NCBI RefSeq assembly: GCF_004341685.1
Contig: NZ_SMAA01000003.1
Location: forward strand, 62,001-126,000
DNA length: 64,000 bases
Direction of reading: 5' to 3'
From: Pectinatus cerevisiiphilus
GTDB lineage: Bacteria > Bacillota > Negativicutes > Selenomonadales > Selenomonadaceae
The stretch's first letter is position 1; every line of letters starts with the position of its first letter. The notes under the pieces are model-generated. The model was given only the letters and a program-made list of their open reading frames with translations. It did not search any database and was not told the origin of the DNA. The position numbers and the translations under genes were made by a program. This document shows, one piece after another, positions 1-64,000 of this stretch.

Positions 1-1
1 C

Positions 2-157
2 AAATGCAAACTGGAACGCGATTCTGTTGTACTGCTGGAGCAATTGAGAACTATCGATAAGAAAAGACTTCGCAATAAAATTACTACACTTGATAATAAC
101 ATAATGAAAAGCGTGGATGAGGCTGTAAAAGTCAGTATGGGGCTAGTACAGTTTTAA
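2..157 (+). CDS. mazF: MazF/PemK-type endoribonuclease toxin, C-terminal end only
   Basis: The open frame enters from the left window edge and ends at TAA 155-157, giving the last 51 residues of a protein. The tail reads like the C-terminus of MazF/EndoA toxins: a VVLLEQLRTIDKKRL stretch followed by a short acidic helix and a terminal SMGLVQF. In this family that segment forms the last strand and helix of the SH3-like mRNA interferase fold. MazF cleaves mRNA at short sequences and is neutralised by a MazE antitoxin encoded just upstream, which lies outside the window. The start and catalytic N-terminus cannot be seen, so activity cannot be judged. The family call is from recognition of the tail alone. 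Confidence 0.8.
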   Translation, partial: KCKLERDSVVLLEQLRTIDKKRLRNKITTLDNNIMKSVDEAVKVSMGLVQF

Positions 158-501
158 ACGGAATTAGAATATCAGCGGCAGAATTAAACGATGAGTGATG
201 ATATGAAGATGGATTATAGTTACTTTATAAATTGGGCAATAACACCTGACAGCGATATGAACGGGAATGTGTAATACATAAATTAGGTATCTGAATACTG
301 AAAATGGTTTTGCCGCTTTTTAGTGACATTAAAAGGAAAAACACGGCTTTAAGAATAATTGTTATTTATTATTTTGAGGCATGGTAATAGAGAAAACTTG
401 TCGATTGACTATTGTATTCTTTTACAGCAAAAAGGAGCAGCATGGTCTATGGACGGTAAAAATATCGGAGAATTGGATCTGATGGAAAGTGAGTAGCAGT
501 T
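158..501. other. Intergenic stretch before the amidase gene
   Basis: This 344-bp gap has no convincing gene. It is AT-rich, with two very short ATG frames (191-274 and 449-496) that lack a good ribosome binding site or recognisable sequence. A GGAAAGTGAG stretch at 484-493 serves as the ribosome binding site of the downstream TTG-started amidase gene. I see no clear intrinsic terminator after the mazF fragment, so read-through is possible. Confidence 0.4.
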
Positions 502-1545
502 TTGTTAAAAAAGACATCGTTATTTTTAGTACTTGCAATATTTTTGTTTCAAGCGGTTTGTTTAGCAGGTTCTTTTTCGCCGGATGATTTTCGGTATAGT
601 GTTCTGCGGTCATCTTCAGTCACAAATTATTTACATATGGAATTTAGACTGAGTGACAAAAATACCAAATATACTTTACAGGTGAATCCGGAAAATAAAA
701 GGGAGCTTTTTCTGACTATTTCTGATACAAAGCTCAAGCACAATAATTTAAAGCAGACTGCATTGGATGGTGAGTTTGCCGATAAGATAAGCTTTAAAGA
801 TGACGGCGCCAATATCAGGGCAGTCATTTCTCTTCCGTATGATGCTGACCAAGCTGATTACAAGGCATATATGGTTGATAACAATAAGTCCAAATCGGGA
901 AATAATGTTTTGGCAGTTGATATTAGTAAAAAAGAAGTGCAAAAGTCTGTATCGCCATCGCTGCAGGCGGTAGCGGGACATGTTATAGTTATTGATCCAG
1001 GGCATGGAGGCAGTGATTCAGGTGCTGTTGGGCCTGATGGGATAATGGAAAAAAATGTTACACTTGCTGTAGCCCAAAAGGTGTATAATATTCTTGTCAA
1101 TAATGGGGCTACTGTAATTATGACACGCACCACGGATAGAGATGTATATGCACCTAATGCCAGTGCCGTAGATGAATTGCAGGCACGTGTTAATGTGGGC
1201 GAATTTACAAGAGGTACAGATATTTTCTTAAGTATTCATGCAAATTCTTTTTCTAGTCCTTCTGCTAATGGGACAGGAACCTATTATTATCAATATTCGC
1301 CGCAAGGTGAAAGACTGGCTTCACTGATGCAGGAAGAAATGATAAATGCTAACGGACTTACTGACAGAGGGACGGCGGCAGCTAATTTTTATGTCTTGAA
1401 ACATACGTCTATGCCTTCGGCATTGATAGAGCTTGCATTTATATCCAATTATCAGGAAGAACAGCTGCTGAACAGCGATGATTTTCAAGAAACGATGGCA
1501 GAAGCTATCTGTAGAGGCATCAGCAGATATTTCCAAGGTAGTTAA
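502..1545 (+). CDS. Exported N-acetylmuramoyl-L-alanine amidase (Amidase_3)
   Basis: A 347-residue protein that should cleave the amide bond between N-acetylmuramic acid and the peptide stem of peptidoglycan. It starts at TTG, preceded by GGAAAGTGAG. Residues 1-22 form a signal peptide ending in VCLA, so it acts outside the cytoplasmic membrane. Residues about 25-145 look like an AMIN-type beta domain used for envelope targeting (inference). Residues about 160-345 are the zinc amidase: IDPGHGG and IMEKN supply His and Glu ligands, SIHANS the second His, and ALIELAFISN the catalytic Glu. It is followed 15 bp later by a GerMN lipoprotein and probably co-transcribed with it. Roles in cell separation or wall turnover are both possible; the subfamily is not decided by the sequence. 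Confidence 0.88.
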   Translation: MLKKTSLFLVLAIFLFQAVCLAGSFSPDDFRYSVLRSSSVTNYLHMEFRLSDKNTKYTLQVNPENKRELFLTISDTKLKHNNLKQTALDGEFADKISFKDDGANIRAVISLPYDADQADYKAYMVDNNKSKSGNNVLAVDISKKEVQKSVSPSLQAVAGHVIVIDPGHGGSDSGAVGPDGIMEKNVTLAVAQKVYNILVNNGATVIMTRTTDRDVYAPNASAVDELQARVNVGEFTRGTDIFLSIHANSFSSPSANGTGTYYYQYSPQGERLASLMQEEMINANGLTDRGTAAANFYVLKHTSMPSALIELAFISNYQEEQLLNSDDFQETMAEAICRGISRYFQGS

Positions 1546-1560
1546 GGAGGGGTAAATAGT

Positions 1561-2145
1561 TTGAAGCAAATAAAAACAGTACTGGCGGTATTTCTGGTTC
1601 TTTCAGTGGTTTTAGTAGCCGGATGTAGCAGTAATACTGATAATAAGGAACAGGCCGGCCAACAAAATGGGCAGATAACGGCTAATGACCAGGCTAAACC
1701 AGAAAAAGCTGCTCCAGATAAAAAAGCGGCAAAGAATATTAAGATGACAGTGTATTTTCCAGATGAGAACGGGCAAAAACTGATTGCTGCAGAAAGAACA
1801 CTGGACATTTCCACTGACGATAAATATACTGCGGCAATTAAAGCTTTATTACAGGGGCCGAAAAAGGGTGAAGGCATAGCCATTATTCCTGCGGGAACTA
1901 AGTTATTAGGTGTTACTGTCAACAAGGACGGACTTGCCGAAGTTAACTTTGACAATACGTTTGTTAAAAAGTTCTCAGGGGGCTCTACAGGAGAAATAAT
2001 GCTTGTTGGTTCGATAACTGATACGCTTACAAATTTTTCTGAAGTAAAAACTGTACGTTTTTTGGTGGATGGAAAACCATTGGAAACTTTAAGCGGACAT
2101 CTTGATTTGACGACACCTGTTACACGAATGCAGAATATATTATAA
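1561..2145 (+). CDS. GerMN-domain lipoprotein
   Basis: A 194-residue predicted lipoprotein. TTG start, with AAGGAGGGG just upstream at 1546-1554. Residues 1-21 are a lipoprotein signal with lipobox VAGC, so Cys22 would be lipidated and the protein anchored to a membrane facing outward. A Lys/Ala/Gln-rich linker (about 25-58) leads to a C-terminal GerMN (sporulation/spore germination, GerM-like) domain: it contains ALLQGPKKGEG, VNKDGLAEVNF and VRFLVDGKP, which are typical of the family. GerMN domains are often paired with amidases in sporulation or cell-wall contexts, and the gene directly upstream is an amidase. The precise function is unknown; non-sporulating relatives also carry it. Confidence 0.82.
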   Translation: MKQIKTVLAVFLVLSVVLVAGCSSNTDNKEQAGQQNGQITANDQAKPEKAAPDKKAAKNIKMTVYFPDENGQKLIAAERTLDISTDDKYTAAIKALLQGPKKGEGIAIIPAGTKLLGVTVNKDGLAEVNFDNTFVKKFSGGSTGEIMLVGSITDTLTNFSEVKTVRFLVDGKPLETLSGHLDLTTPVTRMQNIL

Positions 2146-2153
2146 AAAATTAT

Positions 2154-2194
2154 AAAAAACGCTCCGGTGTATTATTGCACCGGAGCGTTTTTTT
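2154..2194. terminator. Bidirectional intrinsic terminator
   Basis: An inverted repeat with arms 2160-2169 and 2178-2187 (CGCTCCGGTG / CACCGGAGCG) and an 8-nt loop. It is flanked by six A's on the left and seven T's on the right, so it can terminate transcription from both sides. It ends the amidase-GerMN unit and the convergent minus-strand HTH gene. The stop codon of the minus gene (2172-2174) lies inside the loop, so one arm is also coding sequence. Confidence 0.9.
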
Positions 2195-3689
2195 GCCATA
2201 TGCGGTATAGTAAAGCATTATTTTTTTTATATATATCTTCTAGTTCATCTGCGGAAAATTTACGGCACGTTGGCCTATCCTGTAAATTTCGGAAAAATTG
2301 ATTGAACTTATCGATTAAAAGAGTGTCCTTGAGTAAATATATGGTCTTGCTGACATTTTTTAAGAAGGATTTATTCTTTTTTAAATATGCCGTTTTTGTA
2401 TTGCTGTAATATGAGAGTTTAAAATATTCTTCCTCGTTTTGCGGTTGTGATTCGCCCAACAGATAAACATTTATATTAGGATTTTTCTGCATGGATTTTA
2501 TTAATTGTTGAAGTTGTGCCTCTCTTTCCTGGGCCGAGGTCACATAATCAATTTCACCGTAAGTCAGCTGGCCGTTTTCTATATAACGAATTATGTTTGC
2601 TTCAGGTAAAAAGAAATCAATATGCGCGCTTTCAAATTGTTCTTCCCATGTTATTTGCATATTTTGGATGGTCTTTTGCATGTCAGAAGAATATTTATAG
2701 TCACGTGAAGAGTTAAGCAGTTTTTTGAATGCTTGGGCGGGCAGAAAAAATTCAAAACCTTTGGCGCAGAAAAGCAGAAGATCACTGTCCAAATAAAAGA
2801 ATGAACGGAATTTTACCAATTCTATATCATGTTTCGGTTCAAGAATACAACTTTTATAATCAAATTTCTCAAATGTGCGTTCCCATATTTCTTTTGATAT
2901 ATTTTTATCTGCTATATAAGTGCATATATCCATTAAATTATCTTTATGTATTGAATATTGAAGCGAAAAATAATTTTTAACAGTTATCACATTAGAATGG
3001 GAAAAACTCTGGTCATTATATATATGGAAATTGATATTGATATACTTGTTGAGCATACTGTAAAGGCGTGGAATAAAGGAAGCTGGTGCATGGGCAAGCT
3101 TATCTGTATTGCAGCCAATGTATATATTGATATTTTCGGATGAAAAATGACAATAACTGAGGAAATCTAGAAAGGCATCACGGGAAAGAAGGGTGACGAT
3201 ATCACTTGTTATTAGGATGCTGATACTTTCCTGTAAACCGCTAAGCAAAGAAGCTATTTTGCTATTGAAAAATTTTTTTATGTTAGTTCTTCCTACTATG
3301 GTCTGATAAGGAGTTGTTGGTGAAAAGCTTTGTTCATTATTAGCGGGTAATGATTCTGCTTGATTTTGATAATAGGCATCGTTAAGTAGATTATTGATTT
3401 CCTTATTTAAGCGTTCTTTTGCGTTTTCGGCAGTTATTTTAGTGGACAACTTTATGCCAAATTCATTAAAAAATGGATAAAGGCGGTCTTGCTTTACAAG
3501 CTCCTCTGCTATAAATTCGGCGATACGGTGATTGACACGTGCTATATATTTAGGCGAGGGGCGATTGATATTGTTGCACCATTTACTTAGATAGGAAACA
3601 TCATAACCTATGAAGTCAGCAAGTGCACTGAGTTTAATGCTGGAAAATTTTATAAGATGCTTTAAAGTCTGCGAAAAATTCTTTCTCAT
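2172..3689 (-). CDS. Unknown 505-aa protein with N-terminal helix-turn-helix
   Basis: I do not recognise the full-length family. Residues about 10-60 look like an XRE-type helix-turn-helix: LSALADFIGYDVSYLSKW matches a helix-turn-recognition-helix layout, followed by a stretch resembling NRPSPKYIARV. The remaining ~440 residues show no motif I can name; they are rich in aromatic and charged residues with no membrane segment or signal peptide. This suggests a cytoplasmic DNA-binding regulator with a large sensor or effector region. It diverges from the lactate permease gene across a 712-bp gap holding several TTGAAT half-sites, so it may control the lactate cluster; that is inference only. Its 3' end overlaps the bidirectional terminator. 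Confidence 0.6.
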   Translation of the reverse strand: MRKNFSQTLKHLIKFSSIKLSALADFIGYDVSYLSKWCNNINRPSPKYIARVNHRIAEFIAEELVKQDRLYPFFNEFGIKLSTKITAENAKERLNKEINNLLNDAYYQNQAESLPANNEQSFSPTTPYQTIVGRTNIKKFFNSKIASLLSGLQESISILITSDIVTLLSRDAFLDFLSYCHFSSENINIYIGCNTDKLAHAPASFIPRLYSMLNKYININFHIYNDQSFSHSNVITVKNYFSLQYSIHKDNLMDICTYIADKNISKEIWERTFEKFDYKSCILEPKHDIELVKFRSFFYLDSDLLLFCAKGFEFFLPAQAFKKLLNSSRDYKYSSDMQKTIQNMQITWEEQFESAHIDFFLPEANIIRYIENGQLTYGEIDYVTSAQEREAQLQQLIKSMQKNPNINVYLLGESQPQNEEEYFKLSYYSNTKTAYLKKNKSFLKNVSKTIYLLKDTLLIDKFNQFFRNLQDRPTCRKFSADELEDIYKKNNALLYRIWQKNAPVQ

Positions 3690-3822
3690 AGAGTACCAGT
3701 CCCTTTTTATTTAGTGAAAAATAAGCAATAAAAAAATAATATAACTATATTATACAATAATAATTAATAATATTAAAAATAAAATTAATTTATTCTACAA
3801 AATAGAAGATTGTTGATTTTTG

Positions 3823-3939
3823 TTGAATTACATTATTCAATAGAAATCAAAGAAATTAATAAAAAACCCATTGAATACAGTATTATTATAGATTGAATTT
3901 TTGAATAAAACAAGTTGATTGATATTCAAGAAAATAATT
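3823..3939. promoter_or_regulatory. Cluster of TTGAAT/ATTCAA half-sites
   Basis: TTGAAT occurs at 3823-3828, 3871-3876, 3893-3898 and 3901-3906, and ATTCAA at 3835-3840 and 3934-3939. The first pair forms an inverted repeat with a 6-bp spacer (TTGAAT-N6-ATTCAA). The cluster sits 130-250 bp upstream of the HTH gene start. It could bind that regulator. In such AT-rich DNA chance cannot be excluded. Confidence 0.3.
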
Positions 3940-4031
3940 CATAGTAAAATAAAAGAATAATGCGCCTGAATTTAGTGTAAAAAATGAATTAAGCGAAAAT
4001 TCAAGACAAATGTAAACAAGTTTTGCTCACA

Positions 4032-4059
4032 TTGACTAATCACTGTATTTATCTATATT
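4032..4059 (+). promoter_or_regulatory. Candidate sigma-A promoter for the lactate cluster
   Basis: TTGACT at 4032-4037 and TATATT at 4054-4059 are separated by 16 bp and point toward the permease gene. It is the best -35/-10 match I see in the gap. Confidence 0.4.
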
Positions 4060-4164
4060 ATGTATGTAACAGGTTTAAATATTAATTTTAAATGTATACA
4101 ATATTTTATAAATTTAAAATATTTAAAGTGAAAGTAAAAATTAGATCTTTCTCTTAAAAAGTAC

Positions 4165-4182
4165 ACGTAAAAAGATTTACGT
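4165..4182. promoter_or_regulatory. Perfect inverted repeat ACGTAAA-N4-TTTACGT
   Basis: Seven-base arms with a 4-nt centre (AAGA), extendable on both sides by an imperfect CTTAAAAAG / CTTTTAAAG pairing. It lies about 220 bp before the permease start, downstream of the candidate promoter. It could be an operator or an RNA hairpin in the leader. No T-run follows, so it is not a standard terminator. Confidence 0.4.
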
Positions 4183-4401
4183 CGCTTTTAAAGAATAAGA
4201 GCGATGCAGATATAATTCTTTAAGGGAGTAATGTTAATAGTAGGGAAAGGAGCGCTGGTTTTATGAGATAAAATGGCAGTGAATTTCTAATAAATGGAGT
4301 GAGAAAAGTAGTATTTGGTAAGTTCTAGATTGGTAATAGATCGTAATAAGAGAAAGAGCGTAAATTTGCTTTTATAATATTTTGCGCGAGGAGAGATAAA
4401 A

Positions 4402-6141
4402 GTGTATATACAAAATTTTGATCCTTTAAATAATATGGTTGGATCAGCAGCATTAGCATTTCTACCAATTGTTTATTTTTTTGTGGCGTTGATAATATTT
4501 AAAATGAAAGGTCATTGGGCAGCAATAACTACTACTGTTTTAGCCATTGTATTAGCTGCTTTGGTTTACGACATGCCGGTTATTCTTTCCGTTATGTCAG
4601 CTATACATGGAATTTTATATGGGATTTTCCCTATAGGCTGGATCGTAATAGGTGCAGTTTTCTTATATAACATCAGTGTAAAGACAGGTCAATTTGAAAT
4701 TATAAAAAAATCAATTGTATCTATTACAAACGACAGACGGTTGCAACTGCTGCTTATTGCATTTTCCTTCGGTGCTTTTTTGGAAGGCTCGGCAGGGTTT
4801 GGTACACCTGTTGCAATAACATCAGCAATGCTCATCGGTATGGGATTCAAAGCGAAAAAAGCTGCTTGCCTCAGTTTGCTGGCAAACACCGCACCAGTAG
4901 CATTTGGTGGTTTGGGGATTCCAGTTTTGGTTGCTGCTCAGGTAACAGGTTTTTCAGGAGATTATATTGCTAAACTGCTAGCAATGATTTGTCCGATAAT
5001 TGGTTTTATTGTTCCTTTCTATTTAATACTGGTAATGGCTGGCTTGAAAGGCTTAAAAGAAGTTTGGCCGGCAGTGCTTGTTACATCAGTATTCTTTTCA
5101 ATACCAATGGGACTGACTTCCTATTTTGTTGGGCCTATTCTTCCAGATATAATCGCATCACTGGCTTCGATGATTGCTTTAGTACTCTTTTTGAAAATAT
5201 GGCAGCCGAAGCATATTTATCGGTTTGAAAATGAAGCAGAAGCATCAAGTGAACATATTGTTCTTAGTAAGAAAACGATTATAAAAGCTTGGAGTCCTTT
5301 TATTGTTTTGATATTATTCATCGCTGACTGGGGAATGAAAAGTGTTACCAGTTTGTTAGATTCAGTAAATATCCTTATACCGATACCATTTTTAAATAAT
5401 GCAATAATGAACAGTACAACAAATACCCTTGTAGAAGCAGTATTTAATTTCAACTGGCTTTCTGCCGCAGGTACAGGTATCGTTTTGGCCGCATTCATGT
5501 CTTGCATAATATTGCATGTTTCCGTTGGTAAATCAATTAGTATTTTTGCTGATACATTAAATGAATTAAAAATAGCTTTGCTTACTATAAGCGGTGTTTT
5601 GGCTTATGCTTATGTGGCAAATAACAGTGGTATGACAACTACAATGGGACTGTTAGTTTCGAAAACAGGAAATATGTTCCCGCTCTTTGCACCAATAGTT
5701 GGTTGGTTAGGCGTGTTTGTTACTGGTTCAGATACTTCCGCAAATGCACTCTTTGGTAAATTACAGACAACAGCATTTTCGGCAGTAGGCATATTACCGA
5801 TAATGGGTATTGGCGCCAATTTGGCAGGTGGGGCTGTAGGTAAGATGATATCTCCACAGTCTATAGCTATTGCAGCAGGCACGACTGGATTGACAGGTAG
5901 AGAAGGCGAAATTTATAAATTCAGTATGAAACATTCAATAATTTTATTAGCGATGATTTGCTGTATCATATACTTCCTCGATGGTATTTTCCTTTCTGTC
6001 CTTGTGTCTGAAGCAGGTAGTGGAAGTGCACAGGCAGCAAGCAGTACGGCATCTAGTGGTGGATTAATAATATTATTGGTTTCGTTCGTCATCGTTTTCT
6101 TAGCGAGAAAATTGTTACCATCATCTAAGACCACGGCCTGA
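4402..6141 (+). CDS. lctP: L-lactate permease (LctP family)
   Basis: A 579-residue, highly hydrophobic protein with about 12-14 membrane spans, typical in length for lactate permeases. It should import lactate together with protons. GTG start with GAGGAGAG about 7 nt upstream. Recognisable family stretches include [29 protein letters not shown] and [16 protein letters not shown], which form the conserved core of the LctP family. It is the first gene of the cluster and is followed by genes for lactate oxidation, which supports lactate (rather than glycolate) as main substrate. The C-terminal tail after residue 535 is a Ser/Ala-rich linker plus a last membrane helix. Confidence 0.93.
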
Positions 6142-6179
6142 AAATATTAAAAATATGTAATGCTATGGAGAGAAGTAAA

Positions 6180-6973
6180 ATGAAAATACTGGTATGCATA
6201 AAACAAGTCCCCGGAACAAATAAGGTAGAAGTAGATGAGAAAACCGGGGTATTAAAAAGAAATGGTGCAGACAGCAAAATGAATCCGTATGACCTTTATG
6301 CACTGGAAACAGGACTGAGACTGAAAGAAAAATATGGCGGCACGGTAAGTGTTATTACAATGGGACCGCCACAGGCAAAGACTGTTTTGTATGAAGCGTT
6401 TTCTATGGGTGCGGATAACGGTGCGCTCATAACAGACAGAAAATTTGGCGGCGCTGACGTGCTGGCGACAAGCAGAACCCTGTCACAGGGCATAAAGAAG
6501 TTTGGTAAATTCGACATTATCTTATGCGGTTTGCAGACGACAGATGGAGATACGGCGCAGGTAGGCCCGGAAGTAGCTGAAATGCTGGATGTCCCGAATG
6601 TCTGCAACGTGCAGAAAATAGAAAGAGTAGAAAAAGACGGTATTGTTGTAGATATGGACATGCCGCATGACATAGAAACAGTAAAGGCATCCTTTCCCTG
6701 CCTGCTGACAGTGCAAAAAGACATCTATCAGCCGAGGCTTCCCTCGTATCTGAGAAAAAAAGAAACTATGAAAAAGATATTGAAATATATACCTTCAGCG
6801 ATATGCAGGACCAGGATGAAATGAAATACGGACTGAATGGTTCACCGACAAACGTACAGAGAATCTTTCCACCGGTAAGCGATAAAGTACAGGAATACCT
6901 GGAAGGAACGAGCGAAGAACTGGCGGCAAAGATTTATGGTACCCTGAAGCAGAAAAAATTCATAGTAGGATAG
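6180..6973 (+). CDS. lctB: Electron transfer flavoprotein beta subunit (LctB-like), frameshifted
   Basis: EtfB-family subunit that with EtfA/LctC binds FAD and AMP or FAD and passes electrons from the lactate dehydrogenase LctD. ATG 6180 is preceded by GGAGAG; an in-frame ATG at 6165 has no site of its own. Family landmarks are [37 protein letters not shown] and [12 protein letters not shown]. Near codon 197 the frame breaks: frame 0 runs into a TGA at 6822-6824, while the expected C-terminus ([10 protein letters not shown] to KKFIVG, stop 6971-6973) continues in the -1 frame from 6776. One missing A in the run 6771-6775 explains it. This may be a sequencing error, a real mutation or -1 slippage. 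Lying between intact lctP and lctC, it was surely functional until recently. Confidence 0.85.
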
Positions 6974-6983
6974 AGGGAAAAAC

Positions 6984-8180
6984 ATGGCAAAACTAGTAAT
7001 CCATCAAGAAAAGATAACAGACGCTAAAGCATTGATAGCGATTTGCCCGTTTGGCGCCATACAGGAAAAAGATGGAAAGATATCAATAAGCGCAGCCTGC
7101 CGGATGTGCCGGATGTGCGTAAAAAAAGGCCCTAAAGGGGCAATAGAGTATGTAGAAGGACAGAAAAAAGCGCAGATTGACAAGACAAAATGGCGCGGTA
7201 TAACAGTTTATGTAGATCATGTAGATGGTGTAATCCATCCCGTAACATATGAACTTCTGGGAAAAGCAAAAGAACTGGCAGCCAAGATAAAGCAGCCGGT
7301 ATATGCACTCTTCATCGGCAGCAGTATTAAGCATAAGGCTGAAGAACTGCTACACTATGGGGCAGACAAAGTATATATTTGCGATAAACCGCAGTTGGAA
7401 TACTTTAAAATAGAAGCTTATACCAGTGTCTTTGCAGAATTCATCAAGAAGATAAAACCGGCGGCAATCCTTGTCGGCGCTACGCCAGTAGGCAGACAGC
7501 TGGCACCGAGAGTGGCTGCGCGGTTTGGCACAGGGCTCACTGCCGACTGTACTATCCTTGACATAAAAGAAAACACCGATCTCGTCCAGATCCGTCCAGC
7601 TTTCGGTGGCAACATCATGGCTGAAATTCTCACACCGAACACCAGACCACAGATGGCTACCGTCCGTTATAAGATAATGGATGCGCCTAAATGGAATGAC
7701 GTAGTGACAGGTACAATAGAAGCACTGCCTGTCAGCGATGAGAAACTGAAGAGCCGCATTGAAGTTTTGGGCGTAACCAAAAAAGAAAAAGAACAAACAA
7801 TAGACGGGGCTGATGTCATTGTCGTTGCCGGCAGAGGCGTCAAGAAGAAGGCAGACCTCAAAATGATTGAAGAACTGGCAGACCTTCTCGGTGGCCAAAC
7901 AGCATCGACGAGACCTCTCGTAGAAGCGGGCTGGATGGACCCGAAAAAACAGATAGGGCTGAGCGGACGTACAGTAAGACCAAAATTAATAATCACCTGC
8001 GGCGTATCAGGGTCAGTTCAATTTGTGGCAGGCATGAACCATGCCGACACGATCTTTGCCATAAACAGCGACCCGAAGGCATCTATCTTCAAGACAGCCA
8101 ACTATGCTGTAAAGGCAGACCTCTATGATGTCATTCCTAAACTGATCGAAAAAATAAAAACAGGGGGAAAAGTACTATGA
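6984..8180 (+). CDS. lctC: Electron transfer flavoprotein alpha subunit with ferredoxin-like N-terminus (LctC-like)
   Basis: A 398-residue EtfA-family protein. Residues about 1-62 form a small ferredoxin-like extension with CPFGAI and CRMCRMC motifs, enough cysteines for one iron-sulfur cluster. Residues 70-260 are the Etf alpha/beta domain, and the C-terminal part has the FAD-binding signatures GRGVKK, GASTRP-like [19 protein letters not shown] and GVSGSVQF. Such extended EtfA proteins belong to bifurcating complexes such as LctBCD of Acetobacterium woodii, where NAD-dependent lactate oxidation is driven by ferredoxin oxidation. It begins 10 bp after the frameshifted etfB and overlaps lctD by 4 bp, so translation is coupled. 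Confidence 0.92.
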
Positions 8181-9577
8181 AACCCTATAAGCAAATAACC
8201 GAAGAGGACCTTAAAAACCTCGCTAAAATAATAGATAGGGAAAGAATTCTCTGGAAAAAAGAAATAAACGAAGAATACAGCCACGATGAACTGAGTGCCG
8301 GACAACATTATCCAGACATCGTAGTGAGAGTCACCAGTGCAGAAGAAGTTTCAAAAATTCTCGCCTATGCAAATAAGAACAATATCCCTGTTACCCCAAG
8401 AGGAGCTGGCACTGGACTTGTCGGTGCAGCAGTTGCTGTCGAACAGGGCATCATGATAGACACAACCTTGATGAACCATTTTCTGGAACTTGATGAACAA
8501 AACCTCACCTTGACCGTAGAACCGGGAGTACTACTCATGGAACTTGCCGAATATGTAGAAAAAAGAGGTTACTTCTATCCACCTGATCCTGGTGAAAAAT
8601 CCGCAACAATCGGCGGCAACATCAGTACCAATGCAGGCGGCATGAGAGCCGTAAAATTTGGTGTTACCCGTGACTACATCCGCGGCCTTGAAATAGTTCT
8701 TGCCGATGGGACCATAATGACCCTCGGCGGTAAAACAGTTAAAAACAGCTCTGGTTATGCCTTAAAAGACCTTATCGTGGGCTCAGAAGGAACACTTGCT
8801 ATTATCACCAAGGCAATCCTGCGGCTTTTGCCGTTACCAAAGAAAAATGTCAGCCTGCTCGTACCGTTCCCGACACTGGAACAAGCAATAAGGGCAGTGC
8901 CGCCGATCATAAAATCAAAGGCAATCCCTACGGCAATAGAATTCATGGAAAAAGAAGTAATCATGGACGCCGAAAAATACCTCGGCAGAAAATTCCCGGA
9001 CAATCAGGCAGATGCGTACCTGCTGCTTAAATTTGATGGCAATACAATGGAAGAAATCGCTTCCTACTATGATTCGGTAGCACAGATTTGTCTTGACCAA
9101 GGGGCAATAGACCTGCTTATCGCGGACACTGATGAAAGAGCTGAATCCATTTGGAAGGCAAGAGGGGCATTCCTCGAAGCAATAAAAAGCTCCACTACCG
9201 CCATGGATGAAGTCGACGTAGTAGTACCGCGCAGCAGCGTTAATGACCTTGTTGAATACATCCATAACCTGCAAAAACAAACAGGCACAAGAATAAAATG
9301 TTTCGGTCATGCGGGCGACGGCAACCTGCATGCCTATATACTCAAAGATGACATGACAGACGAACAATGGAAAAAGGCATTAGCAGTGACAATGGGGAAA
9401 ATGTACCAGAAGGCGCGTACCCTTAAAGGCAGTGTTTCTGGTGAACACGGCATAGGCTATGCCAAAAAAGAATATTTGAAACAATCTATGCCAGCAGAAG
9501 CATTACAGATTATGCAAGGCATAAAAAAGGCATTTGATCCGCATAATATTTTAAATCCTTGTAAAGTCTGCCAATAA
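8177..9577 (+). CDS. lctD: FAD-dependent lactate dehydrogenase subunit (LctD/GlcD family)
   Basis: A 466-residue FAD-linked oxidase that should oxidise lactate to pyruvate and hand electrons to the Etf pair. The N-terminal FAD_binding_4 (PCMH) domain has [11 protein letters not shown] and [17 protein letters not shown]. The C-terminal FAD-oxidase domain has the histidine-rich [27 protein letters not shown] and ends NPCKVCQ. The ATG overlaps the lctC stop (ATGA). The partner genes upstream argue for the electron-bifurcating lactate dehydrogenase over a glycolate oxidase. D- or L-lactate specificity cannot be read from sequence. Confidence 0.9.
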
Positions 9578-9645
9578 AAAAAGAAGTTTGGATAGTACAA
9601 TATATATTATATGTGTGTGGGAAATTTATTGAGGAGTGAATCAGT

Positions 9646-10245
9646 ATGAGAAGGGTAAGCCATGAGTGGCAGAAGTATTTACAAAAAGGGTTTATAGATA
9701 AAAAATATTGGGATGGTTTTAAAGAAAATGCACAGGCAGCTTCAGTAGAATTAAAAGAAGTAAAAAGCTATGAAGACGCTATTCCCGTAATAGAAGGCAT
9801 AATCGAAGACGTGAAAGCTTCTAGTATAGCAGCAGTAGGCGGCGATGAATCAGAAAAGCTCAACAATATCTATAAGAATCTGGAACAAAATTGTAAAGTG
9901 TATACAGATAAATTTGATATTGCCAAAAATGCACCTACTGTTGACATTGGTATTTCCGTTGCTGAATTTGGCGTTAGCGAAACGGGAAGCGTATGTGTTG
10001 ATAATTATTCTTATGAAGCAAGAGTGACGACTATGCTGCCACCGATTAATATTGTGTTTATGAACAAAAATAATGTAGTGAATACTATGACAGATGCTTT
10101 TGCAATACTGGAAAATGTTTTTGATAAGGGTTACACGGGGTTTGTTACAGGCCCAAGCCGTACCTCTGATATAGAAAGAGTTTTAACCTTAGGAGTACAT
10201 GGACCGAGCAGATTAATACTGTTTGCAGTGGATGGGATGGAGTGA
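9646..10245 (+). CDS. lutC: LUD-domain lactate utilisation protein (LutC-like)
   Basis: A 199-residue LUD (YkgG/LutC) domain protein. Strong ribosome site GAGGAGTGA upstream of ATG 9646. Typical features are GVSVAEFG-like GISVAEFGVSETGSV, a TTMLPP motif and the terminal GVHGPSRLILF that marks the family. In Bacillus subtilis LutABC together oxidise L-lactate to pyruvate. Here it precedes a fused LutB-LutA gene by 5 bp, so the full set is present in one unit. A 68-bp gap separates it from lctD, so it may be transcribed from the same promoter. Confidence 0.88.
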   Translation: MRRVSHEWQKYLQKGFIDKKYWDGFKENAQAASVELKEVKSYEDAIPVIEGIIEDVKASSIAAVGGDESEKLNNIYKNLEQNCKVYTDKFDIAKNAPTVDIGISVAEFGVSETGSVCVDNYSYEARVTTMLPPINIVFMNKNNVVNTMTDAFAILENVFDKGYTGFVTGPSRTSDIERVLTLGVHGPSRLILFAVDGME

Positions 10246-10250
10246 TAAAA

Positions 10251-12419
10251 ATGGCAAACCGGAATATAAAAGTTGAAATTAAAGAAAAATTACATGATGG
10301 AACTCTGCGCAGCAATCTGGAAAGATTCTCGGAACAATATCCTACGGCTAGAGCTAAAGCGTATGCTAATGTTGAAAGCATTGAAGCTTTGCGTGACGAT
10401 CTCAAAGATATGAAGAGCTATGCTGTAGCTCATATTGAAGAATTAGCCGATGAATTCCAAGCTTCTTTGGAAAAAAGAGGGGCTAAAGTTTTTCGGGCTA
10501 AAGATGGAGATCAACTCAAGCAGCAATTGATGGAAATATGCCGGGAAAATGGCGTGCATAATATTGTTAAATCGAAGTCAATGGCTACGGAAGAAATAAA
10601 ACTAAATGATTACTTGGAACAACAGGGATTGCACGTAAAAGAAACAGACTTAGGCGAATGGATGCTTTCTGTTGCAGGACAACATCCTTCGCATATGGTA
10701 ATGCCAGCAATCCATTTAAATAGAAAACAATGTGCTAAATTCTTCTCGGATGAACTTAAAGAAGATATTCCTAGTGATATTCCTTTTATGGTTCAGACGG
10801 CTAGACGAGTAATGCGTGAAGAATTTTTAAAGGCAGATATGGGTATATCAGGAGCCAATTTTGGTATAGCTGAAAATGGGGCAATTGGCCTTGTAACAAA
10901 TGAAGGTAATGCACGTATAGTTACAACATTGCCACCAGTACATGTTATTATAATTGGTTATGAAAAACTCATACCAAAAGTAAGTGACGCTTCAAAAATA
11001 ATGCGGCTTTTACCACGTAATGGTACCTGCCAGCGTATGGTAAGCTATTTGACATTGATTGATGGCCCTACACCGATAATCCATGAAAAAAATGGTAAAA
11101 TGGTGGAAGAAAATAAAAAAGTTTATGCTATTTTACTTGATAATGGGCGCTTAAAGGCAGCACATGATCCAGTTATGAAAGAAGTTTATCAATGCGTACG
11201 GTGTGCATCATGTCTTAATGTTTGTCCTATATGGTCAACTGTAGGCGGAAATGTATACGGACATATTTATTCTGGTGGTATAGGTGCGATTTTGACAGGT
11301 CTGTTGAACAGCCTTGATGATTTTGCCCAATTTAGTGATTTGTGTATAGGCTGTCGTCGTTGCACGACTGTCTGTCCTGGTAAAATAAACATCCCGGATC
11401 TTATTCAGGAACTGCGTAATAGACGGGTTGCCCAAAAAGGTTTATCCCTGCCAGAAAAATTGATATTCCAAAAGATTATGACAAATCGTAAACTTTTCCA
11501 TACTTTGTTGCGGACTGCTTCGATAGGGCAGAAACCTGTGAAGTCAGGTAAATTCATCCGTAACCTGCCATTGTTCTTTGCTAAAATGACAGAAGGACGT
11601 AGTTTACCAACAATAGCGGATAAGCCTTTCCGCGATAGAACAAATGACTTATTTAAGCATAATCCTGCTTCTCCTAAAATGAAGGTAGCTTTCTTCAGTG
11701 GTTGTAATCTTGACTTTGTATTCCCTCAGACGGGCGAATCTGTAGTTAAAGTATTACAAGATATTGGTGCTGAAGTGGTTTATCCGCAGGATCAGAACTG
11801 TTGTGGTAAACCGGTTATAGGAGCGGGCGATCTTGACACCGCACGCAAATTAGCCAAGAAAAATATAGAAGCACTGGAAAGCGCAAATGCCGACTATATA
11901 ATAGCTGCTTGCCCAACTTGTGCAGAAACTTTGGAAAAGACATATAAAGAACTGTTTGTGCATGATCCGGCATGGTTGAAACGTGCTGATAATTTGAGCA
12001 AGAAGATAAGAGAATTTACGTCCTTTGTAGAACAAGCATACGAAAAAGATAAGCGTTTGAAAGTTACGCATGGTAAAGAAAAAATAACTTATCATGATTC
12101 GTGCCATATGAGACGTAGTCTTGGTATTTACAAAGAACCGCGGAAACTTCTTGAATCTGCAGCTGGGTATGATTATGTAGAAATGAATGGCGCAGATCAA
12201 TGCTGCGGCATGGCTGGATCTTTCGGTATGAAATATGCAGACCTGTCCGTTCAACTACTCAATCGGAAGCTTCATAACATCAAGGAAAGCGGTGCCCAAA
12301 CTATTGCGGTCGCTTGTCCGGCTTGTATGATGCAGATTGGTGGTGGCCTTGATAAGAATGCCCCTGAGATAAAGATAAAGCATATAGCTGATGTTTTGGC
12401 AGAAAATCTTTCTGACTAA
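10251..12419 (+). CDS. Fused LutB-LutA iron-sulfur lactate oxidation protein
   Basis: A 722-residue protein combining two usually separate subunits. Residues about 60-290 are a LUD domain (GISGANFGIAENGAIGL, TTLPPVHV). About 310-400 hold two 4Fe-4S motifs, CVRCASCLNVCP and CIGCRRCTTVCP, as in LutB. The C-terminal ~240 residues carry two CCG-type cysteine-rich domains (FFSGCNLDF, NCCGKP, AACPTCAETL, DSCHMRRSLG, QCCGMAGSFG, VACPACMMQ), as in LutA/GlpC/HdrB. I chose ATG 10251 because GGAG lies 8 nt before it; a GTG at 10242 overlaps that site. With LutC it should form a membrane-independent L-lactate oxidising iron-sulfur complex whose electron acceptor is unknown. Confidence 0.9.
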   Translation: MANRNIKVEIKEKLHDGTLRSNLERFSEQYPTARAKAYANVESIEALRDDLKDMKSYAVAHIEELADEFQASLEKRGAKVFRAKDGDQLKQQLMEICRENGVHNIVKSKSMATEEIKLNDYLEQQGLHVKETDLGEWMLSVAGQHPSHMVMPAIHLNRKQCAKFFSDELKEDIPSDIPFMVQTARRVMREEFLKADMGISGANFGIAENGAIGLVTNEGNARIVTTLPPVHVIIIGYEKLIPKVSDASKIMRLLPRNGTCQRMVSYLTLIDGPTPIIHEKNGKMVEENKKVYAILLDNGRLKAAHDPVMKEVYQCVRCASCLNVCPIWSTVGGNVYGHIYSGGIGAILTGLLNSLDDFAQFSDLCIGCRRCTTVCPGKINIPDLIQELRNRRVAQKGLSLPEKLIFQKIMTNRKLFHTLLRTASIGQKPVKSGKFIRNLPLFFAKMTEGRSLPTIADKPFRDRTNDLFKHNPASPKMKVAFFSGCNLDFVFPQTGESVVKVLQDIGAEVVYPQDQNCCGKPVIGAGDLDTARKLAKKNIEALESANADYIIAACPTCAETLEKTYKELFVHDPAWLKRADNLSKKIREFTSFVEQAYEKDKRLKVTHGKEKITYHDSCHMRRSLGIYKEPRKLLESAAGYDYVEMNGADQCCGMAGSFGMKYADLSVQLLNRKLHNIKESGAQTIAVACPACMMQIGGGLDKNAPEIKIKHIADVLAENLSD

Positions 12420-12692
12420 GGTTTCCCACTCAACATTTTTAATATAGAAAGCCGTATGATGGGTTTATGGTATTACGTCACAAATACCGTAAGCTTATCG
12501 TACGGCTTATTTTGATTTATTAAAAACTAAATATCAATAAATGCTCTAGCTTATGTGTTTGTCTTGATACTTACGGTACATACTACATGAAATTTTCCCG
12601 AAAAATTTTATATATTCGTATTTTATTTATTGTGACGCTATAGAAAAAGCATATATTTTGTGGTTGAGTGATTTAAAATATTTATTCTATAC
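12420..12692. other. Spacer between lactate and copper clusters
   Basis: Non-coding and AT-rich. It contains the nested inverted repeat at 12451-12506, which probably ends the lactate transcript. I see nothing else up to the csoR promoter. Confidence 0.5.
12451..12506 (+). terminator. Nested inverted repeat, probable terminator of the lactate operon
   Basis: Outer arms GCCGTATGAT (12451-12460) and ATCGTACGGC (12497-12506) pair with one wobble. Inside them TATGGTATT pairs with AATACCGTA, giving a long interrupted stem. TTATTTTGATTT follows, a weak T-tract, so it should work for plus-strand transcription. Confidence 0.65.
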
Positions 12693-12721
12693 TTGACAAG
12701 TAATAAATAAAGTCGTATATT
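12693..12721 (+). promoter_or_regulatory. Consensus sigma-A promoter of csoR-copA
   Basis: TTGACA (12693-12698), a 17-bp spacer and TATATT (12716-12721). Predicted transcription start is near 12728, inside the CsoR operator, so repressor binding would block initiation. Confidence 0.85.
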
Positions 12722-12726
12722 AATTT

Positions 12727-12745
12727 TATACCCCATAGGGGTATA
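12727..12745. promoter_or_regulatory. CsoR operator
   Basis: The palindrome TATACCCC-ATA-GGGGTATA matches the known GC-tract operator class of CsoR repressors. It covers the predicted start site and touches the ribosome binding site AGGAGG (12745-12750) of csoR. Confidence 0.88.
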
Positions 12746-12757
12746 GGAGGCGATGAA

Positions 12758-13072
12758 ATGGTCTGCCAATGCAATAACAAAAACAATGGCAATATAAAAT
12801 ACAAAAAAAGAGATGCTGAAGAAAAGAAAAATTTGATTACGCGGCTGAGCCGAATTGAAGGACAAGTCAGAGGCCTTAGAGCCATGGTGGATGATGATCG
12901 ATACTGCGTTGATATATTGATACAGGTTTCAGCAGTTCAATCGGCTTTGAATAGTTTTAATAAAGAGCTTTTAGCAAGACATATAAAGACGTGCGTGGTG
13001 GAAGATATAAAAAAAGGAAATGATGAAGCCATCAATGAGCTTTGCGAACTTTTGAAAAAACAAATGAAGTAG
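12758..13072 (+). CDS. csoR: CsoR-family copper-sensing repressor
   Basis: A 104-residue, all-helical DUF156 protein. ATG 12758 sits 7 nt after a perfect AGGAGG. The copper-binding Cys-His-Cys set of CsoR is visible: Cys in RYCVDIL, then His and Cys in RHIKTC (HxxxC). LSRIEGQVRGLRAMV is the family's helix-1 signature. Cu(I) binding releases it from DNA and derepresses copA. A Cys/Asn-rich N-terminal tail (VCQCNNKNNG) precedes the core. It lies directly before copA and behind a matching operator, so autoregulation is likely. Confidence 0.93.
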   Translation: MVCQCNNKNNGNIKYKKRDAEEKKNLITRLSRIEGQVRGLRAMVDDDRYCVDILIQVSAVQSALNSFNKELLARHIKTCVVEDIKKGNDEAINELCELLKKQMK

Positions 13073-13081
13073 GTGGAAAAA

Positions 13082-15649
13082 TTGAAAGAAAAGTTTGCAG
13101 TAACTGGTATGACATGTTCTGCGTGTTCATCACATGTCGAAAAAAGTGTGGCAAAAGTGGCAGGGGTATCTGCTGTGAGTGTCAATTTATTGACCAACAG
13201 TATGCAAGTTGATTTTGATGATAAAAGTACAGATTCAGCTAAAATAATAGCCGCTGTTGAAGATGCCGGATATGGGGCTTTTGTGTATGGCAAAGAAAAA
13301 AAGCAACAAATTCCGTCAGCGAAGACGGCTATTGCCAATATGAAAAAACGTCTTATTATCTCAGTAGTTTTTTTACTGCCCTTGTTGTACTTATCTATGG
13401 GACATATGATGTACGAAGCTTTTTCGTGGAAGATGCCAGTTTTTATGATGGCTTATTTTTGGGGGAATGCTAGTGCGCATGCTTTTGCGTTCACACAGCT
13501 TCTCCTTTTAGTACCGATCATACTGGCCAATCAAAATTATTTTAAAAATGGTTTCAAAACACTTTTTAAAGGCAACCCTAATATGGATAGCTTGATTGCA
13601 ATAGGCGCCGGGGCAGCAATTGTATATGGTATATTTGCCATTTATCGTATAGGTTATGGTTTGGGGTATGGCAATATAGCGCTCGTCAACCAATACCGCT
13701 TAAATCTTTATTTTGAGTCTGCTGGTATGATTCTCACATTGATAACCGTAGGCAAATTTCTTGAAGCAAGATCAAAAGGCAAAACCAGTGAAGCCATTAC
13801 TAAGTTAATGCAGCTAGCACCAAAAACTGTAACAGTCATAAGAGATGGTAAAGAAAAAGTTATTGATGCTGCGCAAATGCTTGTTGGTGATGTTTTTATC
13901 ATTAAACCGGGAGAAGCGGCTGCCGTTGATGGTATAGTCCTTGAAGGAAAATCTTTTTTTGATGAGTCGGCAATAACGGGTGAAAGCGTGCCGGCTGCAA
14001 AAGAAAAAGGGGATAAACTGGTTTCGGCATCAATTAATAAAACAGGATTAATAAAGGCTAAGGCAGTGAAAGTCGGTGAAGATACCACCCTTGCCCAAAT
14101 CATAAAATTGGTTGAAGAAGCTTCCTCAAGCAAGGCCCCTATTGCTAAACTGGCTGATAAGATAGCAGGGGTTTTTGTACCGGTGGTAATAGGGATAGCG
14201 GTGCTTACTGCTATTTTCTGGTTAGGTATGGGATATGAAGCCGAGTTTGCGATATCAACCGCAATAGCCGTTTTGGTCATTTCTTGCCCTTGTGCATTAG
14301 GATTGGCAACACCAGTGGCAATTATGACGGGAACAGGAAGAGGCGCGCAATACGGCATCTTGATAAAATCAGGAGAAGCATTGCAGACCGCGCATAAGAT
14401 CGATACCATAGTCTTAGATAAGACGGGAACAATAACACAGGGCAAGCCTAAGGTGACTGATATAATATGTGCTGACGGCATCACGGAAGGCAGCTTGTTG
14501 GCGATTGCGGGTTCCATCGAAAAAGGCAGCGAACATCCTTTGGCAGAAGCAGTAGTAAATAAATGTTCGCAGGAAAATATTGCTCTAACACAAGTGACTG
14601 ATTCTATGGCACATTTTGGCCGTGGAACGGAAGGTTTTCTGGATGGGCATAAGTATTATGCAGGTAATGAAAAACTGTTGCAGGAATGCCATATTGCTTT
14701 TAACGGTAAATTGTATGATGATGCTTGTAATCTGGCAAAACAAGGAAAGACGCCATTAATATTTGCTGATGAGAAAAAGATTTTAGGAATAATAGCTGTA
14801 GCTGATACGATAAAAGAAACTAGCAAGCAGGCAGTGCAAGAATTGAAAGAGTATGGAATTAATGTAGTTATGCTGACAGGTGATAGTGAAGCTGCGGCAC
14901 AGGCTATTGGTCGGCAAGCTGGAATAGAAAATGTGATAGCAGGTGTGCTGCCAGCGCAAAAAGAAGAACAGGTGAGCAGCTTAAAACAAAAAGGACATGT
15001 GGTAGCTATGGTAGGCGACGGTATAAATGATGCTCCTGCCTTGGCAGCTGCCGATGTGGGGATTGCGATTGGTGCAGGTACTGATGTGGCAATTGACAGC
15101 GCAGATATTGTCCTGATGAAAAGCGACTTACTGGATGCAGCAAAAGCTATCAAGCTCAGTAAGGCAGTAATACTTAATATAAAAGAAAATTTATTTTGGG
15201 CATTTTTCTATAACATTATCGGGATTCCATTGGCTGCAGGTGCCTTATACTTAACATGGGGCATAAAATTGAATCCAATGTTCGCGGCAGCGGCCATGAG
15301 CTTGAGTAGTGTCTGTGTTGTTACTAATGCCTTGCGTTTGAAAAGACTGCGGCTGGGAGATTCTAATCCTGATAGAAAAGATGAACCTATGCCAATTTCT
15401 AATATAGATAGTAAAGAAGAAAAAGGAGAAAACAAAATGAAGACAACAACTATTATGATTGAAGGAATGAGTTGCGGCCATTGTACCAGCAGAGTAGAAA
15501 AGGCATTGCGCCAGGTAAATGGGGTAGATTCTGTCAAAGTAAGCTTAGATGATAAGAATGCTGTCGTTTCCGCTGGAGAAAATGTAACGGCAAATGCTTT
15601 AAAAGATGCTGTTGTAAACGCGGGATATGATGTAGTAGGACTCAAATAA
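13082..15649 (+). CDS. copA: Copper-exporting P1B-type ATPase with HMA domains at both ends
   Basis: A Cu(I) efflux pump of about 855 residues. N-terminal HMA domain with GMTCSAC, then eight membrane segments with the CPC motif (about residue 405 counted from GTG 13073) that selects Cu(I), the actuator motif TGES, the phosphorylation site DKTGT (about 449), SEHPL and GDGINDAPA. TTG 13082 is preferred since AGGTGG ends 5 nt before it; GTG 13073 overlaps that site and the csoR stop. Unusually, after the last membrane helices and a linker there is a second HMA domain with GMSCGHC, resembling the chaperone CopZ. That is separate in many Firmicutes but fused here. Confidence 0.92.
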   Translation: MKEKFAVTGMTCSACSSHVEKSVAKVAGVSAVSVNLLTNSMQVDFDDKSTDSAKIIAAVEDAGYGAFVYGKEKKQQIPSAKTAIANMKKRLIISVVFLLPLLYLSMGHMMYEAFSWKMPVFMMAYFWGNASAHAFAFTQLLLLVPIILANQNYFKNGFKTLFKGNPNMDSLIAIGAGAAIVYGIFAIYRIGYGLGYGNIALVNQYRLNLYFESAGMILTLITVGKFLEARSKGKTSEAITKLMQLAPKTVTVIRDGKEKVIDAAQMLVGDVFIIKPGEAAAVDGIVLEGKSFFDESAITGESVPAAKEKGDKLVSASINKTGLIKAKAVKVGEDTTLAQIIKLVEEASSSKAPIAKLADKIAGVFVPVVIGIAVLTAIFWLGMGYEAEFAISTAIAVLVISCPCALGLATPVAIMTGTGRGAQYGILIKSGEALQTAHKIDTIVLDKTGTITQGKPKVTDIICADGITEGSLLAIAGSIEKGSEHPLAEAVVNKCSQENIALTQVTDSMAHFGRGTEGFLDGHKYYAGNEKLLQECHIAFNGKLYDDACNLAKQGKTPLIFADEKKILGIIAVADTIKETSKQAVQELKEYGINVVMLTGDSEAAAQAIGRQAGIENVIAGVLPAQKEEQVSSLKQKGHVVAMVGDGINDAPALAAADVGIAIGAGTDVAIDSADIVLMKSDLLDAAKAIKLSKAVILNIKENLFWAFFYNIIGIPLAAGALYLTWGIKLNPMFAAAAMSLSSVCVVTNALRLKRLRLGDSNPDRKDEPMPISNIDSKEEKGENKMKTTTIMIEGMSCGHCTSRVEKALRQVNGVDSVKVSLDDKNAVVSAGENVTANALKDAVVNAGYDVVGLK
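15437..15649 (+). CDS. Possible CopZ copper chaperone from an internal start within copA
   Basis: The C-terminal HMA domain of CopA begins at an in-frame ATG preceded by AAGGAG at 15423-15428, 8 nt away, as good a ribosome site as most in the window. Initiation here would give a free 70-residue CopZ-like chaperone with the GMSCGHC metal site. The linker before it (EEKGENK) reads like translated intergenic DNA. Sequence alone cannot show that it is used. Confidence 0.4.
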   Translation: MKTTTIMIEGMSCGHCTSRVEKALRQVNGVDSVKVSLDDKNAVVSAGENVTANALKDAVVNAGYDVVGLK

Positions 15650-15697
15650 TTTTGCTGAAATGAACTGAAAAGCAGAAGCCGTGAGGTTATTACTTAT

Positions 15698-15757
15698 ACG
15701 CGAAGTGCCCGCCCAAAGTTAGATCAGTAAATCTAACTTTGGGCGGGCACTTCGTGT
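15698..15757. terminator. Very long perfect hairpin between copA and the DUF4867 gene
   Basis: Arms 15701-15724 and 15731-15754 are perfectly complementary over 24 bp and extend to 27 bp with one wobble; the loop is 6 nt. TGTTTTATC follows on the plus side. It separates convergent copA and the pentose operon and probably ends both. It is more GC-rich and much longer than the other terminators here. Confidence 0.75.
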
Positions 15758-15807
15758 TTTATCAGCTTGGTAATCAATATTAAATTAAGGAAAATAGAAA
15801 TCTTAAA

Positions 15808-16428
15808 CTAACATTGGGTGTTTTCACCGATGAGACCAATAAAACCACCGTCTTTATCAATATTACTTTCGGCATGGCCGATAAGCCATTTATTTTCTGC
15901 AAACAACAGTCTGTTTTCACCGTCTAAGGAGGAAGGTTTTTCTGGTAATGGCATATTTGTGCCTTTTGGCAGTACTACGCCGCAGCGAAATTCTTCACCA
16001 TTTTGGCGGCAAGGAGCATAATGGAGGGTTGTAGCATATAATTCCACTGCCGTTCCCTGTGGTACAAAAAACAGTTCAATGTTTTCCGTCTTATAAGTAT
16101 TGTTGCTATAATCGATATCTTGCTGGCGGCCGAGCATTAAAATGAGATCAGTTGCAGCTATATCAATTTCTGAACTGCGATGATATTCAACTGCGTTTAA
16201 TTTATTATTACGACCACTGCAAAAGCCAAATTCAATGTTAAGGCCGCCAAAAACTTCGTTTTGTATTTTTTTAAATAAAGGAAGCATTTCCAGCGCTTTA
16301 TCCGATGCTTCATATACTACACCGTCCTTGATGGCGTCTTTGCCAGCCATTGTTTTTATAAAAGTAGTAGTATCTATTTTTATTATTTTACCATAGTCGT
16401 TAAAAGAATTATCTAATACACTTTTCAT
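15808..16428 (-). CDS. DUF4867 family protein, cupin-like
   Basis: A 206-residue cytoplasmic protein with no signal peptide. I recognise it as the DUF4867 type found in Firmicutes sugar operons. The HRSSEIDIA stretch and the VPQGTAVELYATTLHYAPC segment look like strands of a small beta-barrel, cupin-like fold with His/Glu residues that might bind a metal; that is inference. It starts with ATG 9 bp after the lacI gene stop, with GAGGAAT as ribosome site, so it is co-transcribed with lacI, the porter and xylB. Its role is unknown; a sugar epimerase, mutarotase or sensor role would fit the location. Confidence 0.7.
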   Translation of the reverse strand: MKSVLDNSFNDYGKIIKIDTTTFIKTMAGKDAIKDGVVYEASDKALEMLPLFKKIQNEVFGGLNIEFGFCSGRNNKLNAVEYHRSSEIDIAATDLILMLGRQQDIDYSNNTYKTENIELFFVPQGTAVELYATTLHYAPCRQNGEEFRCGVVLPKGTNMPLPEKPSSLDGENRLLFAENKWLIGHAESNIDKDGGFIGLIGENTQC

Positions 16429-16437
16429 TATTATTCC

Positions 16438-17454
16438 TCACAAATTCTCCAAAATTTTTATTTCATTTTTCATAATATGTTTGCTTTTATCGGGGCTGAT
16501 TCCATTTACCAGATATTCAAAAACAAGCTGCATGGCACGCTGTCCCTGCCGATACGGATGTTGATAAATAACGGCTTTAATAATATGTTTCTTCATCATT
16601 TCTACTGTAGTCGGGACTGTATCAAAAGCCAAAATTGTCAGTTGGTCCTGTTTGTTAAGTGCGAGTACAGCACGACAGGCACCATATACACCTGCTGCTA
16701 CTATGAATAAGACGTTTATTTCCGGATGGTGCATTATCATTTCTTTGGTTTTGTCATATGAACAAATATCATCGTCGTCATTTTCTTGAATGTCTACGAT
16801 TTTAAAATCAGGATTTTTATTGATGTTATATTTGAATCCTTCTAAGCGCTGTCTGTGTCCTAAAACTTTTGATGATCCCATGATAATGCCAATATTGGCC
16901 TTTTCTTTGGTGATCATTTGTAACAATGCCCCAGCGGTTTCGCCACCGTTTACGTAATTTGTCCCTACATAACAGTGCCGGCGTGATTCATCTGCATCAT
17001 TGTTCAAGGTTACAACGAAAACCCCACTGTCAACAAATTCGTTTATTTTGTTTATTATCAAAGGATCATTTATGGGGTTTATTATTAAAGCATTTATTTT
17101 ACCCTTTAATTTAGCAAGAATTTGCAGCTGTGCTTCAGTGCTATAACCGCGAATAGAATGCAGTAAGATATTCAGGCCATAAATTTTGTATTTTTCGGCG
17201 GCTGTTTTAATACCACGAATGACATCATCAAAAAAAGGATTTCCCTTTGCGGGGATTAAGATACCTACAACTGGGTTGTGTTTGCGGGCAGATAATGCCT
17301 TGCCGGCAGGATTAGGTTGATACTCCAGTTTTTTTATCATGTTAAGCACCAGGTTACGCGTTTCTGTTTTTACGTTTCCCCGCTCATTGATGACTCTATC
17401 GACAGTACCTCGCGAAACTCCGCATAAATCTGCGATTTGTTTGATTGTAACCAT
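16438..17454 (-). CDS. LacI-family transcriptional regulator
   Basis: A 338-residue regulator. The N-terminal helix-turn-helix is textbook LacI: IKQIADLCGVSRGTVDRVIN, followed by the hinge NPAGKALSARK. The rest is a periplasmic-binding-like sugar domain of the ribose-binding type (VVGILIPAKGNPFF, NALIINPIND, GGETAGALL, HRQRLEGF). It lies in the minus-strand pentose operon, and two TGTGC-N4-GCACA palindromes sit at the divergent promoters, so it probably represses both arms until a sugar or sugar phosphate binds. The ligand is not evident. An extended -10 and a spaced inverted repeat in front of it suggest extra expression from its own promoter. Confidence 0.88.
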   Translation of the reverse strand: MVTIKQIADLCGVSRGTVDRVINERGNVKTETRNLVLNMIKKLEYQPNPAGKALSARKHNPVVGILIPAKGNPFFDDVIRGIKTAAEKYKIYGLNILLHSIRGYSTEAQLQILAKLKGKINALIINPINDPLIINKINEFVDSGVFVVTLNNDADESRRHCYVGTNYVNGGETAGALLQMITKEKANIGIIMGSSKVLGHRQRLEGFKYNINKNPDFKIVDIQENDDDDICSYDKTKEMIMHHPEINVLFIVAAGVYGACRAVLALNKQDQLTILAFDTVPTTVEMMKKHIIKAVIYQHPYRQGQRAMQLVFEYLVNGISPDKSKHIMKNEIKILENL

Positions 17455-17469
17455 TGAAAGGCCCCCTGC

Positions 17470-17523
17470 GATGCTATATTATTTTAACTAAATTACATTA
17501 ACATTATAGCATCACGGGAATTG
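17470..17523 (-). promoter_or_regulatory. Extended -10 promoter and spaced inverted repeat before lacI
   Basis: On the minus strand TGCTATAAT (TATAAT at 17518-17513) forms an extended -10 for the LacI gene. GATGCTATA (17470-17478) and TATAGCATC (17515-17523) are perfect inverted arms 36 bp apart, one covering the -10. This may be an autoregulatory site of a different type from the TGTGC operators. Confidence 0.4.
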
Positions 17524-17536
17524 AATTATCTATTGT

Positions 17537-18958
17537 TTAGCAGCCTATATCTTTTAATTTTTTACCTTCCATAAGATTCTGTTCAATTTTTTCTAAAGAA
17601 ACGCCTTTGGTTTCTGGAACATAACGTATCGTGAGATAAACAAACAATGCGTTTAATGCAGCATAGAGCCAAAAAGTCATGGTGGAACCGAGCGTGTCAA
17701 GTAATGTTAGGAATGTAGCGCCAATTAGTGTACAAGACAGCCAGTTAGTCATTGTAGAACAAGCAATACCGAAATCGCGGCTTTTCAAAGGCTGAATTTC
17801 TGAGCATAGTATCCAAACTACAGGACCAGCTCCAAAGCCAAAACCAATGATGGCGAGTAATGTCATACCAGCAGACAGATACGGGATAAAAGGAAGTGTG
17901 CTGCCACTTTCAAGAACAGCGAAACAGATGCCTAATATAAATAAAGATATGGCCATAATGATGAAGCATCTTTTCAGTGCAGGCTTGCGGCCGGATTTGT
18001 CGACAGTGCCAACGGCGATAAGTGTTGCAAGGACAAATACCAACCCATTTATTACGGTACCGATCATTTGGTCTTCGGTTGAGGAAAATCCGGCTATACT
18101 CAGGATTTTAGGAGAATAATACATGATTATGTTAAAACCTGTAAGCTGTTGCATAAATTGTAAGAGGACACCCAGAAATACAACGCGGCGCACATTTTTA
18201 TTAACTTTGAAAAGTTCCCAACCAGCTTGTTTCAGTTTTAAATTTTCTCTAATGTCGTTTAATTCTGATTTTGCTATTTCAGCATCCGTATGCATGGAAC
18301 TCAATACTTTAGCTGAAGATTGAAATTTTCCCTTGGAAGCCAACCAACGCGGACTTTCAGGTAAAGCTAAAACGCATAGAATCAATATTGCGGCAGGAAT
18401 GGCAATGATCATCAGCATTGAACGCCAATCACCCGTATAACTGAAATAAGTATCTGATAAAAAAGCAACTAAAATTCCCACTGTAACCATTAATTGGTAC
18501 CCTGAAATAATACTACCGCGGGCATCCTTATTTGACATCTCAGCGAGATACAAGGGGGCGGTGTATGAAGCAATACCGACGGAAAGGCCCAATATCAAAC
18601 GGGCGCTTATTAGAATCGTTACGTTACCGGCTGAACCTGAACTGATACAGCCAATAATAAATAGAGCGGCACCAATCATTAAGGATTTTTTTCGGCCAAC
18701 ACCAGATGACAGCTTTGAGGCAATGATAGCACCTACAGCTGCGCCTACCATCATGGAGCTTACTACCCATTCTTGAAGATGGCTGTCAAGCTGCCATTCT
18801 TTTGTAATAAAAGGTAAAGCACCAGAGATAACGCCTTGGTCTAAACCGAAGAGAAGACCAGCCATACCGGCAGTGACAAAGACAAAAATCCTAATGAATT
18901 TTACGCGCTGGGCGGAAACTGTTTGAAAGATGATTTCATTTTTTATATTTTCCATCAT
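17537..18958 (-). CDS. Sugar:proton symporter, MFS sugar porter family (GalP/AraE-like)
   Basis: A 473-residue, 12-helix major facilitator. Sugar-porter signatures are clear: FGLDQGVISGALPF in helix 1, GRKKSLMIGA between helices 2 and 3, PESPRW after helix 6, MQQLTGFNIIMYY in helix 7, DKSGRK between 8 and 9, and PETKG after helix 12. The sequence is strikingly close to enterobacterial GalP and AraE, including LLFGLDxGVIxGALPFI and SSMMxGAAVGA. It should import a pentose or hexose with a proton. Operon position with xylB and an isomerase favours a pentose or 6-deoxyhexose. The start is ATG 18958 (an adjacent in-frame ATG follows). Confidence 0.9.
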   Translation of the reverse strand: MMENIKNEIIFQTVSAQRVKFIRIFVFVTAGMAGLLFGLDQGVISGALPFITKEWQLDSHLQEWVVSSMMVGAAVGAIIASKLSSGVGRKKSLMIGAALFIIGCISSGSAGNVTILISARLILGLSVGIASYTAPLYLAEMSNKDARGSIISGYQLMVTVGILVAFLSDTYFSYTGDWRSMLMIIAIPAAILILCVLALPESPRWLASKGKFQSSAKVLSSMHTDAEIAKSELNDIRENLKLKQAGWELFKVNKNVRRVVFLGVLLQFMQQLTGFNIIMYYSPKILSIAGFSSTEDQMIGTVINGLVFVLATLIAVGTVDKSGRKPALKRCFIIMAISLFILGICFAVLESGSTLPFIPYLSAGMTLLAIIGFGFGAGPVVWILCSEIQPLKSRDFGIACSTMTNWLSCTLIGATFLTLLDTLGSTMTFWLYAALNALFVYLTIRYVPETKGVSLEKIEQNLMEGKKLKDIGC

Positions 18959-19023
18959 TTACTCTCCCTAAAATATTTGCTTAGTAAAGCATGTTGGTTA
19001 TAATTGTATTAGTCAAATGTTTT

Positions 19024-20535
19024 TTATAAATTGGCTAAATCGTGGTAACAGTCTTTTAGTTGTGTATATAATTTTTTATAAAGAGTATGGCCTTTTTTAT
19101 AATACATTTGTTCAGCTTGTATTGGTGTGCATACTGAACCAACCTTAATCAGTTCATCGCAAGCGGAAACTACGTCTTTGAAAATACCTGTACCGACACC
19201 AGCAAGAATGGCTACACCTAAAGCTGGACCTTCTTCAGCAGTGAGTGTCTTTACTTTACAAGCAAACATATCTGATAATATTTGGCGCCACAGCGGGCTT
19301 TTTCCACCACCACCGCAGGCCATCATTTCATTGACAGTGATTCCCATTTCTTTTAGGACATCATAACAGTCACTAAGCGAGTAGGCTACACCTTCCATAA
19401 TAGCGCGTATCATATTAGCCTTGGTATGGATTGCGGATAAACCGAAAAATACGCCACGGCATTCCGGATCCAGATGTGGTGTCCGTTCACCCATGAGATA
19501 TGGTAGATAAATAAGTTTATCGCTGCCACAGGGAACTTTGGCCGCCGCTTCATTCATCAGTACATAGGGATCTTTATCTTTTTCTTTAAAATCGGTGGCG
19601 ATGTTATCACGGCACCATTTCAGTGACAAGCCGGCAGCTAATGTTACGCCCATTACGTGCCAGCAGCCTGGGACGGCACAACAAAATGTATGTACACGGC
19701 CTTTGGGGTCAATCAGTGGTTTGTCCGTATGGGCAAATACTACACCGCTGGTGCCAATTGTAGTGAAGGCACGCCCTTCTTTTACAATACCTGTACCGAT
19801 AGCAGCTGCGGCATTATCACCAGCACCACCGACTACGGCTGTTTTGGTAGAAAGTCCTGATGCTTTGGCAAATTTTTCACTTATATAACCGGTTATGTCG
19901 GGGGATTCATATACTTTAGCTAGTAATTTTTTATCAATAGCGAGTTTTTCTAATATTTCATCTGACCAACAGCGTTTTGGTATATCTAAAAGCTGCATCC
20001 CGCTGGCATCAGATACTTCCGTTGCATATTCACCGGTCATGCAAAAGCGTATATAATCTTTAGGTAGTAGAATGTGGGCGCATTTTGCATAATTTTGGGG
20101 TTCGTGGTTTCGCACCCATAAAATTTTTGAAGCAGTAAATCCTGTCAGCGCAGGATTAGCAGTTATTTCTATTAAACGTTTCGCACCAATTTCCTTTGTG
20201 ATTTCTTTACATTCGTCTGCGGTGCGCTGGTCACACCAAATTATTGAGGGACGTATAACGGCATTGTTACTATCAAGCATTACTAAGCCATGCATTTGTC
20301 CAGATAAGCCAATACCCTTGATAGCATCAGGAGCAACTTTGGATTTTGCTAATACAGCCTGAATGGTATGCAGCGAGGCATTATACCAATCAATAGGGTT
20401 TTGTTCAGCCCAGCCATTTTGTGGTTGATATAGCGGGTAATTTTCTGAAGCAGTAGCTTCTACTTGCATATGCTCGTTGAAAAGCACTGTTTTAGTAGCT
20501 GACGTTCCTATATCTAACCCTAATAAATAATTCAT
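19024..20535 (-). CDS. xylB: Xylulokinase-like FGGY carbohydrate kinase
   Basis: A 503-residue FGGY kinase with the actin-like fold: YLLGLDIGTSATKTVLF (phosphate 1), GLSGQMHGLVMLD and WCDQRT, typical of xylulokinases, GGAGDNAAAAIGTG and a C-terminal ACGGGGKSPLW nucleotide motif. It should phosphorylate D-xylulose (or a related ketose) with ATP for the pentose phosphate pathway. First gene of the minus operon, with a consensus promoter and a LacI-type operator upstream. No xylose isomerase gene lies nearby; the divergent isomerase is of the L-fucose isomerase class, so the true substrate could be D-xylulose, D-ribulose or L-fuculose-like. Specificity is inferred only from resemblance. Confidence 0.85.
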   Translation of the reverse strand: MNYLLGLDIGTSATKTVLFNEHMQVEATASENYPLYQPQNGWAEQNPIDWYNASLHTIQAVLAKSKVAPDAIKGIGLSGQMHGLVMLDSNNAVIRPSIIWCDQRTADECKEITKEIGAKRLIEITANPALTGFTASKILWVRNHEPQNYAKCAHILLPKDYIRFCMTGEYATEVSDASGMQLLDIPKRCWSDEILEKLAIDKKLLAKVYESPDITGYISEKFAKASGLSTKTAVVGGAGDNAAAAIGTGIVKEGRAFTTIGTSGVVFAHTDKPLIDPKGRVHTFCCAVPGCWHVMGVTLAAGLSLKWCRDNIATDFKEKDKDPYVLMNEAAAKVPCGSDKLIYLPYLMGERTPHLDPECRGVFFGLSAIHTKANMIRAIMEGVAYSLSDCYDVLKEMGITVNEMMACGGGGKSPLWRQILSDMFACKVKTLTAEEGPALGVAILAGVGTGIFKDVVSACDELIKVGSVCTPIQAEQMYYKKGHTLYKKLYTQLKDCYHDLANL

Positions 20536-20638
20536 TAATGAAACCGCCCTTCTTCTCTCCTTTAATTTACGGGATAATCTGTTTAAGCTAGCGTATTTTT
20601 ATTAATCTTTTTATACTACAGTTATCCAAATCTCAATA

Positions 20639-20652
20639 TGTGCTTAAGCACA
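20639..20652. promoter_or_regulatory. LacI-type operator O1 (xylB arm)
   Basis: Perfect palindrome TGTGCTTAAGCACA. It sits about +6 to +19 relative to the predicted minus-strand start, a position that blocks transcription when bound. It shares TGTGC-N4-GCACA with O2. Confidence 0.82.
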
Positions 20653-20664
20653 ATTTATGCGTTA

Positions 20665-20693
20665 AATATATCATTTGCTTATTTATTTGTCAA
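20665..20693 (-). promoter_or_regulatory. Sigma-A promoter of the xylB operon
   Basis: On the minus strand TTGACA (20693-20688), a 17-bp spacer and TATATT (20670-20665). A near-consensus promoter directed at xylB, with O1 just downstream. Confidence 0.8.
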
Positions 20694-20857
20694 TAAGCAT
20701 TTTTGATATTTTTCAGATTTTTTAATAAGTTACATTTAATTGAGTTAAATAAAACAACAAATGAAAATATACTGAGCACTATCAATCATTATAAAATCAA
20801 TTATAATTTACAATGTAATGATTATGAAATTATTATAAATTTTTGCAAAAATCTGTA

Positions 20858-20887
20858 TTGACAAGACTCATATAATAATGCTATTCT
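20858..20887 (+). promoter_or_regulatory. Sigma-A promoter of the isomerase arm
   Basis: TTGACA (20858-20863), an 18-bp spacer and TATTCT (20882-20887), with operator O2 starting about 13 bp after the -10. Confidence 0.7.
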
Positions 20888-20900
20888 GTATCTAGAAAAA

Positions 20901-20916
20901 ATGTGCACAAGCACAT
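20901..20916. promoter_or_regulatory. LacI-type operator O2 (isomerase arm)
   Basis: ATGTGC-ACAA-GCACAT, six-base inverted arms with a 4-bp centre. It overlaps the first transcribed bases of the plus-strand isomerase unit, mirroring O1. Confidence 0.82.
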
Positions 20917-20951
20917 AAAAGCTGCAAGCATATATAAAGGAGAGTATAAAA

Positions 20952-22439
20952 ATGATGAATAATATTCCAGAAGTGAAATGTGGTATCATTTCAGTTAGTA
21001 GAGATTGCTTTATAATTTCCCTTTCAGAAAATCGGCGTAAAGCTATTGTTAAAGCTTATACACAAAAATATGGAACAATCTATGAAGCTAAAACTGTAGT
21101 GGAAAATGAAACTGATATGTTAAAAGCCGTTGAAGAAGTAAAAGCTGCGGAATGTAATGCATTGGTGGTTTTCTTGGGTAATTTTGGTCCGGAAACACCT
21201 GAAACAATGATAGCTAAAAATTTTGACGGGCCAGTCATGTATGTCGCTGCTGCCGAAGAAACCGGTAAAGATCTGATAAATGGCCGTGGTGATGCATATT
21301 GCGGAATGCTTAATTGCTCATATAATTTAGGCTTGAGAAAAATAAAAGCATTTATTCCCGAATATCCTGTTGGGACTGCGGAAAATGTAGCGGCTATGAT
21401 TGATGAATTCCAACCTGTAGCCCGTGCATTGATTGGTATAGCAAATTTAAAGATAATTACGTTTGGACCGCGTCCACAGGACTTTTTTGCTTGTAATGCA
21501 CCGATAAAACCGCTTTATGATCTCGGTGTCGAAATAGAAGAAAATTCTGAGCTGGATTTGCTTGTTGCATATAAAGAACATGCCGGTGACAAGCGTATTA
21601 AAGATATCGTTGAAGATATGAAAAAAGAAATGGGAAAAGCGAACCCATATCCTGATTTGCTCAATAGAATGGCGCAATATGAACTTACACTACAGGATTG
21701 GGCGGAAAAACATAAAGGCTCCCGTAAATATGTTGCATTTGCTAATAAATGCTGGCCTGCATTTCCTTCCCAATTCGGTTTTGAACCTTGTTATGTAAAT
21801 AGCCGTTTTGTCTCGAGAGGAATACCAGTTGCCTGTGAAGTAGATATTTATGGCGCACTTAGTGAGTATATAGGGATTTGTGTAAGTGGTGATGCGGTTA
21901 CTCTGCTTGATATCAATAATTCAGTACCAGCAGATCTATTTAAGGAAGATATCGCCCCTAAGTATAGTAAATATACGCTTAAAGATACTTTTATGGGCTT
22001 CCATTGTGGGAATACGCCAATGTGCAAATTGGATAAAGGTGCTATAAAATACCAGCTTATCCAGAATCGTTTATTAGAAAACGGTGGTACACCAGATATC
22101 ACACGCGGTACACTTGAAGGTGATATCAGTGCAGGCAAAATTACTTTTTATCGTTTGCAGAGTAATGCCGCTGGTAAAATTAGTGCTTATATTGCGCAAG
22201 GTGAAATTTTACCTGTTGCAACCAGGTCTTTTGGTGGTATAGGTATTTTCGCGATTCCTGAAATGGGACGTTTCTATCGGCACGTTCTGATAGAAAAACA
22301 GTATCCGCATCATGGTGCAGTTGCATTTGGCCATTATGGTAAATCATTATTTTCTGTGTTCAGATTTTTAGGAGTAGGTACGATTGATTTTAATCAACCT
22401 CAAAATATGTTATATCCTAGTGAAAATCCTTTTGCATAA
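20952..22439 (+). CDS. L-fucose/D-arabinose isomerase-like protein
   Basis: A 495-residue protein of the L-fucose/L-arabinose isomerase superfamily, based on overall layout: an N-terminal Rossmann-like part (ALVVFLGNFGPE, MYVAAAEE), a middle part with CWPAFPSQFGFEPC and a Cys/Glu-containing CEVDIYGALSEYI, and a C-terminal part with GFHCGNTPMC and HHGAVAFGHYG that resembles the metal-binding and substrate-binding regions. Such enzymes interconvert an aldose and a ketose with Mn2+. ATG 20952 has AAAGGAGAG nearby. It is the plus arm of the pentose regulon and, together with the kinase in the minus arm, could supply a ketose-phosphate. The substrate is not determined. Confidence 0.78.
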   Translation: MMNNIPEVKCGIISVSRDCFIISLSENRRKAIVKAYTQKYGTIYEAKTVVENETDMLKAVEEVKAAECNALVVFLGNFGPETPETMIAKNFDGPVMYVAAAEETGKDLINGRGDAYCGMLNCSYNLGLRKIKAFIPEYPVGTAENVAAMIDEFQPVARALIGIANLKIITFGPRPQDFFACNAPIKPLYDLGVEIEENSELDLLVAYKEHAGDKRIKDIVEDMKKEMGKANPYPDLLNRMAQYELTLQDWAEKHKGSRKYVAFANKCWPAFPSQFGFEPCYVNSRFVSRGIPVACEVDIYGALSEYIGICVSGDAVTLLDINNSVPADLFKEDIAPKYSKYTLKDTFMGFHCGNTPMCKLDKGAIKYQLIQNRLLENGGTPDITRGTLEGDISAGKITFYRLQSNAAGKISAYIAQGEILPVATRSFGGIGIFAIPEMGRFYRHVLIEKQYPHHGAVAFGHYGKSLFSVFRFLGVGTIDFNQPQNMLYPSENPFA

Positions 22440-22485
22440 TGAGCTTAAATAAAAAATTCATTTGAAAATATAGAAATAGGAGCAA

Positions 22486-23055
22486 ATGATGATTATTACA
22501 ATTGGACGGCAATATGGGGCTGGCGGTCGTGAAATAGCTGAAAAACTTGCTAAAAAATTACAGATTCCTTTATATGATAGAAAATTGGTCGCATATATTT
22601 CAGCTCATTTAGAAAAAGGTGTGGACTTAGAAAAGCTTGACCTCACCTATGAAAATTTGTATGGCAGTGTATCTCCTTATTCGACAATGTTGGGCGATTT
22701 GACGGTTAAAGATGATAATTATTTATTTTCCTTTCAAGCAAAAGCAATCAAGGCCTTAGCACAAAAAGAGAATGGTATATTTATTGGGCGTTGCTCAAAC
22801 TTTATTTTGAGGGATTTTACAGAAGCTTATCATTTTTATATAGTCGCAGATGATGCTTTTCGTACAGAAAGAGGAAAAATTATATACGACAAAACGTTGC
22901 AGGAGTTAAAGCGGGAAGACGGAAAAAGAGGAGCATATTATAATTATTATACAGGAGCCAGATGGGGAGATCCTAAGGATTATGATATAACTATTAATAC
23001 TGGCAGGACAGGTATTGATAGAGCGGTAAGCATTATAAATGATTATATAAAGTAA
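22486..23055 (+). CDS. Cytidylate-kinase-like P-loop protein
   Basis: A 189-residue protein of the cytidylate-kinase-like family (AAK_26 type). The N-terminus has GRQYGAGGREIAEKLAKKL, a modified P-loop in which GxxxxGGRE replaces the classical GKS/T. YDRKLVAYIS and GRCSNFIL are family landmarks, and the ending SIINDYIK is typical. It is not the essential Cmk; members are common in Firmicutes with unknown substrates. It is 46 bp after the isomerase gene, behind GGAGC, so probably in the same LacI-controlled unit. Whether it phosphorylates a nucleotide or a sugar-related substrate is open. Confidence 0.82.
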   Translation: MMIITIGRQYGAGGREIAEKLAKKLQIPLYDRKLVAYISAHLEKGVDLEKLDLTYENLYGSVSPYSTMLGDLTVKDDNYLFSFQAKAIKALAQKENGIFIGRCSNFILRDFTEAYHFYIVADDAFRTERGKIIYDKTLQELKREDGKRGAYYNYYTGARWGDPKDYDITINTGRTGIDRAVSIINDYIK

Positions 23056-23102
23056 TAAATGTATACTTAAAATTTAATTGAAATGTTTTGCTCGATAAGA
23101 TA

Positions 23103-23138
23103 GGCCATGTGGGAAATAAACACATGGCCCATTTTTTT
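23103..23138 (+). terminator. Intrinsic terminator after the isomerase unit
   Basis: GGCCATGTG (23103-23111) and CACATGGCC (23121-23129) form a perfect 9-bp stem with a 9-nt loop, followed by CA and seven T's. Confidence 0.9.
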
Positions 23139-23198
23139 ATTGGCGCATTTTAAAATGGAATTTTTAATATAATAAAGGTACGAAAATTTAAATAAAGA

Positions 23199-23207
23199 TG
23201 GTATAAT
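23199..23207 (+). promoter_or_regulatory. Extended -10 promoter before the C39-like gene
   Basis: TGGTATAAT matches the extended -10 consensus (TGnTATAAT). It is about 58 bp before the gene start at 23265; no strong -35 is visible. Confidence 0.55.
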
Positions 23208-23264
23208 GTAAAGAATTAATTATTATAAAAACAGTTATTTTAGTAAGGTTTATAGGAGAAAGCA

Positions 23265-23879
23265 ATGAGTGAATTACAGCTTTTTAAAATAGAGAATTTT
23301 ATTGGCGGAGATCAAAATTGGTTTACTGATTACTGGATGAAGAGAGGCGGCTGCGGTGCCGTAACAGCTTGTGATATATGTATTTATTTTGCAATGTTTT
23401 TTGGTGAAAAAAATTTATATCCGTATGATTTGACCAAGGTAACAAAGCAGGATTATATAAATTTTTCTGCGATAATGAAACCATATTTGGCCCCACGTAT
23501 TCATGGTATAGATAAATTGGAGATATTTATTGATGGTTTTAATGAATATCTTCATGACAAAAAAGAAGAAAAATTACGGATGCGTGCAGTTTATAGCGAT
23601 TGCTCATTAAATTGCTTTAAAGAAGATGTGCGCAAACAGATTGATGGGAAAATGCCGGTTCCGTATTTGAATTTAAAACACAAGAATCCACGTCTGCGCA
23701 ATTATGTGTGGCATTGGTTTTGGTTGGCGGGTTATGAAGAGTTTGAAAACAATTTTATGGTAAAGGTTATAACGTATGGACGTACCCATTGGCTATCTTT
23801 AAATCAATTATGGGACAGCGGCTATGAGCAAAAAGGCGGCATTGTCCTGCTTGATATGGATAAAGAAAAGCAGGTATAA
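23265..23879 (+). CDS. Unknown protein, possibly papain/C39-like cysteine peptidase fold
   Basis: A 204-residue cytoplasmic-looking protein, no signal peptide. I do not recognise a named family. Two features recall C39-like peptidases: a Cys in GGCGAVTACD (Cys30) at the start of a helix, and HWFWLAGYE (His150) followed about 20 residues later by an aromatic ITYGRTHW stretch, as in HWxxxxGY motifs of that fold. The spacing of about 120 residues between Cys and His fits. No other catalytic residue can be assigned from sequence. It has its own extended -10 promoter and stands apart from the flanking genes. Confidence 0.5.
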   Translation: MSELQLFKIENFIGGDQNWFTDYWMKRGGCGAVTACDICIYFAMFFGEKNLYPYDLTKVTKQDYINFSAIMKPYLAPRIHGIDKLEIFIDGFNEYLHDKKEEKLRMRAVYSDCSLNCFKEDVRKQIDGKMPVPYLNLKHKNPRLRNYVWHWFWLAGYEEFENNFMVKVITYGRTHWLSLNQLWDSGYEQKGGIVLLDMDKEKQV

Positions 23880-24041
23880 ATATTTTTTAATATTTTCTCT
23901 ATATATTGGTAAAACAATATGTAGAGATTTTTTTCTTTGGGTATATGCTTAGCAGAGAGGAATTTTGTGTTGCTTTTTAGAAAGATAATTGGTAGAAGCT
24001 TTTTTAGTTAGATAAATTTTAAAAATGCAGAGGAGTAGAAC

Positions 24042-24857
24042 ATGGGGAAAATTTCCGAAGAAAATACAGCAAAAGAAATAATTGCAGAATATATAAATAT
24101 TTTAGGAAATTTCTGCGGTAAACGGGATATTAAGTCTTTGACAAGGGCCGAGTTAGCAACTAAATATAAGCTGGCTAAAGCTGATGTAATGGTTCTATTT
24201 GGTGGTAGTATCATGGTTGGTGGTGATGTCTTAGCACAGGCAATAAAAAATGGTATAGCCAAAAAATACATCATTGTCGGTGGTATAGGGCATACGACAG
24301 AAAAACTGCGCCAAAAAATACATGAAAGATACCCTGCCATAATGACAGCTGGTTTACCGGAAGCTGCTATTTTTACTGAGTATTTAAGATATAAATACAA
24401 TATGCAGCCTGACTTTTTGGAGACAGAATCGACAAATTGTGGTAATAATATCACATATCTACTGAAACTGTTGGCAAAAGAGAAGATAAAATTTAACAAT
24501 ATTATAATTACCCAAGATGCTACTATGCAGTATCGTATGGAAGCTGTATTGCGAAAGTATGCTAATTCGCTAGAAATAATAAATTTTGCTGCGCATCATG
24601 TAAGCGTCATAGTCAAGCAGGGGGAATTGGTATTTGCTGAAGAGGTACCGGGCATGTGGTCTATGCAGGAATATATTACGCTGCTTATGGGAGAAATAGT
24701 GAGACTGGCAGACACTAAAGATGGCTATGGCCCTGCGGGCAAGAATTATATAATACATGTAGCTATACCAGCTGAAGTACAGAATGCTTTTGATGAATTA
24801 AAAAAATTTTACGGGACGATGATTCGTAAGGCAGAAAAACGATATGCTTCAAAATGA
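24042..24857 (+). CDS. YdcF/ElyC-like DUF218 family protein
   Basis: A 271-residue DUF218 protein resembling Escherichia coli YdcF in length and in having no membrane anchor. Landmarks are the strand ADVMVLFGGS near the start, KYIIVGG in the middle, the ETESTNCGNN motif and IIITQDATMQYRMEAVL, which form the Rossmann-like nucleotide-binding core. YdcF binds S-adenosylmethionine in vitro, but its physiological role is not settled. The ATG is preceded by GAGGAG. It converges on an SDR gene 26 bp downstream. Confidence 0.82.
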   Translation: MGKISEENTAKEIIAEYINILGNFCGKRDIKSLTRAELATKYKLAKADVMVLFGGSIMVGGDVLAQAIKNGIAKKYIIVGGIGHTTEKLRQKIHERYPAIMTAGLPEAAIFTEYLRYKYNMQPDFLETESTNCGNNITYLLKLLAKEKIKFNNIIITQDATMQYRMEAVLRKYANSLEIINFAAHHVSVIVKQGELVFAEEVPGMWSMQEYITLLMGEIVRLADTKDGYGPAGKNYIIHVAIPAEVQNAFDELKKFYGTMIRKAEKRYASK

Positions 24858-24883
24858 AAAATTTAAAATACATTAAAGATGTT

Positions 24884-25660
24884 TTAGATTTTATAGCGAC
24901 GGATAAAATTCCAGATGGACATTAAAAGGCTGTCCGGTAAAAACTTACAGGCAATGTGGTGCAAGGTGCATATAATGCCAGGTGTAGAAACGGCAAGATT
25001 CTTTTTAGCGTCATTTAAGGCTTTCTTGGCAACTGTCTTTTTTAAAGAACCCCAGATAAAATTATTTATATAACAATTGCTTTTATTTCCTTTTGCGGTG
25101 CTAATAAATTCCGTGTCTTTTATCCAGTAAGGGCATATAGCCGTTACACTGATGTGCTGTGCCGTAAGTTCAAAATGCAGGGCTCTGCTGTAATGGTAAA
25201 GGAAAGCTTTGCTTGCTGCGTAAATATTTAAATACGGCAGTGGTTGAAATGCTGCTGTTGAACATATTTCTAAAATATGGCTGCCAACGGGCATAAAAGG
25301 GATGGCTGCTTGACTGAGTAATACGGCTGCCCGACAGTTGAGGTCGATCATAGCGGCACAGGTATGTAGCGGAATATCCTTATATGAACCAATGCTACCG
25401 ATTCCTGCAGCATTGATAAGAAATTGTACGGAGGGTTTTTCTTTTTTTAGCAAATCCAGTAAAGCGTTAATGGCACTTTCTTGGGTGAGATCATAGGCGA
25501 GAACGCGCATCGGTGTTGTAAGGGATTTTTGTAAGCTTTCTAATTGTTCTTTTGAGCGGGCTATGCCCCAAATTTGGTCGAGCTGTTTTTCTTGGTCCAA
25601 AAGCTTTACAAATTCTCGGCCTAGACCTTTTGAAGCACCAGTTACGATGGCAATTTTCAT
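24884..25660 (-). CDS. Short-chain dehydrogenase/reductase
   Basis: A 258-residue classical SDR. TGASKGLG (NAD(P) binding), NAAG and the catalytic YAASK with an upstream Ser (ICSTAAF) are all present. ATG 25660 is preferred; AAGGA lies 8 nt before it, whereas the earlier in-frame ATG 25669 overlaps that site. The C-terminal ~60 residues (CTLHHIACKFLP, SIWNFIRRYKI) resemble SDRs of the DltE/YqjQ type that may associate with membranes. Substrate unknown. Its gene is solitary and convergent with the YdcF gene. Confidence 0.85.
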   Translation of the reverse strand: MKIAIVTGASKGLGREFVKLLDQEKQLDQIWGIARSKEQLESLQKSLTTPMRVLAYDLTQESAINALLDLLKKEKPSVQFLINAAGIGSIGSYKDIPLHTCAAMIDLNCRAAVLLSQAAIPFMPVGSHILEICSTAAFQPLPYLNIYAASKAFLYHYSRALHFELTAQHISVTAICPYWIKDTEFISTAKGNKSNCYINNFIWGSLKKTVAKKALNDAKKNLAVSTPGIICTLHHIACKFLPDSLLMSIWNFIRRYKI

Positions 25661-25827
25661 AATAATCATCCTTGGTATAATTTATTTCGTCAATAAGATT
25701 TTCTATAGAAAAATAATGGGCACGATATAAATATTCTAATACATTATACTGTACTAAACTGTGTAATTTTGCAAATTTAAGAATAAAATCATGCTAAATA
25801 TATAATAAATAGGTCTTATAAAATTAA

Positions 25828-25867
25828 AATTCCTAAGTAAACTGCTCTTGGCAATTACTTAGGAATT
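25828..25867 (-). terminator. Terminator of the His-rich peptide gene
   Basis: Perfect 13-bp arms, 25828-25840 and 25855-25867, with a 14-nt loop. On the minus strand the stem is followed by TTTAATTTTAT, so it should end transcripts of the minus gene at 25898-26122. Confidence 0.8.
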
Positions 25868-25897
25868 CATGTTCAAAAATTATTGATGTTAGAAAGA

Positions 25898-26122
25898 TTA
25901 TTGCTGCCATGATGACTTGGAATGGTGTTGTTTATGATGATGGTGGTGATGGTGATGCGGGACAGGTGCTGGTGGATGATTAAATCCTGGATGAGCTTGA
26001 TTTAATCGAGGCGGGGTTGGTGGGCCATCAAATGGATTGGCACTGACCAGTGCAGTTCCTAGTGAACCTATTATTGTTAAACTGCAAAATACTGATAATA
26101 AAAGTTTTTTCCCATTAAACAT
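25898..26122 (-). CDS. Small exported histidine-rich protein
   Basis: A 74-residue protein. Residues 1-28 form a signal peptide (MFNGKKLLLSVF, hydrophobic core, cut near VSA-NP). The mature ~46 residues are Pro-rich and end in a run of eight histidines, then KQHHSKSSWQQ. There is no Cys and no recognised family. Histidine-rich periplasmic or surface peptides usually bind Ni2+, Zn2+, Co2+ or Cu2+, so metal buffering or scavenging is a plausible role; this is inference. The minus-strand start has GGAGAT upstream. It has its own terminator and is separated from asd by a long stem-loop. Confidence 0.68.
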   Translation of the reverse strand: MFNGKKLLLSVFCSLTIIGSLGTALVSANPFDGPPTPPRLNQAHPGFNHPPAPVPHHHHHHHHKQHHSKSSWQQ

Positions 26123-26216
26123 AAGCCATTATCTCCTTTTGCTTTTATACTAGATGAATTATAGCATTGCATGGAAAAAAAGGTATGACATAATTGTGTT
26201 ATTTGTCTGAAAGTAT

Positions 26217-26312
26217 AAAAAAACTTCCTACACTGGACTAGTAAAATGATCTCTATACACAATTTTAGATTCTAATTGTGGAGACATTTAGCGTAGCAGC
26301 GGGAAGTTTTTT
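26217..26312. other. Long imperfect stem-loop after asd
   Basis: AAAAAACTTCC at the left and GGAAGTTTTTT at the right pair, and further in GATCTC pairs with GAGAC and CACAATT with AATTGTG, so almost the whole ~96-bp segment can fold on itself. The outer A and T runs make it a possible bidirectional terminator for asd (minus). Its nested layout also resembles a small MITE-like element or a structured RNA. Confidence 0.55.
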
Positions 26313-26319
26313 ATTAAAA

Positions 26320-27351
26320 TTAGTTCATATCATTATTTATCATGTATTCAGCAATCTGCAAGGCGTTAAGGGCTGCCCCTTTTCTGATTTGATCGCCTAC
26401 TACCCATAAATTTAAGCCGTGTTTTATGGAATAGTCGCGGCGAATACGCCCAACATATACATCATCTTTACCAGAGGTCATCAACGGCATAGGGTAATCC
26501 ATTTCCGCGGGATTATCTTGAACTGTCACACCCGGAAAAGCATCAAGCAGTTTTTTTGCTTCTTCTACACTGATATCATCGGTAAATTCGATATTAACAG
26601 ATTCTGCATGGCTTCTGTATACCGGTACACGTACTGTTGTAGCAGTGATGCCGATTGTTTGGTCGTCGAGTATCTTATGGGTTTCATTGATCATTTTCAT
26701 TTCTTCTTTGGTGTAAAGATTGTCTTTGAAAACATCAATTTGGGGAATAAGGTTGAAGGCTATTTGATAATGTTTAGGGAAAGCCGCGCCCGGTAAAAAT
26801 TTTGCTGTTACCGGTTTTCCAGCAACGATATCCTCTGACTGTTGCTGTAATTCTGCCATAGCTTCCTTACCACCACCAGAAACAGCTTGATAAGTAGAAA
26901 CGACGATACGTTTGATTTTTGCCCTGTCATAAAGGGGCTTTAAGGCCATCACCATGATTATCGTGGAACAGTTGGGGTTAGCAATAATGCCCTTATGTTT
27001 CCTAATCGCTTCAGGATTGACTTCAGGTACTATTAAAGGAACCTCTGGGTCCATACGAAAGGCGCTGGAATTGTCTATAACGACAGCACCTGCCCGGACT
27101 GCTGCCGGTGCAAAAGTTTTGCTGGCAGCACCGCCGGCAAAAAGAGCAATCTGGATGTTTTTAAAAGAATCATTAGTAGCTTCTTCTACCGTATATTCCT
27201 TGTTCATGAAATTTATTTTTTTACCGGCAGAACGTTTAGAAGCAAGCAGCTTGAGTTCTGCAAATGGAAAATGTCGTTCTTCTATTAATTTGAGAAATTC
27301 CTGGCCGACGGCACCGGTTGCTCCGAGAATTGCCACGTTATATTTTTTCAT
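26320..27351 (-). CDS. asd: Aspartate-semialdehyde dehydrogenase
   Basis: A 343-residue enzyme that reduces aspartyl phosphate to aspartate semialdehyde with NADPH, the branch point to lysine/diaminopimelate, threonine and methionine. N-terminal nucleotide motif GATGAVGQEFL; catalytic Cys in NPNCSTI; Gln and Arg/His substrate residues in VSTYQAVSGGG and VPVYRSHAES. Full length for the family. It lies 19 bp downstream of dapB on the minus strand, so the two form a DAP/lysine operon. Confidence 0.95.
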   Translation of the reverse strand: MKKYNVAILGATGAVGQEFLKLIEERHFPFAELKLLASKRSAGKKINFMNKEYTVEEATNDSFKNIQIALFAGGAASKTFAPAAVRAGAVVIDNSSAFRMDPEVPLIVPEVNPEAIRKHKGIIANPNCSTIIMVMALKPLYDRAKIKRIVVSTYQAVSGGGKEAMAELQQQSEDIVAGKPVTAKFLPGAAFPKHYQIAFNLIPQIDVFKDNLYTKEEMKMINETHKILDDQTIGITATTVRVPVYRSHAESVNIEFTDDISVEEAKKLLDAFPGVTVQDNPAEMDYPMPLMTSGKDDVYVGRIRRDYSIKHGLNLWVVGDQIRKGAALNALQIAEYMINNDMN

Positions 27352-27370
27352 AGAAACGCGCCCCTTTTGT

Positions 27371-28159
27371 TTACATTATTTTATCTAAATTTCTTACAAG
27401 TCCCTTTAAGTTGAGAATTTTTTTACACGCGAGGACGACGCCTGGCATAAATGATGTACGGTCTATAGAGTCATGGCGAATGGTAAGGGTTTGGCCAAGA
27501 CCACCGAAAATAACTTCCTGGTGGGCGACATAACCGGGTAATCTAACACTGTGGATGGGAATACCGTTTATTTGGGCACCGCGCGCACCGGGTAATTTTT
27601 CTTTTTCATCAGGATTTCCCTGTTTCATGGGTTTACGTACTTCACTGATCATTTCAGCTGTGGTTATTGCTGTACCAGAAGGAGCATCGAGCTTTTGGTC
27701 GTGATGCAGTTCAATGATTTCTACATTAGGCAGATACTTTGCTGCTTCTTTAGCCATCATCATCATCAGGACAGCACCTATGGCGAAGTTTGCTGCTATG
27801 AAAGCTGGAGTATTCTGTGCTAAAGCAAGATCGTTGAGTTTATCTTTTGCTTCGTCAGACAGACCCGTAGTACCGATGACCGGTGATACATGGTTGCGAA
27901 GGGCTAGGCAGGCATTGTCGAATACAGCGTCAGGCCTTGTGAAGTCGACCATCACATCAGGCTTTACTGCATCGATAACTGTTTGCAGATTTTCTCCTAC
28001 AATAATGCCTGTTTTAGCACTGCCAATTAGGTCACCGACATCCATGCCGCCCTTTATATCAACGGCGCCGACCAGTTCAAGTTCTTTGTCATTGGAAACA
28101 GCCTGCAAAACAGTACGGCCCATTTTGCCACGCGCTCCATTTACTATAACTTTAATCAA
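27371..28159 (-). CDS. dapB: 4-hydroxy-tetrahydrodipicolinate reductase
   Basis: A 262-residue DapB that reduces hydroxy-tetrahydrodipicolinate toward diaminopimelate, needed for lysine and peptidoglycan. Signatures: NGARGKMGR (NAD(P) binding), IGTTGLS, ANFAIGAVLMM and the catalytic ELHHDQKLDAPSGTA. GGGAGGTT precedes the ATG. Together with downstream asd, it makes a two-gene operon; the third DAP gene here, dapF, is 11 kb away. Confidence 0.95.
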   Translation of the reverse strand: MIKVIVNGARGKMGRTVLQAVSNDKELELVGAVDIKGGMDVGDLIGSAKTGIIVGENLQTVIDAVKPDVMVDFTRPDAVFDNACLALRNHVSPVIGTTGLSDEAKDKLNDLALAQNTPAFIAANFAIGAVLMMMMAKEAAKYLPNVEIIELHHDQKLDAPSGTAITTAEMISEVRKPMKQGNPDEKEKLPGARGAQINGIPIHSVRLPGYVAHQEVIFGGLGQTLTIRHDSIDRTSFMPGVVLACKKILNLKGLVRNLDKIM

Positions 28160-28321
28160 AAAATAACCTCCCAGAAATTATGATACAGGCTAATATTGTA
28201 AATTCGCATAGTTAAGGAAAATTAATATTAGCACGATGCTATTTTACTAAAAAAGTATTATTAAGTCTTGCTATATTATACTAAAAATAAAGATAAAATC
28301 AAGAGAAAAAGGACAAAAGTA

Positions 28322-29008
28322 TTATTTTTTACCATCAATGTACTTTTTATTGAAAAACCATAATCCTCCGTAAACAATTATCGCAAGTACTATTATTATG
28401 GCAAGTCTTTTTAGATTCTGGTTATAGGTGAAAACATCGTGGCCGATCATTACTTCCAATGCAGTAGCCGGTAATTTACCGATAAAACTGGATAGTGAGT
28501 AATCTCGCAAGGATATTTTACTGATGGCACCAAATGCGGTTAAAACTCCGGATGGAAAATACGGTAATGATCTGAGAAATAACATCACCTTAAAGCCGTT
28601 TTTACCGCTGAGGTCATCTATTTTACTTAGTTTTTTGCTTTTATGAATCAATTTTTCTGCTGATGGACGCAGAATGGTACGCATAAATAAAAAGCCAATT
28701 ATTACACCGGCTGTTTCAGCAAGCCATGATATTATTATACCAATAGTGGGACCAAAAAGAAGACCATTGGCCGTAATGGCAAAAATGGAAGGCAGGCCTA
28801 CTATGTTAATAAGCAGGACAAGGACGAAGCCAAAAAAAATGGCCATCATGCCGAAGGAATCTATATATGCGGCTATTTCTGTCATGTTGCCGCTGATTAT
28901 TACATGGAAAAGATTTTTATAAAAATTAGGTGAAACAATATAGATGCCGCCTATAAAAAAGACAATTAATAAATAACCTGCAAGCCTTATTTTTTTCTCC
29001 GAATTCAC
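28322..29008 (-). CDS. TVP38/TMEM64 family membrane protein
   Basis: A 228-residue membrane protein with about five or six hydrophobic segments (residues 10-28, 50-75, 78-105, 185-220) in the VTT/DedA-related fold. Typical features: SIFAITANGLLFGPTIG, a charged loop (HKSKKLSKIDDLSG) and FLRSLPYFPSGVLTAFGA, which hold the family's reentrant region. Bacterial members may act in lipid transport or scrambling; the substrate is unknown. Single gene behind its own leader. An incompletely resolved alternative is a YdjX-type subfamily. Confidence 0.82.
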   Translation of the reverse strand: MNSEKKIRLAGYLLIVFFIGGIYIVSPNFYKNLFHVIISGNMTEIAAYIDSFGMMAIFFGFVLVLLINIVGLPSIFAITANGLLFGPTIGIIISWLAETAGVIIGFLFMRTILRPSAEKLIHKSKKLSKIDDLSGKNGFKVMLFLRSLPYFPSGVLTAFGAISKISLRDYSLSSFIGKLPATALEVMIGHDVFTYNQNLKRLAIIIVLAIIVYGGLWFFNKKYIDGKK

Positions 29009-29192
29009 GTATAATACTCCCTCGTTTTGAAGTTACTTCCGCTTTATTTTATCATAGTTTAAAGCTTAATACATTATTTTTATAAATACATAGGAAAAAG
29101 AAGCATATATAGCGGCAATTATGTATTATGTTAAGTTTAAATAGATAGATTTAATTTATACCATCAAACTGTAATTAGTTATACAGTTTATA

Positions 29193-29210
29193 ATGATAAG
29201 CTGTTATCAT
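29193..29210. promoter_or_regulatory. Palindrome ATGATAA-GCTG-TTATCAT
   Basis: Perfect 7-bp arms with a 4-bp centre, about 70 bp upstream of the -35 of the plus-strand promoter. It resembles, but does not match exactly, Fur-type boxes. The bound protein is unknown. Confidence 0.4.
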
Positions 29211-29264
29211 ATATGTAACAGATTCTATTTTAGTATTGCTTACCAAATATATAATAATATGAAA

Positions 29265-29293
29265 TTGTGTTTTTATTAGTAAAATGATATAAT
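29265..29293 (+). promoter_or_regulatory. Sigma-A promoter of the Bax-inhibitor-like gene
   Basis: TTGTGT (29265-29270), a 17-bp spacer and a consensus TATAAT (29288-29293). Predicted start near 29300, so the tandem repeat is transcribed at the 5' end of the mRNA. Confidence 0.75.
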
Positions 29294-29302
29294 TAACGTA
29301 AT

Positions 29303-29354
29303 TCATCTATAGTTTTGTGGAATGGACATCATCTATAGTTTTGTGGAATGGACA
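29303..29354. repeat. Perfect 26-bp tandem duplication
   Basis: Copy 1 at 29303-29328 and copy 2 at 29329-29354 are identical; each starts TCATCTATAG and ends AATGGACA. It lies just after the predicted transcription start, so it alters only the 5' UTR. Confidence 0.95.
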
Positions 29355-29414
29355 GACGTCCTTTAACAAAAATTATAGAGTGTGGAAGTATTAGTTTTGA
29401 AAGGATGTTTTTAA

Positions 29415-30149
29415 ATGGCTAATCCTGTTATTCGTGTGATGGAAAAAGAAAATGAGAATGCAGCAATAAGTTTTGGTCAGACAGCTACACTATCTGGTTC
29501 GCTCCAGAAAAGTATCGGGCTTGTAGTGTTGACGATAATTTCGGCAGTAGCATCAGCATTTTTTTTAGCTGACACCTCTTTCGCATTTTTGGGAATGGGA
29601 GCAGGTTTTATCGGCGGTTTCGTTCTGGCGATGGTAACTTGTTTTAAACCGAGTATATCTGAGTATACGGCACCTGGTTATGCTGTATTTGAAGGAATGG
29701 CCTTGGGAATCATTTCCATGCAGTTTGAACAGTTTTATTTTGGTATTTCAGCCATAGCAGTGGGTGTTACCTTTGCGGTTATGATCACCATGCTTGTATT
29801 GTGGAAAACCGGCGTGATTACCGTAACAGAAAAGGTTCGCTCTGCCATTATCAGTATGACACTCGCCATTGCGGTATTTTACTTTGCTAACTTTATCGCA
29901 TCTTTGTTTGGCGCTGATTTTATGCCGCGTACCGGTATACTGGGAATCGTTATATCACTTATTATCTCAGCAGTGGCAGCTTTTAATCTGCTCATTGATT
30001 TTGATAATATTGAAAAAGCAGTGAGTAATGGTATGCCTAAGTACATGGAATACTTTACGGCATTTGGTTTGTTGATTACCTTAGTATGGCTTTATGTAGA
30101 AATTCTTCGAATGATAGCGATGATTGTATCTGTACTTCAGGATAATTAA
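29415..30149 (+). CDS. Bax inhibitor-1/YccA family membrane protein
   Basis: A 244-residue inner-membrane protein with seven hydrophobic segments, as in the BI-1/YccA (TMBIM) family. Family-like stretches are LGIISMQFE, ITMLVLWKTGVI and the terminal FGLLITLVWLYVEILRM with a pair of acidic residues in the preceding loop (LIDFDNIEKA). Some bacterial members modulate FtsH proteolysis (YccA) or conduct Ca2+ (YetJ/BsYetJ); which applies here is unknown. ATG with AAAGGATG about 10 nt before it. Single-gene transcript with its own promoter and terminator. Confidence 0.85.
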   Translation: MANPVIRVMEKENENAAISFGQTATLSGSLQKSIGLVVLTIISAVASAFFLADTSFAFLGMGAGFIGGFVLAMVTCFKPSISEYTAPGYAVFEGMALGIISMQFEQFYFGISAIAVGVTFAVMITMLVLWKTGVITVTEKVRSAIISMTLAIAVFYFANFIASLFGADFMPRTGILGIVISLIISAVAAFNLLIDFDNIEKAVSNGMPKYMEYFTAFGLLITLVWLYVEILRMIAMIVSVLQDN

Positions 30150-30168
30150 AAATAGATTATAAGATTGC

Positions 30169-30216
30169 AAAAAGCCGTTTACCGGGACAATATTGTTCCG
30201 GCAAACGGCTTTTTTT
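30169..30216. terminator. Bidirectional terminator between the BI-1 gene and fmt
   Basis: AAAAAGCCGTTT (30169-30180) pairs with AAACGGCTTTTT (30203-30214), and CCGG-ACAATATTGT-CCGG forms the upper part. A's on the left and T's on the right allow termination in both directions. Confidence 0.9.
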
Positions 30217-30223
30217 GTAGAGC

Positions 30224-31159
30224 TTATGCAAATTTTAAGGGCAACTGCAATTTATGTCCGTTAGCATATGCCTTGGCAGACATTTTCTTTTTATTTGGTG
30301 CTTGCAATTCCAATATTTCTATAGAATCTTTTCCCGTACTCACGAGCAGGCCGTTTTTGGTGAGCGCTGTCACCTCTCCCGGGGCCGCATTGCCCTCAGA
30401 GCTGACGACGGCAGTACGCCATATTTTCATCTTTTGGCCGTTGAGGATACCATAGGCACCAGGCCATGAATTAAGGCCGCGTACGAGATTATGGATATCA
30501 TGTGCTGATTTATGCCAGTCGATATGGCAAATGGCATCGTCAAGCATCGGCGAATAAGAAGATAAACTATCATCTTGTTTTTCACGTTGTACGGTACCGT
30601 CTTCAATTTGCTTTATAGTTTCAGCAAGCAGGTTAGCACCCGCGTTCATAAGTTTGTCATGTAATTCTTCAGTGGTCATGTCGGTGGTGATTGCAACAGC
30701 TGTTTTTAAAATCATATCACCGGTATCAAGACCGGCATCCATGTACATGGTAGTTACACCTGTCTTCATTTCTCCACGAATGATTGACCAATGGATAGGG
30801 GCAGCACCCCTGTAAGCAGGTAATAGGGAAGCGTGTACATTGATACATCCTTTGGGGGGAATAGCCAGAATCGCTGGTGATAAAATTTGACCAAAGGCGA
30901 CAACGATAATTATATCAGGTTGCAGCTGCTGTAGTTTTTCGACAAACTCCGGAGCTTTTACTTTTGCAGGTTGCAACACTGGCAGACCATTGTCCAATGC
31001 AAATGCTTTTACAGGCGAAGGCGTTAGTTTTTGACCGCGTCCCCGTTTCTTGTCAGGCTGTGTTACCACGGCGATGACATCGCAAAGAGTATTTAATTTT
31101 TCCAGGCATGGAACGGCAAAATCAGGTGTGCCCATAAATACAGCTTTTAATTTAATCAT
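30224..31159 (-). CDS. fmt: Methionyl-tRNA formyltransferase
   Basis: A 311-residue Fmt that formylates initiator Met-tRNA using 10-formyl-tetrahydrofolate. [11 protein letters not shown] begins the protein; catalytic Asn-His-Asp region is visible as [17 protein letters not shown] with DAGLDTGDM. The start is ATG 31159 because AGGAGAG lies 7 nt before it; a longer frame with an ATG at 31201 would lie inside def. The start overlaps the def stop by 8 bp, so def-fmt are translationally coupled, as in many bacteria. Confidence 0.95.
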
Positions 31160-31622
31160 TTTCACTCTCCTGGCGGACAAGTGTTTTTGCTTTATCAACA
31201 AAAAGGATACCGTCTAAATGATCTATTTCATGCTGTAAGCAACGAGAAAGTAATGTCCCCTTTGCTATTATGCGCTGGGCTTTACCGCGGCGGTTTAAAA
31301 ATTTTACGGATACATTTTCATAGCGTTCTACTTCACCGCTCATCTGTGGGACACTAAGGCAGCCTTCAATTCCTTCCATAGTCCCTTCACAGCGGACAAT
31401 TTCAGGATTGATTAGTTCAATAAGGCCTTCACCTACATCAATCACAACGATACGTTTGGAAACACCAACCTGTGGTGCTGCCAAACCAACTCCTTCAGCT
31501 TCATACATGGTTTCTGCCATGTTATCAAGCAATTTCCTTATGGTGCTGTCTATTTTTTCTACAGGTGTAGATTTCTTTTTTAATATAGGGTCACCAATTT
31601 TTTTTATATCCAGCAATGCCAT
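31152..31622 (-). CDS. def: Peptide deformylase
   Basis: A 156-residue metalloenzyme that removes the formyl group from nascent proteins. The three motifs are complete: [15 protein letters not shown] and QHEIDHLDG, giving Cys and two His metal ligands and the catalytic Glu. GGAGATG precedes the ATG. Between priA and fmt in the conserved priA-def-fmt order; 59 bp after priA. Confidence 0.96.
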
Positions 31623-31681
31623 TAATCTATCATCTCCTAATTCTCTATACTAATATTAGCATTGTATTTTAAAAAATTCAA

Positions 31682-34087
31682 TTACATGGTATTTAAAGGG
31701 TTTACATCTATTTTTACATCTTTATCAGTAGCAAGGCCGATGCTGCGCAAAAACGCGTTTATGGCAGTGAGGTCAGTAGTTTTCAATAAAAGATTAAAAC
31801 GATATATGCCACGAAAATTTGCAATAATGGAAGGGGCAGGGCCGATTAACTGGTGTATACGGTTGTCCGTGAAGTTCTTTTTGAAGATTTCCCGTATTTT
31901 TAAGGCTTTTTGTAAGGCTTGGTTTTCTTTTTCATGCTGAATAGTTAGTTTGACAAGTTTTGCATAAGGCGGATAAAATAATTCTTTTCGCAGAGGAAGC
32001 TCTTGTTTATAAAAAGCATCATAGTCTTGCGCTATACCGCATGTAACAGCATAATGTTCAGGATTATACCCTTGCACTATTACATTCCCTTTTAAGGTGC
32101 CGCGGCCTGCCCTGCCGGCGGTTTGCGTAATAAGGCTGAAACAGCGTTCAGCAGAACGGAAGTCCGGCATGTTAAGGCTGGCATCGGCGCTTATTATACC
32201 TACAGCTGTGACTGAAGGAATGTCATGGCCTTTGGCAACCATTTGCGTACCTAATAAGATATCATAGGTTCCTGCTTTAAATGCGCGGAGAATGTTCTGA
32301 TGGGCAAATTTTTTACCAGTGGTATCACGATCCATCCTAATAATTCTAGCCTGGGGAAATGTTTCTTGTAATTCCTTTTCAAGTTTTTCCGTACCTGAAC
32401 CAAAAAATTTTATGTAACGGCTGTTACAAGATGGGCAGGTGTCAGGAACAGCTTCTCTTATGTCGCAATGATGGCATTGCAGATAATTGCCCTTATGGTA
32501 GACGAGAGGAAGACCGCATTGCGGGCATTTTATGACTAAACCGCAGGAACGGCACATTACAAATGTAGAATAGCCGCGGCGGTTGAGCATAATAATTATT
32601 TGCTGTTTTTCTTTTAAGGTCTTATCAATAAGGGCAGCAAGCGCACGTGATAATATGTGGTGGTTCCCCAAGTGCAATTCTTCACGCATGTCGACGCATT
32701 TGATGCAGGGTAATGGACGGTTATCTATTCGGTGGGGCATTTTCAAAAGAGTATATATTTTTTTTTGTGCGTAATAATAGCTTTCAATAGACGGTGTGGC
32801 ACTGCCCAAAATGAGTACGGCATTGTATAGCGTAGACATTTTTTGCGCTATGTCGCGGGTATGGTAGCGTGGTGATTCATCCTGCTTGTACGAAGCGTCA
32901 TGTTCTTCATCCATGACGATAAGCCCCAGCTCGCAAAAAGGGGCGAATATTGCTGAACGTGCACCGATGATAATTTTGGCATTGTTGGTGCGAATGCGCA
33001 TGAAGGAATCGTTGCGTTCACCGACAGTAAGCCGGCTGTGAATAACGACGACTTCATCAGCAAAAAAATTCTTTAAGGAGAGGACAAGCTGGCCTGTCAG
33101 CACGATTTCTGGAACGAGAATAAGTGCTTGTTTTTTTGCGGCAAGGACATATTTGGCCGCTTCGATGTAAAGTCTTGTCTTGCCGCTACCGGTGACACCG
33201 TGTAATAAAAAGGTATGTGCTTTTGCTTGTTGGATAAACGGAAGTATTTCAGCAAAGGCTGACTGTTGTTCCCTTGTCAAATTTTCGATGGTGTTTTTTC
33301 CCAAACCGACACCGGTATAACTGTCGCGAAAAATCTGTTGCTTTGTGAGATGGATATAGTTATTATCTGCCAAGGTTTTTAATATGCTTCTGGAAAAATT
33401 ATACTTAGCAAGTTCGTTTACACTGCGGCTTTTTCCATCCGCAAGAAATTCAAGTAACCGTTTTTGGGTTCTTTTGCGTGTCATTTTTTGTAAAAGTGTG
33501 CTGTTGACAGTTTTTTCGTTTATCTGTACGTAGGTTTCAAAAATCTTGTGTGAACGCTGGGCATAGGAATAATCTTGCAGGATCGCTTTTTTTTGCAGTA
33601 ATGTTTTTATTGAGGCAAAAATATCATCGTCAGTCTTGGCGCGAAGCTGGCTAAGGTCACAACCGGGATTGGCGGCAATAAAATCATATAAAATGCGTTC
33701 TTGGGCGGATAAGTTGGCAGGTGGTTCAGAAACTGCGCTATAGATACTGCGCAGTTTTATGCTGTTTTTACCCGGGATAAATAAGCGCAGTGCTTCACCG
33801 AGTGAACAGAGATAAAAGTCAGCAATGAAATAAGCCGTCTGAATTACTTTGTCGGTAAAATAAGGTTCAGTATCAATTATATCAATAATTTCCTTTAGGG
33901 GATGGTCCTCTTTAGCACCGGCAGGAAAAATGCGCACAATAAAACCTTCCATTGTCCTTGGACCGAACGGAACTACAACCCGACAGCCAATTTGAAGAAA
34001 ATGGAATTTTTCAGGAATAATGTAAGTATAGCTTGCAGCTATACTCTTAACCGGTATGTTTATAAAGATATCTGCCTCTAGTTTCAC
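31682..34087 (-). CDS. priA: Primosomal replication restart helicase PriA
   Basis: About 801 residues. An N-terminal DNA-binding region, then helicase motifs GVTGSGKT (Walker A), MDEEHDASYKQ (DEEH box), GSATPS and QTAGRAGRG. Between them lies the zinc-binding insert with four CxxC pairs (CRSCG, CPQCG, CHHCD, CPSCN). PriA reloads the replicative helicase at stalled forks. GTG 34087 with GGTGA upstream is my choice; TTG 34099 and GTG 34096 in frame are alternatives. Located between metK and def on the minus strand. Confidence 0.94.
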   Translation of the reverse strand: MKLEADIFINIPVKSIAASYTYIIPEKFHFLQIGCRVVVPFGPRTMEGFIVRIFPAGAKEDHPLKEIIDIIDTEPYFTDKVIQTAYFIADFYLCSLGEALRLFIPGKNSIKLRSIYSAVSEPPANLSAQERILYDFIAANPGCDLSQLRAKTDDDIFASIKTLLQKKAILQDYSYAQRSHKIFETYVQINEKTVNSTLLQKMTRKRTQKRLLEFLADGKSRSVNELAKYNFSRSILKTLADNNYIHLTKQQIFRDSYTGVGLGKNTIENLTREQQSAFAEILPFIQQAKAHTFLLHGVTGSGKTRLYIEAAKYVLAAKKQALILVPEIVLTGQLVLSLKNFFADEVVVIHSRLTVGERNDSFMRIRTNNAKIIIGARSAIFAPFCELGLIVMDEEHDASYKQDESPRYHTRDIAQKMSTLYNAVLILGSATPSIESYYYAQKKIYTLLKMPHRIDNRPLPCIKCVDMREELHLGNHHILSRALAALIDKTLKEKQQIIIMLNRRGYSTFVMCRSCGLVIKCPQCGLPLVYHKGNYLQCHHCDIREAVPDTCPSCNSRYIKFFGSGTEKLEKELQETFPQARIIRMDRDTTGKKFAHQNILRAFKAGTYDILLGTQMVAKGHDIPSVTAVGIISADASLNMPDFRSAERCFSLITQTAGRAGRGTLKGNVIVQGYNPEHYAVTCGIAQDYDAFYKQELPLRKELFYPPYAKLVKLTIQHEKENQALQKALKIREIFKKNFTDNRIHQLIGPAPSIIANFRGIYRFNLLLKTTDLTAINAFLRSIGLATDKDVKIDVNPLNTM

Positions 34088-34117
34088 AAAAATCACCAAA
34101 ATAATTATAACATAAAA

Positions 34118-34166
34118 AATACCTCCAAAGAATAACTTAATGAAAGTAGTTATTTTTGGAGGTATT
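34118..34166 (-). terminator. Terminator after metK
   Basis: Arms 34118-34129 and 34155-34166 (AATACCTCCAAA / TTTGGAGGTATT) are perfect, and a further 7 bp (AATAACT / AGTTATT) pairs after a one-base bulge. TTTTTTATG follows on the minus strand. It separates metK from priA. Confidence 0.88.
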
Positions 34167-34190
34167 CTATTCAGTCAAGCAGCCAATAAA

Positions 34191-35381
34191 TTATAAGCCT
34201 GCCTGCTGTTTTAAAAGCTTAGCTTTGTCGGTATGTTCCCACGGTAAATCAATGTCCGTACGACCAAAATGTCCATATGCTGCAGTCTGGGCATAAATTG
34301 GACGGCGTAAGTCAAGCATCTTTATTATACCGGCGGGACGCAGGTCAAAATCTTTATTAATTAAGTCAGCAATTTTTTCTTCATCAATTTTAGCAGTGCC
34401 AAAGGTATCAACCATAATGGAAACCGGTTGGGCAACACCAATAGCGTAAGCCAGCTGGATTTCACATTTGTCAGCGAGACCAGCAGCAACTACGTTTTTA
34501 GCGACGTAACGTGCTGCATAAGCTGCAGAGCGGTCAACTTTTGTTGGATCTTTCCCGGAAAATGCACCACCGCCATGACGTGCCATACCGCCATAGGTAT
34601 CAACTATGATTTTACGGCCTGTAAGTCCGCAGTCGCCCTGAGGACCACCAATGACAAACTTACCAGTAGGATTTATGTAATACTTGGTTTTATCGTCCAC
34701 CATATCACTGGGAACGACAGGGGCAATTACTTTTTCCTTAATATCTTTTTCAATGGTTTTCAAAGAAACTTCAGGACCGTGCTGGGTAGAAACGACAATG
34801 GCTTCGATATGGACAGGTTTGCCGTTTTCGTAAGCAACAGTGACCTGTGTTTTACCATCGGGGCGCAAATAACTCAACTCGCCATTTTTGCGTACTTCGG
34901 TCAAGCGGCGTGAAAGACGATGGGCTATTGCGATAGGAAAAGGCATGAATTCAGGTGTTTCGTTTGTTGCATAACCAAACATCATTCCCTGGTCACCAGC
35001 GCCAATGGCATCATCATCCGCCATTGTGCCTTTTTTTGCTTCGAGGGCTTTATCAACGCCAAGGGCAATATCGGCAGACTGTTCATCAATGGATACGGAA
35101 ATGCCGCAGGTCTGCGCATCAAAACCAAATTTAGCTCTTGTATAGCCAATCTGCTTTATTTTTTCGCGAACAATTTTAGGAATATCCACATAGCACTTCG
35201 TGGATATTTCACCGGCAATATGAACCTGTCCGGTAGTTATAAGGGTTTCACAGGCAACGCGGCCCTGTGGGTCTTGTTCCAGAATAGCATCAAGAATGCT
35301 GTCAGAAATCTGATCGGCAATCTTATCGGGATGACCTTCTGTAACTGACTCTGATGTAAACAAGATACGTTTTTGAGCCAT
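34191..35381 (-). CDS. metK: S-adenosylmethionine synthetase
   Basis: A 396-residue MetK that makes SAM from methionine and ATP. Signatures: [29 protein letters not shown] and [19 protein letters not shown]. Full length. GGAGGAAAAAT precedes the ATG. Transcribed through a SAM-I riboswitch with its own terminator, so expression falls when SAM is plentiful. The gene sits between coaBC and priA in this block, but the riboswitch and the terminator make it a separate unit. Confidence 0.97.
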
Positions 35382-35729
35382 ATTTTTCCTCCGTCTTTAA
35401 TTGTATTTCGACAAGCTGTACCAGAGTTAATAGGCTTTATGTACAGCTTATTGCTGACGGGCAGCATCGATAAGATATTTTTGTAAATAAAAAAGCTCTC
35501 TATTATGAAGAGAGCTTAAAAGCCTACTCTCATCTCATAGGTAAAACCTAAAGGAATTAGCACCGTTTGATAAAATCAATGGTTGCCGCAGTTTCACAGG
35601 GCCCGTCCCTCCACTGCTCTCGATGAGCTCAATATTTATTTATGCATATTATAATACGCCGGCTGATAATAAATGTCAACTGCTTTTCCGGTATAAATTT
35701 TATATGTTTTTCCGTTTTATGAATCAAAT
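35382..35729. other. metK leader region and coaBC 3' spacer
   Basis: The 348-bp gap holds the SAM-I riboswitch and its terminator (35484-35640) and, after it, an ~85-bp AT-rich spacer before metK and ~90 bp toward coaBC. Nothing else is recognisable. Confidence 0.6.
35484..35640 (-). ncRNA. SAM-I riboswitch (S-box) with terminator, controlling metK
   Basis: On the minus strand the conserved S-box parts occur in order: CGAGAGCAGTGGAGGGA, GGGCCC, TGAAACTGCGGCAACC, GGTGCTAATTCC and GATGAGAG. The aptamer is followed by an intrinsic terminator AAGCTCTCT-N6-AGAGAGCTT plus a T run (35517-35491), 110 bp before the metK ATG. This is the classic layout: SAM binding stabilises the terminator. Confidence 0.95.
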
Positions 35730-36938
35730 TCATGTTTCGCTATTATATAAGGACTTTATTCTGTCAAGGATAATTGAGGCGAGCGCAGTCTTTTTCATCA
35801 TGGGCACGTCTTCAACGCTTTTATCCCTCGTAATAATCTTGACAATATTTGTATCTGTATTAAAGCCAGCATTTTTTTTGCTTACGTCATTAGCAATAAT
35901 CATATCAAGATTTTTACGTTCCAGTTTTTCCTTGGCAAAAGCAAGTAATTTTTGTGTTTCTGCTGCAAAGCCGACGAGAAATTGATCTTTTGTTTTCTTC
36001 TGTCCAAGATTCAATAAAATATCGGGATTCTTTTTTAATGTTATTGTCAGCGTTTTGGCAGATTTTTTTATTTTCTGGCTGGCAACTTCTTCTACACAAT
36101 AATCGGCAACAGCAGCAGCCATAATAATTATTTCGCTATCGGCAAACTTTTCCTCAATATGGTCTTGCATTTGTTTGGCTGTTTCTACTTTTATCACATC
36201 AATACGAGAAGACGCGGTCAGTGCTGTCTGTCCGGAAATCAGGGTGACAACTGCACCTCTTTTGGCAGCTTCTTCTGCAAGGGCGTAACCCATTTTTCCG
36301 CTGGAACGGTTGCCTATATAACGGACTGGGTCAATCGGTTCCCGTGTTCCACCGGCACTGATGAGAATGCGCTTGCCCTTGAGGTCTTGTACGCATGCAA
36401 AATAAGCCGTTATATTGTCAACGATTGCAGCCGGTTCCGGCAGCCTGCCGACGCCGCTCGAACCACAAGCCAGATAACCGCTTGCGGGAGGAATTATATG
36501 ATAGGTTCCCAATTCCTTGAGTGTTTGCAGATTGCGTTGTGAAATGGGATTTTGATACATATTGGTGTTCATTGCCGGTGCCAAAAAAACAGGTGCTGTA
36601 GTTGCGAGCAAAGTAGTTGACAGCATATCATCAGCAATGCCGGCGGCAAGTTTAGCAATGATATCGGCAGTAGCCGGGGCAATGAGCACTAGATCAGCTT
36701 TTTGCGCTAAAGCAATATGTTCCACATTCCATGTATGGACTTTTTCCCACATATCAGTGCTTACAGGATTGCCCGTAATCTCCTGAAAAGTAAGAGGCGT
36801 GACAAATTTAGTGGCCGCGGAGGTCATTATAACGTCAACCGTTGCCCCTAGTTTGCGCAGCCTGCTGGCAATTTCAACTGCCTTATAGGCTGCTATGCCG
36901 CCACAAACGCCAAGTAAGATATTCTTTCCCTTCAGCAT
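35730..36938 (-). CDS. coaBC: Bifunctional phosphopantothenoylcysteine decarboxylase/synthetase
   Basis: A 402-residue CoaBC. The N-terminal CoaC (flavin decarboxylase) half has GVCGGIAAYKA, HIALAQKADLVLIAPATA and PAMNTNMY; the C-terminal CoaB (CTP-dependent ligase) half has ISAGGTREPIDPVRYIGNRSSGKMG. Together they turn phosphopantothenate and cysteine into phosphopantetheine for coenzyme A. The ATG overlaps the rpoZ stop by one base, indicating translational coupling. Confidence 0.95.
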   Translation of the reverse strand: MLKGKNILLGVCGGIAAYKAVEIASRLRKLGATVDVIMTSAATKFVTPLTFQEITGNPVSTDMWEKVHTWNVEHIALAQKADLVLIAPATADIIAKLAAGIADDMLSTTLLATTAPVFLAPAMNTNMYQNPISQRNLQTLKELGTYHIIPPASGYLACGSSGVGRLPEPAAIVDNITAYFACVQDLKGKRILISAGGTREPIDPVRYIGNRSSGKMGYALAEEAAKRGAVVTLISGQTALTASSRIDVIKVETAKQMQDHIEEKFADSEIIIMAAAVADYCVEEVASQKIKKSAKTLTITLKKNPDILLNLGQKKTKDQFLVGFAAETQKLLAFAKEKLERKNLDMIIANDVSKKNAGFNTDTNIVKIITRDKSVEDVPMMKKTALASIILDRIKSLYNSET

Positions 36939-37150
36939 TATTTTATACCGTTTTTCAACCGTTGGAAGGTAATCTTATTTTCCACAACTTCTTCCAAGGC
37001 GTTGGTTACATTTTTAGTAGAAACCCTGTCAGATTTCACTTTTGAGCCGTCCAGAATTTCGCGGGCGCGTTTAGCTGCAAGTACGACAAGCGTATATTTG
37101 CTGTCTACTTTAGGCATTAATTGGTCAATTGAAGGATTTACTATATCCAT
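36938..37150 (-). CDS. rpoZ: RNA polymerase omega subunit
   Basis: A 70-residue omega subunit with the family core [14 protein letters not shown] and NALEEV. It helps assemble and stabilise the beta' subunit. In the conserved remA-gmk-rpoZ-coaBC order, 2 bp after gmk, and overlapping coaBC by one base. Short but complete. Confidence 0.95.
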
Positions 37151-37152
37151 AT

Positions 37153-37767
37153 TTATATCTCCTCATTTTTTACTTTATCAATGATTCCCAGATTTCGGTC
37201 TGTACGGCAATGCTCTGCGGTAATAATGGCGCTGATCTGATTGACAGCTTCCGTTACATTTTTATTGACGACAAGATAGTGGTATTTTGTACCAAGTGAT
37301 ATTTCGCCAACAGCCGCGTCGAGCCGTTTGCGAATGATTTCTTGCGTTTCTGTGCCACGTCCACGGATTCTTTTTTCCAATTCACGTAGTGAGGGTGGTA
37401 AAAGAAAAATAAAAACACCGTCAGCAGCCTTTTTCATAACCGATAATGCACCCTGTGTGTCTATTTCCAGCAGTACATCCCTGCCTTGTTCCCTAAGCTC
37501 GTTGACTTTATCAAGCGGTGTGCCGTAATAATTGTCATAGACCTTAGCCCATTCCAATAATTTGTTTCCCTTTATCATTTTTTCGAAATCTTTTTTACTC
37601 AGAAACCAATATTCACGTCCGTTCCTTTCACCGGGACGGGGCAGGCGTGTCGTAGCTGAGATGGAATAAAAAACATTTTTATTGTTTATTAAAAGCTTTT
37701 TACATACAGTGCCTTTACCAGTACCGGATGGGCCTGACAGGATGATGAGATTTCCTTTGGTGAACAT
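37153..37767 (-). CDS. gmk: Guanylate kinase
   Basis: A 204-residue enzyme that phosphorylates GMP to GDP. P-loop [13 protein letters not shown]-binding [13 protein letters not shown] and YYGTP, and [10 protein letters not shown] are present. The ATG directly follows the remA stop (no gap), so the two are co-translated. Confidence 0.96.
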
Positions 37768-38040
37768 TTATTTGTCTTTGTCCTTTACTATGTCGTTATT
37801 ATCGTCGATGATACGATTGGCTACCGTTTCCGGTTGAATGGCAGACAAAATTACGTGGTCACTATCGACGATGATGACAGCCCGCGTGCGGCGTCCATAG
37901 GTGGCATCAATAAGCCTGCCAGCTTCTCTGGCTTCTTGAATAATGCGCTTGATAGGTGCTGATTCGGGGCTGACGATCGCTATTACCCTGTTGGCGGATA
38001 CGATATTGCCGAAACCGATATTAATTAATTTAATACTCAT
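37768..38040 (-). CDS. remA: RemA-family protein (DUF370)
   Basis: A 90-residue DUF370/RemA protein. [21 protein letters not shown] and the central [22 protein letters not shown] are diagnostic. In Bacillus RemA binds DNA and activates biofilm matrix genes; in other Firmicutes it may have other targets. A TTG or ATG choice is not in question; ATG 38040 has AAGGCTGG upstream. Sits in the usual position before gmk. Confidence 0.92.
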
Positions 38041-38092
38041 ATAATCCAGCCTTTCTTCAAGAATAAATTAAGCTGTATACAGAAAACAAAAT

Positions 38093-39001
38093 TCACTCTA
38101 TATTTTGTATTTGTTCACGTATTTTCTCAATTTCCCCTTTTACATCAACGACTAATTGTCCTGCTTCAGCAGAGTTCGCCTTGGAGGCGATGGTATTAAT
38201 TTCTCTATTCATTTCTTGGATAATAAAGTCAAGCTTTCTGCCTATATTACCACAAGAGGTTAATGTTTGTTCAAATTGGATCAGGTGACTCTTCAATCTG
38301 GTCGTTTCTTCCGTATAATTCGTTTTTTCCGCATAAATTGCTGTTTCCTGGATTATGCGTGTTTGGTCTATATCGTTGGCATTTAAATATTCACCTAAAG
38401 CGGTGATGAGATTCTGCCGGTATTTTTCCACTATTGCTGGATTCAAGTCACATAAACAATCGGTTTTTTCGCGAATTATACTGAGTCGGTAGAGAATATC
38501 ACGACAGAGGTTTGCTCCCTCTACAGTTTTCATCTGTATAAAAACCGATAGCGCTTCTTCCAGTGTTTTTGTAAAATCTTCTTTGAGATATTCGACATTG
38601 GGAACTTTGTCTTCTCTTGTCAGGACACCGGGGTAAGCTGACAAAGCAATGAGGTCATTGACAGACAGCCCTTTTTGTAAAGGTGCGGAATTGACGATTG
38701 CAGCGATTTCGGATAACGCTTTTTGATAGGAAAGAACAAGTTCTTTATCGACAATAAAAATTTTATTATCGTCTGCGTAGTCGACAAAATTTACATATAT
38801 ATCAATTTTACCACGCAGCGAATATTTATTTAAATGGTCATTAATGAGAGGTTCCAAAGTTCTAAGGCCTGCCGGTAAATGGGCTGATACATCTTTGTAT
38901 CTGTTATTTACTGACTTTACCTCTATTGTTATTTTATAGTCTTCCTTTTCACAGACGGCTGCGCCGAACCCCGTCATGCTCCGTACAGATGTATTTTCCA
39001 T
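38093..39001 (-). CDS. yicC: YicC family endoribonuclease-like protein
   Basis: A 302-residue YicC/YloC protein with the signatures SMTGFGAAV, VKSVNNRYKDVS near the N-terminus and DFIIQEMNREINTIASKA near the C-terminus. E. coli YicC is an endoribonuclease affecting small RNA turnover. I start it at ATG 39001; the frame is open to a TTG at 39028, but that would overlap dapF with no ribosome site. It follows dapF with the ATG adjacent to its stop, so they share a message. Confidence 0.9.
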   Translation of the reverse strand: MENTSVRSMTGFGAAVCEKEDYKITIEVKSVNNRYKDVSAHLPAGLRTLEPLINDHLNKYSLRGKIDIYVNFVDYADDNKIFIVDKELVLSYQKALSEIAAIVNSAPLQKGLSVNDLIALSAYPGVLTREDKVPNVEYLKEDFTKTLEEALSVFIQMKTVEGANLCRDILYRLSIIREKTDCLCDLNPAIVEKYRQNLITALGEYLNANDIDQTRIIQETAIYAEKTNYTEETTRLKSHLIQFEQTLTSCGNIGRKLDFIIQEMNREINTIASKANSAEAGQLVVDVKGEIEKIREQIQNIE

Positions 39002-39002
39002 T

Positions 39003-39845
39003 TTATTCACTATCGTATATACCTTCAAACACTTTTTTTGCAGGACCTGTCATGTAAACTTTGTTGTCATTTTCGTTCCAGGCGATGGAAAGATTGCCTC
39101 CGTCCAATTCAAGACGCGCTTTGCGGTCACATAAATTGTTTAAAATGGCAGCGACAAGAGAGGCACAAGCACCGGTACCACAGGCCAAGGTTATGGCGGC
39201 ACCACGTTCCCAGACACGCATACGCAGATGTGTACGATTTATTACTTGAATAAATTCTACATTAGTTTTATTGGGAAAAATTTTATATTTTTCCAGTATA
39301 GGTCCCCATTTATTTATATCAATTTTCTTAATGTCATCGACAAAAATTACGCAATGCGGATTGCCCATAGAAACACAGGTAATGTTGAAACGGTGATCTT
39401 CGACAGTTAATGGCTCGTTGATGACACGGTTGTTACCGTAGCCGGTTACAGGAATTTGCTCTCCTTTTAAGACAGGTGTACCCATGTCTACACATACCAT
39501 AGTTTCATTATCATTGGTAATTAGCTGAGGTATTATCGTGCCAGCTTTTGTTTCCACTGTAAAAGAATGCTTATCGCTAAGTCCAGCTTCCAGGACATAA
39601 CGGGCAAAGCAGCGGATACCATTGCCGCACATTTCAGCTTCAGTACCATCTGAATTAAATATTTGCATTCGAAAATCGCAGGTTGACGATGGTAGGATTA
39701 GGATTACCCCGTCTGCACCTATGCCATAATTTCTGTCACAGATTTTGATAGCTTGCTCTTGGATATTGCTGATATTCTCAGTGAAACCGTTCACAAGGAC
39801 AAAGTCATTACCGCATCCTTGCCATTTGGAAAATTTTAATTGCAT
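39003..39845 (-). CDS. dapF: Diaminopimelate epimerase
   Basis: A 280-residue DapF that interconverts LL- and meso-diaminopimelate, the last step before lysine and wall cross-links. Both catalytic cysteines are present: MCGNGIRCFARY and ACGTGACAS. GCGNDFVLVNG opens the fold. The start is ATG 39845, 6 nt after AGGAGGG; the longer frame to 39872 lacks one. Leading gene of the yicC-remA-gmk-rpoZ-coaBC run. Confidence 0.94.
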   Translation of the reverse strand: MQLKFSKWQGCGNDFVLVNGFTENISNIQEQAIKICDRNYGIGADGVILILPSSTCDFRMQIFNSDGTEAEMCGNGIRCFARYVLEAGLSDKHSFTVETKAGTIIPQLITNDNETMVCVDMGTPVLKGEQIPVTGYGNNRVINEPLTVEDHRFNITCVSMGNPHCVIFVDDIKKIDINKWGPILEKYKIFPNKTNVEFIQVINRTHLRMRVWERGAAITLACGTGACASLVAAILNNLCDRKARLELDGGNLSIAWNENDNKVYMTGPAKKVFEGIYDSE

Positions 39846-39936
39846 AGTGAACCCTCCTGACCTTATAGCCATACATAGTAATTGTAATATTTATTTACAT
39901 TTAATGCAACTATATGAAAGAGAGAAAAGCTGGAAT

Positions 39937-41199
39937 TTACTTTAGTCTTATGGCAACGGACTTTTGATGGGCAATTAAGCCTTCTACTCCAGCTAGATGC
40001 ATACACGCCTCTGAAAGGTTTCTGCAGCCGGTTTTGGTAATGTGCTGATAAAAAGAAGTTTTAATGAAGGTTCCTACATAAACGCCGTTAGAATATTTAG
40101 CTGTGTGCATTGTCGGCAGGGTATGGTTTGTTCCAGAACAGTAATCACCAAATGCTACTGGTGTGTATTCACCTATAAATAATGAACCATAATTTTTAAG
40201 CTGTTCACTGGTCTTCAAACTGTCCGCGGTATGTACTTCAAGATGTTCCGGAGCAATGTTATTAGCTTCATCTATCATTTCTTGTTCGTTGGCGGCTAGC
40301 ATGATGACGCCATTGTCGTGCCATGCTTTATGTGCAATTTCTACGGTAGGCAGTTCTTTTTCGTATAACTTAATTTTTTCTTCTACCTTTTCGGCAAAAC
40401 TTTTATCTGTCGTTATTAAAATTGCTTTTGCACTCGGGTCATGTTCACTTTGGGCCAAGATGTCCATTGCGGTATAGGATGGATCTGTTGTACCGTCTGC
40501 AATGATGAGTACTTCGCTGGGGCCGGCTAGACTGTCTATACCAACTTTACCAATTACCTGCCTTTTTGCTTCGGTGACAAATCTGTTTCCTGGGCCTACG
40601 ATCATGTCCACAGCGGGAATTGTCGATGTACCATAGGCTAGAGCACCGATAGCCTGCGCACCGCCTACGCAGTAAATTTCATCAGCACCTGCTATATCAA
40701 GGGCGACCAACACTGCCGGATGGATTGTTCCGTATTTTTTGGCAGCGGGGCTTACTGCTGCTACTCTTTTTACACCGGCAATTTTAGCAGGTATTGATAG
40801 CATCAGCGCTGTGCTTGGTAATGGATATCTGCCGCCGGGTACATATGCACCGCAGGCATTTACAGGAATCAATTTATGGCCAAGTGTTACGCCTTCTATC
40901 TGACTTGGGGTTTCAAGCTCTTTTAGACAGGCCAGCTGCTTGCGTGCATAAAATTCTATTTGGCTGGCAGCAAATTTCAAATATTTTACAGTTTCTGGAC
41001 TTACTTGTTTGTAGGCATCTTTTATATCTTGCTGAGTTATTTTAATGTTTTGCAAATTTATGCCGTCAAATTTACTGCTGAGTTCTTTTATTGCCTTATC
41101 CCCATCTTTTTTTACCTGGTTTATTATATTTTCTACGCTTTGGATAAGTTCAGGTGTACGTTCATAAGTTTTGTGGGCAGCTTTTTTTATGGTTTCCAT
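39937..41199 (-). CDS. Histidinol dehydrogenase family protein (HisD-like)
   Basis: A 420-residue HisD-fold NAD-dependent dehydrogenase. The zinc and catalytic residues are kept: Gln-His in LAQSEHDPSA, Glu-His in APEHLEVH, Asp in VAFGDY and His in GLIAHQKS. But the substrate loop reads CSGTNHTLPT followed by VGTFIKTSFYQ, where biosynthetic HisD usually has GPNHVLPT or GSNHVLPT and a Phe-x-Arg/Lys pattern; HpsN-type sulfopropanediol dehydrogenases have a GTNHVLPT-like loop. There is no other his gene near. I therefore call the family but not the reaction; true histidinol oxidation remains possible. It has its own promoter (41301-41329). Confidence 0.78.
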   Translation of the reverse strand: METIKKAAHKTYERTPELIQSVENIINQVKKDGDKAIKELSSKFDGINLQNIKITQQDIKDAYKQVSPETVKYLKFAASQIEFYARKQLACLKELETPSQIEGVTLGHKLIPVNACGAYVPGGRYPLPSTALMLSIPAKIAGVKRVAAVSPAAKKYGTIHPAVLVALDIAGADEIYCVGGAQAIGALAYGTSTIPAVDMIVGPGNRFVTEAKRQVIGKVGIDSLAGPSEVLIIADGTTDPSYTAMDILAQSEHDPSAKAILITTDKSFAEKVEEKIKLYEKELPTVEIAHKAWHDNGVIMLAANEQEMIDEANNIAPEHLEVHTADSLKTSEQLKNYGSLFIGEYTPVAFGDYCSGTNHTLPTMHTAKYSNGVYVGTFIKTSFYQHITKTGCRNLSEACMHLAGVEGLIAHQKSVAIRLK

Positions 41200-41272
41200 C
41201 TTTCGTTGATTCCCCTTCTGTTTTTTATAAAGATTACTTAGTATTGTACCGTTGTGATTGAATTATTGCAAT

Positions 41273-41291
41273 ATTTGACCGCAATATATAT
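41273..41291. repeat. 19-bp direct repeat, copy 1
   Basis: ATTTGACCGCAATATATAT, identical to 41524-41542, 251 bp apart. This copy lies about 10-30 bp downstream of the hisD-like gene promoter -10 (minus strand), a typical repressor position. Confidence 0.55.
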
Positions 41292-41300
41292 TACTAAATT

Positions 41301-41329
41301 AATATTCTTGTTAAGATGTTATTTGTCAA
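41301..41329 (-). promoter_or_regulatory. Promoter of the hisD-like gene
   Basis: On the minus strand TTGACA (41329-41324), 17 bp spacer, AATATT (41306-41301). It lies downstream (minus direction) of the stem-loop at 41367-41395. Confidence 0.6.
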
Positions 41330-41366
41330 TTCTAATGTAGTACTAGGCAGTTTTTTTTATAAAAAT

Positions 41367-41395
41367 AGAGCAATATCCACAAAGAATATTGCTCT
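41367..41395 (-). terminator. Terminator-like hairpin in the hisD/rqcH divergent gap
   Basis: AGAGCAATAT (41367-41376) pairs with ATATTGCTCT (41386-41395), 9-nt loop, followed on the minus strand by ATTTTTATAAAA. It would end a short minus-strand transcript beginning near 41457 (candidate promoter TTATGT-17-TATAAT, 41492-41464), or act as an attenuator before the hisD-like gene. Confidence 0.5.
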
Positions 41396-41523
41396 TACAA
41401 AATTCACCACAAAGATTCATTTTTCTTAGTGATTTTATTTTACTATACTTTAAACTAATTGTCATTATATATGATGCATGTAGTTTACATAACGCTTTGA
41501 GCAGGAAGCAACTATATGCTGAG

Positions 41524-41542
41524 ATTTGACCGCAATATATAT
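41524..41542. repeat. 19-bp direct repeat, copy 2
   Basis: Identical to 41273-41291. Here TTGACC within the repeat (41526-41531) could be the -35 of a plus-strand promoter with TATACT at 41550-41555 (18-bp spacer) that reads toward rqcH. Confidence 0.5.
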
Positions 41543-41619
41543 ATAATGATATACTCAGTCTATTCTTTTTATGAGGATTTAGACAATAAAATCATTCCAT
41601 GGAATGAGGTGAATAGAGT

Positions 41620-43365
41620 ATGGGACTTGATGGTTTTTCTCTTTATGCGTCAGTCTATGAACTGAATACCCTTTTGAGTGGGGGACGCATTGACAAGATT
41701 TGCCAGCCACGTAAACCTGATATATATATTTCGGTACGTTTGCCGGGAAAAACACATATACTGCATCTTTGTACAGACCCGCGGATGAGTTTTGCAGCTA
41801 TAGCTGCGGAACAACCGGAAAATCCACCAGAACCACCAACGTTTTGTATGCTTTTGCGCAAACAACTCGAAGGAGGACGGATTGCCGGTGTATACCAGGT
41901 CGGACGGGACAGGGTACTGGTGCTGGAAATAGACACTTTAGGTGCGGGCGCATTAATAGTTACGAAAAAGCTTTATGTGGAACTGATGGGAAAGTATAGC
42001 AATGTAATTTTAGTCCAAGACGATATGGTGGTTGATTCATTAAGACGTGTCGGCAGTAACAGCAGCCGCGTACGTACTGTTTTACCACAGCAAAAATATT
42101 TGCCGCCGCCACCGCAGGATTGCGTCGATGTACTTAGTGCAAGTGAAGAATTCATTCATCGCGTACGCCAAATGAAAGACAAAAGCATATATAAGGCGGT
42201 TTTACAGCTCGGTGCGGGATTTGGGCCAGTAACTGCTCGAGAATTATTGTTTTTGGCAGGTCTTCCCTTTGATATGCCAGTGGAAAAATTGGATGATGGT
42301 GATTTCTCTTCTTTGACAGAAGCGCTTCGGGAAATCACCTCTATTTATTGTGAGAAAAAATTTACAGCTAATTTTCTCAAAGATGAAACAAACAAGATAA
42401 AAGCTATGGCAGCTTTCACTTTGCACAATTATCCGCAGTATCAGACAGAAACATTTCCCACTATGAGCAAAATGCTGGAAACAGCATATGTCCTTATCGA
42501 TGACTATATATCACCAGAAAAGGAACAGTTGCGCAAGATAGTGGTAAATGAACTGGAAAAGCAAAAAAATAAAAAAGAAAAATTGGGCAAGGAACTTCGT
42601 GCTGCCCAGAATGCCGATGAACAAAAAATCAAGGCAGACAATATCATGACGTACCAATACCAGTTTCAAGATCATGTGGATGATGCGATCAAGGTGTCAA
42701 ATATCTATGATGAAAATGGTGCCCTGCTCAATATCCCCATGGATAAAAAACTGACAGTCATTCAAAATATGCAAAAATATTACAATAAATATGATAAGCT
42801 GCGTCGTGCAGAAAAGATCTTAAAAGAACAGCTCTATAGTTGCTCAAGTGATATTGAGTATCTTGCGACTATAGAGCTTTCCCTTGAATCTTCAGTTTCT
42901 TTGGCAGAGATTAATGATATAAAAGCTGAGCTGGTTAAAAGCGGCTATATACAAGCAGAAAAACGCAAGCGAATGGCGGTTCCTTCTTCTAAACCATTTA
43001 AATTTATGCTGACGGATGGAACTATTGTTCTCGTTGGGAAAAATAATTTCCAAAATGACAAGTTAACTTTAAAAACGGCCCAGCCAGATGATATTTGGCT
43101 GCATACAAAAAATACACCGGGTTCTCATGTAATAATACGAACGGAAGGGACAATTCCTGAATTACATACTATAGAGCAGGCAGCAAAGCTTGCGGCTTAT
43201 TATTCAAAGGCGAGAAGTTCATCGAAAGTACCTGTTGATTATACACTGTGTAAATTTGTAAAAAAACCATCCGGGGCAAAGCCTGGTTTTGTTATCTTTA
43301 CTAATAATAAAACACTATATGTAACAGCAGAGCAGGATTTGCTGGAAAAAGTGAAGAGGCTGTAA
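41620..43365 (+). CDS. rqcH: RqcH, ribosome quality control protein (NFACT/FbpA family)
   Basis: A 581-residue protein of the Rqc2/NFACT family, once called fibronectin-binding protein. It has the N-terminal NFACT-N module (MGLDGFSLYASVYEL, GGRIDKICQP, DPRM), two coiled-coil stretches in the middle (about 290-430, rich in Lys/Glu) and the C-terminal NFACT-R domain with DIWLHTKNTPGSHVIIRT. In bacteria RqcH directs alanine tailing of stalled nascent chains on 50S subunits. ATG with GAGGTGAA upstream. Solitary, from its own promoter. Confidence 0.93.
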   Translation: MGLDGFSLYASVYELNTLLSGGRIDKICQPRKPDIYISVRLPGKTHILHLCTDPRMSFAAIAAEQPENPPEPPTFCMLLRKQLEGGRIAGVYQVGRDRVLVLEIDTLGAGALIVTKKLYVELMGKYSNVILVQDDMVVDSLRRVGSNSSRVRTVLPQQKYLPPPPQDCVDVLSASEEFIHRVRQMKDKSIYKAVLQLGAGFGPVTARELLFLAGLPFDMPVEKLDDGDFSSLTEALREITSIYCEKKFTANFLKDETNKIKAMAAFTLHNYPQYQTETFPTMSKMLETAYVLIDDYISPEKEQLRKIVVNELEKQKNKKEKLGKELRAAQNADEQKIKADNIMTYQYQFQDHVDDAIKVSNIYDENGALLNIPMDKKLTVIQNMQKYYNKYDKLRRAEKILKEQLYSCSSDIEYLATIELSLESSVSLAEINDIKAELVKSGYIQAEKRKRMAVPSSKPFKFMLTDGTIVLVGKNNFQNDKLTLKTAQPDDIWLHTKNTPGSHVIIRTEGTIPELHTIEQAAKLAAYYSKARSSSKVPVDYTLCKFVKKPSGAKPGFVIFTNNKTLYVTAEQDLLEKVKRL

Positions 43366-43465
43366 AAAATGCTACGTAAATCTTTTGTAGACAACGTATT
43401 TGATGTATAATGTTATCCAACGACATATTTAGATGATATAAAATAATCTGGGGGTTGTATTTTTT

Positions 43466-45115
43466 ATGCATGAAAAAAAGCCGATATATGTTATAGGCCA
43501 TAGAAATCCTGATACAGATTCTATCTGCGCGGCAATCAGCTATGCCAATTTAAAAAAAGCTTTGGGGGTTGATGTTGTTGCTGCCCGCGCTGGTAAAATA
43601 AATAAAGAGACAGAGTTCGCTTTGCATTATTTTGATGTGAAGAGTCCTGAACTGGTCACAGATGTATACCCGCGTGTGAGCGACATAATGCCTGCAGTTC
43701 ATACCTTGATAAATGAAAATGATAATCTTCGCCAGCTTGGCAGGCTGATGCGGGGAACTGATATTAAATCCATTCCAGTAGTGAAAAATGATCACACACT
43801 GGCAGGGATTGTTACAGTAAGCGATCTTGCCAAACGTTATTTTGATGATTTAGGCATGCAAAGTTTTGCTGATACAAAAGTAACCGTTCACGATGTGTTT
43901 TCAGTTATTGACGGAGATGTAATTGTTGACGGTGACGAAAATAAAATAATCGACGGAGACGTTCGTATAGCTGCTGGCAGCAAACGAATGATTGAAGATA
44001 TAATCGGCAAGGGGGATATTGTTTTAGTAGGGGACAGACAGCCTTCTACATTAAAGGAATGTCTTGAAAGAGCAATAACATGTCTTATCGTTACGGGCAA
44101 CGGACCCGTTCCGGCAGAAGTGATAGAAGAAGCTAAGCGCAAGGGTATAATCGTTTTACTAACGCCACATGATACATATACCTGCGCACGTCTTATCAAT
44201 CAATGTGTGCCTGTTTCACGCATTATGCAGACTAATGTCACTTGCTTTAAACCTACTGATATGCTCAGCGATATAAAGGGAGTCATAGAAAAGAAAAGAT
44301 TCCGTAATTATCCGGTGGTAGAAAATGAACGGGTAGTAGGCATGATAAGCGTCGATAAAATGATGGTACCGGAAAAGACACAATTGATACTTGTTGACCA
44401 CAATGAACGTACACAAGCTGTTGAAGGAATAGAAGAAGCGCGCATTATTGAAATTATAGATCATCATAGATTGGGCGGCTTGCAGACCGGAGAACCAATA
44501 TTTACCAGACAGGATTGTGTAGGCTGTACAAATACAATAGTCAATGATATGTATTTGCAATATGGTGTGCCTATCCCTAAAAAGATAGCGGGTTTGATGC
44601 TTTCGGCAATAATATCTGACACCGTGCTTTTCAAATCACCTACATGCACACCGCGTGATAAGGCAGCAGCGCAGTCTTTAGCTAAGATTGCAGGTGTCGA
44701 CATTAATAAATATGGCATGGAATTACTTAAAGCGGGTTCTGATGTTGGCGGAATGACAGCACTGGAAATCGTTAAAAATGATATGAAAGAATTCCAGATA
44801 GGCAATCGTCGGGTGATTGTGAGCCAGACTTCCGTTATGGATAGCGAAGAAATATTAAAACGGAAAGATGACTTATTGAAAAGCATGACACAGGTGTGTG
44901 AAAAAGATAATTATGACATGTGCCTGGTGATGATCACAAATATTTTGGAAGAAGCTACGACATTGTTGTTTACTGGAGAACCAAAAACACTTATAGGCGA
45001 AGCTTTTAAACATGATGCATCAGCTGATATGATCTATCTACCGGGTGTGATGTCGCGTAAAAAACAGATAATACCGCAGCTTACTGAGGCGGCAAAAAAA
45101 TACACAAATAGTTGA
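43466..45115 (+). CDS. ppaC: Manganese-dependent inorganic pyrophosphatase with CBS and DRTGG domains
   Basis: A 549-residue class II pyrophosphatase. The DHH domain is split: GHRNPDTDSI at the N-terminus, LVDHNE and IIDHHRLGG further on, with a DHHA2 C-terminal domain (SDTVLFKSPTCTPRD). Inserted between them are a CBS pair and a DRTGG domain (about 65-310), the nucleotide-sensing regulatory insert of CBS-PPases, known from Clostridia and Negativicutes to be inhibited by AMP/ADP and activated by ATP or diadenosine polyphosphates. It hydrolyses PPi to phosphate. Own terminator downstream. Confidence 0.95.
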   Translation: MHEKKPIYVIGHRNPDTDSICAAISYANLKKALGVDVVAARAGKINKETEFALHYFDVKSPELVTDVYPRVSDIMPAVHTLINENDNLRQLGRLMRGTDIKSIPVVKNDHTLAGIVTVSDLAKRYFDDLGMQSFADTKVTVHDVFSVIDGDVIVDGDENKIIDGDVRIAAGSKRMIEDIIGKGDIVLVGDRQPSTLKECLERAITCLIVTGNGPVPAEVIEEAKRKGIIVLLTPHDTYTCARLINQCVPVSRIMQTNVTCFKPTDMLSDIKGVIEKKRFRNYPVVENERVVGMISVDKMMVPEKTQLILVDHNERTQAVEGIEEARIIEIIDHHRLGGLQTGEPIFTRQDCVGCTNTIVNDMYLQYGVPIPKKIAGLMLSAIISDTVLFKSPTCTPRDKAAAQSLAKIAGVDINKYGMELLKAGSDVGGMTALEIVKNDMKEFQIGNRRVIVSQTSVMDSEEILKRKDDLLKSMTQVCEKDNYDMCLVMITNILEEATTLLFTGEPKTLIGEAFKHDASADMIYLPGVMSRKKQIIPQLTEAAKKYTNS

Positions 45116-45121
45116 TTCAAT

Positions 45122-45165
45122 AAATGCTGCTGTGTTAGATAATTAATGCGGCAGCATTTATTTTT
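45122..45165 (+). terminator. Terminator after the pyrophosphatase gene
   Basis: AAATGCTGC (45122-45130) and GCAGCATTT (45151-45159) pair perfectly and a run of T's follows, 6 bp after the stop codon. Confidence 0.85.
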
Positions 45166-45237
45166 ACGTGTATTATAAAACATAAAGGGAAAATACTAAT
45201 TAACTAAGAGTACGTTCCTGGAATTCAGGGGGATATT

Positions 45238-47463
45238 TTGGATATTTTTGATGGACTTAATCAGGCACAAAAAAAAGCGGTGGAACATACGGACGGTGCG
45301 TTGCTCATAATGGCAGGGGCAGGCTCTGGTAAAACAAGGGTATTGACCTGTAAGATAGCATATCTTTTACAAAAGGGCATATCGCCGTATCATATTTTGG
45401 CAATAACCTTTACTAATAAGGCAGCTGCTGAGATGCGTGACCGTGCTGATATGATGATCGGCGATGCTGCTAAAAATGTCTGGCTCAGTACATTTCATTC
45501 CTTCTGTGCGCGGTTATTGCGCATGGAAATAGAACATACAGGCAAATATAAAAAGAATTTTACCATTTATGATACTGCGGATTCGCAGACACTTATAAAA
45601 AATTGTTTGAAAGAGCTTAATCTTGATGAAAAACAGTATACGCCATATGGTATCCAAGCAGCTATTTCCAATGCTAAGAACATTATGCTTACACCAGAAG
45701 CATTTGCGCAGCAGGCAGGTGATTTTTTTGAACAGAAAACTGCCGAAATCTATGCAATGTACCAAAAATACCTGCTGGCTAATAACGCACTTGATTTTGA
45801 TGATTTGCTTATGATCGCCGTGGAACTTTTAGAACAAAACAAGGAAGTACGGGAAAAATATCAAGAAAGATTCCGCTATATATTAGTTGATGAATATCAG
45901 GATACTAACGGTGCACAATACCGCCTTACCAAGATACTGGCAGCAAAGTACCGGAACCTATGCGTTGTAGGTGATGCTGACCAGTCAATATATGGTTGGC
46001 GCGGAGCCGACATAAGAAATATAATGGATTTTGAAAAGGATTATCCAGAAGCCACGGTTATAAAACTGGAACAAAATTATAGATCAACGCAGAATATTTT
46101 AGCGGCAGCCAATGCCGTTATTGCCAATAATGCAAACCGCAAACCGAAAGAACTTTGGACAGAAAATCCGCAGGGTGATAAAATAGCCGTTTATGAAGCT
46201 TTTAATGAGCGGGATGAAGCCCGGTATATAGCAGAAAACGCGATTAAGCAGAATACTATTTTTAATACGTCTTATAATGATATGGCTGTTTTGTACAGGA
46301 CAAATGCGCAGTCGCGTTCTTTGGAAGAAGGCTTTATGCGCGCAGGCGTTCCGTATACGATGGTAGGCGGTTTGAAGTTTTATGATAGAAAAGAAATAAA
46401 AGATATAATGGCATACTTGAAAGTCATTTTTAATCCGGCTGATAGAGTAAGCCTTATGCGTATAATTAATGTACCGAAAAGAGGCTTGGGCACAACAACC
46501 TTAAATAAAATAAATGAGTTTGCGGCGGCAAATAATATAGGGGTTTTTGATGCTGTTTCCAGTACTGACGATATTCCCGGTTTAACGACAAAAGCGCGGA
46601 CAACGCTTGCCGCTTTTTCAGAGTTTATTTTTAAAATGATGGCAGCACAGACGGATTTGCCAGTACATGAATTTATTCAGCTGGTTATGGACGAGTCAGG
46701 ATATATGCTGGAACTTCAGGCTGAACAGAAGATAGAAAATGAAACCCGGATAGAAAATTTAAAAGAACTTCTAAGTGTGGCCGGTAATTTTGAAAAAGAA
46801 AATGAAGAAAATCCCAGCTTAGAAAATTTTCTTAACTCAGTTTCACTTATCGCTGATATTGACAATGCTGATTTTGATGAAGATAAAGTTACTTTGATGA
46901 CACTTCATGCAGCAAAAGGATTGGAATTTCCTGTTGTCTTTATGGCAGGAATGGAAGAAGGGCTGTTCCCGCATTCCCGTACATTGATGAATGAAGATGA
47001 GATAGAAGAAGAACGGCGCACTTGCTATGTAGGAATAACCAGGGCACAGAGAAAGCTTTATCTTACAAATGCGAAAAGCCGTACGATATACGGAAGAACC
47101 GTAATGTATCAACCATCTAGGTTCCTGAAAGAAATTCCTGAACAGTATATTGAACAGGAAAAATCAAAAATTTTGACTAATGCCTTTACGGCGACACCAA
47201 TGCGAAATGAACGTATGCGGAGTACAAGGGATTATGTCAGACGGGCTTCTTATGGCAATAGTGCAGCTACTGTAAAACCGGGTGTGCGGCCAGATATGAA
47301 TTTGACGTGGAAGGCTGGCGATAAGGCAAAGCACGGTAAATGGGGAGTGGGAACTGTCATAGCAGTGAAGGGAAACGGAGAAGAAACACAGCTGACCATT
47401 GCTTTTCCTGAGCTTGGTATAAAAAAATTAATGCAGAAATATGCTCCGTTGGAGAAAGTATAA
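45238..47463 (+). CDS. pcrA: ATP-dependent DNA helicase PcrA/UvrD
   Basis: A 741-residue superfamily 1A helicase. Motifs in order: MAGAGSGKTRVLT (Walker A), TFTNKAAAEM, DEYQDTN (II), GDADQSIYGWRGAD (III), QNYRST (IV), TLHAAKGLEFPVVF (V) and VGITRAQRKLYL (VI). The C-terminal tail ends with a Tudor-like segment GDKAKHGKWGVGTV, which in PcrA binds RNA polymerase. It works in repair and removes RecA from DNA. TTG start with AGGGGGA. Paired with ligA 32 bp downstream, as in most Firmicutes. Confidence 0.95.
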   Translation: MDIFDGLNQAQKKAVEHTDGALLIMAGAGSGKTRVLTCKIAYLLQKGISPYHILAITFTNKAAAEMRDRADMMIGDAAKNVWLSTFHSFCARLLRMEIEHTGKYKKNFTIYDTADSQTLIKNCLKELNLDEKQYTPYGIQAAISNAKNIMLTPEAFAQQAGDFFEQKTAEIYAMYQKYLLANNALDFDDLLMIAVELLEQNKEVREKYQERFRYILVDEYQDTNGAQYRLTKILAAKYRNLCVVGDADQSIYGWRGADIRNIMDFEKDYPEATVIKLEQNYRSTQNILAAANAVIANNANRKPKELWTENPQGDKIAVYEAFNERDEARYIAENAIKQNTIFNTSYNDMAVLYRTNAQSRSLEEGFMRAGVPYTMVGGLKFYDRKEIKDIMAYLKVIFNPADRVSLMRIINVPKRGLGTTTLNKINEFAAANNIGVFDAVSSTDDIPGLTTKARTTLAAFSEFIFKMMAAQTDLPVHEFIQLVMDESGYMLELQAEQKIENETRIENLKELLSVAGNFEKENEENPSLENFLNSVSLIADIDNADFDEDKVTLMTLHAAKGLEFPVVFMAGMEEGLFPHSRTLMNEDEIEEERRTCYVGITRAQRKLYLTNAKSRTIYGRTVMYQPSRFLKEIPEQYIEQEKSKILTNAFTATPMRNERMRSTRDYVRRASYGNSAATVKPGVRPDMNLTWKAGDKAKHGKWGVGTVIAVKGNGEETQLTIAFPELGIKKLMQKYAPLEKV

Positions 47464-47494
47464 TAATTTTTTATATAGGTCAAGGAGGATTTAA

Positions 47495-49501
<2,007 letters not shown>

Positions 49502-49542
49502 AATACCTGTTGCTGAACATATTTATATCATGAATAATTCTG

Positions 49543-49551
49543 TGCTATAAT
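49543..49551 (+). promoter_or_regulatory. Extended -10 promoter before gatC
   Basis: TGCTATAAT (TG at 49543-49544, TATAAT at 49546-49551), about 43 bp before gatC. No clear -35, as is normal for extended -10 promoters. Confidence 0.6.
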
Positions 49552-49593
49552 TAACAATATGCATAAAAAAATCAATGGGGATGGTGATAATAA

Positions 49594-49881
49594 ATGAAAG
49601 TTTCCAAAAAAGATGTTGAAAATGTAGCTGTACTATCTCGCCTGAAAATAGCTGATGATAAAATGGATAAATATCTTGAAGAATTCAATAATTTTCTTGA
49701 ATACGTGGATGTACTGCAAAAAGTGGATACGGAAAATGTAAAACCGACTGCACATGTACTGCCGTTGCAAAATGTTTTTCGGGAAGATGTGATAAAACCA
49801 TCGTTAGACAGAGAAAAGGCATTGGCGAATGCACCAGAAAAGGAAAATGGTTATTTTAAGGTACCGCGCATCATTGAATGA
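49594..49881 (+). CDS. gatC: Asp/Glu-tRNA amidotransferase subunit C
   Basis: A 95-residue GatC, the belt that stabilises the GatA-GatB contact. VENVAVLSRLKIADDKM and VDTENVKPTAHVLPL are typical. First gene of gatCAB, which makes Gln-tRNA(Gln) and/or Asn-tRNA(Asn) from misacylated forms. GGGGATGG ribosome site. The 98-bp gap to gatA shows no terminator. Confidence 0.93.
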   Translation: MKVSKKDVENVAVLSRLKIADDKMDKYLEEFNNFLEYVDVLQKVDTENVKPTAHVLPLQNVFREDVIKPSLDREKALANAPEKENGYFKVPRIIE

Positions 49882-49979
49882 GCAGCCTAGTATTATTGGC
49901 ATCTCGCCATTGCTTTAGAAAGCAGAACGTAGTTGCCTTGTACTGCACCATATAAAGAAGTTATACGAGGAGGATTTAA

Positions 49980-51443
49980 GTGGATTTACATAAAAAGTCG
50001 GCATATGAATTACACAACATGCTTGCCAAAAAAGAAGTAACAGCAGTTGAACTGGCAGAAGCGTTTTTACGGCGTATTGACAACTTAGATGGTAAACTGC
50101 ATGCATATATAACAAAAACAGCAGATTTAGCTATGGCAGCGGCCAAAAAGGCGGACGCCCAAATAGCTGCGGGGGAAAAGATATCTTTTTTAACTGGCCT
50201 GCCTGGTGCAATTAAAGATAATATCTGCACCGAAGGGACAAAAACAACATGTGCATCAAAAATGTTAGAAAATTTTGTTCCCCCTTATAATGCAACAGTA
50301 ATGGAAAAGATTGGCAAAGAAAATCCGGTTATATTGGGAAAGACAAATATGGATGAATTTGCCATGGGCGGTTCTACAGAAAACTCGGCATTTTTCCCTA
50401 CACATAATCCACGTAATCTATCCTGTGTGCCTGGTGGCTCAAGCGGTGGTTCTGCAGCTGCGGTAGCTGGAGGACTGGCAGCATGGGCGCTTGGCTCTGA
50501 TACTGGCGGTTCAATCCGTCAACCGGCATCCTTTTGTGGTATTGTCGGCATGAAACCTACTTATGGCAGAGTATCACGGTATGGATTAGTTGCTTTCGCA
50601 TCTTCATTAGACCAGATAGGACCATTGACAAGAAATGTCACTGATTGTGCAAATGTTTTAAACGCAATAGCTGGTTATGATGAACGGGATTCTACTTCTA
50701 TTAAGGCAGATGTTCCCGATTATACAAAATCGTTGGTGGAAGATGTCAAAGGGCTTAAAATAGGACTTCCTGCCGAATATTTCGTCGATGGTATGGATAA
50801 AGAAGTAGCCGATAGTGTTCATAAAGCTATCGCTGATTTTAAAGCGATGGGAGCAGAAATAGTAGACATATCCCTGCCGCATACTAAATATGCCATAGCG
50901 GCGTATTACCTTATTGCACCGGCTGAAGCGACGACTAATCTTTCAAGGTATGACGGAGTTAGTTATGGCGCACGCGTAGATGGGGAAGATATAGTTGAAA
51001 TGATGACCAATACACGTACGGCAAAGTTTGGTAATGAAGTAAAAAGACGTATAATGATAGGTAATTATGCCCTCAGTGCAGGATATTATGATGCATATTA
51101 TTTAAAAGCGTTGAAAATGCGTACACTGGTGAAAGAAGATTACGATAAGGCATTTCAAAAAGTAGATGTTATTCTTACACCAATAGCACCAACGACTGCT
51201 TTTAAATTGGGTTCCATTATAAATGATCCATTGCAGATGTATTTGCAGGATGCTTGTACAGTACCGTTAAATCTGGCGGGACTGCCGGGAATTTCGCTGC
51301 CATGCGGTGTAAGTAGTACCGGTATGCCTATAGGTATGCAGATCATAGGCAAGCCGCTTGATGAAACGGGAATAATAAAGGCCGCATATACTTATGAGCA
51401 AAGTAAGGATTTTCATAAAAATATTGCGGAGGTGTCTGAATAA
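49980..51443 (+). CDS. gatA: Asp/Glu-tRNA amidotransferase subunit A
   Basis: A 487-residue amidase subunit that releases ammonia from glutamine. The Ser-cisSer-Lys triad region is clear: Lys in PGAIKDNI, cis-Ser in [13 protein letters not shown] and catalytic Ser in [16 protein letters not shown] start with GAGGAGG 7 nt before. Overlaps gatB by one base (TAATG). Confidence 0.96.
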
Positions 51444-52885
51444 TGGAATACGAAGCAGTAATTGGTTTGGAAATACACAGTGAATTGAAAACAAAAACAA
51501 AAATTTTCTGTGGCTGCAAAACAACTTTTGGCGCTCCTCAAAATACGCATGTTTGCCCGGTCTGTCTGGGCCTTCCGGGAGTACTGCCAGTTATCAATAA
51601 AAAAGTTGTAGAATTTGCCATTAAAGCTGGTATCGCCTTAAATTGCACCATTAATAAATTCAGTAAATTTGACAGGAAAAATTATTATTATCCAGATTTG
51701 CCGAAGAATTTTCAAACTTCGCAGTTTGACCTGCCTATAGCAGAACATGGCTATGTCGATATTGAAGTTGATGGTAAGCCAAAGCGTATTCGCATAACAC
51801 GTGTCCACATGGAAGAAGATGCAGGGAAACTAGTCCATTCGGGCAACACAATAAAAGATTCTTCAAGTTCTAACGTCGATTACAACCGTACAGGTGTGCC
51901 TTTGATTGAAATAGTTTCAGAACCGGATATGCGTACACCAGAAGAAGCACGTGCCTATATGGAAAAAGTGAAAGCTATTCTGGAATATATAGACGTTTCT
52001 AACTGTAAAATGGAAGAAGGCAACCTGCGGGCTGATGTCAATGTATCCTTACGTGCAAAAGGAACTGAAAAACTTGGCACTAAAGCCGAAATGAAAAACC
52101 TTAATTCTTTTAAAATGGTTGAAAATGCATTAACATATGAAATCGACCGCCAAGAAGAAGTTTTGGAAGATGGCGGCCATATTGTGCAGGAAACAAGAAC
52201 CTGGGATGACGGCAAGGGAATTACTATCTCTATGCGGACGAAAGAACAAGCGCAGGATTATCGTTACATGCCGGAACCAGACCTTGTGCCTATCGTCACC
52301 ACTGATGAACAGATTGAAGCTATTAAAAAGACATTACCTGAATTACCGGATGCCCGTAAAAATAGATTGATAAAAGAATGCGGACTTTCTTCCTATGATG
52401 CTGGAATGATAACTAATTCACGGGCAATGGCAGAGTATTTTGATGAAGTGGTAAACAAAGGAGCCGATCCGAAACTGGCGGCTAATTGGATTATGGGTGA
52501 TTTATCAAAGCAGCTCAATGCGGAAGATAAGACTATTGAAGATTCACCTGTAGCTGCGGCAGATTTGGCAAAAATGATAAAGCTAATAGAAAATGGGACA
52601 ATATCTTCTAAAATTGCCAAAAAAGTTTTCGGGGAAATGTGGAAAACCAGCACTGATCCAGAAATAATAGTCAAAGAAAAAGGTCTGGTGCAAATAACTG
52701 ATACTGGTGCTATCGAAAAAATAGTTAACGAGGTTATCAGCAGTAATCCAAAACCTGTTGCCGATTACAAAAATGGTAATGCTAAATCAATAGGATTTTT
52801 GGTTGGACAAGTAATGAAAGCAAGTAAGGGAAAGGCTAATCCGGGAATGGTAAATAAACTTTTAAAGGAAAAGCTTACTCAATAA
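51443..52885 (+). CDS. gatB: Asp/Glu-tRNA amidotransferase subunit B
   Basis: A 480-residue kinase/tRNA-binding subunit. [25 protein letters not shown] and [16 protein letters not shown] are diagnostic; the C-terminal YqeY-like domain ends with [17 protein letters not shown]. It activates the misacylated tRNA with ATP and receives ammonia from GatA. Followed by an intrinsic terminator. Confidence 0.96.
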
Positions 52886-52900
52886 AAGAACATATAAATA

Positions 52901-52956
52901 GAAAAAACCAGAGAAAAAATCTTTTTATTGAAGAAATTTTTTCACTGGTTTTTTTC
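52901..52956 (+). terminator. Terminator after gatB
   Basis: GAAAAAACCAG (52901-52911) and CTGGTTTTTTTC (52945-52956) pair, with GAAAAAAT/ATTTTTTC extending the stem. A/T flanks allow termination either way, mainly for gatCAB. Confidence 0.85.
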
Positions 52957-53134
52957 TATTATAAAAGATGAAATTGTGGGTTTTCAGGCAATTTATTGTT
53001 GACGGACAGAAAAAACTTAATTATAATCATAAGAAGTTTATAAGATAACTGGTCTGCACCGTTACTTCAATTAAAAGGAAACGCGATGTCCATGCTATGG
53101 CTTTGCGTATTTTTATTTTACAGGTGGATAATTA

Positions 53135-54232
53135 ATGGAAAAATATTTTTGGGCAGCGTTACAAATGGTATCGGGAATAGGCAGTGTTACGTTAAAACGC
53201 TTAGTCGATTATTTTGGCAGTGCGGCCAATGCCTGGAAAGCTTCAAATGCTGAAATACTGGAAAGCAGGATACTGTCAGAGGCATTAGCTAAAAAACTGT
53301 TTAGGCATCGCCAATTTTTGGATATGGATAAGGCTTGTGCCGATTGGGAAGCAAAACAGATAAAACTATTGGCAGTTTTTGAAGATGATTATCCTGAATT
53401 GTTGAAAAATATTTATAATCCACCTGCAATACTTTTTTATAAGGGACATATACATAAAGAGAAAAAACATCTAGCCATAGTTGGTTCGCGAAAATTTTCA
53501 GTTTATGGAAAAAGTTTAGCAGAAAAGTTCGCAACTGATCTGGCCGCAATGGGCTTTGTGATAGTAAGTGGTGCCGCACATGGCATTGATACTTTTGCCC
53601 ATTGTGGAGCGCTTACCAAGGGAACGACTATTGCCGTGTTAGGCTGTGGTGTTGATGTATCTTATCCGCGGGAAAATAAAAGACTGCTTGACAAAATAGC
53701 AGAAAAAGGTGCTGTGCTTTCTGAATATGCACCGGGAACACAGCCACTGGCAGCTTTTTTCCCAGCCAGGAATAGAATAATAAGCGGTTTGTCTATGGGA
53801 ACTATTGTTGTAGAAGCGGCAAAACGCAGCGGTTCATTGATAACGGCAGAGATGGCTTTGAGCGAAGGACGGGATGTTTTTGCCGTTCCGGGCAGTGTTT
53901 ATTCTGAACAAAGTGAAGGCTGCAACCACTTGATCCAACAAGGCGCCAAGCTTGTTACGTGTGCAGGTGATGTCGCTGAAGAATATGGCAGCCGGGAAAG
54001 TTCAGCCGCGGCTGAAGAACAAAATGGAAAATTACTTATGTCGGCCGAAGAAAAAGAAGTTTATGATACCTTATCGTATGAACGGGTTCTTAGTGTCGAT
54101 GAGATAATATACAAATTGCGTACAAATGTTTCAAATATAAGTTTTGTTTTATTGCAGATGAAATTGAAGAAAATAGTTGAAGAAATACAACCAGGAATGT
54201 ACGTACGCTCTGCTAAGGGGAGAATTCATTGA
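53135..54232 (+). CDS. dprA: DNA-processing protein DprA
   Basis: A 365-residue DprA/Smf that loads RecA onto incoming single-stranded DNA during transformation. Signatures in the Rossmann-like core: VGSRKFSVYGKSLAEKF, SGAAHGIDTFAHCGAL, AVLGCGVDVSYPRENK and EAAKRSGSLITAEMAL. A helix-hairpin-helix-like N-terminus (GIGSVTLKRLV) and a winged-helix C-terminus frame it. Overlaps topA by 4 bp, so translation is coupled. Presence alone does not prove natural competence. Confidence 0.94.
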   Translation: MEKYFWAALQMVSGIGSVTLKRLVDYFGSAANAWKASNAEILESRILSEALAKKLFRHRQFLDMDKACADWEAKQIKLLAVFEDDYPELLKNIYNPPAILFYKGHIHKEKKHLAIVGSRKFSVYGKSLAEKFATDLAAMGFVIVSGAAHGIDTFAHCGALTKGTTIAVLGCGVDVSYPRENKRLLDKIAEKGAVLSEYAPGTQPLAAFFPARNRIISGLSMGTIVVEAAKRSGSLITAEMALSEGRDVFAVPGSVYSEQSEGCNHLIQQGAKLVTCAGDVAEEYGSRESSAAAEEQNGKLLMSAEEKEVYDTLSYERVLSVDEIIYKLRTNVSNISFVLLQMKLKKIVEEIQPGMYVRSAKGRIH

Positions 54233-56436
54233 GTAAAAAATTAGAAGAACCTAAGAAAACAACAAAACCAAGAAAAAAGAAAAACGCGACAAAAAAAACT
54301 TTGGTAATAGTGGAATCACCTGCTAAAGCTAAAACAATAGAAAAATATCTTGGCAATAGGAAATATGAAGTATTGGCGTCCATGGGACATTTGCGCGATT
54401 TACCAAAAAGTCAGTTTGGTATTGATACAGAGAATAACTTTACGCCTAAGTATATAAATATACGTGGTAAAGGCGATTTGATAAAAGCTTTGAAAAAAGA
54501 AGCAAAAAATGCTGATAAAATTTATCTGGCATCTGACCCTGACCGTGAAGGAGAAGCTATTGCCTGGCATTTGGCATATTTACTGGGCGTTGATGAAACA
54601 GAAAAATGCCGTATTGTTTTTAACGAAATAACAAAGCCGGCAATCAATGAAGCTGTAAAGAAACCGCGCGCCGTAAATATTAATTTAGTCGATGCCCAGC
54701 AGGCCAGAAGAATGCTGGATAGAATAGTTGGCTATAAGCTCAGCCCTTTGCTCTGGCGTAAGGTGAAAAAAGGTTTGAGTGCAGGCCGTGTACAGTCTGT
54801 AGCCGTTAAAATTATATGTGATCGGGAAAGAGAGATTCGGGCTTTTATACCGGAAGAATATTGGACGGTAGGTTTAAAATTTAAACTTGATGATAAAAAA
54901 ACAGATCTTCTAGCCGATCTCTTTTTAATTGATGATAAAAAAGTTAGCATAACTTCTGATAAGGAAGCTGAAAAAATTAAAAAGGATCTGCGCAAGCAAT
55001 CCTTCGTTATCGCCGATGTGAAGAAAAGTGAACGGCGCAGAAAGGCACCAGCTCCGTTTACTACAAGCTCGTTGCAGCAAGACGCTGCCAGAAAACTTGG
55101 TTTTACGTCAAGGCGTACAATGATGATTGCCCAGCAGCTGTATGAAGGTATAAATGTTGGCAAAAAAGGGCCGGTAGGGCTGATAACCTATATGCGTACT
55201 GATTCGACGCGTATTTCTGAATTAGCGCAAAATGATGCCAGAGTATATATAAATGACAATTTTGGTGAAAGATATCTTCCAGCGAAACCGCCAATTTATG
55301 CCGCTAAAAAAGATGCCCAGGATGCACATGAAGCTGTACGACCAACAGATTCTTCACTCACACCTGCGTCGGTGGAAGATTTCTTATCAAAAGAACAGTT
55401 AAAATTATACCGGCTTATTTGGCAGCGCTTTTTAGCAAGCCAGATGACACCGGCAGTATATGACACGATGACTATTCTCATAAAGGGTGGCAGCTATACG
55501 GCTAAAGCTGTAGGATCTGTATTGAAATTCTCAGGTTTTACAGCTGTATATAATGATGCCGATAAAAAGAAAGAAAAGGATGTCATACTGCCTGATGTAT
55601 CTGTGAGCAGTGCAGTTGACTTGCAGAAAGTTTTACCTGAACAGCATTTTACTGAACCACCTGCCCGGTATAATGATGCTTCAATAATAAAGACCTTGGA
55701 AGAAAAAGGTATAGGTAGACCTAGTACTTATGCGCCTATTATTGAAACTATTTTGGCACGCGGTTATGTTGTAAGACGCGATAAAAAATTTGAACCGACT
55801 GAACTTGGTTTTATTGTGCTGGATATGTTGGAACAGTATTTCAGGGATATTGTTGATGCTAAGTTTACGGCTGAACTTGAAGGTAAATTAGATAAAGTAG
55901 CCGAAGGAACAATGGATAAAAATAAACTGCTTCAGGAATTTTATGGGCCGTTTGAAAAAACAATGGAAAAAGCTGAAACGGAAATAGGCCATGTAGAGAT
56001 TCCGGAAGAAGTTTCGGATGTAAGATGTGAAAAATGCGGTAGATTTATGGTCGTTAAGCAAGGCCGTTTTAGTAAGTTCCTTGCCTGTCCAGGATTCCCG
56101 GAATGCCGTAATACTAAACCAATCTTAAAAGATACAGGGGCAAAATGTCCTAAGTGTGGGGGTAAGATTGTCGAACGGAAAACAAAACGAGGCAGGACTT
56201 TTTATGGCTGCGCCAATTATCCAAAATGTGATTTTGTCAGCTGGGATATGCCCGTGGCTGATAAGCTTTGTGAAAAATGTGGAGCCAATATGTTCCAGCA
56301 TCGTTATAAAAATGGTAGAGTGCTTTTTTATTGTGGCAATGAAAATTGTGAAACACGAAAGGATCACCCCATTAATGATGAATTAAAAAAAATGAAGACT
56401 AAAACAAAAGATACTAAGAAAAGTGTTAAAGTCTGA
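54229..56436 (+). CDS. topA: DNA topoisomerase I
   Basis: A 735-residue type IA topoisomerase that relaxes negative supercoils. Toprim residues in VIVESPAKAKTIEKYL and SDPDREGEAIAWH; active-site Tyr in ITYMRTDSTR. Three C-terminal zinc ribbons (CEKCGRFM, CPKCGGKIV, CEKCGANM) bind DNA. TTG start overlaps dprA. A Lys-rich leader (about 1-24) precedes the Toprim domain. Confidence 0.96.
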   Translation: MSKKLEEPKKTTKPRKKKNATKKTLVIVESPAKAKTIEKYLGNRKYEVLASMGHLRDLPKSQFGIDTENNFTPKYINIRGKGDLIKALKKEAKNADKIYLASDPDREGEAIAWHLAYLLGVDETEKCRIVFNEITKPAINEAVKKPRAVNINLVDAQQARRMLDRIVGYKLSPLLWRKVKKGLSAGRVQSVAVKIICDREREIRAFIPEEYWTVGLKFKLDDKKTDLLADLFLIDDKKVSITSDKEAEKIKKDLRKQSFVIADVKKSERRRKAPAPFTTSSLQQDAARKLGFTSRRTMMIAQQLYEGINVGKKGPVGLITYMRTDSTRISELAQNDARVYINDNFGERYLPAKPPIYAAKKDAQDAHEAVRPTDSSLTPASVEDFLSKEQLKLYRLIWQRFLASQMTPAVYDTMTILIKGGSYTAKAVGSVLKFSGFTAVYNDADKKKEKDVILPDVSVSSAVDLQKVLPEQHFTEPPARYNDASIIKTLEEKGIGRPSTYAPIIETILARGYVVRRDKKFEPTELGFIVLDMLEQYFRDIVDAKFTAELEGKLDKVAEGTMDKNKLLQEFYGPFEKTMEKAETEIGHVEIPEEVSDVRCEKCGRFMVVKQGRFSKFLACPGFPECRNTKPILKDTGAKCPKCGGKIVERKTKRGRTFYGCANYPKCDFVSWDMPVADKLCEKCGANMFQHRYKNGRVLFYCGNENCETRKDHPINDELKKMKTKTKDTKKSVKV

Positions 56437-56463
56437 TATGATAAACGGGGAGAATTGATTTCC

Positions 56464-57783
56464 ATGCAACAAAAGAAAGTTATTGTTATTGGGGCAGGAC
56501 TGGCGGGCAGTGAAGCTGCCTGGCAGCTTGCACAGAGAAACGTCAAGGTTACTCTTTACGAAATGCGTCCCCAAAAGTCTTCACCGGCGCATAAAACAGA
56601 TGAATTTGCCGAACTTGTTTGCAGTAATTCATTGCGGGCAGCGGGTATCGAAAACGCAGTGGGGATTTTAAAAGAGGAAATGCGCAATCTGCATTCCCTG
56701 ATTATGGAAGCAGCAGATAACAACGCTGTTCCGGCTGGAGGAGCCTTGGCTGTAGATCGTCATGGTTTCTCACGCTATATTACAGAAAAACTGAAAAATC
56801 ATAAAAATGTACAAGTTATTAATGAAGAAATAAAGACAATTCCTAGAGAACAGGATACTATCGTAGTGATTGCTTCCGGGCCGCTTACAGAAGGAAGCTT
56901 GGCAGAGCAGATTGAAAAATTAACCGGTTCTGATTATTTTTACTTTTATGATGCGGCTGCTCCGCTTATAACCAGGGAATCCATAAATACGGATAAAGCG
57001 TATAGGGCATCTCGTTATGGGAAGGGCACTGCTGACTATATAAATTGTCCTTTTAATAAGGAAGAATATGAAGCGTTTTGGCATGAATTGGTTAATGCTG
57101 AAAAAACACAAACGAAAAATTTTGAAAAAGAAATATACTTTGAAGGGTGTATGCCTGTGGAAGTCATGGCATCCCGTGGCATAGATACTCTTTTGTTTGG
57201 ACCGCTTAAGCCTGTCGGCTTGGCAATGCCGGGAAGCGATAAACATCCGTATGCCGTTGTACAGCTAAGGCAGGATAATGCAGCGGATAGTTTATATAAT
57301 ATGGTCGGTTTTCAAACGCATCTGAAATGGCCGGAGCAAAAAAGAGTCTTTTCCCTGATCCCCGGTCTTGAACATGCGGAGTTTGCCAGATTCGGTGTAA
57401 TGCATCGCAATACTTTTATCAATTCACCGAAGGTACTGCTCCCTACATTGCAGCTGCAAGCAGATCACAATATTTTATTTGCCGGCCAGATAACCGGTGT
57501 TGAAGGTTATGTGGAATCGGCTGCGTCGGGACTCATGGCAGGAATAAACGCGTCATGTCTTTCGCTTGACGGAGAAGCTGTATGTTTTCCGGAAGAGACA
57601 GCACATGGTGCTATGTGCCGTTATATAACTACTACTCCGGCAAAACATTTCCAACCAATGAATGTTAATTTCGGGTTGTTACCACCACTTGTTGAAAGAA
57701 TTCGCGACAAAAAAATAAAGAAACAGAAAATGGCAGAAAGAGCATTAGAAAAAATAAAAAAATTCGCACAAAATATTGAATGA
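56464..57783 (+). CDS. trmFO: tRNA m5U54 methyltransferase TrmFO (folate/FAD-dependent)
   Basis: A 439-residue flavoprotein that methylates U54 in tRNA T-loops using methylene-tetrahydrofolate. FAD motif [12 protein letters not shown] and nucleophile-bearing VCSNSLR are clear; CEGCMPVE-like [11 protein letters not shown] and [12 protein letters not shown] follow. I start at ATG 56464; an in-frame TTG at 56455 is only 2 nt after GGGGAG, too close. Conserved place between topA and hslV. Confidence 0.94.
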
Positions 57784-57794
57784 TTTTATATTAA

Positions 57795-57803
57795 TGATAT
57801 AAT
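57795..57803 (+). promoter_or_regulatory. Extended -10 promoter before hslV
   Basis: TGATATAAT (TG 57795-57796, TATAAT 57798-57803), about 60 bp before the hslV ATG. Confidence 0.5.
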
Positions 57804-57862
57804 AGTATCTTAGCCGTAGATAATAATTTATATTTATGGTTTTTCTTTTAGGAGTGAAATAC

Positions 57863-58396
57863 ATGTTTAGAGCAACAACGATTGTAGCAGTAAAAAAAGA
57901 TGGAGCTACTGCCATTGCCGGTGATGGACAGGTAACTTTTGGACAAAATACCATAATGAAGGGAAACGCCCGTAAGGTTCGCCGGATTTATCATGATAAA
58001 GTTTTGGCTGGGTTTGCCGGCTCTGTGGCCGATGCATTTACTTTATTTGAAAAATTTGAAACGAAATTAGAAGAATTTAATGGCAGTTTGACACGGGCTG
58101 CTGTGGAATTGGCTAAAGAATGGCGTACTGACAGAGTTTTGCGGAAACTGGAAGCATTGCTTTTAGTAGCGGATCAAGATACGATGCTTCTCTTATCTGG
58201 TAATGGAGAAGTTATAGAACCGGATGGGGATGTGGCTGCAATCGGCTCTGGCGGGTTTTATGCTTTGGCGGCAGCAAAAGCGATGACAAGGCATACTGAA
58301 ATGTCGGCAGCAGCTATAGCAAAGGAAGCGTTATCTATAGCAGCAGACATATGCGTTTATACAAATCACAATATAATAGTTGAAGAATTAAAGTAG
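57863..58396 (+). CDS. hslV: ATP-dependent protease peptidase subunit HslV (ClpQ)
   Basis: A 177-residue proteasome-like peptidase. The N-terminus [12 protein letters not shown] shows a short propeptide ending before Thr, the catalytic residue; GDGQVTFG and [10 protein letters not shown] and YTNHNI follow. ATG 57863 has AGGAGTG 6 nt upstream; an earlier in-frame ATG at 57836 does not. It assembles with HslU into a cytoplasmic ATP-dependent protease. 11 bp from hslU. Confidence 0.95.
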
Positions 58397-58407
58397 GGGG
58401 ATTTATT

Positions 58408-59787
58408 TTGAACGAACAGACACCTCGCCAGATAGTAGATGAGCTCGATAAGTATATAGTCGGACAAGACAAGGCAAAGCGTGCTGTTGCTGTTGCCCTG
58501 CGCAACAGATGGCGTGCTCGCCGTCTGCCGGAAGAGATGAAAGATGAAATTATACCCAAGAATATTTTAATGATAGGTGCTACTGGGGTCGGCAAGACCG
58601 AAATAGCGCGTAGATTGGCAAAATTGGTTAAAGCACCTTTTATAAAGGTAGAAGCCACTAAGTTTACTGAAGTTGGTTATGTAGGCAGAGATGTTGAATC
58701 CATGGTACGTGATTTGGCGGAAATATCTGTCCGCATGGTTAAGCAGGAAAAGATGGATACTGTTATTGATAAAGCTAAAAAAATGGCTGAAGAACGTATT
58801 TTAGACGTATTGGTACCACAGCAGAAATCTACATCAGTAAATCCTATTGGGGCAATATTTTCAGCAGATGCTGACAAAAATGAACCTAAGCAAGAAAAGC
58901 CTAAGTATGAAGCGGGAAGAGAATTTTGCCGTAAGCGTCTTCTTGCTGGTGAGTTGGAAAAGCAAATAATTGAAATTAATACAGAAGACAGCAGCACGCC
59001 TATGATCGGTATGCTTGCCGGAGCAGGAATGGAGGATATGACCAGTAACCTTCAGGACATGCTAGGCAATATTCTACCTAAGAAACGAAAAAAACGGAAA
59101 GTAACTATTGAAACTGCAAGAAAAATATTTGAGCAGGAAGAAGCCCAAAAATTAATAGATATGGAAGAAGTTGCCAAAGAGGGTGTCCATAACGCAGAAA
59201 ATGCGGGTATTATTTTTTTGGATGAAATTGATAAAATCGCTGTTAAAGGCGGTGCCTCTGGTCCTGATGTTTCGCGAGAAGGGGTACAAAGGGATATACT
59301 GCCGATAGTTGAAGGCTCTACTGTAGTCACCAAATATGGGCCGTTGAAGACAGAACATGTTTTATTTATAGCTGCTGGTGCTTTCCATATGGCTAAGCCT
59401 TCTGATTTGATACCAGAGCTACAAGGGCGTTTTCCGATAAGGGTTGAGTTAACATCATTGACACATGATGATTTTAAGAGAATTTTAACAGAACCAGCAA
59501 ACGCATTACTTAAGCAATATGCTGCATTACTCCAGACAGAAGGTGTTTCGATAAGCTTTACTGACGACGCTATAGATCGACTGGCACAGATTGCCTGTGA
59601 GGTCAATGCGCAGACAGAAAATATCGGGGCACGGCGTCTTCATACAATAATGGAAAAACTTTTGGAAGATCTTTCTTTTGAAGCACCTGAACTTGGTGAA
59701 AAGGAAGTTTTGATAGATCCGTCGTATATTGAAACAAAACTGGGAGAAATAATAGCCAATAGAGATTTAAGCAGATTTATTTTATGA
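58408..59787 (+). CDS. hslU: ATP-dependent protease ATPase subunit HslU (ClpY)
   Basis: A 459-residue AAA+ unfoldase. [20 protein letters not shown] opens it; Walker [14 protein letters not shown], pore loop [14 protein letters not shown], Walker [12 protein letters not shown] and the terminal RDLSRFIL, whose C-terminal residues dock into HslV. TTG start after GGGGGAT. Together with HslV it degrades unfolded proteins; in Firmicutes hslVU often precedes codY, as here. Confidence 0.96.
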
Positions 59788-59804
59788 GATAGGCAGCTAG
59801 GGAT

Positions 59805-59863
59805 GGGGCTTGTAACACCTGTGACTTTTCTGTAATATTACAGTACGGCAGGATGCGGGCTCC
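59805..59863. other. Folded element between hslU and codY (possible structured RNA)
   Basis: Three stems can stack: GGGGCTTGT with GCGGGCTCC (59805-59813/59855-59863, several G-U pairs), CCTG with CAGG (59818-59821/59849-59852) and the perfect palindrome CTGTAATATTACAG (59830-59843). GC-rich compared with its surroundings. It may terminate hslU or be part of the codY leader; not a match to a riboswitch I know. Confidence 0.4.
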
Positions 59864-59971
59864 ATTCTTTGTCCTCTAAAAAAGATGTTTTTTTAAGAAG
59901 TATTTGCAATTGGATGGAAAAATATATTAATTTATAAAATTGCAAAAAAACTGTATTTTTTTATGTATATA

Positions 59972-59980
59972 TGATACAAT
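59972..59980 (+). promoter_or_regulatory. Extended -10 promoter of codY
   Basis: TGATACAAT (TACAAT at 59975-59980) about 38 bp before codY. The stretch to the left has only a weak -35 (TGTATT 59952-59957). Confidence 0.45.
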
Positions 59981-60018
59981 AAGTAAGTAATATAGTTACA
60001 AAGGAAAGGGATTTAATA

Positions 60019-60795
60019 ATGACGACACTACTAGAAAAAACGAGAAAGATTAACCGTCTGTTACAAAAATCAGATAATGTAGAATATGATGGAATTTCAT
60101 GTGTACTGAGCAATGTACTTGATGCAAATGTTTATATAGTTTCTACGACTGGGAAAATATATGGTTATGCATTTATAGATGATTTTGAATGTGATATCAT
60201 GCTTGATAAGGTTGTAAGCCAGGGTCAATTTCCAAAACATTATGTAAATTGGTTATTGAAAATGGATGAAACTTCCGCAAATATAAAATCTAAAACAGGT
60301 ATGTGCGCTTTTACTGATAAGACAGCATGTATCCTTAATGGCAAAAATACTACTATTGTCCCTATCTACGGGATTGGCGAACGAAAAGGAACATTGGTTA
60401 TTGCAAGATTTGATGAAGAATTTACGGATGATGATTTGCTGTTAGCTGAATATGGTGCAACTGTAGTTGGCATGGAAATTTTACGTGACCACACAGAAAA
60501 GATGGAAGAAGATATGCGTAAACAAGCTACAGTAAAAATCGCGTTATCCACTTTATCCTTCTCCGAACAGGAAGCCGCAGTAAATATTCTGGGTGAATTG
60601 AATGGCGTAGAAGGCCTTCTCGTTGCTTCTAAGATAGCAGACCGTGTAGGTATTACTCGTTCTGTTATAGTAAACGCACTGAGAAAGTTTGAATCAGCCG
60701 GTTTGATAGAATCAAAATCATTGGGAATGAAAGGAACTTATATAAGAGTTCTTAACGAACATTTACTTGATGAAGTTCAAAAATTGAAAAGATAA
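60019..60795 (+). CDS. codY: GTP- and branched-chain-amino-acid-sensing repressor CodY
   Basis: A 258-residue global regulator. The N-terminal ~155 residues are the GAF ligand domain (MTTLLEKTRKINRLLQKS opens as in B. subtilis CodY); the C-terminal winged helix-turn-helix shows SKIADRVGITRSVIVNALRKFESAG. It represses genes for amino-acid uptake and metabolism when GTP and isoleucine/valine are high. AAAGGAAAGGG precedes the ATG. hslVU-codY is the classic neighbourhood, and flagellar genes follow it here. Own terminator. Confidence 0.96.
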   Translation: MTTLLEKTRKINRLLQKSDNVEYDGISCVLSNVLDANVYIVSTTGKIYGYAFIDDFECDIMLDKVVSQGQFPKHYVNWLLKMDETSANIKSKTGMCAFTDKTACILNGKNTTIVPIYGIGERKGTLVIARFDEEFTDDDLLLAEYGATVVGMEILRDHTEKMEEDMRKQATVKIALSTLSFSEQEAAVNILGELNGVEGLLVASKIADRVGITRSVIVNALRKFESAGLIESKSLGMKGTYIRVLNEHLLDEVQKLKR

Positions 60796-60845
60796 TAGCT
60801 TATTTTCGCATATAATTCGCATATAAAATGAATATGTATTTTTTT

Positions 60846-60896
60846 AAGTCTAAGGACGAGGGTTTGCACCTGGTTCCTTAGGCTTATTTTATTTTT
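60846..60896 (+). terminator. Terminator after codY
   Basis: AAGTCTAAGGA (60846-60856) pairs with TCCTTAGGCTT (60875-60885) with one G-U, followed by ATTTTATTTTT. Confidence 0.85.
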
Positions 60897-61081
60897 GGGG
60901 TAAATTAGCGGCCCCAATAGAAGATTATTGAGTGGATATTATTTATTTCTTTTATTATTTTCTTGCCGTTAATAAAAAAATAACATTTAATATAAAAAAA
61001 TAAAAGGATAATTTAGCATATATATAGAAAATATACTATCAGCATATTGACTAGAAACTAAACTTCATGTAGAGGAATTTA

Positions 61082-61107
61082 AAAGATTTAGGAGGATGTA
61101 AATCTTT
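61082..61107 (+). other. Inverted repeat holding AGGAGGATG in its loop
   Basis: AAAGATTT (61082-61089) and AAATCTTT (61100-61107) are perfect 8-bp arms enclosing AGGAGGATGT. The loop has a full ribosome-binding sequence right next to an ATG that is followed by TAA. About 53 nt before flgB. Confidence 0.5.
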
Positions 61108-61159
61108 CAGATTCCTTTTCTTTATTTAAATAGTGTAACGTATTAAAAGGAGTAGTGTC

Positions 61160-61582
61160 ATGCTTGGCAATGTTGTGAATGCACCTGTTATGAGTATATT
61201 AGAAGCGGCTATGCAAGCGTCTAATTTGAGACAGCAAGTAATTAGCAATAATATTGCTAATGTTAATACCCCAAATTTTAAGAGAAAAGAATTAGTCTTT
61301 GAGAGTGTTTTGGCTAAAGCCTTATATCCTGAAGAAGAAGATAACGGTGATTTGAAATTAGCTAAAACCAATGCAAAACATTTACCAGATAGTGTCAGCA
61401 CAGATGCTTTTGCGGGTCCTATGATTAGAAACGACAACAGCACGACTATGCGGACAGATGGAAATAATGTTGATCCTGATATTGAAATGGCATCTTTGGC
61501 TAAAAATACACTTTATTACAACGCATTAGTCAGAGAAATGAATCTAAATATCACAAAGTTAAACAACGTAATAAAAGGATAA
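61160..61582 (+). CDS. flgB: Flagellar basal-body rod protein FlgB
   Basis: A 140-residue proximal rod protein. ISNNIANVNTPNFKRKELVF near the N-terminus is the flagellar rod signature, and the C-terminus (YYNALVREMNLNITKLN) is the family coiled helix. AAAGGAGTAG precedes the ATG. First gene of the basal-body operon flgB-flgC-fliE-fliF; in line with this, no terminator separates them. Confidence 0.95.
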   Translation: MLGNVVNAPVMSILEAAMQASNLRQQVISNNIANVNTPNFKRKELVFESVLAKALYPEEEDNGDLKLAKTNAKHLPDSVSTDAFAGPMIRNDNSTTMRTDGNNVDPDIEMASLAKNTLYYNALVREMNLNITKLNNVIKG

Positions 61583-61600
61583 CAATAGGAGGAATGTAGC

Positions 61601-62047
61601 TTGGCAATGTTTGGCTCTATTGATACTTCAGCGTCAGGAATGACAGCAGAACGATTGCGGATGGATGTTATTAGCAATAATATTGCTAACGTCAATACTA
61701 CTAGAACTGCTCAGGGAACTGCATATCGGCGAAAGTATGTAGTATTTGAACCACGTACGGATATGGAACAGTCAGCAAGTTTTTTTAATACTTTTTCCAA
61801 TGAGCTGCAAAAACCGGGTGATGGAGTAAGGGTAGTCAGAATCCAAGATGATGACAGTCCCTTTAAATTAAAATATGATCCAGGCAATCCAGATGCCAAC
61901 CAGCAAGGTTACGTAAATATGCCCAATGTGAACATCGTCGCAGAAATGACAGATATGATAACAGCTTCACGTGCGTATGAAGCTAATGTCACAGCAATTA
62001 ATTCGGCAAAAAGCATGGCGATGAAAACATTGGATATTGGGAAATAA
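61601..62047 (+). CDS. flgC: Flagellar basal-body rod protein FlgC
   Basis: A 148-residue rod protein with N-terminal VISNNIANVNTTRTAQG and the C-terminal MPNVNIVAEMTDMITASRAYEANV that mark the FlgC/FlgG group. TTG start after GGAGG (61589-61593). Lies 18 bp after flgB. Confidence 0.95.
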   Translation: MAMFGSIDTSASGMTAERLRMDVISNNIANVNTTRTAQGTAYRRKYVVFEPRTDMEQSASFFNTFSNELQKPGDGVRVVRIQDDDSPFKLKYDPGNPDANQQGYVNMPNVNIVAEMTDMITASRAYEANVTAINSAKSMAMKTLDIGK

Positions 62048-62061
62048 CGGGGTAAGGTAAG

Positions 62062-62373
62062 ATGAATATCGAAACATTGCAAATGGCACCAGTAAAGCTT
62101 ATTGGGCAAGCTGCTAATATTAATAGCAAACCTGTGGAAGAAAGTAATTCGACAAAGACTTTCTTCCAATTTTTGACTGATTCCTTGAATGAAACGAATA
62201 ATCTGCAGAAAGATGCAGAAAAGATGGATATGGCATTAGCTGCAGGGAAAGTAGACGATATATCAAAAGTCGTTGTTGCTTCTGAAAAAGCACAGATAGC
62301 CTTAAACCTGACTATGAGTATCCGTAATAAAGCTGTTGAAGCATATCAGGAAATAATGCGGATGCAAGTTTGA
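62062..62373 (+). CDS. fliE: Flagellar hook-basal body complex protein FliE
   Basis: A 103-residue FliE, which joins the MS ring to the rod. The C-terminal ~50 residues (VVASEKAQIALNLTMSIRNK, AYQEIMRMQV) are diagnostic. GGGGTAAGG before the ATG. Precedes fliF in the usual order. Confidence 0.93.
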   Translation: MNIETLQMAPVKLIGQAANINSKPVEESNSTKTFFQFLTDSLNETNNLQKDAEKMDMALAAGKVDDISKVVVASEKAQIALNLTMSIRNKAVEAYQEIMRMQV

Positions 62374-62554
62374 TAAATTTTGAAAATATAATATTATAGG
62401 GTCTTTAAAGTATTTAAGAAGTATTTGAACTTATTCATTCACTATCAGCAATACATAGCTGTCTACTGGGACTGGGCATGTTCTTACAATGGGCAGCAGA
62501 CTCATTGACCATTTGAATAAAGGAATACAATCGGCAGGTGAAGGGATTGAGATA

Positions 62555-64000
62555 ATGGCAGATTGGAAGGAACGGTATCTGCAATTTTGGCAAAAGATGG
62601 ATAAGAGACAAAAATATGCCTTGGCCGGAATTGGAGCACTCTTAATCTTTGCTATAATAGGCGTCAGTTATATGTATGGCAGTAAACCGGAAATGCAGCC
62701 TCTGTTTACTAATATGGAAACAAAGGATGCTGGGGAAGTTGCCGCTAAACTGAAAGAATCTAAGGTTGATTATACCGTGCAGGAAGATAAAGCAGGGACG
62801 ACAATCCTTGTTCCTGCTAAGGACGTTCATAAATTACGTCTTGATTTGGCAGTACAGGGGCTGCCTAGGGGAACAAAAGGATTTGAAATTTTTGATGATA
62901 GTAAATTAGGGGTAACTGATTTTCAAAATAAAGTTAATTATCTGCAAGCGCTACAAGGCGAGCTAACAAGGACAATAGAACAAATAGACGCCGTTGAAAG
63001 TGCAAGAGTACATATAGTTTTACCGGAAGACAGTCTTTATAAAAAGAATGAAAAACCAGCTACAGCATCGATATTATTAAAATTAAAACCAGATAAGGAA
63101 CTTAACCAAAAGGAAATCAAAGGTATAGTCAATTTGACAGCGCATAGCGTGCAGGGGTTGCAGGCAGAGGACGTCACCATTATTGACAGCGAAGGCAAAA
63201 TTTTAAACGATCCTGACAATCAGCAGGACGATAATAAAAATACCCTTGGCAACACAACGCTCACACAAATTAAGATGACACAAAAAGTCCGGCAGCAGAT
63301 GCAGGCGGAGGTCCAAACATTATTAGACAATGCTTTAGGCGAAGGCAATGCTTTTGTACGGCTTAACGTGGAACTTGATTTTGACCAACGACAAACGGAT
63401 AGGCAAACTTTTTCACCTGTAGTCGACGATGCGGGGATTTTGCGTAGTTCACAAGAAACACAAGAAACATATAATGGGACTTCCAATACACCGGGTGGTC
63501 CTGCTGGTATAACCGCAAATACACCAGGCTATGTTGCTGCAAATAATACGAACGCACAGTATTCTAAACAACAGGCAACTAGAAATTATGAAATAAATGA
63601 AGAAAACCAAAAAACTATTGCTTCTCCAGGAGCTTTAAAACGTTTAAATATTGCAGTACTTGTTAGTGACAGGCTTACCGCAGAACAACAAGATTCCATT
63701 TCGCGGGCTGTAGCTTCTGCTGTAGGGATAGATCCTGATAGAGGAGATACGGTTTCTGTGGAACCAGTACCGTTTAGCACAGAACTCTCTGATAGAAGGG
63801 CACGTGAAGAACAGGATGCACGTGATGCGGCAAACAGAGTACTTTATCTTGAAATAGCAGCAGTAGTTTTACCACTTTTACTTTTAGCGACAGCATATTA
63901 TTTGTACAGACGTAAAAAACGTCTTGAAGAAGAAGCTGCACAAGAAGAAATGCAGCGTCAGGCTGAACTGGAGGAACAACGTTTGGCAATGCAAAAAACA
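62555..64000 (+). CDS. fliF: Flagellar MS-ring protein FliF, 3' end outside window
   Basis: The first 482 residues of a MS-ring protein; the frame runs open to the window end. Membrane segment about 22-43 (ALAGIGALLIFAIIGVSYMYG), then the YscJ/FliF domain with FTNMETKDAGEV and GTKGFEIFDD, a second ring-building part with ARVHIVLPEDSL, and a second membrane helix near 430 (YLEIAAVVLPLLLLATAYYLY). It forms the base on which motor and export apparatus assemble. ATG 62555, 8 nt after AAGGGA; an in-frame ATG at 62489 has no ribosome site. Confidence 0.94.
   Translation, partial: MADWKERYLQFWQKMDKRQKYALAGIGALLIFAIIGVSYMYGSKPEMQPLFTNMETKDAGEVAAKLKESKVDYTVQEDKAGTTILVPAKDVHKLRLDLAVQGLPRGTKGFEIFDDSKLGVTDFQNKVNYLQALQGELTRTIEQIDAVESARVHIVLPEDSLYKKNEKPATASILLKLKPDKELNQKEIKGIVNLTAHSVQGLQAEDVTIIDSEGKILNDPDNQQDDNKNTLGNTTLTQIKMTQKVRQQMQAEVQTLLDNALGEGNAFVRLNVELDFDQRQTDRQTFSPVVDDAGILRSSQETQETYNGTSNTPGGPAGITANTPGYVAANNTNAQYSKQQATRNYEINEENQKTIASPGALKRLNIAVLVSDRLTAEQQDSISRAVASAVGIDPDRGDTVSVEPVPFSTELSDRRAREEQDARDAANRVLYLEIAAVVLPLLLLATAYYLYRRKKRLEEEAAQEEMQRQAELEEQRLAMQKT

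Follow-up and report, generated by a model that had tools for sequence, protein, structure and literature searches.

The six-gene cluster described here lies in a 64,000-nucleotide stretch of Pectinatus cerevisiiphilus DNA (the window) and is, to judge from sequence comparison, very probably a dedicated D-xylose catabolic unit using XylA-II, a second form of xylose isomerase that is already known, though readily missed. The most likely route leads from D-xylose to D-xylulose and on to D-xylulose 5-phosphate, and the substrate is assigned because the isomerase falls with XylA-II, the experimentally shown D-xylose isomerase of Clostridium according to PMC2873477. The proposal of the sequence-only reading that D-arabinose, D-lyxose, L-xylose, D-altrose or L-fucose is processed by an undescribed route is not supported. 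The gene calls of that reading hold: all six ORFs are intact, the minus strand encoding DUF4867, a LacI regulator, a sugar-porter MFS protein and XylB, the plus strand an isomerase with PF02952 and a protein of the Cytidylate_kin2 family, and their identities lie over Pfam or NCBIfam cut-offs, the Pfam matches exceeding them for all six proteins (Table 1).

Table 1. Genes and candidate regulatory sites of the cluster, in window positions
Feature	Position	Strand	Basis or remark
DUF4867 cupin-type metalloprotein; last gene of minus-strand unit	15808..16428	-	PF16161, 257 bits
LacI-family regulator, probable local xylose repressor	16438..17454	-	PF00356 and Peripla_BP_4
Sugar porter MFS symporter (XylT/XylE/GlcP type), probable xylose uptake	17537..18958	-	Sugar_tr, TIGR00879
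XylB, D-xylulokinase; first gene of minus-strand unit	19024..20535	-	TIGR01312, FGGY_N/FGGY_C
Candidate LacI-type operator TGTGCTTAAGCACA	20639..20652	-	12 bp downstream of xylB promoter-like site
Promoter-like site, xylB unit	20665..20693	-	TTGACA-17-TATATT, 11/12, TG before second hexamer; consensus match only
Promoter-like site, isomerase gene	20858..20887	+	TTGACA-18-TATTCT, 10/12; consensus match only
Candidate LacI-type operator TGTGCACAAGCACA	20902..20915	+	14 bp downstream of isomerase promoter-like site
XylA-II, predicted FucI/AraA-fold D-xylose isomerase	20952..22439	+	PF02952, tree, 69% identity to CAC2610 locus
Cytidylate_kin2-family protein	22486..23055	+	PF13189, 136 bits

The isomerase (495 aa) carries a Fucose_iso_C domain (PF02952, 89 bits in Pfam) and is found as a single copy in this genome by protein search. 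The same search found it in the congeners G001 and G002 but not in G003 and G004. It is 69% identical to its counterpart at the locus identified as C. acetobutylicum CAC2610, and both XylB and the DUF4867 protein are 54% identical to theirs, CAC2612 and CAC2611. The Clostridium locus, which we take to be CAC2610-CAC2611-CAC2612 on the strength of chromosome length and gene order, has the same three-gene neighbourhood as the window, with the DUF4867 gene between those for the isomerase and XylB. In the work of Gu et al. 2010 on the XylA-II/XylB xylose pathway of C. acetobutylicum (PMC2873477), CAC2610 (XylA-II) and CAC2612 are reported to be a D-xylose isomerase and a xylulokinase, on the evidence of enzyme assays, knockouts and complementation in E. 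coli; the isomerase knockout abolishes xylose use, and C. acetobutylicum is described there as having no XylA-I, which is also missing from the window's host. The two loci differ in gene order, collinear in C. acetobutylicum and divergent in the window, in the regulator, a ROK XylR in Clostridium and a LacI protein with palindromic putative operators here, and in the MFS gene inside the cluster, the additional Cmk-like gene and the Selenomonadaceae host.

A second locus, identified as C. saccharobutylicum, encodes an isomerase, DUF4867, transketolase, fructose-6-phosphate aldolase, a ROK regulator and XylB, and matches the xylose operon CLSA_RS15825-15800 of PMC6158908, where xylB deletion is reported to stop growth on xylose but not on arabinose. 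This operon shares with the window the grouping of XylB, DUF4867 and a FucI-family isomerase, but additionally contains the transketolase, the aldolase and the ROK regulator. The pairing of XylB with such an isomerase is most likely the one already described, and the cluster is essentially ordinary apart from DUF4867.

In a quick tree, the isomerase sits with CAC2610 in a clade of 63 rows (SH-aLRT 91) and in one of 72 rows (SH-aLRT 99). The phylogenetic comparison envisaged earlier places it in the XylA-II clade and, together with the diagnostic residues, separates it from related isomerases that adjoin L-ribulokinase and AraD. At the 15 positions separating two analyst-defined groups, 37 rows linked to XylB/DUF4867 and 20 rows linked to AraB/AraD, it shows the state most common in the XylB-linked group at 14 and, at the 15th, one found in a minority of that group, and members of the AraB/AraD-linked group hold 0-2 of the XylB-linked states. 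The former group takes in L157 and L161, with no XylB in reach, and L114, which also has AraD; the latter takes in L046, which also has a partial XylB-like kinase. Five AraB- or AraD-bearing rows were left out of both groups and hold 9 (L072), 5 (L083), 10 (L093), 10 (L101) and 2 (L110) of the 15 states; L114 and L115, inside the XylB group, hold only 9 each. As L072, L093 and L101 are AraD-bearing rows of the 63-row clade, their 9-10 states indicate that the diagnostic residues partly mirror descent. XylB is in reach in only 14 of the 37 named loci of this clade, and AraD in 4.

The kinase, already read as XylB-like and paired with a FucI-family isomerase, matches XylB (TIGR01312) with 576 bits against an NCBIfam cut-off of 380, none of the 11 other NCBIfam models listed for it exceeding its own, and it matches the xylulose kinase chain 2itm at 8e-106. 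The transporter reaches 410 bits on TIGR00879 (cut-off 238) and 386 on Sugar_tr, and scores under the XylE and GlcP equivalog cut-offs of NCBIfam; its solved relatives are GlcP (4lds, 2.6e-71) and the D-xylose-proton symporter (4gby, 2.7e-49). Two relatives' clusters have, instead of the MFS gene, genes for a monosaccharide ABC transporter of the ChvE/GguA type, with scores over cut-off. XylB (68-85% identity) is present in 12 of the relatives' 16 loci, in one case cut by the locus end, and DUF4867 in 10; among 80 named loci, all 13 with DUF4867 have XylB as well. This recurrence in both sets indicates that the association is not due to chance, and it bears out the suggestion that DUF4867 is part of the unit.

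The cluster was correctly described as having no XylA, and the absence extends further: classical XylA (XylA-I, TIGR02630) has no match across the 2.63-Mb genome, whose completeness is given as 100%. Named genomes with an isomerase of this clade do not have XylA-I either (5 of 5), and both of those with an outer-clade isomerase do. The idea that XylA-I and XylA-II exclude each other in the relatives was considered and rejected, as the absence of XylA-I from all 17 relatives with a 78-100% identical isomerase is not significant when only 4 of 60 relatives match TIGR02630 (chance about 0.25, hand calculation). The genome encodes a transketolase, and a search for phosphoketolase found none in it.

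The alternative that the enzyme is an isomerase of L-arabinose (or of D-arabinose or L-fucose), with products passing to a ribulokinase or fuculokinase and to an aldolase or epimerase encoded elsewhere, is very unlikely. It draws on the AF2 model of the isomerase (pLDDT 93), whose nearest predicted fold is L-arabinose isomerase AraA (Z 31.8), followed by FucI/D-arabinose isomerase (Z 28.7-27.8; 1fui_A, Z 28.4, 12% identity), on deeper relatives located beside L-ribulokinase and AraD, on the four AraD-bearing loci of the 63-row clade, and on two proteins encoded in this genome, one AraD-like (contig C30) and the other an aldolase (C1) whose gene set was read as a rhamnose cluster. Because of this fold and the wider family's company of L-ribulokinase and AraD, the specificity of the isomerase rests on phylogeny and on its kinase partner, and here the kinase is XylB, over cut-off, and the isomerase has XylB-linked states and close identity to XylA-II. 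Besides, the genome has no further exact match to the operator pattern, and both aldolase-type genes are therefore without one; at the level of exact matches, an aldolase elsewhere in the regulon, as once considered, did not emerge. The classical FucI reading with L-fucose was rejected on the same ground and because no solved FucI chain matched the isomerase, either in a sequence search (E up to 0.01) or in a profile search (E up to 5).

Isomerases of the FucI/AraA fold are often promiscuous, and this would favour a rare-aldose route (D-lyxose, L-xylose or D-altrose), which is also compatible with the sequence. Such a route is also very improbable, as the closest relative with experimental data acts physiologically on D-xylose and is indispensable for xylose use in the knockout of PMC2873477. 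The idea of a sulfoquinovose (sulfoglycolysis) cluster, prompted by DUF4867, common in sulfoglycolytic clusters according to PMC11968277, and by SftI (NF048012) as the isomerase's sole NCBIfam match, has a negligible chance and was rejected, given that this match, at 59 bits, falls short of the 700-bit cut-off and is similar to the 66 bits of the C. acetobutylicum xylose isomerase locus, and that XylB is found instead of any sulfoquinovosidase, transaldolase or sulfolactaldehyde enzyme among the eight region proteins scanned.

For the D-xylose unit, the proposed mechanism would begin with uptake through the sugar-porter symporter and conversion of D-xylose to D-xylulose by the FucI/AraA-fold isomerase XylA-II. 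The LacI protein would repress both divergent units through one TGTGCNNNNGCACA operator just 3' of each promoter, a repression that D-xylose or D-xylulose may relieve. The regulator gene is present in 8 of the relatives' 16 loci, and its product reaches no NCBIfam equivalog cut-off; no ROK regulator is found among the genes of the cluster. The two candidate operators, one at each divergent promoter-like site, were first spotted by eye in the window and tested afterwards. Similarly placed candidates are seen in part of the relatives, with 7 of 15 homologous gaps having no such pattern. An initial palindrome script requiring a central CG found no match in the window, the pattern with one mismatch is no commoner than in shuffles, and a reversed control pattern also matched in the genome. 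A comparable regulator is Moth_2024 from Moorella thermoacetica, inferred to be a LacI-type xylose regulator in PMC2873477, with no motif given there; the likeness is one of family and setting, both proteins being LacI-family members beside xylose genes with ROK XylR missing.

The DUF4867 protein, which belongs to the xylose module, scores far over the PF16161 cut-off of 28.7 bits and matches the solved chain 9gyy at 8.4e-48. Its EYHRSSE (residues 81-87) and LHYAP (at 135) motifs were matched to the metal ligands that PMC11968277 names as Glu97/His99/Glu103/His150; that paper describes the structure as solved and the family as a mark of many sulfoglycolytic clusters. SftX/SqvB (PDB 9GYY/9GYZ) resemble the window's protein in the E-x-H-x3-E and His motif and in having a PF02952 partner isomerase, but serve a sulfoquinovose pathway (PMC11968277) instead of xylose. 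DUF4867 may be a metalloprotein with an accessory function in the module, perhaps the opening of sugar rings. More specifically, and tentatively, it might be a metal-dependent, mutarotase-like enzyme that specifically opens the rings of sugars with xylo configuration or of the corresponding D-threo ketoses; its substrates would be D-xylose/D-xylulose in this cluster and sulfoquinovose/sulfofructose in the sulfoglycolytic ones. Such a role would explain its presence with XylB-linked isomerases and its absence beside L-ribulokinase-linked (L-arabinose-type) members of the family (0 of 18), although one DUF4867 locus, L114, carries AraD as well as XylB.

The Cmk-like gene starts 46 bp past the isomerase gene and is probably co-transcribed with it, but looks like a lineage-specific passenger. 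A place for it in the core of the unit was rejected, as it adjoins the isomerase in only 2 of the relatives' 16 loci and the Cytidylate_kin2 family is present in 21 of 60 relatives, one genome having as many as 8 matches.

At the level of titles and abstracts, no isomerase of this kind was seen in the literature on Selenomonas, Negativicutes or Megamonas, and its novelty for the Selenomonas/Negativicutes group is not proven; compared with Clostridium, the local differences are the LacI regulator and the two putative operators at divergent promoters. The cluster offers a clean natural setting for probing DUF4867 function. Annotation seeking only XylA would call such bacteria xylose-negative. 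For beer-spoiling Pectinatus, PMC11510336 reports a genomic prediction of no xylose use despite transporters, against xylose use measured in all four P. cerevisiiphilus strains tested, a contradiction that this cluster could resolve.

The genes at 15808-23055 form two divergent sets, with intergenic gaps of 9-82 bp inside each, and most likely represent a xylose operon of the XylA-II type, named for the D-xylose isomerases of FucI/AraA fold. The gene identities proposed in the sequence-only reading hold, each backed by family scans, and its pairing of an XylB-like kinase with a FucI-family isomerase is real; the undescribed sugar route that it built on this pairing is not borne out. In NCBIfam, the sole match of the isomerase is to the sulfoquinovose isomerase SftI, far below the cut-off of that family.

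Features of the cluster and its border
Feature	Position	Strand	Basis or location
Stem-loop, 20 pairs	15704-15751		between the DUF4867 gene and a convergent P-type ATPase gene
DUF4867 gene	15808-16428	minus	family scan
LacI regulator gene	16438-17454	minus	family scan
Sugar-porter MFS gene	17537-18958	minus	family scan
xylB	19024-20535	minus	XylB by NCBIfam, 576 bits, cut-off 380
Isomerase gene	20952-22439	plus	Fucose_iso_C (PF02952), sole Pfam match
Cytidylate_kin2 protein gene	22486-23055	plus	family scan

A clostridial locus with the order isomerase, DUF4867, XylB, which we take to be that of C. acetobutylicum ATCC 824, encodes proteins 69%, 54% and 54% identical, respectively, to those of the window. 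In a second one, presumably from C. saccharobutylicum DSM 13864, the order is isomerase, DUF4867, transketolase, fructose-6-phosphate aldolase, ROK and XylB. This is the order given in the available text of PMC6158908, where deletion of xylB abolishes growth on xylose and leaves growth on arabinose. XylA-II itself was described by Gu et al. 2010 (PMC2873477), whose available text places CAC2610 in PF02952 and in one unit with CAC2611, adjoined by xylB (CAC2612). According to the same text, the purified enzyme isomerizes xylose at 1.90 umol per mg per min when supplied with Mn, growth on xylose is lost when its gene is disrupted, and the gene complements an E. coli xylA deletion.

A profile search of the P. 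cerevisiiphilus genome gave no match to the classical XylA (TIGR02630), which is matched in 4 of 60 relatives, five genomes representing the genus in the comparison set. The isomerase type of the window (78-100% identity, full length) occurs in 17 genomes of the 60, a count that includes its own, and a type at 60-63% identity in three more. XylA-I was likewise not found in the named genomes of C. magnum, C. frigoris, Clostridium sp. cel8, P. raffinosivorans and Selenomonas sp. ND2010; it was found in Ruminiclostridium termitidis and Thermoanaerobacterium butyriciformans, whose PF02952-type isomerases fall in the outer clades of the isomerase tree. In genome G243, an intact XylA-II gene lies about 3 kb from broken pieces of a second copy (L163:5235-5576 and 8593-10188).

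In this tree (quick IQ-TREE, 110 rows, SH-aLRT supports only), the window isomerase groups with two close relatives (100) inside a 19-row Negativicutes clade (100), and falls together with CAC2610 in a clade of 63 rows (91) as well as in one of 72 rows (99). Two genomes of the same taxonomic family as the window (G027 and G035) have isomerases that adjoin or equal those of Propionispira raffinosivorans (L090) and Selenomonas ruminantium SIG239 (L121), which places the host in Selenomonadaceae. Linkage was counted by best BLAST hit at 33% identity or more in 80 named loci: XylB-like and AraB-like kinases each occur in 18 (both in 2), an AraD-like gene in 23 and DUF4867 in 13, while 38 have none of the four nearby, in part owing to short contigs. 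All 13 DUF4867 loci carry XylB, none AraB, and one (L114) AraD. Among the 37 named loci of the 63-row clade, XylB is found in 14, DUF4867 in 13, AraB in none and AraD in 4, so the clade may not be wholly devoted to xylose. Fifteen positions separate 37 XylB/DUF4867-linked rows from 20 AraB/AraD-linked ones, and the window isomerase agrees with the majority of the XylB-linked group at 14 of them and shows a minority state of that group at the other. Three inner-clade rows that carry AraD show 9-10 of these XylB-linked states, which indicates that these residues track descent besides linkage.

Outside the 72-row clade are XylA-II-like isomerases adjoining L-ribulokinase and AraD genes, as in T. 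butyriciformans (L045:5633-9482) and Pseudobacteroides cellulosolvens (L051:7950-11925), where the kinases reach 777 and 789 bits in TIGR01234 (cut-off 583). Given these neighbors, the outer clades may represent a second kind of L-arabinose isomerase; counter to this, L045 also encodes an AraA-like protein (4240-5646; PRK02929, 216 bits, cut-off 622). Sequence searches found no solved-structure relative of the window isomerase. Its AlphaFold2 model (67-row alignment, pLDDT 93) is nearest in fold to L-arabinose isomerases (4r1q_D, Z 31.8, rmsd 3.1, 455 aligned, 12% identity) and next to D-arabinose/L-fucose isomerases (Z 28.7-27.8; both by Foldseek and VIA-align).

DUF4867 (PF16161) is a cupin-type metalloprotein family whose solved structure (9GYY/9GYZ) contains an Fe site and has no function assigned to it, according to the available text of PMC11968277. 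The same text reports no detectable acceleration of sulfoquinovose or sulfofructose mutarotation, in an assay restricted to non-paramagnetic metals, and places 434 of 557 members of the largest family cluster in aldose/ketose neighborhoods with PF02952 and FGGY genes. The metal-ligand motif is retained in the window protein, and the restriction of the family to XylB-linked loci here hints at a possible xylo-specific ring-opening role. The Cmk-like protein, also proposed as a pathway component, has to be set aside: among the loci read, only those of the window and of the two relatives closest to it have its gene following the isomerase gene, and elsewhere the family has a patchy distribution, often in several copies (found in 21 of 60 relatives, with 8 matches in one, G010). 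It is probably co-transcribed with the isomerase gene, yet no part of xylose use.

Around the cluster and its homologs, several other arrangements were observed. By ORF reading, a copper-type P-ATPase of 858 aa (13073-15649) carries an extra MSCGHC domain at its end, which looks like copZ fused in frame to copA, and is adjoined by a CsoR-like gene (12758-13072). In another genome of the genus (G001), the sugar-porter gene reads as two overlapping ORFs (L029:10441-11861), and is therefore frameshifted in the genome or its assembly. A ChvE/GguAB-type monosaccharide ABC transporter replaces this gene in L028:9357-13389 and L033:10310-14283, by family scan, and in the P. raffinosivorans locus (L090:3387-7419), by ORF likeness.

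For downstream metabolism, the genome holds a transketolase candidate (a 695-aa frame), and no phosphoketolase was found in it. Two class II aldolase-type genes are present, one inside a set read from its ORFs as rhaB-rhaA-rhaD, the other AraD-like (387.8 bits versus 389.1 in TIGR00760; above the NF006047 cut-off); the exact operator TGTGCNNNNGCACA was found at neither. On another contig of this genome (C30), L179:125-9076 reads as encoding an MtlR-like regulator, a permease, an AraM-like dehydrogenase, a hydroxyacid dehydrogenase and an AraR-like GntR regulator, with a protein named AraD-like by family scan.

The 416-bp divergent gap contains two exact copies of this LacI-type palindromic site, each downstream of a promoter-like site with TTGACA, at distances of 12 and 14 bp. 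Shuffled windows hold a mean of 0.05 exact matches, and none of 100 holds two; tolerating one mismatch adds no further site to the window, and 48 of 100 shuffles then reach its number of two. These are the only exact places genome-wide, and a reversed control pattern matches as well, so the evidence lies in the placing of the sites, not in their number. Among 15 homologous gaps, the window and near copies (L032/L111, L040/L121) included, the site is present with at most one mismatch in 8; the seven that lack it are exactly one tree clade (SH-aLRT 98), as if the operator had changed there. The sites fit a predicted dedicated LacI repressor, in contrast to the ROK regulator XylR of Clostridium described in the available text of PMC2873477. 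Overall, the cluster is most likely a XylA-II operon for xylose in a non-Clostridium lineage, where the local regulator differs from that of Clostridium.
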